A program made the translations under genes and the position numbers. Below, piece after piece: positions 1 to 64,000 of a DNA stretch of 64,000 nt. The notes below the pieces were generated by a model that was given only the letters and a program-made list of their open reading frames with translations, made no database searches and had not been told where the DNA came from. The stretch's first letter is position 1. Every line of letters begins with the position of its first letter. The stretch comes from Acetobacteraceae bacterium (GTDB lineage: Bacteria; Pseudomonadota; Alphaproteobacteria; Acetobacterales; Acetobacteraceae), in NCBI GenBank assembly GCA_031291795.1, contig JARLIJ010000272.1, positions 1-64,000 on the forward strand. Direction: 5' to 3'.

Positions 1-87
1 AAGTCCGGCGCGGCCTACCAGATCCGCATCGGCTTCCAGGTGACCCCCGTTGAACGGGAGGCCAATCGGCGCCGTGTGGCTCACTAA
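1..87 (+). CDS. C-terminal end of an unidentified protein (truncated by window edge)
   Basis: Open frame KSGAAYQIRIGFQVTPVEREANRRRVAH* ending in TAA at 85-87; too short to identify. Confidence 0.35.
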   Translation, partial: KSGAAYQIRIGFQVTPVEREANRRRVAH

Positions 88-90
88 CGG

Positions 91-198
91 GCGCCAACCA
101 CACACCCCCCCCCCTTGAGGGAGGGGGTTGGGGGGAGGGGGCCAAGGGCACGGACCGCCGCCCCCTCCCTCAAGGGGAGGGGGAGTGTGGTTGGCGCC
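91..198. repeat. Long imperfect inverted repeat between convergent genes, possible bidirectional terminator
   Basis: GCGCCAACCACAC...CCCCTTGAGGGAGGGGG mirrored by CCCCCTCCCTCAAGGGGAGGGGGAGTGTGGTTGGCGC. Confidence 0.8.
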
Positions 199-200
199 AG

Positions 201-1016
201 CTACGCCTCGGGCATCGCCTGCGACAGCCGCCCGCCCAGGCGCAGCGGCGCGACCCGGCGCGCCAGGCCCGTCGCGTCGTCGGTCTCGACGAACACGCCG
301 CATACCGTCGCCTCGCCCTCGGCGGGGCCCAGCCGCTCACCCGACACCTTCTTCCAGAACCGCAGCGTGGCGCCGTCCTTCTGCATCCCGATCACGCTGT
401 CGTAGTCGCCCGACATGCCGGCATCGGACTGGAACGCGGTGCCGCCCGGCAGCACCTGCGCGTCCGCCGAGGGGCAATGCGTGTGGCTGCCCACCACCAG
501 CGAGACCTGCCCGTCGAAGGAATGCGCATAGGCCATCTTCTCGCTGCTGGCCTCGGCGTGGATATCCAGCACGATCGCCTGCACGGTGCCGCCCAACCGG
601 TGCTTCGCCAGCACGTCGGCGGTGCCGCGGAACGGGCAGTCCAGCGGGTCCATGAACAGCCGTCCCATCGCCTGCGCCACCAAGGCGCGTCGCCCGCCGG
701 GGACTTCCACCACCACGGAACCGGCACCCGGCGTGCCGGGCGGGTAGTTCAGCGGCCGGATCAGGCGGGGATGGTCGCCAATATAGGAGACGATCTCCTT
801 GCGGTCCCAGGCATGGTTGCCCAGCGTGATCACGTCCGCCCCGGCCGCGAACAGCGCCGTCGCCATGTCGGGCGCCAGGCCGAAGCCGTGCGAAGCGTTC
901 TCGGCGTTCACCACCGCCAGGTCGAGTCGCAGCGCCGCGCGCAGCCGGGGCAGGGCAGCCGCAACCGCTTCCCGCCCGGTGCGTCCGAGCACGTCGCCGA
1001 TGAAGAGGAGTCGCAT
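201..1016 (-). CDS. YmdB-family metallophosphoesterase
   Basis: MRLLFIGDVLGRTGREAV..., VVNAENASHGFGL, ITLGNHAWD, GSHTHCPSAD motifs; start trimmed to MRLLFIGD. Confidence 0.9.
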   Translation of the reverse strand: MRLLFIGDVLGRTGREAVAAALPRLRAALRLDLAVVNAENASHGFGLAPDMATALFAAGADVITLGNHAWDRKEIVSYIGDHPRLIRPLNYPPGTPGAGSVVVEVPGGRRALVAQAMGRLFMDPLDCPFRGTADVLAKHRLGGTVQAIVLDIHAEASSEKMAYAHSFDGQVSLVVGSHTHCPSADAQVLPGGTAFQSDAGMSGDYDSVIGMQKDGATLRFWKKVSGERLGPAEGEATVCGVFVETDDATGLARRVAPLRLGGRLSQAMPEA

Positions 1017-1029
1017 GAGGGTCCTTTGT

Positions 1030-1659
1030 TCAGCCCCAGGAGGAGATGGACCCGGGGGTGGCGGATCGCCGGCGGCAGTGGACCACGCCGGTTTCGGTTG
1101 CCACCGCATCCAACGCGATGTCGTAGGGCCCGACCGGCACCGCGTCCACCCGCTGTGCGGCGTAGGCACAGCCCAGCGCGAACCGCTCGGGCAGGCCAGC
1201 CAGGGTGCGGTCGTAATAGCCGGCGCCATAGCCCAGCCGGTGGCCGTGATGGTCGAAGGCCAGCATCGGCACCAGCAGGACGTCCGGCACCCGTTCCGGC
1301 CCGATCGGGCGCTGCGTGCCGAACCGCTCCTCGATCAGCTCCGCGTCCGGGGTCCAGAGCCGGAAGCACAGCGGCAGGCCGCGCGCCGGCGTGACCGGCA
1401 GCACGAGGGGGTGGCCGCGGTCATGCAGCGCCTGCAGCAATGGGCGGACGTCGATTTCGTCGCCGATCGGCAGGAACCCGGCGACCACGGCACCCCGCGG
1501 CGGCAGGCAATGGCGCAGCACATGCTCCGCCAGCGCGATGCCGCATGCGAGGGCATCGTGGTTCGCACGCACCGCGAGCGCGTGCAGACGCGCCGCGCGC
1601 TTGGCTTCGTCCAGTGAAAGAGGTGAGTGCGGAGCCACCATGGCCGTTGGCGTTGTCAT
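1030..1659 (-). CDS. 5-formyltetrahydrofolate cyclo-ligase
   Basis: LLVPMLAFDHHGHRLGYGAGYYDRTL signature; position next to zapA. Confidence 0.9.
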   Translation of the reverse strand: MTTPTAMVAPHSPLSLDEAKRAARLHALAVRANHDALACGIALAEHVLRHCLPPRGAVVAGFLPIGDEIDVRPLLQALHDRGHPLVLPVTPARGLPLCFRLWTPDAELIEERFGTQRPIGPERVPDVLLVPMLAFDHHGHRLGYGAGYYDRTLAGLPERFALGCAYAAQRVDAVPVGPYDIALDAVATETGVVHCRRRSATPGSISSWG

Positions 1660-1661
1660 CC

Positions 1662-1794
1662 TCCCAGAGCCTGCGTGTGCAGGTGGGCGCCAGATACCGA
1701 GACCAAGATCCCGACAGAGCCAGCTCCCGAGGGAGATGCTTACTGGCCCCGGGGATGAGCTGCCTGACGCACCGGGTAGCCCCGCTGTTGCAAC
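1662..1794 (-). ncRNA. ssrS: Candidate 6S RNA
   Basis: About 135-nt structured intergenic region between zapA and 5-FCL on the same strand (conserved ssrS position); terminal hairpin CCTGC-ACAC-GCAGG. Confidence 0.65.
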
Positions 1795-2115
1795 TTAGGG
1801 ATGCTCGAGCCCAGCCGCAATCTCTTCCGCTCGCTTGGCAACACGATTAAGCCGCCGGCCGAGCTTGGCGTGGCCTTCGGCCGGGGGCTGGGTCTGCGCG
1901 GCGGCGAGGCGCTGGCGCAATTCGAACACCTCGTCGGCCATCAGCAGTCCGGCCATCACCAGCATGCGGGCTTCCCCGCTTTGCCCGGCGTTCAGCTTCA
2001 CGCTGTCGATCCGCTGGTCCAGTTCGGCCGCCATCGCCGCAAGGTGCTGCTCCTCGCCGTCCTTGCAGCCAACCGTGTAGGCATAGCCGTTGATGCGGAG
2101 CGTCACCTGCGGCAT
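1795..2115 (-). CDS. zapA: Cell division protein ZapA
   Basis: MPQVTLRINGYAYTVGCKDGEEQHLAAMAAELDQRI... Confidence 0.88.
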   Translation of the reverse strand: MPQVTLRINGYAYTVGCKDGEEQHLAAMAAELDQRIDSVKLNAGQSGEARMLVMAGLLMADEVFELRQRLAAAQTQPPAEGHAKLGRRLNRVAKRAEEIAAGLEHP

Positions 2116-2155
2116 CGCGCGTGTCCTTTGTCTCGTCCGTTCGCCAGCCAAACAA

Positions 2156-2404
2156 TCAGCCGGACTTGCCTGTCAGGGCCGCCCGCAATCTATCGATCAA
2201 ATGATCGAGTCGGGAGGCGATCTCGTCTGCCGGAACGACTGGCGCCGCATCGTGGGGCTCGGTCATGGCGTCGGCGCCCATCGGGTCGGCACCATACTGG
2301 GCGCCGATCAGCGGGTGCGGCTGCCTGGCAAGCCGGGCGATCCGCTCCAGCGCGCTTTCCAGACGCAGCACGGCGTCGTCCGGGTCGTCCGTCTGCTCAT
2401 CCAT
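2156..2404 (-). CDS. Small hypothetical protein upstream of zapA
   Basis: MDEQTDDPDDAVLRLESALERIARLA...; zapA-adjacent. Confidence 0.55.
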   Translation of the reverse strand: MDEQTDDPDDAVLRLESALERIARLARQPHPLIGAQYGADPMGADAMTEPHDAAPVVPADEIASRLDHLIDRLRAALTGKSG

Positions 2405-2476
2405 TGCCGGTCCGTATCCCTCTCGCCCCGCGGGCGACGCTTGCACTGAAAGCGAGGCCCGGCTTCAACGTCAAGC

Positions 2477-2920
2477 ATGAGTGTGCCGCAAATGAACCTG
2501 CCGCAAGCCGTGATCGTCCATGGCCGCGCCGACGCCGACGCCGCCCTGGCGGCCGGCCGGCCGATTACATTGCTGTCGGCGCCGGGGGCTGCGGGCTATG
2601 CCGGGTGCCTTTGGTGGCAGGTCCTGGCGACGCAGGCGCGGGCGGCGCATCCGGAGCTGGCTGTCGTGGACCTGCTGGACTGTGGCCCGCTCTCCGGCTG
2701 CGCGCTGGCGGCCTTGCGGATCGGGCTGCGCGGCCTCGTGCTGACGCCGGAGGCGCCCGGTCGGGACCGGGTCGCCGCGATTGCCGCGGCCGAGGGGGCG
2801 CTGCTGCTGGCCGAGGCGCCGGATGCGCTGGACCTGGCCGCGCCGGGGGCGGCGCGGCGGCTACACGATTGGTTGCAGGCGCGGCCCGTCGTGGGTGACA
2901 CTCGCGGCGGGCTAGGCTAA
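2477..2920 (+). CDS. Hypothetical protein
   Basis: ORF of 147 aa in an operon-like position ahead of the aldolase. Confidence 0.6.
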   Translation: MSVPQMNLPQAVIVHGRADADAALAAGRPITLLSAPGAAGYAGCLWWQVLATQARAAHPELAVVDLLDCGPLSGCALAALRIGLRGLVLTPEAPGRDRVAAIAAAEGALLLAEAPDALDLAAPGAARRLHDWLQARPVVGDTRGGLG

Positions 2921-2967
2921 CACCCGGCGGCAGGCCAGGACCATTTCAGACAAGAGGACCCCACCCG

Positions 2968-3882
2968 ATGCGCGTCACCCAGAAGGTCAAGAAGATCCTC
3001 GACTGGTATGAGGGCGATAACCCCGGCGTGAAGGCCAACCTCGCCCGCATCCTGTCCACCGGCAAGCTGGGCGGCACCGGCAAGGTCGTCATCCTGCCGG
3101 TCGACCAGGGCTTCGAGCACGGCCCCGCGCGCAGCTTCGCGCCGAACCCGCCGGCCTACGACCCGCATTACCACTACCAGCTGGCGATCGAGGCCGGGCT
3201 GAACGCCTATGCTGCGCCGCTGGGCAGTCTCGCCGCCGGTGCGGATACGTTTGCCGGGCAGATCCCGCTCATCCTGAAATGCAACAGCTCCAACTCGCTG
3301 GCGACGTCGAAGGACCAGGCGGTCACCGCCGGGGTGAAGGACGCGCTGCGGCTGGGCTGCGCGGCCATCGGCTTCACCATCTATCCCGGCAGCGAATACG
3401 CCTTCCCGCAGATGGAAGAGCTGCGCGAGCTGACGCTGGAAGCCAAGGATTCCGGCCTCGCCGTGGTGGTCTGGAGCTATCCGCGCGGGCCGAACCTGGA
3501 CAAGGCGGCGGAGACCGCGCTGGATATCTGCGCCTATGCCGCCCACATGGCCGCGCTGATGGGCGCCACCATCATCAAGGTGAAGCCGCCGACCGACGTG
3601 ATCAGCCTGGAAGCGGCGAAGAAGAGCTACCAGGGGTTCGACGGCTCCACCATGGCCAAGCGCGTCGCCCACGTGATGCAGGCAAGCTTCGCCGGCAAGC
3701 GCGTGGTGGTGTTCTCGGGCGGCGAGAATCGCGACCTCGACGGTCTGTATGAGGACATTCGCGGCATGCGCGACGGCGGCGCCAACGGGTCGATCATCGG
3801 GCGCAACACGTTCCAGCGGCCGAAGGAGCAGGCGCTGGAAATGCTGAACAAGATCATCGACATCTACCTGGGCAAGGCCTGA
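2968..3882 (+). CDS. Class I fructose-bisphosphate aldolase (DhnA/FbaB type)
   Basis: [47 protein letters not shown]... Confidence 0.92.
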
Positions 3883-3886
3883 TCCC

Positions 3887-4540
3887 ATGGCGGCGATGGA
3901 GGCCGGCGGCCCGCCCGGCTGCCGGGTCTACCTGATCACGCCGCCGACGCTGGAGCCGGTGGCGTTCGCCGACCGCCTCGCCGCCGCGCTGGACGCCGGC
4001 GACGTGGCGGCTGTGCAGCTGCGGCTGAAGGACGTGAGCGACGATGTGTGGCGCCGGGCGATCGACGTGCTGCGCCCGGTCACCCAGGCGCGCGGCGTGG
4101 CTTTCCTGCTGAACGACCGCGCCGACCTGGTGCGCGCCAGCGGGTCGGATGGCGTGCATGTCGGGCAGGAAGACATGCCGGCGCGGGAGGCGCGGCGGCT
4201 GATCGGGCCGGACCTGACGCTGGGCGTGACCTGCAAGGGCAGCCGCGACCTGGCGATGCAGGCCGGTGAGGACGGCGCGGACTACGTGGCGTTCGGGGCG
4301 TTCTTCCCCTCCACCACCAAGGACGTCACCAACCAGGTCGATCCCGAGATCCTGCGTTGGTGGAGTGAGCTGATGGAGCTGCCGTCCTGCGCGATCGGCG
4401 GCATCACGCCGGAGAATTGCGCGCCCCTGGTGCAGGCCGGGACCGATTTCCTCGCGGTGGTGGGGTGCGTCTGGAACCACCCGGACGGACCGGCGGCCGG
4501 GGTGAAGGCGCTGAACGCGGCGATCGCGGCGGCCCGTTAG
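3887..4540 (+). CDS. thiE: Thiamine phosphate synthase
   Basis: [58 protein letters not shown]. Confidence 0.88.
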
Positions 4541-4571
4541 AGCGGTTTCGGGGAGGCTGGAAAACCCATAC

Positions 4572-4650
4572 CGTCCTGGCCGGGCTTGTCGCGGGCATCA
4601 ATCGGGGCTCAATGCTGGTACAGATGGCCGGGACAAGCCCGGCCAGGACG
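4572..4650. repeat. REP-like palindromic element
   Basis: Perfect 19-bp arms CGTCCTGGCCGGGCTTGTC / GACAAGCCCGGCCAGGACG, 41-nt spacer. Confidence 0.9.
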
Positions 4651-4690
4651 ATCTCCAACAGGGACGGATTTCCAGTCAGCCTGAACGTGC

Positions 4691-4900
4691 TCTCGCAGTG
4701 GAGGCGCGCGCGTCATCGCGCCGATGGCCACGCAGCCGGCGCAGGATGCGACGGACACTCTCGGCGGCGTCAGCATGGCGGCCAACGAAACGGGTGTCGC
4801 CGCGGGTGAAGTACTCCGGTCCGCTGCCGACCTCTCGCGCCAGGCCGAACGCCTCACCGCCGAGGTTTCGACATTCGTCGCGGCGGTGCGGGTGGCCTGA
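4691..4900 (+). pseudogene. Relic of the C-terminus of a methyl-accepting chemotaxis protein
   Basis: Frame ending ...TDTLGGVSMAANETGVAAGEVLRSAADLSRQAERLTAEVSTFVAAVRVA* (stop 4898-4900), with a stop just upstream at 4682. Confidence 0.7.
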
Positions 4901-4909
4901 CTGCGACCG

Positions 4910-5845
4910 TCAGGCGAACACGTAGGACGTCCCGACGCTGTTCAGGAAGAACTGGTCCGGCATCGCCGTCGCGAATGCGTTGATGGCGCGCCAGCCCGTG
5001 CAGTGCATGGGCACGATGTAGCTCGGTGCCAGCGCACGCATCTCCTCGATGGTCGCCTGGATGCGCGGCTCGAACCCCGGACCGGTCAGGTGGAAGCCGC
5101 CGATGATCGCGTGGATCTTCGTCACCCCGGTGATGTCCTGGGCATGGCGGACGGTGTTGATGATGCCCGCATGGGCGCATCCGCTGATCACCACGAGCCC
5201 CTGGTCCCGGACCTGCAACACGATCGCCTGGTCGTCGCGAAAGGTGTCGGTCTGCCAGGCCCCATCCAGCTCGATCTGCGCACCGGGGAAACCCGTTTCG
5301 AATGCGGTGCTGCGGGCGATCTCGCCGGAGACGCCGACCAGGTCGGAGCACCAGGCCGAAGGGTCGTTGAGCGCCTGGATGTCCGCACCCGCCTCATGCA
5401 GTGCGGCGGGGTCGACGACGGGGAGGAAACTGTTGTGCTGGCCGGGGAAGCGGCGCGGGCGGAACACATCGGGATGGGCGATCAGCGGGCAGCCGCAGGG
5501 CGCCAGGCCGGCCGCTGCGAGCAGCCCGCCGCAATGGTCGACATGGCCGTGGCTCACGACGATGGCCTCGGTCCGGCTCAGGTCCCGCCCGCAGACCCGC
5601 AGGTTGTTCAGCAGCGTGCCGGGGGTGAGCGCGGCGTCGAGCAGGATGGTATGCGTCGTCGCGCCGCAGTCGACGTCGACCAGCACGGAAAGCCCGTGCT
5701 CCGCCACAGGGGTGAGTGTCCAGTCGGCCGGCAATGGCGCGCGGCGCATCGGCCCGCGGCTTTCGTTCAGGAAAAGGTCCAGGTAATTGTCGACCAGGAC
5801 GGTAACCGTCACACGGTCGGCCTCTCGCAGACTCAATTGCCCCAT
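4910..5845 (-). CDS. MBL-fold metallohydrolase
   Basis: VVSHGHVDHCGGL, VISGCAHAGIINTV, PMHCTGWRAI metal-ligand motifs. Confidence 0.88.
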   Translation of the reverse strand: MGQLSLREADRVTVTVLVDNYLDLFLNESRGPMRRAPLPADWTLTPVAEHGLSVLVDVDCGATTHTILLDAALTPGTLLNNLRVCGRDLSRTEAIVVSHGHVDHCGGLLAAAGLAPCGCPLIAHPDVFRPRRFPGQHNSFLPVVDPAALHEAGADIQALNDPSAWCSDLVGVSGEIARSTAFETGFPGAQIELDGAWQTDTFRDDQAIVLQVRDQGLVVISGCAHAGIINTVRHAQDITGVTKIHAIIGGFHLTGPGFEPRIQATIEEMRALAPSYIVPMHCTGWRAINAFATAMPDQFFLNSVGTSYVFA

Positions 5846-6095
5846 GCGTGCGCTCCAACTCGTGTCCGCCGCCTGACGTTCGCTGCCGCTTTCCAGCGGA
5901 CATCGGGGATCAGCGGGCCACTGAAAACCAAGACGAATGTCCCGATCCCGGCACTCGCCCGTGACAGCGAGCTGCGGAGTCGGGCCACTGGATGGCCGTC
6001 ACGGGCAATCGCCCGATCCGGTCGATTGATCGGCAGTGGGTATAAGTCCGTTCGCGGTGGAAGTCATCGCGTGCCGTCGGGGTGGCGGGTCTGCG

Positions 6096-6746
6096 CTACT
6101 CGAACTCGGTCGGCAGCCCTGGTTCGCGCCAATGGGCGAACATGCGCGCGATCTGCTCCGGCCGGACGCGTCCGGCGGACAGGTCGGTGGGGATCGCGTC
6201 CTCGGCGAACCAGCCGACTTCGCTGGTCTCCAGGCTGGTGCGCGGCGCGCCGCCCTCCAGCGTGCACACGAAGAACATCCGCACGATCGAGAACGGCATC
6301 GGCGGATGCTTCTGCCGCGCGCGATCCCACACTGCGGCCAGCTTCACCGCGCGTGCGCGATAGCCGGATTCCTCGAAGACCTCCCGCACCACGGATTCCG
6401 CCGGCGTCTGGTTCACGTCGGCCCAGCCGCCCGGCAGGGTCCAGCGGTCGGCATCCACGGTCTCGCGCACCATCAGCACGCGGCCGGCGTCGTCGAACAC
6501 CGCCCCGCGCACGCCGACCTTGGGCGAGGCGTAGCCGGTCTCGCCGGCGAACAGGTCCTCGATCCGGGTCAGGTCGGCGCCGGTGTGTTCGGCCATGATC
6601 CGTGCGGCGAGGCGCGACAGGGCCTGGTAACGCTCCAGGTCGTAGGGATCGCGGCCGTATGTCAGGCCGGTTTGCGCGGTCGCCTGAATCTCGCGCGCCC
6701 AGATCAGCCAGTTCGGCTCGCTGCCGTTCAATTTGTCGTTCAACCT
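6096..6746 (-). CDS. NUDIX hydrolase (start uncertain)
   Basis: NUDIX box GGWADVNQTPAESVVREVFEESGY. Confidence 0.85.
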   Translation of the reverse strand, partial: RLNDKLNGSEPNWLIWAREIQATAQTGLTYGRDPYDLERYQALSRLAARIMAEHTGADLTRIEDLFAGETGYASPKVGVRGAVFDDAGRVLMVRETVDADRWTLPGGWADVNQTPAESVVREVFEESGYRARAVKLAAVWDRARQKHPPMPFSIVRMFFVCTLEGGAPRTSLETSEVGWFAEDAIPTDLSAGRVRPEQIARMFAHWREPGLPTEFE

Positions 6747-6814
6747 GCCACCCGTTTGCCGTCGCTTAATACCGCCCGCCGCAGAGACCGACTCATGGGC
6801 TGTCTCTGCCAGCT

Positions 6815-6893
6815 CGTCATGGCCGGGCGCGTCCCGGCCATCTGTCGCGGCACCCTGCCTCACGGATGGCCGGCACGGCGGCCGGCCATGACG
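6815..6893. repeat. REP/BIME-like element of two hairpins
   Basis: ATGGCCGGG-CGCGT-CCCGGCCAT and ATGGCCGGC...GCCGGCCAT, outer arms CGTCATGGCCGG/CCGGCCATGACG. Confidence 0.85.
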
Positions 6894-6949
6894 GCGGGAC
6901 GGTCAGTGCCAACGGCGGTTGGTAGAACCCATCATCAACGTTGGGCGGA

Positions 6950-7729
6950 TCATTGGGCGGATTCCGGCACCAACGCGGCCTCGGAGGTGACGGCGGGATC
7001 GATATCGGCCTCGGTCAGCATGCGCCAGGTGCCGCCGACCAGGATCTCGGACGGGCGGAAGCGCGCCTTGTAGGCCATCTTGCGGCTCTCGGGCACCCAG
7101 TAGCCCAGATACACGTACGGCAACCCCAGGCTGCGCGCGCGCTCGACCAGCCACAGGATGGCGTAGGTGCCCAGCGACCGCTTCTCATAGCCCGGGGCGA
7201 AATAGCTGTAGACGGCGGACAGCCCGTCGCCGAGGCGATCGGTCAGGCAGGCGCTGATCATCCGGTCGTCGGGCTCGCGGAACTCCACGATGAACGTCTC
7301 GATCGGCGTGTCTTCCACCATCGCGCGATAGTCGTAGAAACTCATGGTGGCCATGTCGCCTTCGCCGTGGCGGGCCTGCTGGTAGCGCTGGAACAGCTGG
7401 AACTGTTCGGCGGTGGCGCGCGACGGAACCTCGAAGCCTTCCATGGCGGCGTTGGCGCGGGAGATGCGGCGCAGCGTGCGGTCGAGCTGGAAGCGGTCGA
7501 CCGGGATGCGGATCGGCACGCAGGACTGGCAGGACGGGCAGACCGGGGCGTAGGCGATGTTGTGGCTGCGGCGGAAACCGGCGCGCGACAGCCGGTCGTG
7601 CAGGCCGTCGGCATCCGGTCCGGTGATCTCGGTGACGACCTTGCGTTCCGTCCTTCCCGCCACGTACGGGCAGGGCAGGGGGGCCGTCGTGTAGAAGAAT
7701 TGCGGCCGACGCGGGGGTTTATAGGTCAT
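6950..7729 (-). CDS. bpt: Aspartate/glutamate leucyl/arginyl-tRNA-protein transferase
   Basis: QFFYTTAPLPCPYVAGRTERKV, CPSCQSCVPIRI, YVYLGYWV. Confidence 0.92.
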   Translation of the reverse strand: MTYKPPRRPQFFYTTAPLPCPYVAGRTERKVVTEITGPDADGLHDRLSRAGFRRSHNIAYAPVCPSCQSCVPIRIPVDRFQLDRTLRRISRANAAMEGFEVPSRATAEQFQLFQRYQQARHGEGDMATMSFYDYRAMVEDTPIETFIVEFREPDDRMISACLTDRLGDGLSAVYSYFAPGYEKRSLGTYAILWLVERARSLGLPYVYLGYWVPESRKMAYKARFRPSEILVGGTWRMLTEADIDPAVTSEAALVPESAQ

Positions 7730-8232
7730 CGAGCTGGCGTTCCGAACGGCATGTTCCAGCCTGGGGGCGGTTCGGTCAACGCCTCCATCGCATCGACCCG
7801 CACGACGACCAGCCCGCTCACCAGGTCGTGCAGGGTACGCCGGCGCAGCGTGAACAGCGCGACCAGCAGCAAAAGGCCGGAGGTGGCGAGCGTCAGGTAG
7901 AAGGCCAGGGTCGAAACCAGCGCCTGCAGGCCGGTCGGTGGTCCGAGGTCCTCATCGCGCCGCACGGTCAGCCCCAACAGCTGCTGGCCGGGTGTCGCGC
8001 TGCGGCGGCCGAGCAGGGAGAGCATGTGGTAGGCGAAGGGGACGAAGGGGAGGATGGCGAACACCGCGGCGCCGAGGCCGAGGGTGGCCAGCACGAACAG
8101 CGCCAGCACCCACCACAGCATCCACACCAGCATGCCGATCAGGACGGCATCGACGACCCAGGCCACGCAGCGACGCAGCAGCACGCCGCGCGTGAAAAAA
8201 TCCTCGTTCAGGAAGGGGCCGCTTTCGCTCAT
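7726..8232 (-). CDS. RDD family membrane protein
   Basis: RRCVAWVVDAVLIGML..., RSATPGQQLLGLTV. Confidence 0.85.
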   Translation of the reverse strand: MSESGPFLNEDFFTRGVLLRRCVAWVVDAVLIGMLVWMLWWVLALFVLATLGLGAAVFAILPFVPFAYHMLSLLGRRSATPGQQLLGLTVRRDEDLGPPTGLQALVSTLAFYLTLATSGLLLLVALFTLRRRTLHDLVSGLVVVRVDAMEALTEPPPGWNMPFGTPAR

Positions 8233-10541
8233 GGTGCCAGGTGCAGTGTCGCCTCGGTGCGGGCCGCCAGCGGTCCCAGCGACACAGTAGCACCGTCGCG
8301 CCAGCGGACCAGGAAATCTCTGGCATGGCGGCTCAGGATGTTGCCGGACTGGCCGGGGACCATGACGAACAGGCTGTGGTCGAGATCGGCGAGGTCGTAG
8401 ACGCCGCGATAGCCGGGGCCGTGGACGTCGTGCAGGTCGGCGTCGGTGCCGGCGCGATCGACCGTGCTGTCGTCGCCGGGCGCGGCGATCGTCAGGGTGG
8501 TCAGCGGGCCCAGCACCGGCAGCCGGCTGAGGATCGGGTGGCCGAACACCGCCTGGTGGACCGTTCCCCAGCGCCAGGCGGCGGGGTCGGCGCCGTAATC
8601 GTCGCCCAGCGCCTTCACCGTGACGTCGAGCGCGGCTTTCAGCGCCGGCGCGCAGTCGCCGTTGCACCAGTGCGCACCCCCTGGCGTGAGGACGAACGCC
8701 ACGAAGTCCTCGCGCGGGCCGCCCTGGTCGGGGTGGATGCCGTTCTGGATAAGCACCGAACGGTCGAACTGCGCGATCCAGGCGTTGAAGATCAGCGGCT
8801 GCGGCGCATCGGTGGTCATCGCGCCGTCCCAGCCGCGCAGCAACGCCTGGGCGCGGGCGGCCGGCGCGTCCAGGCCGGTGACCGCCAGCAGAGTCGGCAG
8901 GATCTGCTGCGCGAAGGTGCTCTGCACGTCGGCCTGAATATGCGCGAAATCGGCGGCGGTGTGCCGGTCGGAAGCCGCCAGCAGCGTGTGGATCCGCTGC
9001 GCCCGCCAGTCGCCGAACGCGTCGCGGCCGAGGAACGGGTGGTCTTCGGCCGGGGCAATCGGCTCGTTGGTGTTCACCAGCCGGCCGGAGCCGGGGGCCA
9101 CGACATGCGGCAGGTCGGTGCCGGCGACCCAGCCGATCCAGTCATGCGCGCCGTCGGCACCCGGCACCGGTGCGGATCCGTCGCCGGCTTTGCGGATCGG
9201 CACCCGCCCGGTCAGGAACAGCCCGATGCCCTGTCGGTCGGCGACCAGCAGGTTCTGCACCGGCGACGTGATCACCGGTGCGGCGGCGCCGGCCTGCGCC
9301 ACGGTTTCGGCCTGGTTCAGCGCCAGCAGGCCGGCCGCGGCCGTGTCGTCCGGCTGCAGGTTGCCCATCGCAACGGCCAGCAGGGGTTCGTTCGCGCCGA
9401 GCAGGTCGGTGATGACGGGGCCGTGGCGGGTCTCGCGGACGGTGAGGACCTGGTCGGGCTCGCCGCGCACGCGGATGCGTTCCTCGTGGACTGCGAAGGG
9501 GCGCGGGCCGTCCGGGGTCTGGTACTCGCCGGTGCCGACCGGGGTTTCCACGAAGATATCCTGCACGTCGGCGCCGGTGGTGGTGAAGGTCCAGGCGATG
9601 TGGCCGTTATGGCCGATCACCAGGAACGGGATGCCGGGGGCGGTGGCGCCGGCCAGGACGTGGCCGGGCGTTTCGATCCGCGCCAGGTACCAGATGCCGG
9701 GGAAGCCCAAAGCGAGATGCGGGTCGCCGGCCAGCAAGGGCGCGCCGGTCGCGGTGTGGCTGCCGTCGACCGCCCACTCGTTCGATGCGGTCGAGGGCAG
9801 CGTGAACGGCGCCGGGAACGCCGGCAGCATCGCCTGCAGCCGTTCGGCCGCCGCGGCGAAGCGCCACGGCAGCACCAGGGCGGCATCGGGCCGGGGCGGC
9901 GTGCGGCTGGCGGGCCATAATTCGTCGATCATCTGCTGTGGGACATGCCTCTGCAGGCGCAGGCGGGTCAGTTCGGTGCGCCAGTTGGACGACAGCCACA
10001 CGCCCATCGTCTTGCCCCAGAGCAGGCTGTCCACCGGGTCCCAAGGTTCGGGGGCGCCAAGGACCAGGAACTCGGGGGCTGCGAACCGGCCGCGGGCGGC
10101 GATCCAGGCGTTCACGCCCCGCGCATAGGCCTCCAGCATCGCGCGCGCCTCGGGCGGCAGGGTCGCGAGGTCGGCCACCGCGTGCCGGCGCAACCCCAGC
10201 GTGCGCATCATGCGGTCGAGCGGCAGCGTGGCGGGACCGGCGATCTCCGACAGCCGGCCGGAAGCGTTGCGCCGCATCAGCTCCATCTGGAACATGCGGT
10301 CGCGGGCGTGCACGAAGCCGAGCGCGGCGGCGGCGTCGAGGGCGGTGGCGGCATGGATGCGGGGGATGCCGTCCTGGTCGAACCCGATCTCCACCGGGGC
10401 GGACAGGCCGGGGATCTGTGCCGTCTGGTCGTTGCGCGGCAGAGTGAGCCAGAGCGCACCGGCGACCAGGCAGACCATCAGCAGGACGAGGACCCCGACC
10501 CAGGTCAGCACGCGGACAAGCGGTCGCAGGACGGGACGCAT
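8229..10541 (-). CDS. Penicillin acylase family protein
   Basis: FVHARDRMFQMELMRR, STASNEWAVDGSHTATGAPLLAGDPHL. Confidence 0.92.
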   Translation of the reverse strand: MRPVLRPLVRVLTWVGVLVLLMVCLVAGALWLTLPRNDQTAQIPGLSAPVEIGFDQDGIPRIHAATALDAAAALGFVHARDRMFQMELMRRNASGRLSEIAGPATLPLDRMMRTLGLRRHAVADLATLPPEARAMLEAYARGVNAWIAARGRFAAPEFLVLGAPEPWDPVDSLLWGKTMGVWLSSNWRTELTRLRLQRHVPQQMIDELWPASRTPPRPDAALVLPWRFAAAAERLQAMLPAFPAPFTLPSTASNEWAVDGSHTATGAPLLAGDPHLALGFPGIWYLARIETPGHVLAGATAPGIPFLVIGHNGHIAWTFTTTGADVQDIFVETPVGTGEYQTPDGPRPFAVHEERIRVRGEPDQVLTVRETRHGPVITDLLGANEPLLAVAMGNLQPDDTAAAGLLALNQAETVAQAGAAAPVITSPVQNLLVADRQGIGLFLTGRVPIRKAGDGSAPVPGADGAHDWIGWVAGTDLPHVVAPGSGRLVNTNEPIAPAEDHPFLGRDAFGDWRAQRIHTLLAASDRHTAADFAHIQADVQSTFAQQILPTLLAVTGLDAPAARAQALLRGWDGAMTTDAPQPLIFNAWIAQFDRSVLIQNGIHPDQGGPREDFVAFVLTPGGAHWCNGDCAPALKAALDVTVKALGDDYGADPAAWRWGTVHQAVFGHPILSRLPVLGPLTTLTIAAPGDDSTVDRAGTDADLHDVHGPGYRGVYDLADLDHSLFVMVPGQSGNILSRHARDFLVRWRDGATVSLGPLAARTEATLHLAP

Positions 10542-10586
10542 CGGGCCCAAGGTGGCGGCAACCAGGGCGGCCGGCAAGGGCCGCGG

Positions 10587-10843
10587 CGAATTGTCACAGG
10601 GCAATCGCTTGAAGCAAGCAAGGGCGGGGCGCTGCCCCGCACCCCGCCAGGGACCTGGTCCCTGGACCCATTCCATTGGTGTTCACCGGGGGAGAGGGCG
10701 CGACACGGCCCTCGGCATGGTCCGCGTAGCGCCCACTCCCCCGGTGAACACCAATGGATCGGTTCCAAGGGCCGTCGCCCTTGGTGGGGTTTGGGGCAAC
10801 GCCCCAACTTTTGCCTGCTTCGAGCGATCGCCCTGCGAATTGT
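10587..10843. repeat. About 255-bp non-coding inverted-repeat element (MITE/REP-like)
   Basis: Perfect 22-bp inner arms CCATTGGTGTTCACCGGGGGAG (10673-10694) / CTCCCCCGGTGAACACCAATGG (10736-10757), flanked by homologous diverged outer arms. Confidence 0.9.
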
Positions 10844-10989
10844 CATGATGGGGGAGACGGTGTGCGGTCCGTCCACAGGGATGGCTTGCCATCCTCAGGG
10901 CGGTCATCTATTGGCGCGACCGGTGCGATCCATTTGCCCTTTGAGACAGGCCTGCCAGGGCCGCCACGGACACGGAGCGCCAGCCCGTC

Positions 10990-12414
10990 GTGACTGATAT
11001 CTGGTTCGACCTGCTGCACGCCCGCGCCGACGTGACCCTGGCGCTCGGCCTCGTGTTTGCGATCTGCGTGACGATCCACAGCCTGTTGCGCAAGCGCGAT
11101 GTGGCGTCCGCCGTCGGCTGGATCGGCCTGGTCTGGTTCGCGCCGATCCTGGGGGCGGCGGTCTACGTGGTGTTCGGCGTCAACCGGGTCCGCCGGCGTG
11201 CCCGCCAGCTCCGGCCGCAGGACGACGATCCCGACGGCCGGTCCGTGCCGACCGTGCCGGGGATGGAAAGCGAACTGGATGCGCTGGGACGCGGCATCAG
11301 CCGGATCACCGCGCGCGCCCTGCTGTCCGGCACTCGGGTGCAGACGTACCATAACGGCGACCAGGCCTATCCGCCGATGCTGGACGCGATCGCGACCGCC
11401 CGGCACAGCATCGGCCTGTCGTCGTATATCTTCCGCGACGACATCTGGGGCGGGCGCTTCATCGCCGCCCTGGCCGAGGCCAGCGGGCGCGGCGTGGCGG
11501 TGCGCGTCCTGATCGACGGGATCGGCGGTGGCTGGCTGCGCTCGCCCGCCTATCGCCGCCTGCGACGCGCCGGCGTCCCGGCCGCCCGTTTCATGCATTC
11601 GCCGCTGCCGTGGCGCATGCCGTTCATCAACCTGCGGTCGCACAAGAAGATCCTTGTGGTGGACGGGACGGTGGGCTTCACCGGCGGCATGAACATCGCG
11701 GACGAGAACGTCATGGCCACCCGGCCGGCGGTGCCGGTGCAGGACCTGCATTTCCGGATCGACGGGCCGGTGGTCCGCCAGTTGGTCGAGGCGTTCGCGC
11801 AGGACTGGCAGTTCGCGGCCGGCGAAGATCTCGCGGGCGACGCCTGGTTCCCGGCGCTGTCCCACGGCACTGGCGCGCTGGCCCGCATCATCGATTCCGG
11901 ACCGGACGAGGACCTGGAGAAGGTGGAGTTCGCCGTCCTGCAGGCCGTCGCCTGCGCGCGGACAAGCATCGCCGTGATGACCCCGTATTTCCTGCCCGAT
12001 GAGCGGCTGATCACCGCGCTGTCGCTCGCTGCCATGCGTGGCGTGGCGGTCCATCTCGTCCTGCCGGAAGCCAGCAACCATGTGCTGGTCGACTGGGCGA
12101 CACGGGCGAATATCGGGCCGCTGCTGGCGGATGGCGTGCGCATCTGGCGCAGCCCGCCGCCATTCCATCACGCCAAGCTGATGGTGGTCGATGGGGAATG
12201 GTGCCTGATCGGCAGTTGCAACTGGGACATCCGTTCGTTCCGGCTGAACTTCGAGCTTTGCATGGAGGTCTACGACAGCGCGCTGGCGGCGGCGCTGACG
12301 GGGCTGATGCAGCAGAGCCGCGGCAAGCCGCTGATGCAGGCGGAGCTGGATGGCCGCGCGTTGCCTGTGCGCCTGCGCGATGCGGCGGCGCGGCTGATGT
12401 TGCCCTATCTGTGA
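10990..12414 (+). CDS. cls: Cardiolipin synthase (PLD family)
   Basis: Two HKD motifs (HKKILVVDG, HHAKLMVVDGEW) and N-terminal TM region. Confidence 0.92.
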   Translation: MTDIWFDLLHARADVTLALGLVFAICVTIHSLLRKRDVASAVGWIGLVWFAPILGAAVYVVFGVNRVRRRARQLRPQDDDPDGRSVPTVPGMESELDALGRGISRITARALLSGTRVQTYHNGDQAYPPMLDAIATARHSIGLSSYIFRDDIWGGRFIAALAEASGRGVAVRVLIDGIGGGWLRSPAYRRLRRAGVPAARFMHSPLPWRMPFINLRSHKKILVVDGTVGFTGGMNIADENVMATRPAVPVQDLHFRIDGPVVRQLVEAFAQDWQFAAGEDLAGDAWFPALSHGTGALARIIDSGPDEDLEKVEFAVLQAVACARTSIAVMTPYFLPDERLITALSLAAMRGVAVHLVLPEASNHVLVDWATRANIGPLLADGVRIWRSPPPFHHAKLMVVDGEWCLIGSCNWDIRSFRLNFELCMEVYDSALAAALTGLMQQSRGKPLMQAELDGRALPVRLRDAAARLMLPYL

Positions 12415-12571
12415 GCCGGTCGGCCGGCCGCTCCGCGGGGCTGCCTGCTGTCGGTCGCGGGGCCGTCACCGACAGCCACACTCAACATAATTCCCTCTGT
12501 CCAAATGAACGACAGCCATGCATAGAGGATGGTTGCACCGGATCGGCCGTTACACCCATTTGTGATGAGCA

Positions 12572-13207
12572 ATGACCAAACTCGTCAGTTGGAACCTGCT
12601 GCGCCTGACCGGAGCCTCGCTTGCCGACGTTGTCGGGCTGATCGAGCGTGAGCAGCCCGATCTCCTGTTGATGCAGGAAGCCACCCGGGTGATGGACGGG
12701 CTGACCGCACGCGTCGGCGGCGAATATGTGCGCAGCCCGCTGCCGGGTCGCGTCCATGGGCTGGCGGTATGGAGCCCGGTGCCGCTCCAAAGTCCCCCGG
12801 TCGTGCTGCCGCTGCCGGCGGGCGCTATGGTCGAGCGGGTCTGCCAGATCGTCGAGTTCGGCTCGATCGCTGTCGCAAACGTGCATCTCTCACATGGCCA
12901 GGTGCTGAACCGCCGCCAGTTGCGCTGGATCGCGCGGGCGCTGCCGTATCGCGCCGCGGTGGTGGGCGACTACAACCTCATCGGCCCGGCCTTGCTGCCG
13001 GGCTTTCGCGATGTCGGGCCGCGCGAGCCAACCCATGTCGCAGGTGACGTCATGCCGGTGCGGATCGATCGCTGCCTGGTCCGCGGCGTGGCGTGCCTGG
13101 GCGCCAAGGCCCTGCTGCGGGAAGCGTCGGACCATCGGCCGATCGTGATCCGGCTCGATGTCGCCATAGCCCAGCAGGCTCGGCACGTGGAACGCGCGCT
13201 GGCGTAG
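12572..13207 (+). CDS. Endonuclease/exonuclease/phosphatase family protein
   Basis: MTKLVSWNLLR, LLLMQEA, VVGDYNLIGPA, ASDHRPIV. Confidence 0.88.
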   Translation: MTKLVSWNLLRLTGASLADVVGLIEREQPDLLLMQEATRVMDGLTARVGGEYVRSPLPGRVHGLAVWSPVPLQSPPVVLPLPAGAMVERVCQIVEFGSIAVANVHLSHGQVLNRRQLRWIARALPYRAAVVGDYNLIGPALLPGFRDVGPREPTHVAGDVMPVRIDRCLVRGVACLGAKALLREASDHRPIVIRLDVAIAQQARHVERALA

Positions 13208-13412
13208 CGGCCGACAACAGCGGCCGGGATTGAAGCGCCGCCGGCGTCCGCAGGATGGCGAACCGCATGCACCGCGATGATGCGGCCTGCGAAGCTGCGG
13301 GGCGGCGCCGGCCAGGGTGCACGGCCGGCACATCAAGGGCTGATCGCGCCGCCCGGTCCCGCCCGGCGTATCGCCTGCCGCGGGTCCGCCTGATCTGCTA
13401 GCGTGTGACGGC

Positions 13413-14270
13413 ATGGATGTCCTCCGCACCGCACACCACCTGCCCGCCATTGCACAGACCGTGATCGGGCTGTGCGTGTGGCTGTTGGTCCTGGCGGTCG
13501 TTTTCATTCCGTTGGAGCGGCTGTTCGCGGTGCGCCGGCACGCCGTGGTCCGGGCGGGATTCCTGGCGGATCTGGGGTATTTCTTCCTCAGCGGGCTGGT
13601 GCCCGGTGCCGTGCTGAGCCTGCCGATCGCAGCGCTCGCCTGGGGCGCGCATCGCCTGCTGCCCGATCGCTGGACCGCGATGGTGGCGCATTGGCCGCTG
13701 GGGATGCGGGTCGTTGCAGCGCTGGTGGTGACGGAAATCGGACTCTACTGGGGCCATCGCTGGAGCCATGAGATCCCGCTGCTCTGGCGGTTCCACGTCA
13801 TCCATCACAGTCCAACCCGGCTGGACTGGCTGGTGAACACGCGGGCGCATCCGGTCGATTTCGTGTTCACCCGGTTCTGCGGTCTGGTGCCGCTCTATGC
13901 GCTGGGTTTCGCCAACCCGCTCGGTGCGCAGCCCAGTCTGGTGCCGCTGCTCGTCCTGGTGCCCGGCGTGGCGTGGGGCTTCTTCATCCATGCCAATCTG
14001 CGCTGGCGGTTCGGACCGCTGGAGTGGCTGGTGGCGACCCCGGCCTTCCATCTGTGGCACCACACCAATGACGGGCCGGACTGCATCGACAAGAACTACG
14101 CGCCGATGCTGCCATGGGTCGACTGGCTGTTCGGCACATTCCATTTGCCGAAGGACCGCCATCCGGTGCGCTATGGCACCGACACGCCGGTGCCGGCCGG
14201 CTTTGTCGGGCAATTGCTGGAGCCGTTCGCGGTCGGGCCGCGCGAACCGGCCCCGGCGCCGCCGCGGTAA
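13413..14270 (+). CDS. Sterol desaturase / fatty acid hydroxylase family protein
   Basis: Histidine clusters HRWSHE, FHVIHHS, HLWHHTND. Confidence 0.9.
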   Translation: MDVLRTAHHLPAIAQTVIGLCVWLLVLAVVFIPLERLFAVRRHAVVRAGFLADLGYFFLSGLVPGAVLSLPIAALAWGAHRLLPDRWTAMVAHWPLGMRVVAALVVTEIGLYWGHRWSHEIPLLWRFHVIHHSPTRLDWLVNTRAHPVDFVFTRFCGLVPLYALGFANPLGAQPSLVPLLVLVPGVAWGFFIHANLRWRFGPLEWLVATPAFHLWHHTNDGPDCIDKNYAPMLPWVDWLFGTFHLPKDRHPVRYGTDTPVPAGFVGQLLEPFAVGPREPAPAPPR

Positions 14271-14276
14271 GCCGGC

Positions 14277-15176
14277 TCAGCGCGTTTTCGGGATCTCGAA
14301 ACCGGCACTGCGCTCGACGAACTGCACCATCGTGGTCAGGTCGTCGCGCGGCGAGCCGGCGAAGATCGCATGCTTGAACAGCAGCCGCACCGACTGGCAG
14401 ACCCACATCGGCACGCCCAGTTCCTCGCCCTGCTCGATCGCGAGGTCGATGTCCTTCATCAGGATGTGCAGCGCCGCGCCGTAATGGAAGCTGCGGTCCA
14501 GCACGGCCTTCGGGAACATGGTCTGGGTGGCGGTGTTGCTGCCGGTGCCGGCGTTGATCGCGCGCAGCATCACCTCGGGGTCGAGGCCGGCCTTGGCGCC
14601 CATCACGAACGCCTCGGAACTCGCAGCGATCGCCACCGCGCACAGGATGTTGTTGGTGAGCTTCAGCACCTGCGCGGCGCCCGGCCGGTCGCCGGCCACC
14701 GTCAGCGTCGGCCCCCACAGCGACAGCAGCGGCCGCACCGCCTCGATCGCGGCCGGGTCGCCGGAGACCATCACCGACAGCGTGCCGGACGCGGCGCCCG
14801 AGGGGCCGCCGGAAATCGGGCTGTCGACCACGGTGACGCCGCGGGCGGCCATCGCCGTCTCGATCTCGCGCAGGAACCGGGTGCCCACGGTGCAGGTATT
14901 CACCAGGATCTTCAGCGCAGCGCCTTGCAGCAGCCCGTCCGGCCCGAACACCACGGTACGGAACGCGTCCAGGGTGGGCAGCGAGACGATCACGATGTCA
15001 CAGCGCTCCGCCATATCGCGCGGCGACGTGGCGCGGCCGGCCCGGCGGTCGAGCAGCGGACGCATGGCCGTCTCGCTGATGTCGTGGACCAGCAGGCTGT
15101 GCCCGCCATCCAGCAGCTTGCCGGCCATCGGCTGGCCCATCATGCCGACGCCAAGGAAGCCTGCCTGCATCGCCAT
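14277..15176 (-). CDS. NAD(P)-dependent oxidoreductase (3-hydroxyisobutyrate dehydrogenase family)
   Basis: GFLGVGMMGQPMAGKLL, DSPISGGPSGA, KLTNNIL. Confidence 0.88.
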   Translation of the reverse strand: MAMQAGFLGVGMMGQPMAGKLLDGGHSLLVHDISETAMRPLLDRRAGRATSPRDMAERCDIVIVSLPTLDAFRTVVFGPDGLLQGAALKILVNTCTVGTRFLREIETAMAARGVTVVDSPISGGPSGAASGTLSVMVSGDPAAIEAVRPLLSLWGPTLTVAGDRPGAAQVLKLTNNILCAVAIAASSEAFVMGAKAGLDPEVMLRAINAGTGSNTATQTMFPKAVLDRSFHYGAALHILMKDIDLAIEQGEELGVPMWVCQSVRLLFKHAIFAGSPRDDLTTMVQFVERSAGFEIPKTR

Positions 15177-15273
15177 CCCCTCCCGTTTGTTATGGCACCA
15201 GGGTTAGCCGGGCATGGGCGTCGAGGGAAGCGTCCGTCTTGCATGCGGTCCGCGTCAGGCACAGCATCATGCG

Positions 15274-15669
15274 ATGACAATCGACAGCTACGATCCGAAT
15301 ATCGCACCCGATCCCGCGTCCTGGCTCGCCCTGGGCGACGACGAACGCCGCACGTTGGTGGAAGCCTGGCACGCGACGCTCCAGGCCGAAATGCCCAACA
15401 TTCCGGTGCATGCCATGATGCATGTCATCGTCGAGAACCAGGTTGCCGAGGGCGACGCGCTGCCGGTGCAACGCAAGGTGCGGCAGCTCATGGCGCAGGG
15501 GCTCGATCGACATGACGCGATCCACGCCGTCGCCTCGGTCCTGATGCATCACTTCCACGCGCTGATGACCCGCGATGAAACCGGCAAGGCTGCGGGCTCC
15601 GACCAGAACCAGCGCTACTTCTCCGCGCTGGGGCGGCTGAACGCACGAAAGTGGCTGCGCAGCGGTTGA
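15274..15669 (+). CDS. Small conserved protein, DUF1841-like
   Basis: NIPVHAMMHVIVENQVAEGD...RHDAIHAVASVLMHHFH. Confidence 0.55.
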   Translation: MTIDSYDPNIAPDPASWLALGDDERRTLVEAWHATLQAEMPNIPVHAMMHVIVENQVAEGDALPVQRKVRQLMAQGLDRHDAIHAVASVLMHHFHALMTRDETGKAAGSDQNQRYFSALGRLNARKWLRSG

Positions 15670-15744
15670 CGCGCGTAGCGTCCCTGCGGGTTGCACCGGC
15701 GGCGGCGCCGAATTACAGCACCGGCAACAGGTGGAGACCCAAGG

Positions 15745-16911
15745 ATGGACCAGGCGTTGCTCGTCGAACCGCATACCGAGATCCGGGAGGAGGTGAAGAA
15801 GCTCTGCGCCCGGTTCCCCGGTGAATACTGGCGCAAGCTGGACGAGCAGCGGGCCTACCCCACCGAATTCGTGCGCGCGCTGACCGAAGCGGGCTATCTC
15901 GGCGCACTGATCCCCGAGGAATACGGCGGCGCGGGCCTGACGCTGTCGGCCGCCGCGGCGATCCTGGAGACGGTGCAGGCCGAGGGCTGCAACGGCGCCG
16001 CCTGCCACGCGCAGATGTACATCATGGGCACGATCCTGCGGCACGGCAACGACGCGCAGAAGCAGGCCTACCTGCCGAAGATCGCCACCGGGGAGCTGCG
16101 CCTGCAGGCGTTCGGCGTCACCGAACCGACCAGCGGCACCGACACCACCAGCCTGCGCACCTTCGCGAAGCGCGAGGGCGATCATTACGTGGTTAACGGC
16201 CAGAAAGTGTGGACCAGCCGCGCGGAGCACTCCGACCTGATGCTGCTGCTGGCGCGCACCACGCCAAAGGACCAGGTGGCCAAGCGCACCGACGGGCTGT
16301 CGACCTTCATCGTCGACATGCAGGCGAGCCTCGGCAAGGGCCTGACCATCCGGCCGATTCGCACCATGATGAACCACAACTCGACCGAAGTGTTCTTCGA
16401 TAACATGGTCGTCCCCGCCGAGAACCTGGTCGGCGTCGAAGGCCGCGGGTTCCGCTACATCCTGGACGGCATGAACGCCGAACGGCTGCTGATCGCGGCC
16501 GAATGCATCGGCGACGCGAAATGGTTTCTGGAGAAAGCGACTGCCTACGCGCGCGACCGGGTCGTGTTCGGCCGCCCGATCGGGCAGAACCAGGGCATCC
16601 AGTTCCCGCTCGCCCGCGCCTATGCGCAGATGCGCGCGGCCGAACTGATGGTGCAGGCGGGGCTTGCGAAGTTCGAAGCCGGCCAGACCCCCGGCGAGGA
16701 AGCCAACATGGCAAAGATGCTCGCCGCCGAGGCGTCCTGGGCCGCCGGCGAGGCCTGCATCCAGACCCATGGCGGCTTCGGCTTCGCCGAAGAATACGAC
16801 ATCGAGCGCAAGTTCCGCGAGACGCGGCTGTACCAGGTGGCCCCGATCAGCACCAACCTGATCCTCTCCTACCTCGCCGAACACGTGCTCGGACTGCCGC
16901 GGAGCTACTGA
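15745..16911 (+). CDS. Acyl-CoA dehydrogenase
   Basis: FGVTEPTSGTDTTSL, QTHGGFGFAEEYDIERKFRETRLYQVAPISTNL. Confidence 0.92.
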   Translation: MDQALLVEPHTEIREEVKKLCARFPGEYWRKLDEQRAYPTEFVRALTEAGYLGALIPEEYGGAGLTLSAAAAILETVQAEGCNGAACHAQMYIMGTILRHGNDAQKQAYLPKIATGELRLQAFGVTEPTSGTDTTSLRTFAKREGDHYVVNGQKVWTSRAEHSDLMLLLARTTPKDQVAKRTDGLSTFIVDMQASLGKGLTIRPIRTMMNHNSTEVFFDNMVVPAENLVGVEGRGFRYILDGMNAERLLIAAECIGDAKWFLEKATAYARDRVVFGRPIGQNQGIQFPLARAYAQMRAAELMVQAGLAKFEAGQTPGEEANMAKMLAAEASWAAGEACIQTHGGFGFAEEYDIERKFRETRLYQVAPISTNLILSYLAEHVLGLPRSY

Positions 16912-17076
16912 CGAGCGCCTGGACCGACCGGACGCACGTTCGGGGCCGGGGAGCGGGTCCCGAGCCGTGCGAACGGTGTGTGTCGCGTGCCCCGGTTGTC
17001 GGAAATCCTTACATCTGTGTTCCAGCGTCCGGCGACGTGGCCGCATAACCTCCTGATTTCCGTAGATGCTATTTTG

Positions 17077-17092
17077 TGGCATCGGAATTGCA
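17077..17092 (+). promoter_or_regulatory. Candidate sigma54 -24/-12 promoter
   Basis: TGGCATCGGAATTGCA, with GG-N10-GC spacing, about 60 bp upstream of the PEP-CTERM gene start. Confidence 0.7.
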
Positions 17093-17152
17093 TTCGTTTC
17101 TGGCAAGTTGGCTGGCTTGTAAATGCCTTCAGGCATCCCGGAGAACACGGAT

Positions 17153-17710
17153 ATGTCCAAAACGCTGTGGATGGGTACGGCAGTCGTTGTGTCGTTGCTG
17201 AGTGTCCAGGCCGCTCAGGCTGATGTGTTCACGTTCGACCCGTTGGCCTCTTACGGTCCGCCCACACTCTATTCGCTGGCCGAAAATGCGGGGTCGAACG
17301 AGACGGCGACGGTCAACATCGTTGGCTACTCCTTCGATGCATCGCGCCTGGGCAATTACGTTGTTCTGGACTCCCCAGGTGTCATCAGCGACTCGGTGTA
17401 TATCAGCAACACCTACACCAGCAGCAATTACGGCCAGATCACTGTCACGTCCTATGAGGGCGAGCGTCCCGCGCTGGCGGATACTGATGTCGTCCTGGGA
17501 ACGGAAGACGGAACGAGTTCCTTCTTGATCGACCTCCTGCTGGCGGATGCCGGTGGTCTCGATCTGGGGTTTTACCTGTCCAGCGATACGGCAGGGCTCC
17601 CGCCGGGCGTCAGTGACCAGATCTCCCTCGAGGTGCCGGAGCCGGCTTCGCTGACGCTGATGGGCGTGGCCCTCGCCGGCCTGGGATTGATCCGCCGCCG
17701 CCATAGCTGA
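17153..17710 (+). CDS. PEP-CTERM sorting-domain exported protein
   Basis: N-terminal signal peptide and C-terminal VPEPASLTLMGVALAGLGLIRRRHS. Confidence 0.9.
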   Translation: MSKTLWMGTAVVVSLLSVQAAQADVFTFDPLASYGPPTLYSLAENAGSNETATVNIVGYSFDASRLGNYVVLDSPGVISDSVYISNTYTSSNYGQITVTSYEGERPALADTDVVLGTEDGTSSFLIDLLLADAGGLDLGFYLSSDTAGLPPGVSDQISLEVPEPASLTLMGVALAGLGLIRRRHS

Positions 17711-17809
17711 TCGCATCCCACCGTTCCGCGAGACCAGGCGCGCGGCTGGGGCGGCGAAGCAGCCGGGCGATCCATTGAGTTCGGCCAGACTTCGTGCCAC
17801 TCACGTGAC

Positions 17810-18946
17810 ATGACCGCGTCACGTCCCTTATCCGGCCTTCTTGTCGTCTCGCTCGAACAGGCCGTCGCCGCGCCGTATTGCAGTTCCCGCCTCGCGGATG
17901 CCGGCGCACGGGTCATCAAGATCGAGCGGCCGGAGGGCGATTTTGCGCGCGGTTACGATCGCGCCGCCCGCGGCCTGTCGAGCTATTTCGTGTGGCTCAA
18001 CCGCGGCAAGCAGAGCCTGGTCGCGGACATCAAGGCACCGGCCGATGCCGCGCTGCTGCACAGCATCCTCGCCCGCGCCGACGTGTTCATCCAGAACCTC
18101 GCGCCCGGTGCGGCGGTACGGTCCGGCTTCGGGTCGGACGCATTGCGCGCGCGCTATCCCCGGCTGATCACGGTCGATATCTCCGGCTACGGCGATACCG
18201 GCGAATACGCCACGATGAAGGCCTACGACCTGCTGGTGCAGGCGGAATCGGGCCTGGCGATGATCACCGGCCATCCCGCGGGGCCGGGGCGCGTCGGCGT
18301 TTCGGCCTGCGACATTGCCTGCGGCATGGCGGCCCATGCCGGCGTGCTGGAGGCGCTGATCGCCCGCGGCATCACCGGCCAGGGGAAGGGGCTGAAGGTC
18401 AGCCTGTTCGACGGCATGGCCGATTGGATGAACGTGCCGCTGCTGTTCTTCGAAGGCACCGGCAAGGCGCCTGAACGGCTGGGCCTGGCGCATCCGTCGA
18501 TCTGCCCGTACGGCGCGTTCCCGACCGCGGACGGTGCGCTGGTGCTGATCTCCATCCAGAACGAGCGCGAATGGGCTGAGTTCTGCGCCCGCTTCCTGGA
18601 CGAGACAGACCTGCCGCAGCGCGAGGGGTTCCAGACCAACGTCATCCGGGTGGCCAACCGCGCGATGGTGGATGCCCATGTGGGCACGATGTTTGCGCGG
18701 CTGACGCGGGATCAGGCAGCGGCCAAGCTGCGCGCCGCCGGCACTGCGTACGGGTTCGTCAACGACGTGGCGGCATTCTCGCACCATCCGGCGTTGCGCC
18801 GGATCGAGGTTGGCACACCGAACGGCCTGGTGTCGCTGGCCGCACCGCCGGTGATGATCTCCGACGGCCCGCGCGCACTTGGCCCGGTGCCGGCGATCGG
18901 GGAACATTCCGAGGCGATCCGGGCGGAGTTTGCAGGGGCGGCGTAG
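17810..18946 (+). CDS. CaiB/BaiF family CoA-transferase
   Basis: GLLVVSLEQAVAAPYCSSRLADAGARVIKIERPEGDFARGYD. Confidence 0.92.
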   Translation: MTASRPLSGLLVVSLEQAVAAPYCSSRLADAGARVIKIERPEGDFARGYDRAARGLSSYFVWLNRGKQSLVADIKAPADAALLHSILARADVFIQNLAPGAAVRSGFGSDALRARYPRLITVDISGYGDTGEYATMKAYDLLVQAESGLAMITGHPAGPGRVGVSACDIACGMAAHAGVLEALIARGITGQGKGLKVSLFDGMADWMNVPLLFFEGTGKAPERLGLAHPSICPYGAFPTADGALVLISIQNEREWAEFCARFLDETDLPQREGFQTNVIRVANRAMVDAHVGTMFARLTRDQAAAKLRAAGTAYGFVNDVAAFSHHPALRRIEVGTPNGLVSLAAPPVMISDGPRALGPVPAIGEHSEAIRAEFAGAA

Positions 18947-18973
18947 GGCTAAGTCGTTGCCCACGAAACTTCC

Positions 18974-18996
18974 CCCTCTCCCCTTGAGGGAGAGGG
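18974..18996. terminator. Hairpin between convergent genes, likely bidirectional terminator
   Basis: CCCTCTCCC-CTTGA-GGGAGAGGG. Confidence 0.6.
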
Positions 18997-19031
18997 AGCA
19001 GGGTCGCGGTCTGCATTCGTCGCCGGGATCG

Positions 19032-20213
19032 CTACCCCGCCAACCGATTCCGCTCGTAACCACCGAAGAAGATATCCGTGGAGATCTCATCCACCGAACG
19101 GCAGCCCGTATAGGCCATCGTCTTGTCCATCTCCGTCTTCAGGATGCCGATTGCCTGCGCCGCACCAGCCTCCCCGCCGGCTGCCGTCCCATACAGCGTT
19201 GCCCGCCCGGTCAGCACCGCCTTCGCCCCCAGCGCGAGTGCCTTGACGATGTCCGACCCGCGTCGAATGCCGGAATCCAGCAGCACCGTGGCCCGATCCC
19301 CGACCGCCTGGGCGATGTCCGGCAGCACTGCCAGCGTGGCGGCGGCGCTGTCCATGTTGCGCCCGCCATGGTTCGACACGATCAGCCCGTCCACGCCGTA
19401 GTTGACCGCTTTCAGCGCATCGTCCACCCGGTTGACGCCTTTCAGCATCAGCGTCCCCGGCCAGATGTCGCGGAAATGCGCGATGTCGGACCAGTTCAGC
19501 GAGTCGTGGTTCATCTCCTCCCGCCGTCCGGCCAGGCCGCTGACGATGGTGCCCTGGAACTGCGCCGGGTAGTTCTCGTGCTTAGGCATCCCACCGTTCG
19601 CGAGGTAGCGGCCCATCACGCCCAGCGTCCAGGACGGGTGGCGCGCGACGTCCAGCATGAACCGCGGCGAGGGATTGAACGGCAGCGCGAACCCGTTCCG
19701 CGCATTGTATTCCCGGTTGCCCGGCACGGCTGAATCGACCGTGACGATCAGCGCCTCGTAGCCCGCGCGCTTCGCCCGTTCGATCATCTCGTAGGACAGG
19801 TCGCGGCGTTTCCAGACATAGAGCTGGAACCACAATCTTCCGCCGAACTCCGTCAGCGTCTCCATCGCCGTCATCGACGTGGTGGACAGCGTCAGCGGCA
19901 CGCCGGCCTTGGCCGCTGCGCGTGCGAGTTGGACCTCGCCGCGATACCAGCACAGCCCGGCCGCCCCTGTTGGCGCGATCACCAGCGGCAGCGCGGCCGG
20001 CTTGCCGAACAGCGTGGTGGCCGTGGAGCGGCCGGAGACATCGACCAGCGCGCGATGGCGCAGCTTGATATCCTCGAACGCGGAGCGGTTTTCGTGCACC
20101 GCGATGTGGTCCTCGGTGGCGCGATCGACGAACTCGAACACGCCGCGCGGCAGGCGACGCTTCGCCGCCGCCCGCAGGTCGTGGATGTTGTAGCAACGAT
20201 CGAGTGCGGCCAT
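19032..20213 (-). CDS. FMN-dependent alpha-hydroxy-acid oxidase/dehydrogenase (LldD-like), copy 1
   Basis: VDGLIVSNHGGRNMDSAAATL, LLDSGIRRGSDIVKALALGAKAVLTGRATLYG. Confidence 0.9.
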   Translation of the reverse strand: MAALDRCYNIHDLRAAAKRRLPRGVFEFVDRATEDHIAVHENRSAFEDIKLRHRALVDVSGRSTATTLFGKPAALPLVIAPTGAAGLCWYRGEVQLARAAAKAGVPLTLSTTSMTAMETLTEFGGRLWFQLYVWKRRDLSYEMIERAKRAGYEALIVTVDSAVPGNREYNARNGFALPFNPSPRFMLDVARHPSWTLGVMGRYLANGGMPKHENYPAQFQGTIVSGLAGRREEMNHDSLNWSDIAHFRDIWPGTLMLKGVNRVDDALKAVNYGVDGLIVSNHGGRNMDSAAATLAVLPDIAQAVGDRATVLLDSGIRRGSDIVKALALGAKAVLTGRATLYGTAAGGEAGAAQAIGILKTEMDKTMAYTGCRSVDEISTDIFFGGYERNRLAG

Positions 20214-20216
20214 GGC

Positions 20217-21401
20217 TCAGTCCGCCATCATCCGATTGCGTTCGCGGTCGCCGAAGAAGATGTCGGTGGAGATTTCATCGACGCCGTTGCAGCCGGTATA
20301 GGCCATCGTCTTGTCCATCTCGGTCTTGATGATGGAGATGGCGTGCGATGCACCGGCCTCGCCGCCGACCGCGGTGCCGTACAGCGTGGCACGTCCGGTC
20401 AGCACGCATTTGGCCCCGAGCGCTGTGGCTTTGACGATGTCGGAGCCGCGGCGGACGCCGCTGTCGAGCAGCACGGTCGCGCGGTCGCCCACCGCCTCGG
20501 CGATCTCGGGGAGCATGTCGATGGTGGCGGCGGCGCTGTCCATGTTGCGCCCGCCGTGGTTGGACACGATCAGCCCGTCTACCCCGGCGCTGATCGCTTT
20601 CAGCGCGTCATCGACCCGGTTGATGCCCTTCAGCATCAGGATGCCCGGCCATTTGTCGCGGAAGATCTTGATGTCGTCCCAGTTCAGCGAGTCCTGGCGC
20701 ATCACTTCCCTGGTGTGTGCGTCGTTGCCGATCGGGCGGCGGTACGGTTCTGGATAGTTCTCGTTACGCGGCATGCCGATGGTGCGCAGGTATTTCATCA
20801 GCACCGTCGCGGCCCAGGTCGGGTGGCGCATGATGTCGATGGTGAAGCGCGCGGTGGGATGGAACGGCAGCAGGAAGCCGTTCTTGGCGTTGTACTCGCG
20901 GTTCGGCGGCACGATGGTATCCGTTGTGACGATCAGCGCCTCAAACCCGTTGTTCTTCGCCCGCTCGATCAACTGGTAGGACAGCTCGCGCTGTTTCCAG
21001 ACATAGAGCTGAAACCACAGCCGGAAATTCGCCTCCCTCGCGATCTTCTCCATCGCGGTCATGGCACCGGTCGCAAGCGTGAACGGGATCTTTGCCTTCG
21101 CTGCTGCCTTGGCGAGTTCCAACTCGCCTTCATGCCAGCACAGCCCGGCGGCGCCGGTGGGCGCAATGGCCATCGGCAGGGCGATCTCGCGGCCGAACAG
21201 CGTGGTCCGGGTGGAGCGGCCGGAGACATCGACCAGCGCGCGATGACGCAGCTTGATGCGCTCGAACCCGGCGCGGTTGTTGCGCAGCGCGACCTCGTCC
21301 TCGGTGGCGCGGTCGACGAACTCGAACACGCCGCGCGGCAGGCGGCGTTTCGCAGCCTCACGCAGGTCGAACACGTTATAACAACGATCCAATGCCGCCA
21401 T
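20217..21401 (-). CDS. FMN-dependent alpha-hydroxy-acid oxidase/dehydrogenase (LldD-like), copy 2
   Basis: Same motifs as the adjacent paralogue; VDGLIVSNHGGRNMDSAAATI. Confidence 0.9.
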   Translation of the reverse strand: MAALDRCYNVFDLREAAKRRLPRGVFEFVDRATEDEVALRNNRAGFERIKLRHRALVDVSGRSTRTTLFGREIALPMAIAPTGAAGLCWHEGELELAKAAAKAKIPFTLATGAMTAMEKIAREANFRLWFQLYVWKQRELSYQLIERAKNNGFEALIVTTDTIVPPNREYNAKNGFLLPFHPTARFTIDIMRHPTWAATVLMKYLRTIGMPRNENYPEPYRRPIGNDAHTREVMRQDSLNWDDIKIFRDKWPGILMLKGINRVDDALKAISAGVDGLIVSNHGGRNMDSAAATIDMLPEIAEAVGDRATVLLDSGVRRGSDIVKATALGAKCVLTGRATLYGTAVGGEAGASHAISIIKTEMDKTMAYTGCNGVDEISTDIFFGDRERNRMMAD

Positions 21402-21468
21402 CGAACGCTCCCCGTCCCCGATTTGTCATCAACGGTAGGCCAGATTCCGCCGCGTAGGCAAAACCGCG

Positions 21469-21831
21469 TCAGCCGGCATCGGTCTCCCGCAGGATATCGG
21501 TCTTCAAGGGCAGCATTTCGCCCATCCAGGCCGCATGCAGCGTGTGGTCGTCGCGCGGGCGGCCGGATTCCGGGTGCAGCAGGATCGTCAGCCCTTGCCG
21601 GTTCAGCATCAGGAACGGCGCCAGCGCGGGGAACTGGTCGGGCGCAAAGGCGATCTGGTACATCGCGCAGGGATGCGGGCCGACCGGCACGTCGTGCCAC
21701 CGTCCCATCCGCACCGTGAAGCGGCTTTCCACCCACGCCCGCAGGGCAGCGGCGCGGTCTCGGCTCACGGCGTCGTAGTAGACATGCGCGTGGTACTCGG
21801 TGATCGCACCCGTCTCGGCCGGCTGCGGCAT
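21469..21831 (-). CDS. DOPA 4,5-dioxygenase family protein
   Basis: EYHAHVYYD, VGPHPCAMYQIAF, LTILLHPESG..DDHTLHAAWMG. Confidence 0.85.
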   Translation of the reverse strand: MPQPAETGAITEYHAHVYYDAVSRDRAAALRAWVESRFTVRMGRWHDVPVGPHPCAMYQIAFAPDQFPALAPFLMLNRQGLTILLHPESGRPRDDHTLHAAWMGEMLPLKTDILRETDAG

Positions 21832-21942
21832 GGTGTTCTCTCCCGCTATCGTGAATGGAGTTTCGACGCAGCCTTGCCCTGAATCAATGCGGTCCGACGG
21901 CAGAGCTCACCTCAATGGTGCGTTTGCCAAGGGAGCCATGCA

Positions 21943-23016
21943 ATGCCGAGAATGAAAGCGGCGATATTTGTGGAGCGCGGACGCATCGTGCTCGACGAGA
22001 AGCCGATCCCCGATGTCGGGACGCTCGATGCGCTGATGCGGATCACCACGACGACGATCTGCGGCACCGACGTCCATATCCTCAAGGGCGAGTACCCCGT
22101 CCGCTCCGGCCTCACCATCGGCCACGAGCCGGTCGGCGTGATCGAGAAGCTCGGGTCCGCCGTGACCGGCTTCCGGGAGGGCCAGCGGGTGATCGCCGGC
22201 GCCATCACGCCGTCGGGCTATTCGGCGGCCTGCCAGTGCGGCTGTTCCAGCCAGGACGGGGCAGGGACGCGGCATGGGTTCCAGGCGCTCGGCGGCTGGA
22301 AGTTCGGAAACACGATCGATGGCTGCCAGGCCGAGTACGTACTGGTGCCGGACGCGATGGCCAATCTCGCCCCGGTGCCGGACGGGCTGACGGACGAGCA
22401 GGTGCTGATGTGCCCGGACATCATGTCCACCGGCTTCTCGGGCGCGGAGAGCGGCCATGTCCGCATCGGCGACACCGTTGCGGTGTTCGCCCAGGGGCCG
22501 ATCGGGCTGTGCGCCACGGCGGGCGCCCGCCTGGCCGGCGCCACGACGATCATCGCGGTCGACAGCGTGCCGGCACGCATGGACGTCGCCCGCCGCATGG
22601 GCGCGGACCTGGTGGTTGACTTCAAGGCGGTCGATCCGGTGGAGGAGATCATGCGCCTCACCGACGGTCGCGGCGTCGATGTCGCGATCGAGGCGCTCGG
22701 CACCCAGGGGACCTTCCAGAACGCGCTCCGTGTGCTGCGGCCGGGCGGCACGCTGTCCAGCCTGGGCGTGTATTCCTCGGACCTGACGATCCCGTTTGGG
22801 GCGTTCGGCGCCGGGCTGGCCGACCTGAAGATCGTCACGACGCTGTGCCCCGGCGGGTCGGAGCGGATGCGTCGGCTGATGGCCGTGGTGGCCAGCGGGC
22901 GCGTCGACCTGAAGCCGCTGGTGACGCACCGCTTCAAGCTGGACGATATCGAGGCGGCCTACGACCTGTTCAGCCACCAGCGCGATGGCGTGCTGAAAGT
23001 GGCGATTACGCCGTAG
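21943..23016 (+). CDS. Zinc-dependent alcohol dehydrogenase family
   Basis: TTTICGTDVHILKGEYP, GHEPVGVIEKLGSAV, VFAQGPIGLCATAGA. Confidence 0.9.
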   Translation: MPRMKAAIFVERGRIVLDEKPIPDVGTLDALMRITTTTICGTDVHILKGEYPVRSGLTIGHEPVGVIEKLGSAVTGFREGQRVIAGAITPSGYSAACQCGCSSQDGAGTRHGFQALGGWKFGNTIDGCQAEYVLVPDAMANLAPVPDGLTDEQVLMCPDIMSTGFSGAESGHVRIGDTVAVFAQGPIGLCATAGARLAGATTIIAVDSVPARMDVARRMGADLVVDFKAVDPVEEIMRLTDGRGVDVAIEALGTQGTFQNALRVLRPGGTLSSLGVYSSDLTIPFGAFGAGLADLKIVTTLCPGGSERMRRLMAVVASGRVDLKPLVTHRFKLDDIEAAYDLFSHQRDGVLKVAITP

Positions 23017-24556
23017 CTTCGCGTTCCAGCAAGCGGCGCACGTCCCGCTTCGTCACCTTGCCGTAGCCCGAGCGGGGGAGTTCGGGCCAGACGACGAAGC
23101 GGGAGGGGTGCTTGTACTTTGCCAGCCTGCCGTCGAGATGGGCGAGCAGTTCGGCATCGGTGACGTGGGCGCCGTCCGCCAGCACCAGCACGGCGACGCC
23201 GGTCTCGCCCCATTTGTCGTGCGGCAGCCCGACCACGCAGGCCTCGCGCACGGCGGGGTGGAGCAGCAGGGCTTCCTCGATCTCCCGCGGGTACACGTTG
23301 GAGCCGCCGGAGATGTACATGTCCGAGGCGCGGCCGGTGATGTAGACGAAGCCGCGCGAATCCTTGTGGCCGAGGTCGCCGGTGTGGAACCAGCCGAAAC
23401 GCGTCGCGGCTTCGGTCGCGTCCGGATTGCCGTAATAGCCGGCGAAGACCCCCGGTCCGCGCACGCAGATTTCGCCGGTGACGTCGGGCGGGAGCGGTGC
23501 GCCGGCATCGTCCAGGATCGCGACGTCCATGCCGGTGCGGGGGAAGCCGCAACTGCCGACCGGGGTTTGCGCGTCGTCCTCGCTGTGCAGCGCGGGCGGC
23601 AGGACGGTGATGTTGCCGGTGACCTCGCCCAGGCCGAAATACTGCACCAGGACTTTCCCCAACTTGCGCAGCGCATGCACCTGGTCGGCGCGGTACATCG
23701 GTGCGCCGGCATAGATCACGTAGCGCAGCGCGCTGTGGTCGTGGCGGTCCACGGCTTCGTGCCGGGTCAGCATCGTCAGGATGGTCGGCACGGTGAACAT
23801 GTTGGTGACGCGGTGCTGCTCGACCAGGCGCCAGGCTTCCTCGCAGTCCAGCCGTTCTCCGGACAGCAGGATCGTGGCAGCGCCTCGGGCGATCTGCGGC
23901 AAGGCGTGGATGCCGGCGCCGTGCGACAGGGGCGCCACGACCAGGGAGACGTCCTGTTCGGTGGTGGCCGGCATCAGGTCGCACAGATGGTTGCAGACGA
24001 CGTATTCCAGTTGGCCGTGGGTCAGCACGCCCGCCTTGGGCCGGCCGGTGGTGCCGGAGGTGTAGAAGAACCAGGCGGGATGGTCGCGGTCGACATCGGC
24101 CGGGCGGGTGAGCGGGGTGGGGTGGGTCGCCAGGTCTTCCCAGGTCAGCGGAGCGGGACCGATGGCGATTTCCAGCCGGCAGGCCGGGTTTTCGGCTTTT
24201 GCCGCGGCTGCATGGTCGGGGAAGGCGGTATCGAAGATGTGTACTGCCGCGCCGGAGGATTGCGCGAGATAGGCGATCTCCGGCGGGGTCAGGCGGAAAT
24301 TGGTCGGCACCCAGGTAGCGCCGATCATCCAGGAGGCGAACATCGTTTCCAGCACCGCATTGGAATTGCGCGCGTGCAGCAGGATGCGATCGCCATGCTG
24401 CACGCCGCGGGCGGAAAGCGCGGCGGCGGCGGCCTGCACGCGGGTGGCGAAGTCGGCCCAGCGCCAGGTCGTGTCACGCCAGATCAGCGCCGGCCGTTCG
24501 GGGAAGCGGCGGGCGGTCTGCAGCAGCAGATGGGCCAGGTTAGAGGTGGGGATCAT
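23006..24556 (-). CDS. AMP-binding acyl-CoA synthetase
   Basis: [47 protein letters not shown]. Confidence 0.92.
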   Translation of the reverse strand: MIPTSNLAHLLLQTARRFPERPALIWRDTTWRWADFATRVQAAAAALSARGVQHGDRILLHARNSNAVLETMFASWMIGATWVPTNFRLTPPEIAYLAQSSGAAVHIFDTAFPDHAAAAKAENPACRLEIAIGPAPLTWEDLATHPTPLTRPADVDRDHPAWFFYTSGTTGRPKAGVLTHGQLEYVVCNHLCDLMPATTEQDVSLVVAPLSHGAGIHALPQIARGAATILLSGERLDCEEAWRLVEQHRVTNMFTVPTILTMLTRHEAVDRHDHSALRYVIYAGAPMYRADQVHALRKLGKVLVQYFGLGEVTGNITVLPPALHSEDDAQTPVGSCGFPRTGMDVAILDDAGAPLPPDVTGEICVRGPGVFAGYYGNPDATEAATRFGWFHTGDLGHKDSRGFVYITGRASDMYISGGSNVYPREIEEALLLHPAVREACVVGLPHDKWGETGVAVLVLADGAHVTDAELLAHLDGRLAKYKHPSRFVVWPELPRSGYGKVTKRDVRRLLEREATA

Positions 24557-24598
24557 CGGATCTCACGTTTCGGTCGGGGGAGTTGACGCCGAGGTTCC

Positions 24599-25771
24599 CT
24601 ACCGCACCGGCTCCAGGATCGACACATAGTTCGCAACTGCCGCGCCGCCCATATTGAACACCGCCCCCAGGTCCGCCTTCGGCAATTGCATGCCGGCAGG
24701 CGCCTGGCCGGTGAGCTGCATCGCGGTGATCACGTGCATCGAAACGCCGGTGGCGCCGATCGGATGGCCCTTGGCCTTCAGGCCGCCCGACGGGTTGACC
24801 GGCAGCCGCCCGTCCTTCGCGGTCCAGCCTTCCAGCACCGCGCGCGCCCCCTGGCCGGGCGCCGTCAGGCCCATCGCCTCGTATTCCAGCAGCTCCGCGA
24901 TCGTGAAGCAGTCATGCGATTCGACGAAGGACAGGTCCTCCAGCTTGCGGTCGGCGGCGGCCAATGCGCGCGACCACGCCGCGGCGGCGCCCTCGAAGCG
25001 GGTGATGTCGCGCTTGCTGATCGGCAGGTAGTCGTTGACCTGCACCGCCGCACGGAAGCGCACCGCCTTGCCCAAGGCGCGCGCTGTCTCCTCGTCGGCC
25101 AGCACCAGGGCGGCAGCGCCATCGGAGACCAGCGAGCAATCGGTCCGCTTCAACGGCGGCGCGACATACGGGTTTTTCTCGGACACGGCGCGGCAGAATT
25201 CGTAGCCCAGATCTTTGCGCATCTGTGCGAACGGGTTGTCGACGCCATTCTTGTGGTTCTTCGCCGCGATCGCCGCCAGCGCATCCGACTGGTCGCCGTA
25301 GCGCTGGAAATACTTCTCGGCAATGCGACCGAACACGCCGGCGAAGCCTGCCGGGATATCGCCTTCTTCTTTCTGGTAGGCCGCCTTCAGCAAGATCTCA
25401 CCCACTTCCTTGCCAGGCGTGGCGGTCATCTTCTCGACCCCGATCACCAGGGCGAACTTGCCGCGGCCGGCGGCCAGGAAATCGCGCGCGCCGTAGACCG
25501 CGGCGGAGCCCGAGGCGCAGGCGTTCTCGAACCGGGTGATCGGTGTGTGGCGCAGCTCGGGCATGTGCTGCAGCACCAGGGAGGCCGGAAAATCCTGCGT
25601 GGAGAAGCCGTTGTTGAACAGGCTGACGAAGGTGCCGTCGATCTCGTGCGGCGCGATGCCGGCATCGGCGATGGCCGCCCCGGCGACGCGGCCGATCAGG
25701 GATTCGATATCCGGGTCGTCCAGCTTGCCGAAGGGCGAGTGCGCCCAGCCGACGATGCAGGCTTCGGTCAT
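24599..25771 (-). CDS. Thiolase / acetyl-CoA acetyltransferase family
   Basis: FENACASGSAAVYGA, NPSGGLKAKGHPIGATG. Confidence 0.92.
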   Translation of the reverse strand: MTEACIVGWAHSPFGKLDDPDIESLIGRVAGAAIADAGIAPHEIDGTFVSLFNNGFSTQDFPASLVLQHMPELRHTPITRFENACASGSAAVYGARDFLAAGRGKFALVIGVEKMTATPGKEVGEILLKAAYQKEEGDIPAGFAGVFGRIAEKYFQRYGDQSDALAAIAAKNHKNGVDNPFAQMRKDLGYEFCRAVSEKNPYVAPPLKRTDCSLVSDGAAALVLADEETARALGKAVRFRAAVQVNDYLPISKRDITRFEGAAAAWSRALAAADRKLEDLSFVESHDCFTIAELLEYEAMGLTAPGQGARAVLEGWTAKDGRLPVNPSGGLKAKGHPIGATGVSMHVITAMQLTGQAPAGMQLPKADLGAVFNMGGAAVANYVSILEPVR

Positions 25772-25915
25772 GATTGGGTCTCCTCATCCGGTTAGGGCGA
25801 TCCTAGCGGATGACGATCGTCATGAGAATGGGGGTGTGGCGGGCGGTGGGACCGTGTGGCTGTTGCCCACCGACCCCAGGCGGACGTCCAGCACCATGGC
25901 GGGCGTGGGTTGCAC

Positions 25916-25929
25916 TTGACTTGGATCAA
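25916..25929. promoter_or_regulatory. Candidate FNR/FixK-type box
   Basis: TTGAC-TTGG-ATCAA matches TTGAT-N4-ATCAA with one mismatch. Confidence 0.45.
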
Positions 25930-26084
25930 AGACCTGCGGGCGAATGTCAGCTACCTGTCCAATAGGGCTATTGCCGGGCGAACGACCGCACGGACGAAGC
26001 CGAAGCAGCCCGTGTACGCGATTGCCTGGTCCGCCCATAAATCGTCGACAAGTCTCGGTCGACAAGTTTCGAGGGAGACGGGCC

Positions 26085-26573
26085 ATGTTCAAGCTGACCT
26101 CGTTCATCGCCTTAACCGGGGCGTGTCTCGTTGCAGGGGCAGCCTTCGCCGAGGATGGTGCCAAGCTTCTGGGCAATTGGAACCTGGTTGCATACGAAGT
26201 GGAACAGCAGGCGACGGGCACGCGGGAGCCGGTCCTCGGACAGCATCCGACCGGCAACATCATCTTCACGCCGGAGGGGCGTATGATGGTGGTGCTGACC
26301 AGCGAGGGACGGAAGGCGCCGGCGACAGATCAGGATCGCGCTGATCTGTTGAAGTCCGTCGTCGCCTACACAGGCTTGTATCGCATCGAAGGCGACCGAT
26401 GGATCACCAAGGTCGATGTCTCCGCGAACCTTGCATGGGTCGGTGGCGAACAGGCGCGCTCGTTCAAACTCGAAGGCGACCGGCTGCAAGAATCCACAGG
26501 ATGGGTGCAGTGGCCGATCCAGCCCGAAAAGGGGACCGTGCGTTTCATTTTGACCTGGCAGCGCGCGAAATAG
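26085..26573 (+). CDS. Lipocalin-like domain exported protein
   Basis: Signal peptide MFKLTSFIALTGACLVAGAAFA; LLGNWNLVAYEVEQ...GNIIFTPEGRMMVVLT. Confidence 0.75.
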   Translation: MFKLTSFIALTGACLVAGAAFAEDGAKLLGNWNLVAYEVEQQATGTREPVLGQHPTGNIIFTPEGRMMVVLTSEGRKAPATDQDRADLLKSVVAYTGLYRIEGDRWITKVDVSANLAWVGGEQARSFKLEGDRLQESTGWVQWPIQPEKGTVRFILTWQRAK

Positions 26574-26680
26574 GCCGGCCTCCATCCCCAAGGACAAGCA
26601 GACCAGCGGGTCGGGCAGGGTTGCGTCGCGCCGTCGCCTGGCCCGAATATCCACGCTGAACACAAGCGAGGAATGCCAGC

Positions 26681-27526
26681 GTGGCCGGGTTCAAGAGCAC
26701 CGAACGATACATCGCGTCGCGCGACCTGGAAGTGGCGGTCAACGCGGCCGTCACGCTGCAACGCCCGCTGCTGGTGAAAGGCGAGCCCGGCACCGGCAAG
26801 ACCGTCCTCGCCGCCGAGGTTGCCCAGGCGCTTGGACACCCGCTGATCGAGTGGCACATCAAGTCCACCACCAAGGCGCAGCAGGGGCTGTATGAGTACG
26901 ACGCCGTGTCTCGCCTGCGCGACGGCCAGCTGGGCGACGAACGGGTGCATGACATCGGCAACTACATCGTGCGCGGGAAGCTGTGGGAGGCGTTCGACGC
27001 CGACCAGCAAACCGTCGTGCTGATCGACGAGATCGACAAGGCCGACATCGAATTCCCCAACGACCTGCTGCTGGAACTCGACCGGATGCAGTTCTTCGTC
27101 TATGAGACCCGCAAGACGGTCGTTGCCAAAGTGCGCCCGATCGTGCTGATCACGTCGAACAACGAGAAGGAACTGCCGGACGCGTTCCTGCGCCGCTGCT
27201 TCTTCCATTACATCCGCTTCCCCGATCGCGAGACGATGGAAAAGATCGTCCAGACCCACTATCCCGACATCCGCCGCGACCTGGCGCGGGAAGCGCTGAA
27301 CGTGTTCTTCCAGATCCGCGACGTGCCGGGGCTGAAGAAGAAGCCTGCGACCTCGGAACTGCTGGACTGGCTGAAGCTGCTGATGGTGGAGGACCTGCCA
27401 CCCGAGGCGCTGCGCAGCAACGAGAAGCAGGTGGTGATCCCGCCGCTGCACGGCGCGCTGCTGAAGAACGAGCAGGACGTGCATCTGTTCGAGCGCCTGG
27501 CCTTCCTGGCACGCCGCGGCGGCTGA
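26681..27526 (+). CDS. MoxR-type AAA ATPase
   Basis: GEPGTGKTVLAAEVAQALG, VLIDEIDKAD, ITSNNEKELPDAFLRRC; GTG start. Confidence 0.9.
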   Translation: MAGFKSTERYIASRDLEVAVNAAVTLQRPLLVKGEPGTGKTVLAAEVAQALGHPLIEWHIKSTTKAQQGLYEYDAVSRLRDGQLGDERVHDIGNYIVRGKLWEAFDADQQTVVLIDEIDKADIEFPNDLLLELDRMQFFVYETRKTVVAKVRPIVLITSNNEKELPDAFLRRCFFHYIRFPDRETMEKIVQTHYPDIRRDLAREALNVFFQIRDVPGLKKKPATSELLDWLKLLMVEDLPPEALRSNEKQVVIPPLHGALLKNEQDVHLFERLAFLARRGG

Positions 27527-28704
27527 TGTTCGCGCATCTCATCCAGGGGCTGCGGGCGGCCGGCCTGCCGACCTCCATCACCGAACACCTCACGCTGATG
27601 GCGGCGATGAAGGCGGGCGTGGCGGAATACAGCGTGGAGGATTTCTACTACCTCGCGCGCGCCACGCTGGTGAAGGATGAGCGGCATCTGGACAAGTTCG
27701 ACCGCGTGTTCGCCGCCTGCTTCAAGGGGCTGGAACCGCCCGAAGGCGTGAAGATCCAGGACCTGCCGGAAGAATGGCTGCGCAAGCTGGCCGAGAAGAT
27801 GCTGACGCCGGAGGAGATGGCGAAGATCGAGGCGCTGGGCGGCCTCGATGCGTTGATGCAGCGGCTACAGGAATTGCTGGAGGCGCAGAAAGGCCGCCAC
27901 CAGGGTGGCTCGAAGTGGATCGGCACGGCGGGGACGTCGCCGTTCGGGGCGTATGGCTACAACCCGGAAGGCGTGCGGATCGGCCAGCCGGACTCGCGCC
28001 ATCGCCGCGCGGTGAAGGTCTGGGACAAGCGCGAATTCAAGGACCTCGACGACACGGTGGAACTCGGCACCCGCGGCATGAAGCTGGCGCTGCGCCGGCT
28101 GCGGCGGTTCGCCCGCCAGGGGGCGGCGACCGAACTGGACCTGCCGGACACCATCAAGTCGACGGCGAACAATGCCGGGACGCTGGACCTGAAGATGGTG
28201 CCGGAGCGGCACAACACGGTGAAGGTGCTGCTGTTCCTCGATATCGGCGGCTCGATGGACGACCATGTGAAGCTGACCGAGGAGTTGTTCTCCGCCTGCC
28301 GCAGCGAGTTCAAGCACCTGGAGCATTATTACTTCCACAACTGCCCGTACGAGCGGGTGTGGAAGAACAACCGACGGCGGCACGAGGAGATCATCCCGAC
28401 CTGGCAGGTGCTGCGCACCTATGGCCCGGACTACAAGCTGATCTTCGTGGGGGACGCCGCCATGAGCCCGTACGAGGTCACCATGGCGGGCGGTTCCGTC
28501 GAGCACTGGAACGAGGAGGCCGGTTCGGTGTGGATGAGCCGGCTGACCGAGCATTATCGGCGCAGCGCGTGGCTCAACCCGACACCGCGTCGGAGTTGGG
28601 GCCATGTGCGGTCGATCACGATGGTGAACGACCTGATGGAAGGCCGGATGTTCCCGCTGACGGTGAACGGGATCGACGAGATGACGAAGGAACTCAGCCG
28701 GTAG
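27526..28704 (+). CDS. VWA-domain CoxE-like protein
   Basis: VLLFLDIGGSMDDHVKLTEELFSA, YYFHNCPYERVW; overlaps the stop of the MoxR gene. Confidence 0.88.
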   Translation: MFAHLIQGLRAAGLPTSITEHLTLMAAMKAGVAEYSVEDFYYLARATLVKDERHLDKFDRVFAACFKGLEPPEGVKIQDLPEEWLRKLAEKMLTPEEMAKIEALGGLDALMQRLQELLEAQKGRHQGGSKWIGTAGTSPFGAYGYNPEGVRIGQPDSRHRRAVKVWDKREFKDLDDTVELGTRGMKLALRRLRRFARQGAATELDLPDTIKSTANNAGTLDLKMVPERHNTVKVLLFLDIGGSMDDHVKLTEELFSACRSEFKHLEHYYFHNCPYERVWKNNRRRHEEIIPTWQVLRTYGPDYKLIFVGDAAMSPYEVTMAGGSVEHWNEEAGSVWMSRLTEHYRRSAWLNPTPRRSWGHVRSITMVNDLMEGRMFPLTVNGIDEMTKELSR

Positions 28705-28829
28705 CAGGGCGGCGCGGCGGTAGAACTGCAGCGCCGCTCGGGATTGCCTCTCGCAGGATCGGGTGGATAGCGACGTCTATTGGCGAGCCACGCTTCGATG
28801 AAGATGAGCACTATGTCTACGCGGTGGCC

Positions 28830-29387
28830 CTATGAATTTCGGGGCAACGTCAATTTTGCGCGCCCTTCGTGGTGATCGAGACGGTCGAGCGCGAGGATTT
28901 CGGCATGCGCCTGCCGAGCGCAATTATTGAAGTCATTCAGTATTTGAAAAATGGGATCCAAATTACCTTGCCTGTCAGCTACCAGATTGTTAACAAGAGA
29001 AAATGAACCCTTGGCAAGCTTTGAAATCCTGTCTTGATTCTGTGGTGCAAATCCGGCGCATCTTCTGATTCTGAGCTGGAGCTCGTACGCCAGAAAATGG
29101 ACTTCACCCTGATCGCGTTGCATCTTCATCCCGTCTTCGTCGTTCCTGTCTGCTCTATGGGTTAGGAAGGTCAGGATCGCTATCTCGCGTTCAAGAGCGC
29201 GTAGGAACTGCTGGCACGCATCAAAGAACTCATCCGCCCACCTGACATGAAATGCAGAGCGTTTCGTGGCCTCCGCCTTGATGCCCTCGATGCGACGGAC
29301 AATCACGACGCCCAGAACGGTGACTATAATTGGGGTTAAAAGCGTCGCTAGAATCTGCGCAATTTTTAGTAAAAAATCTCTGTCCAT
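28830..29387 (-). CDS. Hypothetical protein with one N-terminal TM segment
   Basis: MDRDFLLKIAQILATLLTPIIVTVLGVVIVRRIEG...; visibly more AT-rich than flanks. Confidence 0.6.
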   Translation of the reverse strand: MDRDFLLKIAQILATLLTPIIVTVLGVVIVRRIEGIKAEATKRSAFHVRWADEFFDACQQFLRALEREIAILTFLTHRADRNDEDGMKMQRDQGEVHFLAYELQLRIRRCAGFAPQNQDRISKLAKGSFSLVNNLVADRQGNLDPIFQILNDFNNCARQAHAEILALDRLDHHEGRAKLTLPRNS

Positions 29388-29796
29388 TACGAGACCTCGT
29401 TCGGAGCGTTCGTAGTTTCCGCGCGTGCGATGAGGACGGCAAGATAAAAGCGGCGCCCAATTTGGTCTATTTCTGTGTTCGGTCAGTGGGTTACGGCGTG
29501 CCGTCAAGAAGGTGGCAGGGCCGCTTTTCCAGAAAACCCAATTGAATTAATGCTAATTGCGCCGCCCATCGAGGTTTTGGGGCGGTTTGAGCAACGGAGA
29601 ACTGGGACGGCAAGGGAAAAGCACGGGCTGCGGCATGGCGTATGTGGTTGGGATAATTGGGTTTTTACCAGACAGCCTGACACCCTTTGCCAGCTATTTC
29701 TGTCGGAACACCAATGATATCAACGATCCGAGCGCCATCGCTGCCCAGTCGCCCATTTTCCTCGACGCAGTTGCTTCAATCTAATAACTCCCCGCC

Positions 29797-30141
29797 GTGA
29801 CAGAGCCACGCGACCCGACCCTCGATGTGCTGCTCGAACTCGACGGCCAGGTGCTCGTCGTGGACCCGGAGGGCGGCCATTGGTCCGCTTCGTGGTCACG
29901 CGGGTGCCGGTGTCGCCGGAGAAGCCGCACGGACTGGATTACTCGCTTGACGCTGCACGGCCCGGACGGCGAGCGACTGGTCGGCTACGACAACGCCCAC
30001 CCGGTGGCGCGGCGGGTCGCAGGACCATCGCCACAGACTGCGGACGATCAAGGCTTACGACTACCGGGATGCGGCGACGCTGATCGGCGATTTCTGGACC
30101 CCCGTGGACGCGGTGTTGCGTGAGAGAGGAGTGATCCCATG
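29797..30141 (+). pseudogene. Frame-disrupted DUF6516-like toxin-type gene
   Basis: Blocks LDVLLELDGQVLVVDPEGGHW / VRFVVTRVPVSPEKPHGLDYS / LTLHGPDGERLVGYDNAHPVARR / DHRHRLRTIKAYDYRDAATLIGDFWTPVDAVLRERGVIP* lie in different frames. Confidence 0.75.
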
Positions 30142-30516
30142 ACGACCCTGAAAGTGGGCATCGCCAGCTACGAGGACATGAAGGCCCGCACCATGGCCGT
30201 GGCGTGCGGCGAACGGCGCATCGCGCCCGATGAGTCGAAGGTCTGGTTCACCTCGACCGAGTCCTTCGCCAAGGTGCTGTCGGCCGGCAACCGCGACCTG
30301 CTGCGGGTGATCGTGGAGCAGGCGCCCGGCTCGCTCGACGAGTTGGCGCGGATCACCGGCAAGGCGAAATCGAACCTGTCACGCACGCTGAAGACGATGG
30401 CCGGCTATGGTCTGGTCCGCCTGGAACGGGGCGAGCGGGGCCGGATTACCCCGAAGGTGACGCATGACCGCGTGGAACTCGACCTACCGCTCACCTGGTC
30501 GCGGAAGGCAAGCTGA
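30139..30516 (+). CDS. HVO_A0114-like helix-turn-helix DNA-binding protein (antitoxin-type partner)
   Basis: SLDELARITGKAKSNLSRTLKTMAGYGLVRLERGERGRITPKVTHDRVEL; ATGA overlap with upstream gene. Confidence 0.75.
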   Translation: MTTLKVGIASYEDMKARTMAVACGERRIAPDESKVWFTSTESFAKVLSAGNRDLLRVIVEQAPGSLDELARITGKAKSNLSRTLKTMAGYGLVRLERGERGRITPKVTHDRVELDLPLTWSRKAS

Positions 30517-30539
30517 GTTCGCAGTTCTGTTCTGAGCTG

Positions 30540-30627
<88 letters not shown>

Positions 30628-30695
30628 ATTGCCCCGAAGGGCACGCCTGCGGCGGGGTCGCCTTATATGCGCAAGCCGGCGCCGACTGCAACCGA

Positions 30696-31268
30696 CTACG
30701 CGGCTCGTCCCGCCAGAAGGGCAGCCGCCGCATCGGCCAGTTGCCCGACCACCACGCTCATCGCCGCCACCAGCCCCGGCGTGCCGGCCGCCGGCGGCAT
30801 TGCGGTCAGCCGCAGCGTTTGCGTCCCCTCCCGCCGCCCGCCGGTCACCGAGATCTGTCCGCTCAGCACCACCGCGCCGTCATGCCCCTGGTCGAGTCGC
30901 TGCACGTTCACCCCCAGCGTCGCATCGGGGGTGGCGGAGACCGCACCGTTCTCCCCGAACACCGTGCTCCCCGGCAGGCGCTGCGTCAGGTTCTGCACCA
31001 GCACCCGGGTCAGCATCGCGTCCAGCGGCTCGCCCCACCAGTCGTTGCCGATCACGTCGAGCCGGTAGTCCTCCGACGAGCGCACGATCTGCGACCGCTC
31101 CAGGTAGCGCGCGATCGCGACGCCGCGGACCTCCACGACGCGCGGCGCACCCGCCACCACCGCGCCCGGTTGGGCGGCCAGCGTGTAGAGCGTGGGGTTG
31201 GGCGAGCTGCAGGCGGCGGGCAGGGCGGCCAGCAACAGCCAGCGGCGGCTTATCGGCATGGGTTTCAT
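30696..31268 (-). CDS. pqiC: PqiC-family ABC-type transport auxiliary lipoprotein
   Basis: Lipobox-like LPAACSSPNPTLYTLAAQPG; follows pqiB. Confidence 0.85.
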   Translation of the reverse strand: MKPMPISRRWLLLAALPAACSSPNPTLYTLAAQPGAVVAGAPRVVEVRGVAIARYLERSQIVRSSEDYRLDVIGNDWWGEPLDAMLTRVLVQNLTQRLPGSTVFGENGAVSATPDATLGVNVQRLDQGHDGAVVLSGQISVTGGRREGTQTLRLTAMPPAAGTPGLVAAMSVVVGQLADAAAALLAGRAA

Positions 31269-33007
31269 GGGCTCCCCTGGTCGGTGCGGCCACGGATCAG
31301 CGCTTCCGGGTGGCGGGCCAGCAGGTCGGCGAGCACCCGGATCGAGCGGGCGGCATCGCTCAACTGGACCAGCAGCCGTTCGGCGTCCCGGTTGAACGGC
31401 GAGTCGCCGCCATAGCCGGTCTGCATGGAGCCGACCAGCTTGTCGGTCCGGTGCACGGCGTCCTCCAACCCGTTCGCGATGGCAGGCAGGCGCTGCATCA
31501 ACGGTGCCGTGCCGTGGTCGAGGTTGGCCACCAGGGTCTGCGCGCTCGCCAGCGTGGCGCGCAGGGAATCGATCGACTGGCGCAAAGCCGGGTCGTTCAC
31601 CACGCCGCTCGCCCCGGCCAGCGTCTGGTTCAGGTTCTGGCCGATCTGCTCGAACGGAATGGCGTTGAGCCGGGCTACCAGGGCGGCGGCCGATCCCACC
31701 AGGTCGCCGCCCCCCTCCTGCGTCGGGATCACGTAGGTATCGCCGTCCTTGACGAATTTCCCCGGCGGCGAACCCGGCGCCACGTCGATGGTCAACTGCA
31801 TGGTGCCGGTGATCAGGCTGGTGCTCTCCATCCGGACCCGCAGGCCGCGATGCATCAGGTCGGCCATCATCCGATCGAGGTCCCCGCCATACGGCAGGTC
31901 GAGCTGCGCCACCCGGTCCGGTTCCACCGTGAAGTGGACGGGGACCACGATGTTGTCGAGTTGCTGGTCGTAGCGCAGGCCGACCGACTGCACCTCCCCC
32001 ACCTTGATGCCGCGCAGGTCGACCGGGGCGCCGGGCGCCAGGCCACTCACCGACCCGGTGAAATTGGCCAGGAAGGGCACGGACCGGGTGTAGGAGGCGG
32101 AATCCGCGGCCTCCTTGCTGGTATAGAGCGGGAACTGGTGTTCCTCGCCGCTGACCGGCGAATCCTTCCCCCCGTTCGGCGTCTCGAACGCGATGCCGCC
32201 GAGGATCAGGGCGCGTAGCGACTCGATCTGCAACTGAACGCCGTTGGCCCCGAGCTGGACGGAGGCGCCGGAGGCATTCCAGAAGCGGGAATCGTCGTGG
32301 ACATAGCGGTCGTACGGCGCGCGGACGAAGGCGTGGACGGTCACGCTCTCGGCCATGTCGGCGACGTCCCAGCCTAGCACCTGGCCCACCGAGAGGTCGC
32401 GGTAGAACACCGGCGAGCCCAGGCTGAGCGAGCCGAGGCGCGGCGCGTGCAGCAGGAAGGTGCGGCCGGGGACGTCGGTCTGCAGGACCGGCGCCTCCTC
32501 CAGGCCGGTGAACTGGCGCTGCGGCTCGCCGCCGCCCGCGACCGGGGCGAACTCGATATAGGCGCCGGACACCAGCGTCTGCAGGCCGGTGATGGAGCCG
32601 GCGAAGAAGCGCGGCTTTACCACCCAGAACGACGCCTTGTCGGTCAGCAGCGACTGCGCCTCGCGGTTCATCCGCACGGTCACCTGGACGTGCTGCAGGT
32701 CGTCGGCGAGCGAGATCTTGGTGACCTGCCCCATCACCACGTCCTTGTGGCGGATCTGGGACTGGCCAGCCGTCAGCCCCTCCGCCGTCTGGAAAGAAAT
32801 CGTGATGAGCGGTCCCCGCTCGGAGAGCGTGCTCCAGGCGAGCCAGGCGCCGACCAGCGCCGTCACGATGGGGATGGCCCAGATCAGCGACAGCCGCCGC
32901 TTGCGGTCGATGCGCGAGCGCACGACCGCGGTGGGCGGCGTGCCCGGGGATGCGGTGCCCGGGGATACGGTGTCTGGGGATACGTTGTCCGGTGGCTGGT
33001 CGCTCAT
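31265..33007 (-). CDS. pqiB: PqiB-type MCE-domain intermembrane transport protein
   Basis: RRLSLIWAIPIVTALVGAWLAWSTLSERGPLITISFQTAEGLTAGQSQIRHKDVVMGQV; repeated MCE domains. Confidence 0.9.
   Translation of the reverse strand: MSDQPPDNVSPDTVSPGTASPGTPPTAVVRSRIDRKRRLSLIWAIPIVTALVGAWLAWSTLSERGPLITISFQTAEGLTAGQSQIRHKDVVMGQVTKISLADDLQHVQVTVRMNREAQSLLTDKASFWVVKPRFFAGSITGLQTLVSGAYIEFAPVAGGGEPQRQFTGLEEAPVLQTDVPGRTFLLHAPRLGSLSLGSPVFYRDLSVGQVLGWDVADMAESVTVHAFVRAPYDRYVHDDSRFWNASGASVQLGANGVQLQIESLRALILGGIAFETPNGGKDSPVSGEEHQFPLYTSKEAADSASYTRSVPFLANFTGSVSGLAPGAPVDLRGIKVGEVQSVGLRYDQQLDNIVVPVHFTVEPDRVAQLDLPYGGDLDRMMADLMHRGLRVRMESTSLITGTMQLTIDVAPGSPPGKFVKDGDTYVIPTQEGGGDLVGSAAALVARLNAIPFEQIGQNLNQTLAGASGVVNDPALRQSIDSLRATLASAQTLVANLDHGTAPLMQRLPAIANGLEDAVHRTDKLVGSMQTGYGGDSPFNRDAERLLVQLSDAARSIRVLADLLARHPEALIRGRTDQGSP
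32940..32984. repeat. In-frame 15-bp x3 minisatellite in pqiB 5' end
   Basis: GTGCCCGGGGATGCG / GTGCCCGGGGATACG / GTGTCTGGGGATACG encoding VSPDT VSPGT ASPGT. Confidence 0.85.
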
Positions 33008-34290
33008 CGTGTGCCGGTATCCCACATCAGGCGAGGATCGAAGCTGCGCGCGGCAAGCATGGTCAGGATCACGACTCCGGCGAAGCAGACGGCACCCAAG
33101 CCGGGCTGGATGGTGGCGACGGCGCCGAACTGCACCAGGGCCACCAGGACGGAGAGCATGAACACATCGATCATCGACCAGCGTCCGATGGCATCGACGA
33201 TGCGATACAGCACGGTGCGGTCGCGCAGTCGCGTCCGATAGCCCGCCTGGGTCGTGATCAGCAGCACCGTCAGGCTCACCAGTTTCAGCACCGGGACTGC
33301 CACCGAGGCAAAGAATACCAGGAGCGCGAGCGGCCATTCGCCGATGTCGAGCAACTCCCTTGCGCCGCCCAGGATCGTGCTTGGCTGGCCGGCGCCGAGC
33401 CGGATGAGGGTGAGCACCGGATAGACATTCGCGGGCACGTAGAGGATCACGGCGGCGATCCCGAGCGCCCAGGTGCGGGCGATGCTGTCGGGCTTGCGGT
33501 CGCGCAGGGCGAAGCCGCAGCGCGGACAGGTCGCCCCGTCATGCGCTCGGCTTACCATGCCGCAGGTGTCGCAGCCCATGCGGTGCAGGTTCGCGCCCAG
33601 CGTGCCGGCGGACCGATCGCGCTTGCGGCGCCCGACATGGTGCCGCTCCATCGCCTCCCACACGGCCTGGCGGTCGAGTGCGAAATCGGCGGCGGCCATG
33701 ACCAGCATCAGCGCCCCCAACGCATAGAGCGCCGGGCCGACCTCGATCCGCGCGATCGCACCCAGCCGGACGCAGGCAACGAACACACCCAACAGGTAGA
33801 CCTCGATCATCGACCAGGGACGCAGCCGCTCCTCCCAGGCGAACAGGCTGCGGATGACAGGGGGAGGCCGCTTCAGCCTGAGGGCCAGCAGCACCGTCAG
33901 CATCGCGAGAATACGGCTGAGGGGGGCGGCGAAGGTGGTGAGCAGGACCACGGCCGACAATATCCACATGCCGCGCCGTTCAAGGCTGTAGGGGCCGGTG
34001 AACAGGTCGGCCAGATGGTATTGGCCGGCGGTGCTGACCGACAGCAGCGTCATGCCGGTGCCAAGGCCCATCAGCAGGAGTGCGGTGAGGTAGAGCGCGA
34101 GCGGCAGGCCGAACGGGTCTCGCGCGGTGTGGCGCAGGACGGCATCGCAGCGCAGGCACATGGCGCGGGTGGAGGGCGGCAGGGCGGGCAGGACCTGGAG
34201 CTGGCCGCAATCGTGGCATTCCCGCAGGCGCGGCGGCGTGACGGCGGCATCGGGGAAGGAAACGCCCACCGTGTCGGTCAGGGTGGCCAT
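33004..34290 (-). CDS. pqiA: PqiA family membrane protein
   Basis: RECHDCGQLQ, CLRCDAVL, CDTCGMVSRAHDGATCPRCGFAL and multiple TM segments. Confidence 0.9.
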   Translation of the reverse strand: MATLTDTVGVSFPDAAVTPPRLRECHDCGQLQVLPALPPSTRAMCLRCDAVLRHTARDPFGLPLALYLTALLLMGLGTGMTLLSVSTAGQYHLADLFTGPYSLERRGMWILSAVVLLTTFAAPLSRILAMLTVLLALRLKRPPPVIRSLFAWEERLRPWSMIEVYLLGVFVACVRLGAIARIEVGPALYALGALMLVMAAADFALDRQAVWEAMERHHVGRRKRDRSAGTLGANLHRMGCDTCGMVSRAHDGATCPRCGFALRDRKPDSIARTWALGIAAVILYVPANVYPVLTLIRLGAGQPSTILGGARELLDIGEWPLALLVFFASVAVPVLKLVSLTVLLITTQAGYRTRLRDRTVLYRIVDAIGRWSMIDVFMLSVLVALVQFGAVATIQPGLGAVCFAGVVILTMLAARSFDPRLMWDTGTR

Positions 34291-34473
34291 CAGCAGCGGC
34301 AGCCGGCACAGGAGAGGCGGGACATCAAACCAGTAGGTGGCGCGTTACGGTGCCATAGTAAGCCCCAGCCGCCATAACGATCGGTCGAGCGCCCATAAGA
34401 CGGCGGGCAGGGGCGAAATCAGCCGGTTGCGGCGGCCGGGTGAGGGCGGTATACCGCCGCACCGTGCCGGAAC

Positions 34474-34549
<76 letters not shown>

Positions 34550-35124
34550 CAAAATCAAGGACATATAGTCGACTGTGGACTGAGACTCAGCTTCCCGGTG
34601 GCTTTGCGGACCCCATGCGGACCCGCCACCTGGCTACGGAATGCGGGCACTCCATAGCGTCTTGCTCGCATGGACGATCGTTGATCCGCTTGGCTGGCGA
34701 TACGCCCCGGCGCGCGAGCGGTCGGCCTTTAGGCTACGCCTGACCAAGAGGGGGGCGACTCGAGGCCCCCACCCCCAAGTTTTCTGGGTTCGCTCTGCCA
34801 ATGGGTCCCCCCGTTCTCGCCGTGGCCCGATATTCTGTAATTTTGGCTGCAACAGCGTCGGGTAGTCCGCCAAGTACCTCGTGCCCATACGGCAAACCAG
34901 CAATCCATTCGGCGGGCGGCGTCGCCGCATTGAGGCGGCATGCTGCGTTTCTGATGTGTGCCGATGCCCCTATGCTCCCGATGACAGGTCTGGTTGCGCC
35001 ACAGCCACGCAACGGCTGGACTGATGCCGCCCGCTTGCCCTGGCGCCGGACGGAGCGGTTGGTTGTGCGGACCCGCCTGAGTGATACTTTGTTGCCACTT
35101 GGTCCCTCAGAACAGAGGCTCTGA

Positions 35125-35400
35125 ATGCCGTTCATGCCTGGACAGTCTGGCAATCCCGGTGGCCGCCCGAGGGCGCTCAAAGACGTCGAGGAAGCCGCTC
35201 GGGCGCACACTACGGACGCAATCCGCACGCTGGCGTCGATCTGCAAGAGCCGGAAGGCTCCGGATGCTGCCCGGGTTGCCGCGGCCAATGCTCTGCTCGA
35301 TCGGGCCTGGGGTCGACCGAAACAGCGCAATGAACAGCTCGGTCCGGATGGTGTGCCCATCGGCGCGCGTCCACTGGTGATGCTCAAGATCGAGCGTTAG
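35125..35400 (+). CDS. DUF5681-domain (terminase-small-like) protein
   Basis: FMPGQSGNPGGRPRALKDVEEAARAHTTDAIRTLASICKS...LLDRAWGRPKQ. Confidence 0.75.
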   Translation: MPFMPGQSGNPGGRPRALKDVEEAARAHTTDAIRTLASICKSRKAPDAARVAAANALLDRAWGRPKQRNEQLGPDGVPIGARPLVMLKIER

Positions 35401-35424
35401 GTTTGCCACGAGAGGTCCCATACG

Positions 35425-35994
35425 ATGATACCGCGTCGGGCAACGATTATTTTTCTCTTATCTCTGGGAACGATTGCGGGAAGCGTATGGCCTCAGGCCG
35501 CCGCCATTCTGTGGGCCTCAACTCCTGCCCAAGCCCAGAGCGGAGCAACTGATAACGAGTTATATGCAGCCTATTGCATAGGTGTAATGGATGAACGAAT
35601 TGGCACTGGCGCTCCTTCTGCAGATCCTCAGAAGGAGCAGTATGAACGGTCAGTGACCGCCCCTTGGGTCCAATTGCGACAGCGGTTTCAAACCTATCTT
35701 CTTTCAACAGGTGCTATCGCTGATCCGCAGCGTGTGGATGCTGCTCTTGGGCTGACGGCAGCGGCGCGGCGTGGCCACACTGATATGCAACAATGTTTGG
35801 CGGCTCTAACGACAAAATGCAATCGAGACGCGTGCGGCTATCATTATTCAACGCCAAGTGACCCTTTAGGCTTGCGCGGTCCCTCTCCCACTCAAAGCAA
35901 ATGCATATTTGAATATCTGAAGACCTGCCAGGCTCAGCAGCCGTCTTGCGTGAGGGAGTCCCGATGTGATGGGCCAGATACCCTACCTTTTTAG
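35425..35994 (+). CDS. Exported Cys-containing hypothetical protein (island cargo)
   Basis: Signal peptide ending TPAQAQS; several cysteines; more AT-rich than flanking chromosome. Confidence 0.6.
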   Translation: MIPRRATIIFLLSLGTIAGSVWPQAAAILWASTPAQAQSGATDNELYAAYCIGVMDERIGTGAPSADPQKEQYERSVTAPWVQLRQRFQTYLLSTGAIADPQRVDAALGLTAAARRGHTDMQQCLAALTTKCNRDACGYHYSTPSDPLGLRGPSPTQSKCIFEYLKTCQAQQPSCVRESRCDGPDTLPF

Positions 35995-36388
35995 ACGACC
36001 CTCACCGCAAAAGCGTCCAACACGGCGCTTCACATCGTAGCTAGCCTTTCGGCGAAGCGGTCGGAGCCACCGGACGGCCGGGCCATCGACTGCCGTTGCC
36101 CGTGGCCACGATCCTCCAGGCCAATGTCCCGAGCCGCGCGCGAGGCGGAAAGTCCCCTTTCCAACGCTCGTCGCCGGACATAGGTTGTTGCGCAGCCACA
36201 AGTTCGAGCAGGAAGAACTGGTCGGAGCACCAGGCTGGCACTGCCGGGCTGACCCGAACGCGTCCAGGTCGCTTCGGACGGCCCATCCATCGGGATCCCG
36301 TGCCCAGTAGCCAACACCACCGCTCCAGCCCAGCGCGGCGTGCTTCGTGTGCGCACGCGCGCAGGGGGTATGGGGGAACACCGACACC

Positions 36389-36520
36389 AACCACCGCACA
36401 ACCGCCGCGCTCGGAGAAGCAGGGCGCCTGGGCATGCGCCGCCGACTATCGCAGAACCGCCGCAAACAACCACCGCATAAGCAACATCAATGGGTTGCGC
36501 GTAAGAGCCGCAACCGCCGC
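36389..36520. repeat. Iteron-like cluster of five AACC[AG]CCGC 9-mers
   Basis: Copies at 36389, 36400, 36455, 36468 and 36512, all in the same orientation, just beyond the 3' end of the ATPase gene. Confidence 0.65.
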
Positions 36521-36571
36521 AGACCGTGTTCAGATGGCTGCCGGAACGTCGTGGGAACTGAAACAATATGC

Positions 36572-37735
36572 CTACAGTGGGCCACTTCCATCGTCGCTGG
36601 CGTTCCGGACGATCTGCTGGCGGGCGTCGCCCGGCCGGCCATAGCTCGCCAGCCTGATGTGCCTGTCGGCGAAGAGGCGCGACATAGCTCCGTCCAATTC
36701 CCTCGAAGTGTAGCCTTGCGCATCGGGCCTCTTGGCAAACACTTTGGGGGCAAAGTTGCCGGCCCGGTTGGAATTCGACACGCGTATCTGCTGCGCCTCG
36801 CATCGTTCGAGCAGGGCCAGGAACACCGTTTCCACTGTATCTCGTTGGATCGCGCCGGCGATGCCGCCTTCCGATGTGACCGGAGCAAATGCGCCATTGA
36901 CCCATCGCAGCCTGATCGTGTCGCCGATGCCAGCATAGTTGGCCTTGCGTCGTGTCAGGACGCGCTCGGCAGCGTCCTGCTGCTCTGCTTTGCCATCGGC
37001 GCCCCGGTGCGCCAGTGACCACCGTGAACGCACGCTGTTGCTCCACCCGGTGCTACCGCCATCCAGATCGCCGGTCTTTAATCCAGTGCGGGACGGATGG
37101 GCGTTCAGCAGCACCGCGCCGTTGATCTCGATCGCCAATTTGTTCAGCAAGCCGATGAATCTCCGAACTTGGTGGCGATCGTTCTCATTGCCCGCAAAAA
37201 GGTCCGCCGCAGTGTCAAGCACGACAAGGCGCGCACCAAATTCCCTTACCGCCCTCGCAATGGCATCGAAGCGCTTCGTGGCCTGCATTCGCCCGTCGCC
37301 GTTGAATGTAGCCAGCGCGTTGTCTTGCCCCAGGCCGCTGATCCATCGCATGTCGCCCAGGGCACTGAGGTGGATGCCTAGATGGGCGCAAATCCGATCC
37401 TGGCGGCGATGCAACTCGCGTTCGTCATCTTCACAGAACAGGCCGAACGATCGACAGGACATCACAGGATAACCACACCAGCGTGTACCGGTGGCGCATG
37501 CCGTCATCAATTGCTGCGACAGCAGCGTCTTTCCGACACCGCCGTCTCCGTAGGCAGCCGTGGTGCAACCGACAGGCAGCCAGTCCCGTACGATCCATTC
37601 GCGCTCTGGCACCGTTCCGGATGCCAGGTCTGCGGGGTTGATGATGCAGAGAGGTTGATCATCGCTTTGGTTCCCGCGTGCGGCATGCTGCACCGCTTCA
37701 CGCGCCACTACTTCAGCATCAAAGGGTGCCGTCAT
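36572..37735 (-). CDS. RepA-like AAA ATPase / replicative helicase-type protein
   Basis: Walker A YGDGGVGKTLLSQQL; CEDDERELHRRQDRI; VLDTAADLFAGNENDRHQVRRFIGLLNKLA. Confidence 0.8.
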   Translation of the reverse strand: MTAPFDAEVVAREAVQHAARGNQSDDQPLCIINPADLASGTVPEREWIVRDWLPVGCTTAAYGDGGVGKTLLSQQLMTACATGTRWCGYPVMSCRSFGLFCEDDERELHRRQDRICAHLGIHLSALGDMRWISGLGQDNALATFNGDGRMQATKRFDAIARAVREFGARLVVLDTAADLFAGNENDRHQVRRFIGLLNKLAIEINGAVLLNAHPSRTGLKTGDLDGGSTGWSNSVRSRWSLAHRGADGKAEQQDAAERVLTRRKANYAGIGDTIRLRWVNGAFAPVTSEGGIAGAIQRDTVETVFLALLERCEAQQIRVSNSNRAGNFAPKVFAKRPDAQGYTSRELDGAMSRLFADRHIRLASYGRPGDARQQIVRNASDDGSGPL

Positions 37736-38559
37736 CGCCTTGCCCCCGCTGCAAGTGCGCTGCTCAGAGTCCGCACTACCTCACGTCGTTCCAGTCCAGC
37801 AACTTGGCTCGCGTGGGCCAGCGCCTCGGCGATTTCGGGCGGCGTCAACAACCCATCGGCGATGAAACGGGACAGGCTCCACGCGGCTCGGTTTAACGTG
37901 TCGTTGCGTTGACCATCTGGCGCAGTGGCGACCTGTTCGACGGCCCTTCGCAAGGCGCCGATGGCATAGAAACGGCCAGGCTGCCCAGTGTTTGCCACGG
38001 GATGCGGGGCCGGCAGCGGTGACTTCGGCAGTGGCGCGACAAGTTGCAGCAGCCAGTCGGGTGCCGGCGGCGCTGCGATTTCCCAGGGTGGCGTGATCCA
38101 CCGATACCGCATGCGAGTCCGGTGATGGATGGATGGTGGGATTGTTACGGTCAGCCGGCCCCGTCGAGGATCAATGCCAGGACATGGTGTACCTGTGGCG
38201 CCAGCGATCGGCTCGCCGCGATGCAGGAAGAACAGGGCGCACCCTCCGCCGCCGGAGCGTGTGGCAGGCCGCGGCGGGATGGGACCGTGCACCGCTACCA
38301 GGGCGGCGAGTGCCTTGATTCCGTCCGCTCCATGGTGCGGTCCCGGTGCATCGACATCCAGCGCCCAGATACTGGAGCCGGCCATCACGACGCGCCAGTT
38401 GCAGTCGGGAAACTCAGCGCTCCACCGGGCTAGACAATCCAGGTCGCACGTCGCGAGATCAGCCGCCCGCCTGATGCAAGATGCTCGGCTGAAACGTGAT
38501 GCTGGGTGGAGTCGCCAGCCGAGCAATGCAAGTCGTTCGACGTCGGGGTGCAGGGTCAT
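37732..38559 (-). CDS. Bifunctional DNA primase/polymerase (prim-pol) N-terminal-type protein
   Basis: NWRVVMAGSSIWALDVDAPG...RSGGGGCALFF...GIDPRRGRLTVTIPPSIH; overlaps ATPase start. Confidence 0.78.
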   Translation of the reverse strand: MTLHPDVERLALLGWRLHPASRFSRASCIRRAADLATCDLDCLARWSAEFPDCNWRVVMAGSSIWALDVDAPGPHHGADGIKALAALVAVHGPIPPRPATRSGGGGCALFFLHRGEPIAGATGTPCPGIDPRRGRLTVTIPPSIHHRTRMRYRWITPPWEIAAPPAPDWLLQLVAPLPKSPLPAPHPVANTGQPGRFYAIGALRRAVEQVATAPDGQRNDTLNRAAWSLSRFIADGLLTPPEIAEALAHASQVAGLERREVVRTLSSALAAGARR

Positions 38560-38639
38560 ATCTGGCCCCACAGCGACAAGCCCGGGCCGGCGAACTCGGC
38601 CAGCGCGGCATCACCCGATCCGTACAACACCATCTTCAT
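38556..38639 (-). CDS. 27-aa ORF, translationally coupled
   Basis: MKMVLYGSGDAALAEFAGPGLSLWGQI*; ATGA overlaps at both ends. Confidence 0.45.
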   Translation of the reverse strand: MKMVLYGSGDAALAEFAGPGLSLWGQI

Positions 38640-38812
38640 TTCGGCCGCTTGCTGCTGCTGGGATGGGGCACCCTGGCCTTGCACAAGTAACCATCGTGGC
38701 AGAACTCGCGCGTCAGCAGCAAAGCGCGCAATGCTTCCATAGGGTTGGTAGACGCGGCGGCCAACGCCGCCTGCTCGATGACGCAGATCGCGCCATCAAT
38801 GATGCAGATCAT
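38636..38812 (-). CDS. 58-aa ORF, hypothetical
   Basis: MICIIDGAICVIEQAALAAASTNPMEALRALLLTREFCHDGYLCKARVPHPSSSKRPK*; ATGA overlap with next ORF. Confidence 0.5.
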   Translation of the reverse strand: MICIIDGAICVIEQAALAAASTNPMEALRALLLTREFCHDGYLCKARVPHPSSSKRPK

Positions 38813-38952
38813 GTCAGGGCCTTTCAGCCCCGCGCCGCTTGAAGCGTTGCGTCACATCGGCTATATCGCAGTTGCCGACTACGATTGTTCCGAACCGACA
38901 TGCCGCCTCGGTGTGAGCAGCACTGGGGCGCTGTCGTTTTCGAGCGTCGTCG

Positions 38953-39180
38953 TTATGAGTGGCTGTTGCTTGTGCTTGCCCACTCGGCTGCTCGGCTTGT
39001 GTGCGTGCGTGCCGCGGCCCACTGCATCGCCTGCGCCAGTGGGTAAGCCAGACGACGCTCACTCAGTCGAACGAACGCGGGTCCCTCTCCGGTTTCGCGC
39101 CAGCGTTGCAAGGTGCGCCGAGAGATTCTGAATCGCTCGGCGAATTCTTTCTCGGTCAGAAAGTGATCTGATTCGGGCAT
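38953..39180 (-). CDS. AlpA/MerR-like helix-turn-helix protein (putative excisionase/regulator)
   Basis: FLTEKEFAERFRISRRTLQRWRETGEGPAFVRLSERRLAYPLAQAMQW. Confidence 0.75.
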   Translation of the reverse strand: MPESDHFLTEKEFAERFRISRRTLQRWRETGEGPAFVRLSERRLAYPLAQAMQWAAARTHTSRAAEWASTSNSHS

Positions 39181-39524
39181 TTCGTACCTCCTGCAGTGGC
39201 ACGAGCACACACGGCTCAACGCAACAACACGGCTCGCGCGCGCGTCACGGTCGGTCGATGGGATTGGTGGCCACTGCTCGGGCCGAGAAGCGGATCGCGC
39301 TGCTTGGTGTTCCGCTGCGTGCTGCCGGTGGCCGCTGCTGGGGCGAACCGATAGCGCGGCGTAATCGGTATCGCATCGGCCGCTAGCAAGTCAAGGCTCC
39401 TCTACGCCGCCTGTGGCGAAAGCCCTGAGTTCATCTGCCGATCACGAGCAACCGGCGTGGCGCCTGCAAACACGGGCCAGCACGAAGGAGGTCGGCGTCA
39501 AACACCCGCAAGATGGGGGCACCG

Positions 39525-40757
39525 TTACGCCCGGCGCAGCGCCACGATGTTGCCGGCCTCCAATCCACCTTCCGCACAGCGCAAGACATGAGTCGCCCAG
39601 GCTTGCAATGCCGATGCCCGCTCCGCCGCGAAATCGTGACGTTGATACACGCGCGCCGCACCCCGGAGCTTGCTCGGCTGATGCGCCAACAGCTTATCTG
39701 CCACGATGGAATCGATGCCCATTGCCGCCAATGCCGAAACACCCGTGCGACGAATGTCATGCAGGCGCCAGTCTGTGACGCTGCTGGCCCGATCGAGCGC
39801 AGCCTTCGCTTTGGTGAAGCCAGAAACGGCGGTGCGGCCTGTGGTCGAGAATAGCAGATCCTGCCCCTCAATACGGGGGATCGCTGCCAACGCCTCTTTC
39901 GCGGCGGCAGGCAGCGCAATGACATGCGGCAGCCCCCGTTTCATTCGGGCACTCGGGATGGTCCAACTCGATAGGTCGGGCGAAAGTTCGGACCACCGCA
40001 TTCCTGCGACCTCCTCGCGGCGTGCCAGGGTCAGCAGCAGCAGGCGGAACAGCGGCCCCCAGGGATAGGACATGCTGGCTGCCGCGCCCCACACTCGGCC
40101 AAGTTCTTCGTCCGTCAGCGCCCGCTCCCGCTCAACCGCACCGGCCGGTATGGGGAGGTTCATGAACGGGTTGCCAGGCACTTTCCCGCGCTTCTCCGCC
40201 CAGTGGAAGCAAGCCCGCGCATAGGCCATGGTACGGCCCGCCATTGCCGCCTTTCCAGCCTTGGCAAGCGCGTCCAGCGTGTTCACCGCCTCTGCGCGAC
40301 TCAGGCGTGCGGCGGGCCGACCCAACAGATGGTCGAAGGCATGATGCAGCGCTCGCTGTGCTTCGCGGGCGTAGCGCGGACGGCGGTGCGTCAGATGCAG
40401 GCCAGCCCATTCGTCGATCAAGGCGCGGAATGTCAGGGCCGTCTCGGCACGGTCGCGCTCGGCGTCCCGGCGGCGCTGCTCGCGCTCAGCACGCGGATCG
40501 ATGCCCTTGGCCACCTGGCCTAAGCGCACGCGTGCTGCCTCGCGGGCTTGGTCGATGGTGAGGCTGCCCCAAACGCCCAACGGCTCGCGCACCTTCCGGC
40601 GGGTCGCTGTGTCCGTCCACTGGGCGATGAACGTGCGGGTCCCTTTGGTGGTCAATCGTACCCCAAGGCCCGGGCATGCCGTGTCGAACAGCAGGCGATC
40701 TTTCTGGCCAGGCTCCAACGCCAACCCGTGCAGTAGCTTGTCGGTCAGCTTCGGCAT
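39525..40757 (-). CDS. int: Tyrosine recombinase/integrase
   Basis: LLLLTLARREEVAGMRWSEL, WRLHDIRRTGVSALAAMGI, LLAHQPSKLRGAARVYQRHDF (R..HxxR..Y); adjacent to attR. Confidence 0.93.
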   Translation of the reverse strand: MPKLTDKLLHGLALEPGQKDRLLFDTACPGLGVRLTTKGTRTFIAQWTDTATRRKVREPLGVWGSLTIDQAREAARVRLGQVAKGIDPRAEREQRRRDAERDRAETALTFRALIDEWAGLHLTHRRPRYAREAQRALHHAFDHLLGRPAARLSRAEAVNTLDALAKAGKAAMAGRTMAYARACFHWAEKRGKVPGNPFMNLPIPAGAVERERALTDEELGRVWGAAASMSYPWGPLFRLLLLTLARREEVAGMRWSELSPDLSSWTIPSARMKRGLPHVIALPAAAKEALAAIPRIEGQDLLFSTTGRTAVSGFTKAKAALDRASSVTDWRLHDIRRTGVSALAAMGIDSIVADKLLAHQPSKLRGAARVYQRHDFAAERASALQAWATHVLRCAEGGLEAGNIVALRRA

Positions 40758-40913
40758 TGCTCGCACCCGCCTGTCTGCGGACCTGCTGCGGACCCGAGCC
40801 CTGGGTCCGCGTGGCGATCCATGGCGGCATGCTAATCAGCGGGTCCGGCAGTATGCAAGCAAAATAGCGGTATATTGCGAAGCGTGGCGATTGATGGCGG
40901 GTCCGCATCGCTT

Positions 40914-40960
40914 ATTCGTAATCAGTAGGTCCGGAGTTCGACCCTCCGCGTCGGCACCAG
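40914..40960. repeat. attR
   Basis: Identical 47-bp copy of attL; lacks the tRNA 5' half. Confidence 0.92.
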
Positions 40961-41247
40961 TTTCAAGGGGTTGGCAGGGACTGTTCCCTGCGTCCCCGGC
41001 GGTTCCCCCGAGTGTCCATCAGGTGGCGCCGTTTCCGATGGTCCCGGGCGGGACTTCTGCATGGATCGGTCCGGTGACCACGAGAGGGCGTGCCCAGACA
41101 CACCAGGCTTGCAGATCGCCGCCCAGGCAATCGGGGCCGCAAGTGTTGCGGGCCCAGGCGTTGGAGGGCCAATCTCAAGCAGGTCAGGCCGCGTGGCTGA
41201 CCGGAGGTCTACGTGAAGACTGGCTGACCCCTCTGCTCAGGTGCAGC

Positions 41248-42057
41248 TTATGCGCCGGGAATGACGGCGCCCTTGAACGTGTCGGTGACCCATTGTCGCA
41301 CCCCAGGGTCTGCGTAGCCGGCTGCCAGTGCCTTGGCCCACGGTGCATCGGCGTCCGGTTTGCGCACCACGACCAGGCAGCAATACACGCTGTCGCCCTT
41401 TTCCATCGCGAGGCTGCCATGCAGCGGATCAAGGCCGGCGGGCACGGCATAGTTGCCGGTGACGGCGGCCGCATCGACATCGGCCAGCGACCGCGCGATC
41501 TGTGCCGCCTCCAGCTCGACGATGCGCACGCGCTTGGGGTTATCGGTGATGTCGGCGATCGTGGCGCGGAAATCCGCGCCGGGGGTAAGTTTGAATACGC
41601 CAGCTTCGGCCAGCAGCAGCAAGGCGCGACCGCCATTGGTGGGATCGTTGGGAATGGCGATCCGCGCCCCGTTCGGCAGGGCGTCGACGGATTTTGCCTT
41701 CGTGCTGTAGATCGCCATGGCGGTCAGCACGGTACGCCCGACCGCCACGAAGTCGTAGCCCCGGTCTTTGATCTGCTGATCGAGGAAGGGCCTGTGCTGG
41801 TAGACGTTGACGTCGATGTCGCCGGCCGCCAAGGCGACATTCGGCTGTATGAAATCACCGAATTCGACGATCTTCAGCACCAACCCCTGCTTGCCCACGG
41901 CATCGCGAACCTGTTCCAGCACCTGCGCGTGCACGCCGCTGGTCACCCCGACAAGGAGAGGCCGCTCTGCACTGCCGGGCACCGGCTTGCCCTGGGCGCG
42001 CACCGCCATCGGGAACGCCAATGTCGCCGCAAGTGCTGCTCGGCGCGTAAGATTCAT
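41248..42057 (-). CDS. metQ: MetQ/NlpA-family substrate-binding protein
   Basis: LVGVTSGVHAQVLEQVRDAV..., VVRKPDADAPWAKALAAGYADPGVRQWVTDTFKGAVIPGA. Confidence 0.9.
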   Translation of the reverse strand: MNLTRRAALAATLAFPMAVRAQGKPVPGSAERPLLVGVTSGVHAQVLEQVRDAVGKQGLVLKIVEFGDFIQPNVALAAGDIDVNVYQHRPFLDQQIKDRGYDFVAVGRTVLTAMAIYSTKAKSVDALPNGARIAIPNDPTNGGRALLLLAEAGVFKLTPGADFRATIADITDNPKRVRIVELEAAQIARSLADVDAAAVTGNYAVPAGLDPLHGSLAMEKGDSVYCCLVVVRKPDADAPWAKALAAGYADPGVRQWVTDTFKGAVIPGA

Positions 42058-42083
42058 AGGCAGGAACTCCTTCGTTTCGAGAC

Positions 42084-42752
42084 TTACTGTCGGTGCGAGA
42101 GCCGGCGGACCAGCGCGTCGCCGAGGCTCTGCAGCCCCTGGACGACGAGGATCAGCAGCACGACCACGGCGGCCATGACTTCCGGCATGAAGCGCTGGTA
42201 GCCGAAACGAATGCCCAGGTCGCCCAGGCCGCCACCACCGATGGCACCCGCCATGGCGGAATATCCCACCAGCGAGATCAGCGTGACTGTGATCGCCGCC
42301 ACCAGGCCCGGCGCCGCCTCCGGCACCAGCACCTTGCGGATGATCTGCCCTCGGCTGGCCCCCATCGCCTGCGCCGCCTCGATCAGGCCATGGTCGACGT
42401 CACGCAATGCCGTCTCGAACAGGCGGGCGATGAACGCTGTCGCCGCCAGCGCCAGCGGCACGGTGGCGGCCGCGGTGCCGATCGAGGTGCCGGCGATCAG
42501 GCGAGTGAAGGGAACCACCGCCACCATGAGGATGATGAAGGGGACGGAACGCACGGCATTGACGATGGCCGCGACCGGACGGTTGATCAGCGCGTTGGCG
42601 GCGATATGTCCCGGCGAGGTGACCAGCAGCAGCAATGCGAGCGGCAGGCCTACGGCAATCGCCACCAAGGCTGCGACGCCCACCATCCAGGCGGTCTCGC
42701 CTGCAGACTGAAGCAGCAGGATTTGCATGGTCGGGTTGAGCAGCGTGCTCAT
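42084..42752 (-). CDS. metI: MetI-family ABC permease
   Basis: VNAVRSVPFIILMVAVVPFTRLIAGTSIG, SMAGAIGGGGLGDLGIRFGY. Confidence 0.93.
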   Translation of the reverse strand: MSTLLNPTMQILLLQSAGETAWMVGVAALVAIAVGLPLALLLLVTSPGHIAANALINRPVAAIVNAVRSVPFIILMVAVVPFTRLIAGTSIGTAAATVPLALAATAFIARLFETALRDVDHGLIEAAQAMGASRGQIIRKVLVPEAAPGLVAAITVTLISLVGYSAMAGAIGGGGLGDLGIRFGYQRFMPEVMAAVVVLLILVVQGLQSLGDALVRRLSHRQ

Positions 42753-43846
42753 GCCACCTCCGATCCGGCGGTCGCCGCGGCGATATCGTCCACCTCGAGA
42801 TCCAGGCCCCGCATCCTGTCGATCGCCTGCGCCACATGCACGGGATCGCCAAAGGCGGCGACGACCAGGACGCCGAACGGCTCCAGGCCGATCGCATCGA
42901 TCCGGCCCGAGATGATGTTGAGATCGAGGCCGAAGCGGCGGGACGCCTCGCTGATCACGGCGCGCGTCGAGGCATCGCTGGTGAACAGGATGCGCAGGAT
43001 GCGCCGCATTTCGCCGGGACGCGGTTCCGGCAGCCGCGCGACGGTGCCCTTGGGCAGCATCTCGCCGGTCATCTGGGCGGCGAACTGGCGGGCGGTGTCG
43101 CTCTGCGGCCGGGTGAACACGTCAAACACGCGTCCCTGTTCGATGACCCGCCCCTTCTCCAGCACGGCGACCCGGTCGCAGATCGTCTTGACCACCTCCA
43201 TCTCGTGGGTGATCAGCAGCACCGTCAGCCGCAGCCGATCGCGCAGCTCCCGGATCAATGCCAGGATTTCCGCCGTCGTCTCCGGGTCGAGCGCGCTGGT
43301 CGCCTCATCGGACAGCAGCAGGGTCGGGTTGGTGGCCAGCGCGCGGGCGATCCCGACCCGCTGCTTCTGGCCGCCGGACAAGTGTGCCGGATAGGCATCG
43401 GCTCGATCTTCGAGGCCGACCAGGCGCAGCAGCTCCTTCACCCGTTCGCGACGCGTGGACGCGGGTATTCCCGCAATCTCCAGCGGCAGGGCGATATTCC
43501 CGGCCACGGTGCGGCTGGCGAGCAGGTTGAAGTGCTGGAACACCATGCCGATGCCGCGCCGCGCGGCGGCCAGCGCGTCGCGGCCGAGCCGGCCCAGGTC
43601 CTGGCCGGCTAGCAGCACCTGGCCGGTGTCCGGTCGCTCGAGCAGGTTGACGCAGCGGATCAGGCTGGATTTGCCGGCGCCGGAGCGGCCGATGATGCCG
43701 AAGATCTCTCCAGGCCTTACCTCGATCGACACGCCGTCGAGCGCCGCGGCACTGCTGCCACGATAGGTCTTGCGGATATCCAGCAGCCGCAACAGCGGCG
43801 CATCGGACGCCGGCGGAGGTACGGCATCAGCCATCGAGGCACCCAT
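42749..43846 (-). CDS. metN: MetN methionine ABC transporter ATPase
   Basis: GRSGAGKSSLIRC, LSGGQKQRVGIARAL, LLSDEATSALDPETT, C-terminal NIL-type domain. Confidence 0.93.
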   Translation of the reverse strand: MGASMADAVPPPASDAPLLRLLDIRKTYRGSSAAALDGVSIEVRPGEIFGIIGRSGAGKSSLIRCVNLLERPDTGQVLLAGQDLGRLGRDALAAARRGIGMVFQHFNLLASRTVAGNIALPLEIAGIPASTRRERVKELLRLVGLEDRADAYPAHLSGGQKQRVGIARALATNPTLLLSDEATSALDPETTAEILALIRELRDRLRLTVLLITHEMEVVKTICDRVAVLEKGRVIEQGRVFDVFTRPQSDTARQFAAQMTGEMLPKGTVARLPEPRPGEMRRILRILFTSDASTRAVISEASRRFGLDLNIISGRIDAIGLEPFGVLVVAAFGDPVHVAQAIDRMRGLDLEVDDIAAATAGSEVA

Positions 43847-43864
43847 GGTCAGTCCAACCAGGGG

Positions 43865-43903
43865 TCAGCCGGGGAAAAACACGCGTGTCGTCAGGCCAGC
43901 CAT
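43865..43903 (-). CDS. Putative 12-aa leader ORF
   Basis: GAGGGAGACCACT-ATG: MAGLTTRVFFPG*; between the riboswitch and metN. Confidence 0.4.
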   Translation of the reverse strand: MAGLTTRVFFPG

Positions 43904-43973
43904 AGTGGTCTCCCTCTCAAGCCAGGAACCACGATGCCCGCGTGACCGATGTCTGCGCGACAGGAGGTATCGT

Positions 43974-44040
43974 GGCGCTTTAGCGTTTGGTGTCGCGGCG
44001 CAAGCTGCCCAATTGGACTTTGTCTCAAATCCCCGCGGCC
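43974..44040 (-). promoter_or_regulatory. SAM-II riboswitch (metA-type element)
   Basis: CGCGGGGATTTGA...GCTTGCGCCGCGACACCAAACGCTAAAG: P1 CGCGG/CCGCG, GATTTG/CAAA pseudoknot, GCTAAA tail. Confidence 0.85.
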
Positions 44041-44064
44041 CCGGCTCACCGCCAGGGCGTGGCG

Positions 44065-44093
44065 GGAATATGGCCCGACCAGAGCGTTGTCAA
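44065..44093 (-). promoter_or_regulatory. Candidate sigma70-type promoter of metNIQ
   Basis: TTGACA-N17-TATTCC immediately upstream of the SAM-II element. Confidence 0.6.
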
Positions 44094-44555
44094 GCCGGAT
44101 ACTTTCGGTTGCAACTCTCAACAGGAACGAGACGTGGTCGGGAAAATTCGGACGATCGATGCGCCGATTTCCCGCCCGCGCGCGGCCGGGATATTGCGGC
44201 TCAAGGGAGGGGCAAGAATAGAAAAATTTGGCGGCACGACGACAGTCGGAACCGAATCTATCCAAGCCGCCCCATGGCCCAACCGAGCGGGACCACCTCA
44301 GTGGCGATGCGAGGCTGACCGAGACATGCAGTGCCGCGGTGCCAGGTCTGAAGTTGACTGGCTCCTGTGACGTTGCCGCGGGCCCGGGTGATTGCGGGCG
44401 GGTAGTGCGGCGGTGTCTTGGGCATCTGCCGAGCCTCCTGCGAAAGCCTGGGAAGCTCGCCAGGGCGAGCCAGCTTCAGCGTCACTCAAGTGCTTTCCCT
44501 GCCCACTTTCGTGCGGGCGATTGCTGTGCAGGACGGCGTCGCGCATGATGACGAC

Positions 44556-45005
44556 ATGACCATTCCGATTCCGGTGCAGCGCCTGCCGCATGCCGAGGGC
44601 TTGTCGCTGCCAGTCTATGCGACGGCCGGAGCGGCCGGCATGGACCTGCTGGCTGCGGTGCGGGAGCCGCTGACGATTGCACCGGGCGCGCGGGCGCTGG
44701 TGCCGACCGGCCTGATGATCGCCTTACCGCCCGGCTATGAGTTGCAGGTGCGTCCGCGTTCCGGCCTGGCGTTGCGCCATGGCATCGTGCTGCCGAACAG
44801 CCCGGGCACCATAGATGAGGACTACCGCGGCGAGGTCCAGGTGATCGTGATGAACGCCGGCGACGCGCCGTTCGTGATCGAGCGCGGTGCGCGGATCGCG
44901 CAGGCGGTGCTGTCGCCTGTCGTCCGGGCACGGTGGCAGCCGGTCGAAAGCCTCGATGCGACCGAGCGGAATACCGGCGGGTTCGGTAGCACCGGCGTGG
45001 CCTGA
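44556..45005 (+). CDS. dut: dUTP diphosphatase
   Basis: [46 protein letters not shown]. Confidence 0.95.
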
Positions 45006-45194
45006 ACCGGGCGTCGCGTGCGTCCGCGTGGCCGTTGGGTCGCGGTGTGGCGCATCTGCGTCAGCTCGCGAACGATTGATCCGACACGATCGCTCAAGCG
45101 GCGAGCCGTTGCTGTATTGTAAATAGTGCATGTCGAATGTGCCGATAATCGGGGACCGATGACGTATCCGTCTCGGGAGCGGTGAGGAGCGACT

Positions 45195-45380
45195 ATGTCC
45201 GCACAGATTCTTCCACTGGGTCGTGCGTCGCATGATGGCGCCAACGGTGCTGCCGTGGCGGACGACCTGCAGGTGGGCGAGGACCGGCGGATGGCGCCGT
45301 CGCGCGGGATCGTGACGGGCATCCTGATCTCGTTGCCGGTCTGGGCGGTCGCCGGAGTGGTGATCTACCTGGTACTCTGA
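45195..45380 (+). CDS. Small single-TM hypothetical protein
   Basis: 61 aa with C-terminal hydrophobic helix GIVTGILISLPVWAVAGVVIYLVL. Confidence 0.6.
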   Translation: MSAQILPLGRASHDGANGAAVADDLQVGEDRRMAPSRGIVTGILISLPVWAVAGVVIYLVL

Positions 45381-45404
45381 CCGGCCGGACCAAGACCCCC
45401 GGAC

Positions 45405-46346
45405 TCAGGCCTCGGGCTGCGCCGCCACGACCAGCGGCATGGTGTGGATGGCGCCGTCGCGCAGCAATCTTACCTCGAGCCGGCGACCGATCCGCTCCGT
45501 GCTGACCACTGCCCGCAAGGCGTGCGAGCCGCTGACCGACTGGCCATCGAGCGCCAGCAGCACATCGCCGAGGCGCAGGCCTGCCTGGTCGGCGGGGCCG
45601 CGCGGGGTGATGCTGACCACCATGCGGCCCGAGGGCTGTCCCGCCAGTTGCCGCAGCATGTCGGGCAGGGTGGTCGGCTGCAGCGCCACGCCAAGCCAAC
45701 CGCGGCGGGCTGAGACCATGGCGACGGACGCCGCGCCGTTCGACGACATGCCAGCCGGTGGGTGCTCGATTGGGCGGGGCGGCTCGACGAAGCGCGCCAG
45801 GGCCTCATAGGGGATCACGACCGCCGCGCCCATGCGGTCGAGGCTGGCCATGCCCAGGAAGCTCCCGCTGGCGTCGATCACCGCACTGCCGGCGGCGAAG
45901 CGATCGCCCGGCAAGTCCAGCAGGATGGAGGTTCCACCGGGATTGCTCTGCGTGGCGCCAACCCGGTGGATGGCGGCAAGCCGGACCGTGGGCGTGGCAT
46001 CGAACGCCACCCCGACCACGATGACCAGGTGGCCTGTCACGGGCGGCGGCCCTGATGCGGGTGCGACGAACGGTTGGTTCGCCGGCACCTGGGGGGCGGT
46101 CAGCCGGAGCGCGGCGACACCGAGGTTGGCGTCGCGGCGGACCGGCGGCGCCTCGGTCAATCCGCCGCCCGGCAGCACCAGCGTGAAGCTGTCGAGGGCA
46201 GGGAGCGCCTGGTCGCAGGTCACCAGCAGATCCGCACGCCACCGTATCGCAGGCGCATGCCGGTTCGGCCCGGTGCGCACTGCGGCAAGCAGGGGCGCGG
46301 CAGCTTCCGTCATCGCTGCAATGGAGTCGGAAAGATGCGTGAACAC
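45405..46346 (-). CDS. HtrA/DegP-like protein with PDZ domain, probably catalytically dead
   Basis: PDZ GWLGVALQPTTLPDMLRQLAGQPSGRMVVSITPRGPADQAGLRLGDVLLALDG; His-site region reads LLVTCDQAL. Confidence 0.75.
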   Translation of the reverse strand: MFTHLSDSIAAMTEAAAPLLAAVRTGPNRHAPAIRWRADLLVTCDQALPALDSFTLVLPGGGLTEAPPVRRDANLGVAALRLTAPQVPANQPFVAPASGPPPVTGHLVIVVGVAFDATPTVRLAAIHRVGATQSNPGGTSILLDLPGDRFAAGSAVIDASGSFLGMASLDRMGAAVVIPYEALARFVEPPRPIEHPPAGMSSNGAASVAMVSARRGWLGVALQPTTLPDMLRQLAGQPSGRMVVSITPRGPADQAGLRLGDVLLALDGQSVSGSHALRAVVSTERIGRRLEVRLLRDGAIHTMPLVVAAQPEA

Positions 46347-46459
46347 AGGCGCTATTCAGGATTCCGTAACATGCCGGGGGAGCTTACCGGGCCCACCAGG
46401 AATTTGCCATCGTTGCGTCGCCGAAAATGATGGTGCGCGGTCCCGCGAGGCAACGGGGA

Positions 46460-48103
46460 TCAGGTCGTGCGGTTGGCATAGATGTCTCCGTAATGGCTGC
46501 GCAGCGCCGTCTTCAGCAGCTTGCCGGTCGCGGTGTGCGGCAGGTCCGCCACCACCAGCACCAGGTCGGGCAGCCACCATTTCGCGACCTTGCCATCATA
46601 GATACGTAGCACAGACTCGGGATCGACCGTGTGCCCGGGCCGGGGTACGACCAGCAGCAATGGCCGCTCGTCCCATTTCGGGTGGCGCACGGCGATCACC
46701 GCGGCCTCGGCGACGTCGGGGTGGGAGACGGCGATGTTCTCCAGTGTGATGGAGCTGATCCATTCGCCGCCGGACTTGATGACATCCTTCGAGCGGTCGG
46801 TGATCTCCATGAAGCCGTCCGGGTCGATGGTGGCGACGTCGCCGGTGGCGAACCAGCCCTCGGCATCGAGCGCGCTGCCCGGTTCGTCGCCATAATAGGC
46901 GCAGGTGACCCAGGGGCCGCGTACCTTCAGGTCGCCGAACGCGACGCCGTCCCAGGGCAGTTCGCGGCCCGCGCCGTCGACGATCTTCATGTCGAGGCCC
47001 GGCAGGATGCGGCCCTGCTTCAGCATGTGGCGCACGGCCTCGGCCGGGCTCAGGCCCGCCTGGGCCGGCTTGGGCGCATTGTACGTCCCGACCGGCGACA
47101 GTTCGGTCATTCCCCAGCCATGCTCGACGGCCACGTTGTACTCGTCGCGAAACGCCTCGATCAGCAGGGGAGGGGCGGCCGACCCGCCGGTCATGATGCG
47201 CTGCACGCTGTGCAGCCGCTCGCCCGACATCCGCAGATGCTGGAGCAGGCCGAACCAGACGGTGGGGACGCCGCAGGTGAAGGTGACGCGTTCGTCGTTG
47301 AGCAGCTTCGCCATGCTGGCGCCGTCCAGGTGGCGGCCGGGCAGCACCAGTCCGGCCCCGCTCAGCGCCGCGGCATAGGGGATGCCCCAGGCATTGACGT
47401 GGAACATCGGCACCACCGGCAGCACGCGCGTGGTCGCGCGCAGGCACAGCACGTCGGGCATCGCGATGGCGTAGGCGTGCAGCGTGGTGGAGCGGTGGCT
47501 GTACAGCACGCCCTTGGGCCGGCCGGTGGTGCCCGAGGTGTAGCAGAGCGCGCTCGCCGTGCGCTCATCGAAGGTGGGCCAGGCATAGTCGTCGGCGGCG
47601 GCATCGATCAGCGTGTCGTAGCTGTGCAGCGCCATGCCGGGCGCCAGCGTCATCTCCGGCATGGTGGCTGCGTCGCACATCATCACCACCGCCTGCACCG
47701 TGTCGCGGATCTTCGGCGCGATCGCGCAGATCAGCGGCGCGAAGCTCACATCGACGAACAGCACCCGGTCGCCGGCATGGGTGATGATGTACGCGATGTC
47801 GTCGGGATGCAGCCGCGGATTGATGGTGTGGCAGATCGCCTGCATGCCGGGGGCGGCATAGTAGACCTCCAGGTGGCGATAGCCGTTCCAGGCGAGCGTG
47901 CCGACGCGGTCGCCCTCACCCACGCCCAGGCCCTGAAGGACGCGGACCAGCCGGCGGGCGCGCCGCTCGGCGTCGGCCCAGCTGTAGCGGTGGGTGGTGT
48001 TCTCGTGGGTGCGGGACACGATTTCACCCGCGGCGTGATGGCGCGCCGCATGGGTCAGCAGCGACGAGATCATCAGCGCATGCGGCTGCATCAGTCCCAG
48101 CAT
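46460..48103 (-). CDS. AMP-binding long-chain acyl-CoA synthetase
   Basis: [63 protein letters not shown]. Confidence 0.93.
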
Positions 48104-48194
48104 CGAACGTCACCCCCGGCCGCGCGGCATTGTGCCGCGTCATGTGGGTGCGGATGATACGGCAATGGGGTCAGAACAGAAGAGGGAAGCACGC

Positions 48195-48941
48195 ATGCAG
48201 CCTGTCATGATCGTCACCGGCGGCAGCCAGGGGATCGGTGCCGCGGTCGCACGCCTGGCCGGGATGCGCGGCTATGCGGTTGCGCTGAGCTACCAGAGCA
48301 ACCGGGCGATGGCCGAGGCCGTGGTGGCGGACATCGCCGCAGGGGGCGGGCGGGCCATCGCGGTGCAGGCGGAAATGGCCGACGAGACCGCGATCCTGGC
48401 GCTGTTCCAGCATGTGGACCGCGAGCTCGGGCGGCTGACCGCGCTGGTGAACAACGCCGGCGGCCCGGGTCCCACCGGCAAGATCGACCAGATCACCACC
48501 GCGGTGCTCGATCAGGTGATGGCCGTGAACGTGCGTGCACCGTTCCTGACGATCCGCGAGGCGGTGGCCCGCATGGCGACCGACCGGGGCGGGCAGGGCG
48601 GCGCGATCGTCAATGTCTCGTCCCGCGCGGCAGAGATCGGCGGTGCGGGCGAGTGGATCCACTACGCCGCCTCGAAGGGGGCGCTCGACAGCCTGACGAT
48701 CGGGGCGGCGAAGGAACTCGCGCTGCGCGGCATTCGGGTGAATGCGGTCAGCCCCGGCCTGATCGAGACCGACCTGCACGCGCGGGCCGGCCTGCCGGAG
48801 CGGGTGGAGCGAATGAAGGGCGGCGTGCCGATGGGCCGCTCCGGCAGCGCCGAGGAAGTGGCCCACGCGGTGCTCTGGTTACTTTCCGACGAAGCGTCCT
48901 ACATCACAGGCGGCATCCTGCCAGTCTCCGGGGGACGGTAA
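48195..48941 (+). CDS. SDR family oxidoreductase
   Basis: MIVTGGSQGIGAAVA, YAASKGALDSLT, ITGGILPVSGG. Confidence 0.93.
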   Translation: MQPVMIVTGGSQGIGAAVARLAGMRGYAVALSYQSNRAMAEAVVADIAAGGGRAIAVQAEMADETAILALFQHVDRELGRLTALVNNAGGPGPTGKIDQITTAVLDQVMAVNVRAPFLTIREAVARMATDRGGQGGAIVNVSSRAAEIGGAGEWIHYAASKGALDSLTIGAAKELALRGIRVNAVSPGLIETDLHARAGLPERVERMKGGVPMGRSGSAEEVAHAVLWLLSDEASYITGGILPVSGGR

Positions 48942-49633
48942 TGGAATTGAAAACGGCGTTGATCGTCGGCGTGGGCAGCGGCCTGAGCGCCTCGCTGGCG
49001 CGGCTGTTCGCCAAACAGGGGCTGCAGGTGGCGCTCGCCTCGCGCGATCCCGACAAGCTGGCGAAGCTGGCGGAGGAGACCGCCGCCGTCACCTTCGCCT
49101 GCGAGGCCACGGAACCCGAGGAGGTGGCGGCGCTGTTCGAGGTGGTGGTCGCCACCGTCGGCGTGCCGGACATCGTCGTCTACAACGCCAGTGCCCGGGC
49201 GCGCGGCCCGATCGAGACGCTGGATCCGGCGGAGGTCGCCCGCGCGATCGCGGTCAGCGGCTATGGCGGCTTCCTGGTCACCCAGCAGGCGGTGCGACAT
49301 ATGCTGGCGCGTGGGTCGGGGGTGATCCTGCTGACCGGTGCCTCGGCCAGCGTGAAGGGCTATCCGAACTCCTCGGCCTTCGCGATGGGCAAGTTCGCGC
49401 TGCGTGGCCTGGCGCAGAGCGCCGCGCGCGAACTGGCGCCCAAGGGCATCCACGTCGCCCATTTCGTCATCGACGGCGGCATCCGCGCGGCCGGGCGCCC
49501 CGATCCGGCGGACAGTCCGGACAGCACGCTCGATCCGGATGCGATCGCGGAAAGCTATTGGCACGTCGCGACCCAGAAGCCTTCCGCCTGGACCTGGGAG
49601 GTGGAGCTGCGCCCCTGGGTGGAGCGGTTCTGA
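48941..49633 (+). CDS. SDR family oxidoreductase (divergent)
   Basis: ALIVGVGSGLSASLARLFAKQGLQVALASRD, NSSAFAMGKFALRGL; TAATG overlap with preceding SDR. Confidence 0.88.
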   Translation: MELKTALIVGVGSGLSASLARLFAKQGLQVALASRDPDKLAKLAEETAAVTFACEATEPEEVAALFEVVVATVGVPDIVVYNASARARGPIETLDPAEVARAIAVSGYGGFLVTQQAVRHMLARGSGVILLTGASASVKGYPNSSAFAMGKFALRGLAQSAARELAPKGIHVAHFVIDGGIRAAGRPDPADSPDSTLDPDAIAESYWHVATQKPSAWTWEVELRPWVERF

Positions 49634-49690
49634 CCCGCTTGCGACACCCCGTATCCCGCCGCAGACTGGCGGGATCGCTCAAGGAGGAAT

Positions 49691-50023
49691 GTGACGATGC
49701 TGCGTGAACTGCGGATTTACGAGGCTGTTCCTGGCCGGCTGCCCGACCTGCTGAAGCGCTTCGAAACCATCACCCTGAAAATCTGGGAAAAGCACGGCAT
49801 CAAGCAGGCCGGCTTCTGGACGACGGTGATCGGGGAGTCGAACCAGACCCTGTATTACATGGTGGAGTGGAACTCGCTGGCCGAGCGGGAGACGAAGTGG
49901 AACGCGTTCGCCGCCGATCCGGAGTGGCTGGCCGCCCGTGCACAGACCGAGGCGAACGGCGCGATCGTTGCGAACGTAAAGAACTTCATCGTCGCGCCCA
50001 CGTCGTTCTCGGCAGTGAAGTAG
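49691..50023 (+). CDS. NIPSNAP family protein
   Basis: LRELRIYEAVPGRLPDLLKRFETITLKIWEKHGIKQAGFWTTVIGESNQTLYYMVEW. Confidence 0.88.
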   Translation: MTMLRELRIYEAVPGRLPDLLKRFETITLKIWEKHGIKQAGFWTTVIGESNQTLYYMVEWNSLAERETKWNAFAADPEWLAARAQTEANGAIVANVKNFIVAPTSFSAVK

Positions 50024-50070
50024 CGGCTGGCCGGCGGGGGCGCCGCGGATTGGGCTGCGGCCGCCCCCGT

Positions 50071-50164
50071 CGTGTCATGCCCGCGTTCGGCGCGGGCAGC
50101 CACGGCCTTTGATGCATGCACCGCTGCAAGCCGTGGTCCCCAGGCCAAGCCCGGGGATGACACG
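50071..50164. repeat. REP-like inverted repeat between convergent genes
   Basis: CGTGTCATGCCCGCG...GCCACGGC mirrored by GCCGTGG...CCCGGGGATGACACG. Confidence 0.85.
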
Positions 50165-50214
50165 GAGGCGGGGCTGGGGCCGCGCGCTCACCCCATCGCC
50201 GGCCGGACCGCGCG

Positions 50215-53200
50215 CTACCGGCAGCCTTCGCGTGCCAGTACCTCATTCGGTTTGCACCGATCCGGAACCAGCGAAGCGGCCTCGATGAAATCGGGCAGGG
50301 AGCGGCCTTCGTTGAACCAGGTGCAGAGCGGCACCAGCAGGGCCGACGCGGCCTCGGTGTCCCCCGCCGCCATCATGCGCTGTGCCAGATCGCGCGCGAT
50401 CCGCAGTTCCCACAGGCGGGCGCCCTGGCTGCGCGCGAGGTCCAGGGCCTGTTCCAGCCGCGCGGTCGCCTCCTCCGATCCGTCCGGCATGAAGCGCGCC
50501 TCCAGCCGCATGATCTCGGCCTCGCACCAGCGCTCGCCAGCCAGCCGCACCAGCTCCGCTGCACGTTCCAGCAGCCGCTGCGCGGTCGCATGGTCCCCCA
50601 GATCCCAGCTCACGTCCGCCGCCGCCGCCATCATGTAAGGCAGCATGGCCCAGGTCTTCGCCGCGTCGAGCTGATCCAGCGCAAGCAGCATCCGCTTGTG
50701 TTCGGCGGCATCGAAACCGGCGTGCAAACGTGCCCAGCTTTCGAACAGCGCGCCCTCCGGGCCGCCCAGGAACGTCTCATACTCGACGGTGACCTCCAGC
50801 AGCCGGCCGGCCAGGCGGCCCACCCGCTCCACGTCGCGTGTCAGCGTGTGCTGGATGCAGGCACGGCGCAGGCTGAACACCACACTGATGGCGTGGTGCA
50901 GCGCCTCGGCGTGGTCCAGGCCGCGCTGCTCGACCACCCGGCCCTCGCCCGGGTACCCCATCACCGTCAGGCAGATGCCAAGGAACGCGCAGCTCGCGAC
51001 CAGCGGATCGCGTGGCGTGTCGGCGGCGGCGCCACCATCCTGGGTCACGTCGTACAGCCGCAGCAGGTTCTCATAGGCCCGGCGTGCCTCGGCGAACCGG
51101 CCCAGCAGCAGGTAGGCGCTGCCGCTGACGCGCTCGCCAAGGACAATGGCGCGTCGGTTCCCGGTGCGCGCACCCAGGTCGAGGATTTCATTGGCGTAGC
51201 CAACGACGATCTCGGGTTCGGCATGGGTGAAATGGTAGACCTGCAGCCCGTACAGGATCGGCATCAGCAGGTCGTTCTCGCCCAGTTCGAGGCATAGCGC
51301 GCGGGCCCGTTCGAACGCGGCATGGCCCTCCTCGGACGAGGAGCCCACGGTGTCGATCAACCCGCGCCCGAGGGCGGTCTGCAGCTGCAACTCGCGCCGC
51401 CGCGTCTGCGGCGTGTCCGGCAACCCCTCCAGCAAGCCAAGGCCGCGGCGCAGGTGGCTCACCATTTCCGCCGCCGCCGAACGGGCCATCGCCTGTTCGG
51501 CGGCGCGCAGGTGATGGTCGACGGCGCGGTCGGCGACCCCGGCGGCGGCGTAGTGATACGCCAGGATTTCCGGCTCCGTGGAGTCCGAGGCCTCGCGCTC
51601 CAGCGCTTCGGCGGCCTGCAGATGCAGGGACCGGCGGCGGTCGCGCAGCAACGACGCATAGGCTGCGTCCTGCACCAAAGCGTGGCGGAAGCTGTAGACG
51701 ACATGCGGTTCGCGCCCGATCTCCACCAGCAGATCGGCGTCGATCAGCGCCCGCAGGCCGGCGCGCAACTGGCCGTCCGGCGTGCCGAACACCGACTGGA
51801 AGGTTTCGAACGAGAAGTCCCGGCCAATCACCGCGCCCATCTGGGCGACTTCCTTGCCGCCGGCGAGCCGGTCGAGCCGCGCGGTCAGCGAGGCGTGCAG
51901 CGAACTGGGCACCACCACCGAACCGGTGCGGTTGCCGCCCGATCCATTATGGTCCTGCGGCCGGTCGGCGCCGCTTTCCAGCATGGTGCGGGCGAGTTCC
52001 TCGACGAACAGCGGCACGCCGTCGGCATGCGCCAGGATCTGGTCCGCCACCGCCTTCGGCAGCCGTCGCAGGCCGGTCACTTCGTCGATCAGAGTCGCGG
52101 CCTGGGTGCGATCCAGCCGGGAGAGCAGTTGCTGGCGAACCGGCGGCTGGTCAACCCAGGCCGGCGGCGGAACCGGGCGGGTGGTCACCACCAGCAGCAC
52201 ACGCATGCTGCCGATCCGCTCCACCAACCGCTCCAGCAGCTCCAGGGTCGTGGCGTCTGCCCAGTGCATGTCTTCGAGCACCACCAGGATGGGCCGCGTG
52301 CGCGCCAGCGTGGTGAGCTGGCCCAGGATCGCCTCGAAGGTGCGCTCCTTGCGCCGTGCGGGGGTCAGCCGTTGCAGCCCGGCCTCGCGCGTGGGCAGCC
52401 CCATCAGGTCGGCAAAGGCGTCCTTTTCCTCGGGCGAGGCGCGGCTGATCGCGAGCATGGCATCCAGCTTGCGCAGCCTGGTGGCGGCATCGTCGTCGCG
52501 CCCGAACCGCGCGGCGCGGGCGATCTGCGCGATCACCGGATGGAGCGCGCTGTCCTGGTAATGCGGCGAGCAGAGGTAGCGCAGCCGCAGATGCGGCTCG
52601 TCGTGCAGCCGCTCTTCGAGGGCTGCGGTCAGGCGCGACTTGCCGATGCCGGCTTCCCCGCTCAGCAGCACGACGCGCCCGTGGCTGCCATCGGCGTCGT
52701 CCCAGGAATGCAGCAGCAGCTCCAGTTCGGCGTCCCGTCCGAGCAGGGCAAGGCCGCGACCGGTACGGAGTGCCTCGAAGCGGCTGTCGATCTGGCTTTC
52801 GCGCAGCACGGTCCAGGTCGGCACTGGCGTCGAATAGCCCTTCAGCAGCGCGGCGCCGCGTTCCACGCAATCGAACAGGCCCCCGATCAGGTTGCGTGTG
52901 CCCGTTCCGATGACGACGGTACCCGGGTCGGCGAGCCCCTGGAGGCGAGCCGCGAGATTGGGCGTGTCGCCGACGATGGTCTGCTCGCGTGACGCCCCGG
53001 CCCCGATCTCGTCGCCCACGACGACGAGGCCGGTTGCGATTCCGACGCGGGTGGCGAGGCGGCCGGCTGGTCCGGCGGGGGTGTCGAGCAGGCTGACGGC
53101 TGCGGTGATGGCCAACCCCGCGCGCACCGCGCGTTCGGCGTCGTCCTCATGCGCGGCGGGGTAGCCGAAATAGACCAACACGCCGTCGCCCATGTAGCGG

Positions 53201-53538
53201 GCGATGTAGCCCCCGAATCGCGCGACGACCTGGGTGACGCACCCGTGATAGGCTGTGATAACCTCACGCAGGTCTTCCGGGTCGAGCCGGGTGCCAAGGA
53301 CGGTGGAGTCGACCATGTCGCAGAACATGACGGTGACCTGGCGGCGTTCGGCGACCGGCTTCGCGGGCGTCTGGCCGGCTTGGCCACGCGCGGCCGACGT
53401 TCCGCAGTCGCTGCAGAACGCGTTGCCGGGCGCGTTTGCGGCACCGCACCCGGCGCATAGCCATGGCAATGCGGCTCCGCACTCGCCGCAGAATCGATTG
53501 CGTCCTGGAGCGGTCGCTCCACAGCGCGGGCAGTCCAT
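50215..53538 (-). CDS. Class III nucleotide cyclase fused to AAA ATPase and TPR-like region, with N-terminal double zinc ribbon
   Basis: CPRCGATAPGRNRFCGECGAALPWLCAGCGAANAPGNAFCSDCG; VTVMFCDMVDSTVLG; LLSGEAGIGKSRLTAAL. Confidence 0.9.
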   Translation of the reverse strand: MDCPRCGATAPGRNRFCGECGAALPWLCAGCGAANAPGNAFCSDCGTSAARGQAGQTPAKPVAERRQVTVMFCDMVDSTVLGTRLDPEDLREVITAYHGCVTQVVARFGGYIARYMGDGVLVYFGYPAAHEDDAERAVRAGLAITAAVSLLDTPAGPAGRLATRVGIATGLVVVGDEIGAGASREQTIVGDTPNLAARLQGLADPGTVVIGTGTRNLIGGLFDCVERGAALLKGYSTPVPTWTVLRESQIDSRFEALRTGRGLALLGRDAELELLLHSWDDADGSHGRVVLLSGEAGIGKSRLTAALEERLHDEPHLRLRYLCSPHYQDSALHPVIAQIARAARFGRDDDAATRLRKLDAMLAISRASPEEKDAFADLMGLPTREAGLQRLTPARRKERTFEAILGQLTTLARTRPILVVLEDMHWADATTLELLERLVERIGSMRVLLVVTTRPVPPPAWVDQPPVRQQLLSRLDRTQAATLIDEVTGLRRLPKAVADQILAHADGVPLFVEELARTMLESGADRPQDHNGSGGNRTGSVVVPSSLHASLTARLDRLAGGKEVAQMGAVIGRDFSFETFQSVFGTPDGQLRAGLRALIDADLLVEIGREPHVVYSFRHALVQDAAYASLLRDRRRSLHLQAAEALEREASDSTEPEILAYHYAAAGVADRAVDHHLRAAEQAMARSAAAEMVSHLRRGLGLLEGLPDTPQTRRRELQLQTALGRGLIDTVGSSSEEGHAAFERARALCLELGENDLLMPILYGLQVYHFTHAEPEIVVGYANEILDLGARTGNRRAIVLGERVSGSAYLLLGRFAEARRAYENLLRLYDVTQDGGAAADTPRDPLVASCAFLGICLTVMGYPGEGRVVEQRGLDHAEALHHAISVVFSLRRACIQHTLTRDVERVGRLAGRLLEVTVEYETFLGGPEGALFESWARLHAGFDAAEHKRMLLALDQLDAAKTWAMLPYMMAAAADVSWDLGDHATAQRLLERAAELVRLAGERWCEAEIMRLEARFMPDGSEEATARLEQALDLARSQGARLWELRIARDLAQRMMAAGDTEAASALLVPLCTWFNEGRSLPDFIEAASLVPDRCKPNEVLAREGCR

Positions 53539-53742
53539 CTGCTGTCACCTCGCCCCAGCCCGGCAAGCCCCGCTATTGCGCGCAGGCGTCCCCAACCGTT
53601 CGACGCAACCACGAGGGAAACTTCGACGCAAGCAGAGAGATTGTGACGCTCCCCCGCCCGGGATATAATTGTTCGCCGAGTGCAAGGGTTTGTAATCATA
53701 CGTCGCTGCATCGGGCCGGTTACGTAAAAGCAGGAGAACAGG

Positions 53743-53925
53743 ATGAACGCGCGCGTAAAAGTTGTGTCTGGGACTTTCAACATCGTCGGTCAGGTGGACG
53801 ACGACAAGATCGACCAAATCGCCAAGCTGCTCGGGCTGAGCGATGCGGACAAGGCGCTGCTGAAGGACGGCAACGGTCTGTTGGTCGTTGGGCCGCTGGT
53901 TGCCGGCGCGGACGATCAGACCTGA
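53743..53925 (+). CDS. 60-aa acidic hypothetical protein
   Basis: MNARVKVVSGTFNIVGQVDDDKIDQIAKLLGLSDADKALLKDGNGLLVVGPLVAGADDQT; AGGAGAACAGG RBS. Confidence 0.55.
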   Translation: MNARVKVVSGTFNIVGQVDDDKIDQIAKLLGLSDADKALLKDGNGLLVVGPLVAGADDQT

Positions 53926-53944
53926 CCGGGCGTCGCCGCTCGTG

Positions 53945-55006
53945 ATGGGCGCGACGGAGGCGCCAGTGCCGGCCGTCGCCGCGATGGACCTGCCGGCGGG
54001 GATCAAGCGTGGGTCGGTGACCCGGCGCGTGGTGCCCGCCGGCGGCCTGCGCTGCGTGCCGCAACCAGGCTTCGAAGGCGATGTGGCAGCGTTCCTGCTG
54101 CCGCCCGAGGCCGCCCCGGTCACCATCGAGGCAACGACCGGCCGCGCCATGGTCCTGGCACCCGGCGACCTTTTCCTGGGAGCGCCGGGTTACCGCGAAT
54201 CGACCCGCTGGGTTGTCGGCAGCGTGCCCGATGGCGGCCTGCAGCCCGGCTCTGACTACTGGATCCTGGCCGATTGCGGCATCGTCGGCACCCTGCTCGG
54301 CGACTCGCCCCGCGAGAAGGGGCATCTCGCGCAGGTCCGCTTCCTCGGCACGGTGCAGGATGCGACCGGTGAGACCCTGACGCTGCGCCGATTCGCCCTG
54401 CCGCCGCCCGAGGGGCCGCAGCAGCAGGCACCGGTCTTCCTGGTGGTCGGCACCGCCTCGGAAGTCGGCAAGACCACCGCCGCGCTGAGCGTGCTGCGCG
54501 CGCTGCGTCGCTCCGGTCGGCAACGCGTGCTGGCGTTGAAGGCGACCGGGACTTCGTCGTTGACCGAACTGCACAGCTACCTGGATTACGGCGCGGCGCC
54601 GTGCCTGGATTCGGTCGATTTCGGCCTGCCGACGACCTATCCGTCGGACCGCGCCGCGATCGAGGGCCATTTCGCAACGGTGTTGGCCTGGTGCCTCGCA
54701 CAGCCCGCGGACGCGCTGTTGATCGAATGCGGCGGCGATATCCTGGGGGCCAACGTGCCGGCCTTCCTGCAGGCGCTGGTGGCCGCGCGGCCCGACACGA
54801 AGGTCGTGCTGGTGGCCGCCGACACGCTCGCCGCACTGGGCGCCAAATCGGTCCTGGCCGGGATGGGGCTGGCGCCAATGGTGCTGACCGGGCCCTGCAC
54901 CGACACCCCGACGATCCAGGCGCGCACCCAAAGGCTGTGCGGCATCCCGGCGATCAACATGGCCAAGGGTGCCAGCCTGGAAGCAGCCTTCGCCCCCTCT
55001 CCTTGA
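53945..55006 (+). CDS. P-loop NTPase-like protein, DUF1611-like
   Basis: FLVVGTASEVGKTTAALSVLRALRRSGRQRVLALKATGTSS; LIECGGDILGANVPAFL. Confidence 0.65.
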   Translation: MGATEAPVPAVAAMDLPAGIKRGSVTRRVVPAGGLRCVPQPGFEGDVAAFLLPPEAAPVTIEATTGRAMVLAPGDLFLGAPGYRESTRWVVGSVPDGGLQPGSDYWILADCGIVGTLLGDSPREKGHLAQVRFLGTVQDATGETLTLRRFALPPPEGPQQQAPVFLVVGTASEVGKTTAALSVLRALRRSGRQRVLALKATGTSSLTELHSYLDYGAAPCLDSVDFGLPTTYPSDRAAIEGHFATVLAWCLAQPADALLIECGGDILGANVPAFLQALVAARPDTKVVLVAADTLAALGAKSVLAGMGLAPMVLTGPCTDTPTIQARTQRLCGIPAINMAKGASLEAAFAPSP

Positions 55007-55135
55007 GGGCTTGGGCCAGCGAGCAGACCAAGGTTCGGGGGAGGGGCCATGCGAAACGGACCCGGCAGTTGTTCACGCCAACCCTGGTCCGCTCTGCGGC
55101 ACATAGCCCTCCGGGGAAGCGGGGAATTCTTGCGT

Positions 55136-55167
55136 TGAGGCGGGCGTGCTTGCGCGTGCCCGCCTCA
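55136..55167. terminator. Hairpin between convergent genes
   Basis: TGAGGCGGGC-N12-GCCCGCCTCA. Confidence 0.65.
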
Positions 55168-55174
55168 CCGTTCC

Positions 55175-57514
55175 CTACGTCGGACCACCCACCGCCTTGC
55201 TGCGCAACAGCCGCGCGGCCGTCACCAGGTTTGCCAGCGCAGGCCTGACTTCCGCCCAGGTCCGGGTCTTCAGGCCGCAGTCCGGATTGACCCAGATCTG
55301 CCAATCCTCCAGCCGATCCCGGGCCAGCCCGAGCAGTTCGGCCATCTCATGCGCGTCCGGCACCCTTGGGCTGTGGATGTCCCAGATGCCCGGCCCGATC
55401 TCCGCCGGATAGCCGCCGGCCTGTCCCGCCTGCCGGGGCGCGAACGCCTCCAGCAGCTCCATGCGGCTGCGCGTCGTCTCGATGGAGATCGCGTCGGCGT
55501 CCATGTCTGCGATGGCCGGCATGATGTCGTTGAATTCCGAGTAGCACATGTGAGTGTGGATACTCGTCGCGTCGCCGACCTGGCTGACCGCCAGCCGGAA
55601 GCACGCCACCGCCCAGTCGAGATACGCCGCCCAGTCGGCGCGCCGCAGCGGCAGGCCTTCCCGGAATGCCGGCTCGTCCACCTGGATGACCGGGATGCCG
55701 GCCGCTTCCAGGTCCGTGACCTCGTCACGGATCGCCAGGGCGATCTGCCGGCATACCGTCGCGCGTGGCAGATCGTCCCGGACGAACGACCATTGCAGCA
55801 TCGTCACCGGCCCGGTGAGCATGCCTTTCATCGGCCAGCTCGTGCAGGATTGCGCGTAGACCGACCAGCGCACCGTCATCGGCTGCGGCCGCGACACATC
55901 GCCCCAGATGATCGGCGGCGCCACGCAGCGACTGCCGTAGGACTGGACCCAGCCGTGTTGGGTGAAGGCGTAGCCGCTGAGCTGCTCGCCGAAATACTTC
56001 ACCATGTCGTTGCGTTCGAACTCGCCATGCACCAGCACGTCGAGGCCGATTTCCTCCTGCCATCGCACGACGTCTTCGATCCAGCGTTCGACCTGCCGCT
56101 CATAGGCCTCGGGGGCGAGGTCGCGGCGCGCCAAGGCCGCTCGCGCCTGGCGGACCTCGGCGGTCTGCGGGAAGGAGCCGATCGTGGTGGTGGGGAACAG
56201 CGGCAGGTCGAGTCGCGCCTGCTGCGCTGCCCGCCGCGCCGGAAAGGCGCTCGCGCGCCGTTCCATTGTCGCGGTCACGCCGGCGAGGCGGGCCGCGACC
56301 TCCGCCCGATGCACCGTCGTGCTGGCGCGCCGGGACGCCACGGCCGCATCGCTGGCGCGGAGTTGGTCGGCGATGGCGCTCTCGCCCTCATCCAGGCCGC
56401 GGGCGAGGGTGGCCACCTCGGCCAGCTTCTGCACCGCGAAGGCGAGCCAGCCCTTCACGTCGCGGTCGAGCCGGGTCTCCTGCTCCAGGTCGACCGGCAC
56501 GTGCAGCAGGCTGCAGGATGGCGCCACCATCAGGTTGCGGTCGCCCCGCAGCGTCGCGACGCGCTGCAGGGTGCCGAGCGCCGCGCGCAGGTCGGTGCGC
56601 CAGACATTGCGCCCGTCGACCACGCCCAGCGACAGCCAGCGCTCCGCCGGGATGGCCTCCAGCGCGGCGTCCAGCTCCGCCCGCCCGCGCACCAGGTCGA
56701 GATGCAGCCCCGCCACCGGCAATTTGGCCGCGGTGGCCAGGTTGTCCCCGAGCGGGCCGAAATAGCTGGCGAGCAGGATGGGCGGCACCGGTTCGCGGGT
56801 CAGCGTGCCGTAGGCCAGCCCGAGCGCGACCTTGACCTTTTCGGGCAGGTCGAGCGCCAGCACCGGTTCATCCATCTGCACCCAGGCGGCGCCCGCCTCG
56901 GCCAACTCGCGCAGCATTTGGGCGTAGAGCGGCAGCAGGTTGCCCAGCAGGTCCAGCGGATCGGAGCCGTCTTCCGTCTTGGAGAGCATCAGGAAGCTGA
57001 CCGGTCCCAGCAGCACGGGACGGGTGCGGATCGGCAACGCCATGGCCTCGCGGAACTGGGCGAGCGGACGGTTCGATGTCAGCGTGAAGCGCTGGCCCGC
57101 CGACAGCCGGGGGACCAGGTAGTGGTAGTTGGTGTCGAACCACTTGGTCATTTCCAGCGCCGGCAGCCCCGGCGCGATTCCCGCCGCCTGCTCCGCTGCC
57201 GCGCCGCGGGAGCCGCGGGCGAGGGCGAAATAGCTGGCCAGCGAGACCGGTCCGCCGGACCAGCCATAGCCGTCGGGGATCGCGCCGACCATGCAGGCGG
57301 TGTCCAGCACATGGTCGTAGAGCGCGAAATCGCCGGCCGGGACGTGGCTGATGCCCTGGCCGAGCTGAAGCTTCCAGTGGCGCGCGCGCAGGGCGGTGGC
57401 AGCGGTGTCGAGGCCGGCCTCGTCCAGCGTACCGGCCCAGAACTGCTCGAGGGCGGCCTTCAGCTCCCGCCGCGGCCCGATGCGGGGGAAACCCAGGTTG
57501 CTCGCGATGGTCAT
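55175..57514 (-). CDS. metE: Cobalamin-independent methionine synthase
   Basis: MTIASNLGFPRIGPRRELKAALEQFW; TTTIGSFPQTAEVRQAR; IQVDEPAFREGLPLR; NPDCGLKTR. Confidence 0.95.
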   Translation of the reverse strand: MTIASNLGFPRIGPRRELKAALEQFWAGTLDEAGLDTAATALRARHWKLQLGQGISHVPAGDFALYDHVLDTACMVGAIPDGYGWSGGPVSLASYFALARGSRGAAAEQAAGIAPGLPALEMTKWFDTNYHYLVPRLSAGQRFTLTSNRPLAQFREAMALPIRTRPVLLGPVSFLMLSKTEDGSDPLDLLGNLLPLYAQMLRELAEAGAAWVQMDEPVLALDLPEKVKVALGLAYGTLTREPVPPILLASYFGPLGDNLATAAKLPVAGLHLDLVRGRAELDAALEAIPAERWLSLGVVDGRNVWRTDLRAALGTLQRVATLRGDRNLMVAPSCSLLHVPVDLEQETRLDRDVKGWLAFAVQKLAEVATLARGLDEGESAIADQLRASDAAVASRRASTTVHRAEVAARLAGVTATMERRASAFPARRAAQQARLDLPLFPTTTIGSFPQTAEVRQARAALARRDLAPEAYERQVERWIEDVVRWQEEIGLDVLVHGEFERNDMVKYFGEQLSGYAFTQHGWVQSYGSRCVAPPIIWGDVSRPQPMTVRWSVYAQSCTSWPMKGMLTGPVTMLQWSFVRDDLPRATVCRQIALAIRDEVTDLEAAGIPVIQVDEPAFREGLPLRRADWAAYLDWAVACFRLAVSQVGDATSIHTHMCYSEFNDIMPAIADMDADAISIETTRSRMELLEAFAPRQAGQAGGYPAEIGPGIWDIHSPRVPDAHEMAELLGLARDRLEDWQIWVNPDCGLKTRTWAEVRPALANLVTAARLLRSKAVGGPT

Positions 57515-57644
57515 GCGAGCCTCCGGGGCTGGATTGCGGAACAGCCGGCGACAGGCCGTGACACAGTCGCCCCAAGGCAAACTGCTGGGAACCGATTGGC
57601 CATCATCATCGTCTCCTGCCGCCGGAGCACCCCGCTCGGCGGCG

Positions 57645-57875
57645 TTGGTCAGGCGACGATGGCAGGTCTCCTGGCTCGCGGGTCAGAGGCGGCCGGCAGG
57701 TGCGGGCCGGCTTCCTCTGGCACTGGCCCGGTCTTCCCGAACCCGCAGGTTCAGTGACCCGCCCCGGAGGGGGCGAACGGGCCAGCGGCGCACCGCTGAC
57801 AGTTGCGGGGGCAGCCGCCGACTGGCTCCCGGACCGGAGGTCCAGCCGGAGCGCACGGCGTTCCCTATTCACCCG
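57645..57875 (-). promoter_or_regulatory. Cobalamin riboswitch upstream of metE
   Basis: Minus strand contains GCTGCCCCCGCAACTGT and GAGCCAGGAGACCTGCC, the hallmark B12-box segments, in correct order. Confidence 0.93.
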
Positions 57876-58089
57876 CTCGCGCGGGACCATCGACACATAA
57901 GTATAGGTTTATCTCTTGTGTCGACGCAAGCGTGGTTGAGTGGGCACGGCGGGTGGTCGTTTGGGCGTCATGGCTCGTCCGTGAGCGTGCGGGGGCCAGC
58001 CGGTGCGCCAATCGTGCGGTTGCGCGGGGGCCTGCAAGAAAGCTGAACCGCCAAGTCGCCACGACGCCAAGACGCCAAGGGGCTGGTGT

Positions 58090-58435
58090 GGAGTGACCCC
58101 GCAAAGTGAGACACACACGCTAAGGCTCCTTGTATCGAAAGGAGAATGAGTGTGGCGAAGCGACGACGCAGATGGAGCCGGGAGTTCAAACTGACGGCGA
58201 TCGGCCGGATGGAGACGGCGCCGACGCTGTGCGGGTTGGCGGCGGAGCTGGGCATCCGGCGAGAGATGCTGCTGAAGTGGCGGCGTCTGTATGAGGCAGG
58301 CGGGGCGGAGGCGTTGAACCTGCCCGGCCAGCGCAGCGGCACGCCGGGGGTCTCTCGCTCTGGCGATGGCACTGCACACGCGTGCGGTCATCCCTGGCGG
58401 GCTGGTGCATCACTCCGACCGCGGTGTGCAGCCCC
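58090..58435 (+). mobile_element. IS3-family insertion sequence relic (deleted orfA-orfB fusion)
   Basis: OrfA-like RRRRWSREFKLTAIGRMETAPTLCGLAAELGIRREMLLKWRRLYEAGG followed in another frame by ALHTRAVIPGGLVHHSDRGVQ. Confidence 0.8.
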
Positions 58436-58441
58436 GCAAAA

Positions 58442-61400
58442 TCACCCGCCGGGGCCGAACAGCGCCGCCACATCCGCCTCGGTCAGCTTCAGCGCGCCGC
58501 CGTGCTCCGCCTCCAGCACGCTGGCGACCAAAGCGCGTTTCTTCTCCTTCAGCGCCTCCATCTTCTCCTCGATGGTGCCCAGCGTGACCAGCCGGTGCAC
58601 GAACACCGCGCGGGTCTGGCCGATGCGGTGGGCGCGGTCGGTTGCCTGGTCCTCCACCGCGGGGTTCCACCAGGGATCGTAATGGATGACCGTGTCGGCG
58701 GCGGTCAGGTTCAGCCCGACGCCGCCGGCCTTCAGGCTGATCAGGAACACCGGGACCTCGCCGGCCTGGAAGCGCTGCACCGGGGTCAGCCGGTCGCGCG
58801 TGTCGCCGGTCAGCGTCACGTATGCGATCTTTTCCTCGTGGAACCGCCGCTCGATCAGCGCCAGCATCTCGGTGAACTGGGAGAACAGCAGCACGCGCCG
58901 CCCCTCGGCCAGCATCACCGCCAGCATCTCCATCAGCCGGTCGAGCTTGGCCGATCCGGCCTTCGCCCGCTCCGCCGCCTTCAGCTTCAGCAGCCGCGGG
59001 TCGCAGCAGGCCTGGCGCATCTTCAGCAGCGCATCGAGGATGATGATGCCCGAGCGCGCCAGCCCCTTCTCGGCGATGGCGGCCTGCACGCGGGAGTGCA
59101 TGGCGAGGCGGATGCTCTCGTAGATCGCACGCTGGGCGGCTTCCATCTCGACCGGTTCGGTGATCTCGGTCTTGGCGGGCAGCTCCTTGACCACCTCGTC
59201 CTTGGTGCGGCGGAGCAGAAAGGGCCGCACGCGGCGCGTCAGACGCTCCTGCGCCGCGACGTCGCCGTGTTTCTCGATCGGCGTGCGATAGCGCGTCCGG
59301 AACGATTTCTGCCCGCCCAGGAACCCCGGGGAGAGGAAGTCGAACAGCGACCACAGCTCTCCCAGGTGGTTCTGCAGCGGCGTCCCGGACAGGCACAGCC
59401 GCTGGCGGGCTTTCAGGCGCAGCGCCTGGCGGGTGGTTTCGGCGTTCGGGTTCTTGATGGTCTGCGCCTCGTCCAGGATCACCGCGTGCCATTCCTGGGT
59501 GGTGAGGACTTCGTGGTCGCGCGCCAGCAGCGGGTAGGTGGACAGCACCAGGTCGTGCGACGCGATCTCCCCGAAGCGGTCCTTGCGGGTCGGGCCGTGC
59601 AGGGGGAGGACTTTCAGGGAGGGCGCAAAGCGGGCGGCTTCCAGCGTCCAGTTCGGGATCAGGCTGGTCGGGCAGACGATCAGCGCGGGGCGGTCGAGGC
59701 GGCCTTCCGCCTGCTCGATCGCCAGGTGGGCGAGGGTCTGCACGGTCTTTCCCAGGCCCATGTCGTCGGCCAGGATGCCGCCCAGTTCGGCCCCGCGCAG
59801 GAATTGCAGCCAGTCGACACCCTCGGCCTGGTAGGGGCGCAGCGACCCCTTGAAGGTGGCCGGCAGCGTGGCGTGCGGGATCGTGCCGCCGGCGTCGCGC
59901 AGCTGGCGGCCGAGCAGGCGGAGGGAGTCGCCGCCTTGCCAGGTGGCGCCCGCGGTGGCCTCGAAGCGGGCCAGTTCCGCGGCATCCAGGCGGGAGAAGC
60001 CGATCTTGCCGGAGCCGGGGTCGATCACGCCGCCGGCGTACAGCTCCAGCAGCGCCTCCAGCATCGGGCGGAAGCGGTCCGCCGGCAGGGTCAGCAGGCG
60101 GCCGTCGGCCAGTTGCAGCACGAAGGGGACGCTGTCCGCGGTTTCCAGCATCCCGGCGACATCGGGGCGGGCGAGCAGGCGGACCAGCGCGGGCACCAGG
60201 TCGATGCGCTGGCCGTCGACCTGCACGCCCAGATGCAGCTCCAGCCAGTCGATGCCGGAGCCTTCCGACAGTTCGGCGTCGAACGTGCTGTCGGGGCTGA
60301 CGACCTGGACGGGGAAATCGTCATCGATCTCGACCGTCCAGCCCTGGCCGCGCAGTTTGGGCACCTCGGCGATGGTGAAGTCGAACCAGTTGGCCCCGGC
60401 ATCGCCTTCCAGCAGCGCGAAATCGTCGGTGTGGGCGTGGCGGTAATAGACCGGCACGAGCTTGCTGACCCGGCCGAAGCCCAGTGTGGCGAGGCGGTCG
60501 GCGGCCTCGGCCTCGGCGAGGGCGTCGCGCTGGGGCTCGTACAGCTTGCCGTCGAGGGCCACGATGCGGGGCGGCCGCTGTTCGGCCCAGGGCAGGGTCA
60601 GCGGGCCGTAGCCGAACGCCAGGCGCGCCAGCGGCACGCCGAACAGGCCGTTGCCGACCGGGCGGGCGGAGCCGCGGCCGTGCGCGGGGTCCATCGGCAG
60701 CGTGCCGTTGATCAGCCGCAGATGCGGCACCGGGGGCCCGGGCACCTTTTCCGGCTGCGGCAGCTCGTCCGGCGCGGGGACCGCCAGCTCCGGCAGCCGC
60801 CTTGCCATTTCGGCGCGCACCTTGGGGGCCATCTCGGCCGGGATCGCGGGTGCGTCCAGCATCCGCTGGACCAGCGGCACCGGCAGATCCAGGGTGACGG
60901 GGCCGATTTCCCCGGTCTCCGGGTTGGCGTACCAGGGGGCGGGCACGCGGATCGGCAGCAGGCCATGGCGCAGCGTCAGGCCGGCATGCTGGCTGCCGTC
61001 CGGATCGAGCTTCCAGGCGAGACGGCCGGGTTCCGCTGGCCCCTCGGTCACGCGCGGACCGCCGAGCTGGGCCCAGAAGACGCGGTCGGTGGCGATGATG
61101 CGGCGGAGGGTGTCGATCGGGTCGTCGTCCCCCTGCCCGGAGGCGGTGCGCGACAGCCGGGTCAGGATCAGCTTGTCGGACGGGCGCAGGTAGCCGGCCG
61201 GCGTCTGCACCTGGTGCAACTGGTAGATCTTGGACGGGCCGAAACTGCCGTCCTTGCGCAGCGGCACCATCATCGGCTGGATGCGCAGCCGCGGCACCCC
61301 GGTCTTCGCCGGTTCCGGCTCCAGGACGTAGATCAGGCGGTTGCGCAGGCTGGGCGGGTAGTCCTCCGACTCGGTGTCGGTGGATTTCTGCAGCTCCTCC

Positions 61401-61828
61401 AGCCAGCCGGCGATGTCGTAAGGCAGGGGCGCATCCGCCGGAACGGGCGCGGCGGCGGGGCGGGGCAGCGGGCGGGGCGCGATCGGCTCGCCGGACAGTT
61501 GCTGGCGGTGGGCCGCGATCAGCACCGCGGCGAGGTGCTTGCAGCCGCGTCCGATCGGGCAGGAGCACTGGCCGGCAATCGACGGCACACCGTATTTCGA
61601 CGGGCGGATCGTGATGCGCTGGGCGTAGGGATTCGGCGCGCTGCCCTGGGTGCGGGCGATGATGGAGGTGCCGTCCTCCGACACCCGCATATCCACCACG
61701 CGGCCGCGCAACTCGTAGATGCGCCCGGCCTCCAGCGCTGCAGGCGAGAACTGCGCGCGGATGAGGCCGTCGGACAGGGTGGTCGGGTTGGGCGATGTTT
61801 GCGCAATCTGCACGATGAACATGCCCAT
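58442..61828 (-). CDS. SNF2-family DEAD/DEAH helicase with SWIM zinc finger
   Basis: CSCPIGRGCKHLAAVLIA; GILADDMGLGKTVQTLAHL; VILDEAQTIKNPNAETTRQ; DRAHRIGQTRAVFVHRLV. Confidence 0.93.
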   Translation of the reverse strand: MGMFIVQIAQTSPNPTTLSDGLIRAQFSPAALEAGRIYELRGRVVDMRVSEDGTSIIARTQGSAPNPYAQRITIRPSKYGVPSIAGQCSCPIGRGCKHLAAVLIAAHRQQLSGEPIAPRPLPRPAAAPVPADAPLPYDIAGWLEELQKSTDTESEDYPPSLRNRLIYVLEPEPAKTGVPRLRIQPMMVPLRKDGSFGPSKIYQLHQVQTPAGYLRPSDKLILTRLSRTASGQGDDDPIDTLRRIIATDRVFWAQLGGPRVTEGPAEPGRLAWKLDPDGSQHAGLTLRHGLLPIRVPAPWYANPETGEIGPVTLDLPVPLVQRMLDAPAIPAEMAPKVRAEMARRLPELAVPAPDELPQPEKVPGPPVPHLRLINGTLPMDPAHGRGSARPVGNGLFGVPLARLAFGYGPLTLPWAEQRPPRIVALDGKLYEPQRDALAEAEAADRLATLGFGRVSKLVPVYYRHAHTDDFALLEGDAGANWFDFTIAEVPKLRGQGWTVEIDDDFPVQVVSPDSTFDAELSEGSGIDWLELHLGVQVDGQRIDLVPALVRLLARPDVAGMLETADSVPFVLQLADGRLLTLPADRFRPMLEALLELYAGGVIDPGSGKIGFSRLDAAELARFEATAGATWQGGDSLRLLGRQLRDAGGTIPHATLPATFKGSLRPYQAEGVDWLQFLRGAELGGILADDMGLGKTVQTLAHLAIEQAEGRLDRPALIVCPTSLIPNWTLEAARFAPSLKVLPLHGPTRKDRFGEIASHDLVLSTYPLLARDHEVLTTQEWHAVILDEAQTIKNPNAETTRQALRLKARQRLCLSGTPLQNHLGELWSLFDFLSPGFLGGQKSFRTRYRTPIEKHGDVAAQERLTRRVRPFLLRRTKDEVVKELPAKTEITEPVEMEAAQRAIYESIRLAMHSRVQAAIAEKGLARSGIIILDALLKMRQACCDPRLLKLKAAERAKAGSAKLDRLMEMLAVMLAEGRRVLLFSQFTEMLALIERRFHEEKIAYVTLTGDTRDRLTPVQRFQAGEVPVFLISLKAGGVGLNLTAADTVIHYDPWWNPAVEDQATDRAHRIGQTRAVFVHRLVTLGTIEEKMEALKEKKRALVASVLEAEHGGALKLTEADVAALFGPGG

Positions 61829-61918
61829 ACCATGAAGCGGGCCTGCGAGTCGGGGCGAGCTTGCGCGCCATGCACGAGCAGTGCTGCATTGCGAAATCCG
61901 CTCCACAGGAGAATCACG

Positions 61919-63217
61919 ATGGCTGAGCTGCCCCGCAACGACAAGGAACTGGAACTGGTCGCCCTGGCCAGGCGGGTGCTGCCGGGTGGCAGCTTCGGCA
62001 ACCTGACCTCCGACATCGTGATCGCCGAGGGGCGTGGCGGGCGCGTGTGGGACGTCTCGGGCAACGAGTATGTCGATTTCCTGCTGGGATCGGGGCCGTT
62101 GTTCGCCGGCCACTGCCATCCGGACGTGGTGGCCGCGGTGCAGGCGCAGATCCCGCGTGGGGTGACCTTCTTCGCCAACAGCGAGCCGGGCATCCGGCTG
62201 GCCGCCGCGATCGTCGATGCCGTGCCGTGCGCCGAACAGGTGCGGTTCACCTCGACGGGGACGGAGGCCGATGCGTATGCGATGCGGCTGGCGCGCGCCC
62301 ATCGCGGGCGGGACAAGATCCTGAAATTCGAGGGCGGCTTCCACGGCATGGGCGAGTACAGCCTGCAGAGCCTGGCGCCGAAGCGGCCCGGCAACTTCCC
62401 GCAGGCGACGCCGGACAGCCCCGGCATTCCCCGGTCGGTGTCGGGCGACATGCTGGTGGCGCCGTTCAACGATCCCGACCTCGCCGCCAGCCTGATCCGC
62501 GAGCACCGCGACGAGCTGGCCGGCGTGATCGTCGAGCCGTTCCAGCGGCTGATCCCGCCCAGGCCGGGGTTCCTGCAGGCGCTGCGGGCGGTGACCGCGG
62601 AATGCGAGATCCCGCTGATCTTCGACGAGATCGTCACGGGTTTCCGGTTCGCCTATGGCGGCGCGCAGGAATACTACGGCGTGGTCCCGGACATCTGCAC
62701 GCTGGGCAAGATCGTTGCCGGCGGCTTCCCGCTGGCCGGGGTGTGCGGGCGCGCCGATATCATGCGGCACTTCGACCGCGCGGCGATGGGCGATGCGGTG
62801 TTGCCGCAGGTCGGCACGCTGTCGGGCAACCCGCTGGCCTCGGCCGCCGGGCTCGCGACGCTGGAGGTGCTGCGCCGGCCGGGCACCTATGAGGCGGCCT
62901 TCGCCACCGGGCGCAAGCTGATGGAGGGACTGGCCACGCTGGTCCGCGCCGCCGGGCTGCCGGCGCAGGTGATCGGGATGCCGGTGCTGTTCGACCTGAT
63001 CTTCGTCGAGGGCGAGGTGGTGGATTATCGCTCCACCCTGCGCGCCGACGCCGCGGCGCTGGCCCGCTTCAACCGCTCGGTGCGCGAGGCGGGCGTGCTG
63101 AAAGGCGACAGCAAGTGCTACATCTCGATCGCGCATACCGAGGCGGATGTGCAGCACGCGCTGGGTGCCTTTGCCCACGCGGTGGAGCAGGAGGTCGCAT
63201 TCCGCCGGGCGGCCTAG
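61919..63217 (+). CDS. Class III PLP aminotransferase (glutamate-1-semialdehyde aminomutase-like)
   Basis: FTSTGTEADAYAMRLARAHRGRDKILKFEGGFHG, IFDEIVTGFRFAYGG, TLGKIVAGGFPLAGVCG. Confidence 0.9.
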   Translation: MAELPRNDKELELVALARRVLPGGSFGNLTSDIVIAEGRGGRVWDVSGNEYVDFLLGSGPLFAGHCHPDVVAAVQAQIPRGVTFFANSEPGIRLAAAIVDAVPCAEQVRFTSTGTEADAYAMRLARAHRGRDKILKFEGGFHGMGEYSLQSLAPKRPGNFPQATPDSPGIPRSVSGDMLVAPFNDPDLAASLIREHRDELAGVIVEPFQRLIPPRPGFLQALRAVTAECEIPLIFDEIVTGFRFAYGGAQEYYGVVPDICTLGKIVAGGFPLAGVCGRADIMRHFDRAAMGDAVLPQVGTLSGNPLASAAGLATLEVLRRPGTYEAAFATGRKLMEGLATLVRAAGLPAQVIGMPVLFDLIFVEGEVVDYRSTLRADAAALARFNRSVREAGVLKGDSKCYISIAHTEADVQHALGAFAHAVEQEVAFRRAA

Positions 63218-63376
63218 CGGGCGGTTTCGGGGGCGGGGCCTCGGACCGTGTTGTTGCGCCCGGGCCGGTTTGGTCCGGGTGCTTCCCGCGTCTTCGATGT
63301 TCGGCGTGTCGGGAAGAACAGTGAAGAACAGCAGAAGAAGATAAGAAATCGGGCACAGATTAGGCAGCTGATGAAG

Positions 63377-63464
63377 CGCACAGATTGCGCGGAGCCATCA
63401 GGCCGGTATTATTTCGTAATCATATCGGTTTCAGTGATTGTGTCGGCTCCGAATAATCTGTGCG
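63377..63464. repeat. Imperfect 20-bp inverted repeat
   Basis: CGCACAGATTGCGCGGAGCC / GGCTCCGAATAATCTGTGCG; additional GCACAGATTA near 63353. Confidence 0.75.
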
Positions 63465-63503
63465 TGATCGGGCGACTGCGTGCTGCCGGGCAGTAAGCAA
63501 GGC

Positions 63504-63665
63504 TTTACCACGGAGAACACGAAGGGCCACGGTGGTCCACGGAGGAAACAGGATCGGCCGCTTCGCGCAGCGCTGTACATGCGGCCGGTGCAAACAACAC
63601 CTGCCGTATTCTTCGGTATTCTTCCTCCGTGGACCACCGTGGCTCTTCGTGTTCTCCGTGGTAAA
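63504..63665. repeat. 44-bp inverted repeat element
   Basis: TTTACCACGGAGAACACGAAGGGCCACGGTGGTCCACGGAGGAA vs its reverse complement, 1 mismatch. Confidence 0.95.
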
Positions 63666-63758
63666 ACACTTTCTTTTTCTTCTTCTGCATGCAGGCACCG
63701 CCGTCCGCTATACGGCAAGGCAGCCGCCGGCCGAGCGTGCGCAGGCGGTCCAGGTCCG

Positions 63759-64000
63759 TCACGACGCCAGCGCGATATGCGGCGTTTCCGACCCGTCCCA
63801 GGTGAACCGCCACGTCGCGTCCTTGCGCACATTCCCCACCAGCGCCGGCCGGAAGCACGCCAGGCACGTGCCGTCCGCATCCCGCGTGCTGGGGTAGACG
63901 ACCCCGAGCGACCCGGCGTCCAACAGGCGTTCGGCGAGCGACTGGGAGGCGAGGTAGCTGGCCGGCGCCAGGCAATCCGCGAACGCGGGCGCCTGGCGCA
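63759..64000 (-). CDS. RES-domain protein, C-terminal part (truncated by window edge)
   Basis: Minus frame RQAPAFADCLAPASYLASQSLAERLLDAGSLGVVYPSTRDADGTCLACFRPALVGNVRKDATWRFTWDGSETPHIALAS*. Confidence 0.72.
   Translation of the reverse strand, partial: RQAPAFADCLAPASYLASQSLAERLLDAGSLGVVYPSTRDADGTCLACFRPALVGNVRKDATWRFTWDGSETPHIALAS

Follow-up and report, generated by a model that had tools for sequence, protein, structure and literature searches.

A putative iteron-type replication origin 3' of the RepA-type ATPase gene of a 6.4-kb integrative element in Acetobacteraceae

Introduction

According to one account, the origin of a PICI directly follows the rep gene on its 3' side and has two sets of iterons with an AT-rich region between them (PMC6092414). 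HE-PICIs carry int, alpA and pri with the origin downstream of pri, and the PICI primase/rep proteins are a family with Pox_D5/D5_N domains, as stated in the accessible part of another (PMC10111431). In plasmid RSF1010, RepC serves the iterons, RepA is the helicase, and RepB' acts at the ssi hairpins (PMC4234260, PMC4538821). The pRN1 origin is an essential stem-loop on the 3' side of a gene that combines Prim-Pol, SF3 and winged-helix parts (PMC4234260). Plasmid pSC101 requires IHF sites, and R6K is helped by them (PMC4980987).

The stretch of DNA analysed here, referred to as the window, comprises 64,000 nucleotides of an Acetobacteraceae bacterium (GenBank assembly GCA_031291795.1, contig JARLIJ010000272.1, positions 1 to 64,000 of the forward strand). 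We propose that a 6.4-kb integrative element probably has its replication origin (ori) at positions 36333-36521. An earlier note on this DNA had suggested an autonomous origin at this place, with PICIs as a precedent. The precedent agrees with the published description, in which two sets of iterons form part of an origin directly behind rep (PMC6092414), and the suggested origin is supported by the recurrence of the array 3' of the ATPase gene, by phased IHF-consensus boxes, by a near-invariant C-rich box (C-box) and by a hairpin.

Results

The island and its genes

The repeat array sits in a 6.4-kb integrated island with 50-bp tRNA-Thr direct repeats at both ends, the left of which overlaps the 3' part of tRNA-Thr(CGT) (34474-34548; ARAGORN and Rfam). 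The leftward genes encode, in order, an integrase, an HTH_17 protein, a Prim-Pol and an ATPase; the DUF5681 gene and a 189-aa ORF are read rightward.

34500..34549, + strand: att repeat, left island end; 50-bp direct repeat, 98% identical to 40911-40960
35125..35400, + strand: DUF5681 cargo gene (PF18932, E 4.8e-8)
35425..35994, + strand: 189-aa ORF, convergent towards the putative origin; no family match (Pfam)
36572..37735, - strand: AAA_25 RepA-type ATPase/helicase (PF13481, E 1.4e-29)
37732..38571, - strand: Prim-Pol primase-polymerase (PF09250, E 5.9e-19)
38953..39219, - strand: HTH_17 excisionase/AlpA-like protein (PF12728, E 1e-7; phrog_66, excisionase and regulator, E 1.3e-10)
39525..40766, - strand: tyrosine integrase (PF13356, PF22022, PF00589)
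40911..40960, + strand: att repeat, right island end; 50-bp direct repeat

Among the island genes searched against Pfam and PHROG, no packaging or phage-interference genes (terS, capsid morphogenesis) were found. A D5-type rep/primase was also not detected, the window proteins giving no D5 or P4 alpha family match in Pfam, and the island contained no separate RepC-like gene (ORFs and Pfam).

Near both island ends (34605-34626 and 40776-40797), TGCGGACC direct repeats lie 11 bp apart, accompanied by a 14-nt perfect inverted copy at 40895-40908. They are likely integrase arm-type sites. Such a role was ruled out for the array described below, since the arm sites look like these separate repeats, and it is also contradicted by the relatives, whose arrays follow the ATPase gene. 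Two loci in genomes of the same genus, L199 (G010:C69, 3418-4653) and L200 (G017:C104, 3041-4267), have integrases that are 61-62% identical and adjoin a 19-bp sequence matching the tRNA-Thr att region exactly. They carry an HTH homolog and no AAA_25 ATPase, and appear to be sister islands whose replication modules have been swapped. A 6S RNA (1628-1785, - strand) and a cobalamin riboswitch (57644-57906, - strand), both identified with Rfam, lie in the host part of the window.

The iteron array

The earlier note had reported five same-strand copies of AACC[AG]CCGC past the 3' end of the ATPase gene. All five were recovered (36389, 36400, 36455, 36468 and 36512, all on the + strand). The ATPase stop and the convergent 189-aa ORF are 577 bp apart, and the array falls within this gap. 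On the strand of the ATPase gene, the iteron unit reads TGCGG[CT]GGTT. The five full iterons were assigned by motif search and comparison with relatives; the region is composed as follows.

36512..36521, - strand: iteron 1, TGCGGCGGTT
36503..36512, - strand: degenerate (sixth) iteron, TGCGGCTCTT; relatives have a full copy at the same position
36485..36497, - strand: IHF-consensus box, CAACCCATTGATG; 12/13 to WATCAANNNNTTR on the other strand
36468..36477, - strand: iteron 2, TGCGGTGGTT
36455..36464, - strand: iteron 3, TGCGGCGGTT
36400..36409, - strand: iteron 4, CGCGGCGGTT
36389..36398, - strand: iteron 5, TGCGGTGGTT
36363..36377, - strand: C-box, TCCCCCATACCCCCT; sole exact copy in the window's genome
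36333..36362, - strand: GC-rich hairpin after the C-box; z -1.4, no more stable than shuffles

AACC[AG]CCGC occurs nine times in the window against 2.87 expected, a count of nine or more being reached in 0 of 100 shuffles, and with five copies in 132 bp it forms the densest cluster in the window when all 9-mers with a single ambiguous position are compared. Simulation of 60 third-order Markov windows gave maximum 9-mer counts of 3 (57 runs), 4 (one run) or 0 (two runs), and never 5. The perfect pair AACCRCCGC-NN-AACCRCCGC (0 mismatches) has its single occurrence in the whole genome in this array. The earlier note had proposed a genome-wide count of the motif and would have given up the origin if the motif were no commoner than background. 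The 9-mer proved to be common, and rarer than its reversed control (164+148 versus 232+206); single copies are therefore uninformative, and that test would reject the origin wrongly because only the clustering is special. The signal is the clustering of the 9-mer, not its single copies.

Direct repeats of one orientation, clustered beside replication genes at a conserved position, are what characterises an iteron-type origin, and the array shows these features. The AT content of the gap between iteron groups that holds the IHF box was 47%, compared with 36% in the surrounding 8 kb, which does not make it a clear AT-rich block. No strongly AT-rich melting region was evident at the array, the gaps with IHF boxes being merely relatively AT-rich.

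The ATPase and its C-terminal domain

The ATPase core matched RSF1010 RepA in a profile comparison (1g8y, E 4.8e-17) and its fold matched 1nlf in Foldseek (E 6.4e-15), so that its relationship to RepA-type hexameric helicases is one of sequence and fold. Approximately 100 extra C-terminal residues (about 295-380) extend beyond the RSF1010 RepA core. Modelled separately, this C-terminus consisted of three helices and a two-stranded wing, and its Foldseek list comprised mostly winged-helix proteins (BLM RQC, PadR, RTP, DnaD), with weak matches (E values of 0.04 or higher; highest probability 0.99). The domain is predicted to be winged-helix-like. Since the island has no separate RepC-like protein, we consider it the best candidate for iteron recognition.

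Repeat arrays in relatives of the ATPase

Relatives of the ATPase were gathered from whole genomes, viral contigs, phages and plasmids. For 28 loci, the best short direct-repeat family within 350 bp at or past the ATPase stop was scored against all other windows of that locus. These 350 bp held the strongest cluster in 13 of the 28 loci, with about 0.4 expected by chance (the window, L012, L013, L016, L019, L040, L041, L044, L046, L048, L049, L051 and L054). The cluster at the ATPase end ranked high, though not top, in four more (L017, L020, L043 and L057), and no array was detectable in L015, L042, L045, L047, L050, L052, L055/L056 and L059. Locus L042 retained the C-box despite this.

The iteron motif was TGCGGYGGTT in the window, L012 and L019, TGCGGAGGTT in L044, TGCATCCGGT in L040, TGCTCTGGGT in L020, GTCGAAGGT in L041 and CTACGGACA in L017; further loci had motifs of their own. 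The iterons of close relatives share TGC-NNNN-GGT with a variable core. Judged from these comparisons, the repeat sequence varies by lineage while the layout stays. The ATPase is the constant partner of this layout across the relatives. In L040, a Toprim_3/DUF7146 primase replaces the Prim-Pol and the layout is unchanged, which indicates that the layout follows the helicase and not the primase. In the viral contig L053, the array, the IHF boxes and the C-box form a group 4.7 kb upstream of the ATPase stop, which suggests that they move as one cis unit and are not tied to the gene end. A plasmid search at the DNA level with the origin sequence gave no match.

Two of the relatives showed further features. 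In L017 (Azospirillum brasilense NZ_CP059450.1, 1111047-1124078), a megaplasmid ATPase is accompanied by two perfect IHF-consensus boxes and an array of iterons, in a region for which the collection's gene table lists no gene. L020 (G011:C50) has a tandem array with a 69-bp period (GTCCCCTGTC units) at 7823-8315, approximately 2 kb past the origin of the related element.

IHF-consensus boxes

Between the iteron groups stands a box, typically TAAGTCATTGATWT, the reverse complement of which matches WATCAANNNNTTR, which we take to be the IHF consensus. In 22 origin regions there were 11 perfect IHF-consensus matches, whereas the remainder of the loci would predict 0.09 (p 4e-20). The boxes are on the same strand as the array, and the distance from the start of the preceding iteron to the start of the box was near-constant, mostly about 16 bp, in 13 of 14 cases. 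The host genome contains an IHF alpha gene. Conservation extends beyond the IHF consensus, so another or an additional function of the box is possible.

The C-box and the hairpin

Shortly past the last iteron stands the C-box, followed by a GC-rich inverted repeat. The C-box TCCCCCATACCCCCT was exact in the window, L020, L044 and L053, had one to three mismatches in L012, L040, L042, L048 and L049, and was visible as a variant in L019; it is common to loci with ATPase identities as low as approximately 24-30%.

When viral contigs were scanned with CCCCCATACCCCCT alone, at least 120 contigs matched, most of them probably by chance. Among the matches listed, 23 contigs had an ATPase relative, and 13 of these 23 carried the C-box on the ATPase strand, 53-316 bp past the stop and typically preceded by the contig's own repeat array. 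After close relatives were merged, the C-box was located 3' of the ATPase gene (within 320 bp) in 10 of 18 independent ATPase lineages among the matches listed (p 3e-13). Four contigs (L097, L099, L126 and L155; apparently one related group) carried the C-box on the other strand, about 1.05 kb beyond the ATPase gene, and were left out of the origin count. Six exact C-box matches were found in five of 384 other alphaproteobacterial genomes, none with an AAA_25 relative in the surrounding 3 kb; the C-box 14-mer alone is thus not diagnostic in chromosomes.

The sequence of the hairpin was not conserved among the relatives. It was much more stable than shuffles, with z of -3 or lower (-3 to -5 in many), in L012, L019, L020, L040, L042, L044, L053, L060, L064, L082 and L129, and not so in the window, L049, L077, L091, L108, L115 and L128.

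One 13.5-kb viral stretch (L068, IMGVR_UViG_3300043436_005814) contained six CCCCCATACCCCCT copies and no detected AAA_25 gene. In the related viral contigs L062, L095, L139 and L158, the C-box is directly followed by a GC-rich inverted repeat and no AAA_25 relative was detected; another replicase perhaps uses the same C-box there.

Discussion

Comparison with described systems

With PICI/SaPI, as portrayed in the available parts of the sources, the island shares the order integrase, alpA-like gene, primase, helicase and ori, an ori immediately 3' of the helicase gene with grouped iterons, and integration at a host site with direct repeats. It differs in having a Prim-Pol and a RecA-fold AAA_25 ATPase instead of Pox_D5/D5_N proteins, and in its IHF-phased iterons and its C-box with hairpin, which those parts of the PICI/SaPI sources do not mention. 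We do not class the island as a PICI because the helicase family differs and no packaging gene was recognised.

The island resembles IncQ/RSF1010 in its RepA-type helicase (in the island, by sequence and fold), its separate AEP-type primase, and the succession of iterons and then GC-rich and hairpin elements, as in the IncQ1 oriV (L180). The iterons of L180 are different, being tandem repeats of 22-bp period, and this oriV lacks the C-box (best match with three mismatches). IncQ plasmids have RepC, whereas the island has none and iteron binding is proposed for the extra C-terminal domain of the ATPase. The pRN1 system (orf904) likewise combines a Prim-Pol, a helicase and a C-terminal winged helix with an origin 3' of the replication gene and a stem-loop, which is conserved in pRN1; it has an SF3 helicase and no iterons, in contrast to the RecA-fold ATPase, iterons and IHF boxes of the island. 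Satellite phage P4 also unites primase, helicase and iteron recognition in one replication system, but it has a single protein, alpha, whose primase is of the Toprim type (PMC4234260), and the window proteins had no alpha/D5-type match.

Wolbachia phage WO (KX522565, L016) encodes a related AAA_25 (RepA-like) ATPase with 48% identity over the core, and 9-bp direct repeats are clustered at the 3' end of this gene; it differs in having another C-terminal domain, and no C-box was found at the locus. The repeats, AAGNTGGCA, at 7181-7381 of KX522565.1, are a candidate WO origin. In the literature searched, which included few subscription journals, this type of origin was undescribed and the C-box did not occur in a replication context.

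Proposed mechanism and alternative explanations

The comparative evidence strongly favours a replication origin, and the composite plan of repeats, IHF boxes, C-box and hairpin appears to be common to a family of RepA-type elements and phages. From this we infer replication itself, the identity of the iteron-binding protein, IHF binding and the roles of the C-box and hairpin, as follows. The integrase and the HTH protein would excise the element as a circle, which the C-terminal winged-helix domains of the ATPase would recognise by binding the TGC-NNNN-GGT iterons. IHF would bend the DNA between the iteron groups and so bring the bound subunits together. The ATPase would then open the DNA and load as a hexameric helicase beside the C-box and hairpin, where the primase (Prim-Pol in the window) would prime, followed by the host polymerase.

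Of the alternatives, the one that survives best is that the repeats are not a start site but an operator or silencer, through which the ATPase or the HTH protein exerts autoregulation or copy-number/incompatibility control; its model is the P4 crs, which aids the origin from a distance. Iteron arrays of known plasmids double as control sites, and L053 demonstrates that the array is separable from the ATPase gene. We nevertheless consider this explanation unlikely: the array is located 3' in the operon, at its end, a promoter scan found no promoter-like site in 35950-36700, a second conserved candidate origin was not seen in the island, and the C-box, hairpin and phased IHF boxes suit an initiation site better.

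Somewhat less probable again is that the hairpin, perhaps together with the C-box, is the terminator of the leftward Int-HTH-Prim-Pol-ATPase operon and unrelated to the iterons. The hairpin does directly follow the last gene, and the L040 stem has a T run behind it, but such a run is absent in most relatives, and the terminator scan found none at the hairpin of the window. A terminator also cannot account for a near-invariant 15-bp C-box that is kept with the array when the latter is displaced by 4.7 kb (L053). Chance or low-complexity CCG-rich sequence can practically be dismissed, for although single AACCRCCGC copies are no commoner genome-wide than the reversed pattern, the cluster was never equalled in simulation, and relatives whose motifs are unrelated show the same position and layout.

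Implications of a probable replication origin

Origins are rarely annotated in such poorly known alphaproteobacterial islands and phages, and a C-box and phased IHF boxes with an array 3' of an AAA_25 gene would provide a searchable origin signature for them. We found no earlier description, in the literature searched, of an apparently conserved origin plan with changing repeat sequence. Because the iteron core varies while the plan is fixed, iteron specificity can be compared directly with the C-terminal domain of the helicase, and the finding bears on how RepA-type helicases may be loaded without a separate RepC. More tentatively, and in our judgement doubtfully, the C-box and hairpin might be a sequence-specific entry or priming signal for a broad part of the RepA-type (AAA_25) helicase lineage, whichever primase or iteron accompanies it. 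If true, this would make the iterons a swappable identity tag (incompatibility group) ahead of a fixed loading platform, and would define a class of helicase self-loading origins new to the literature.
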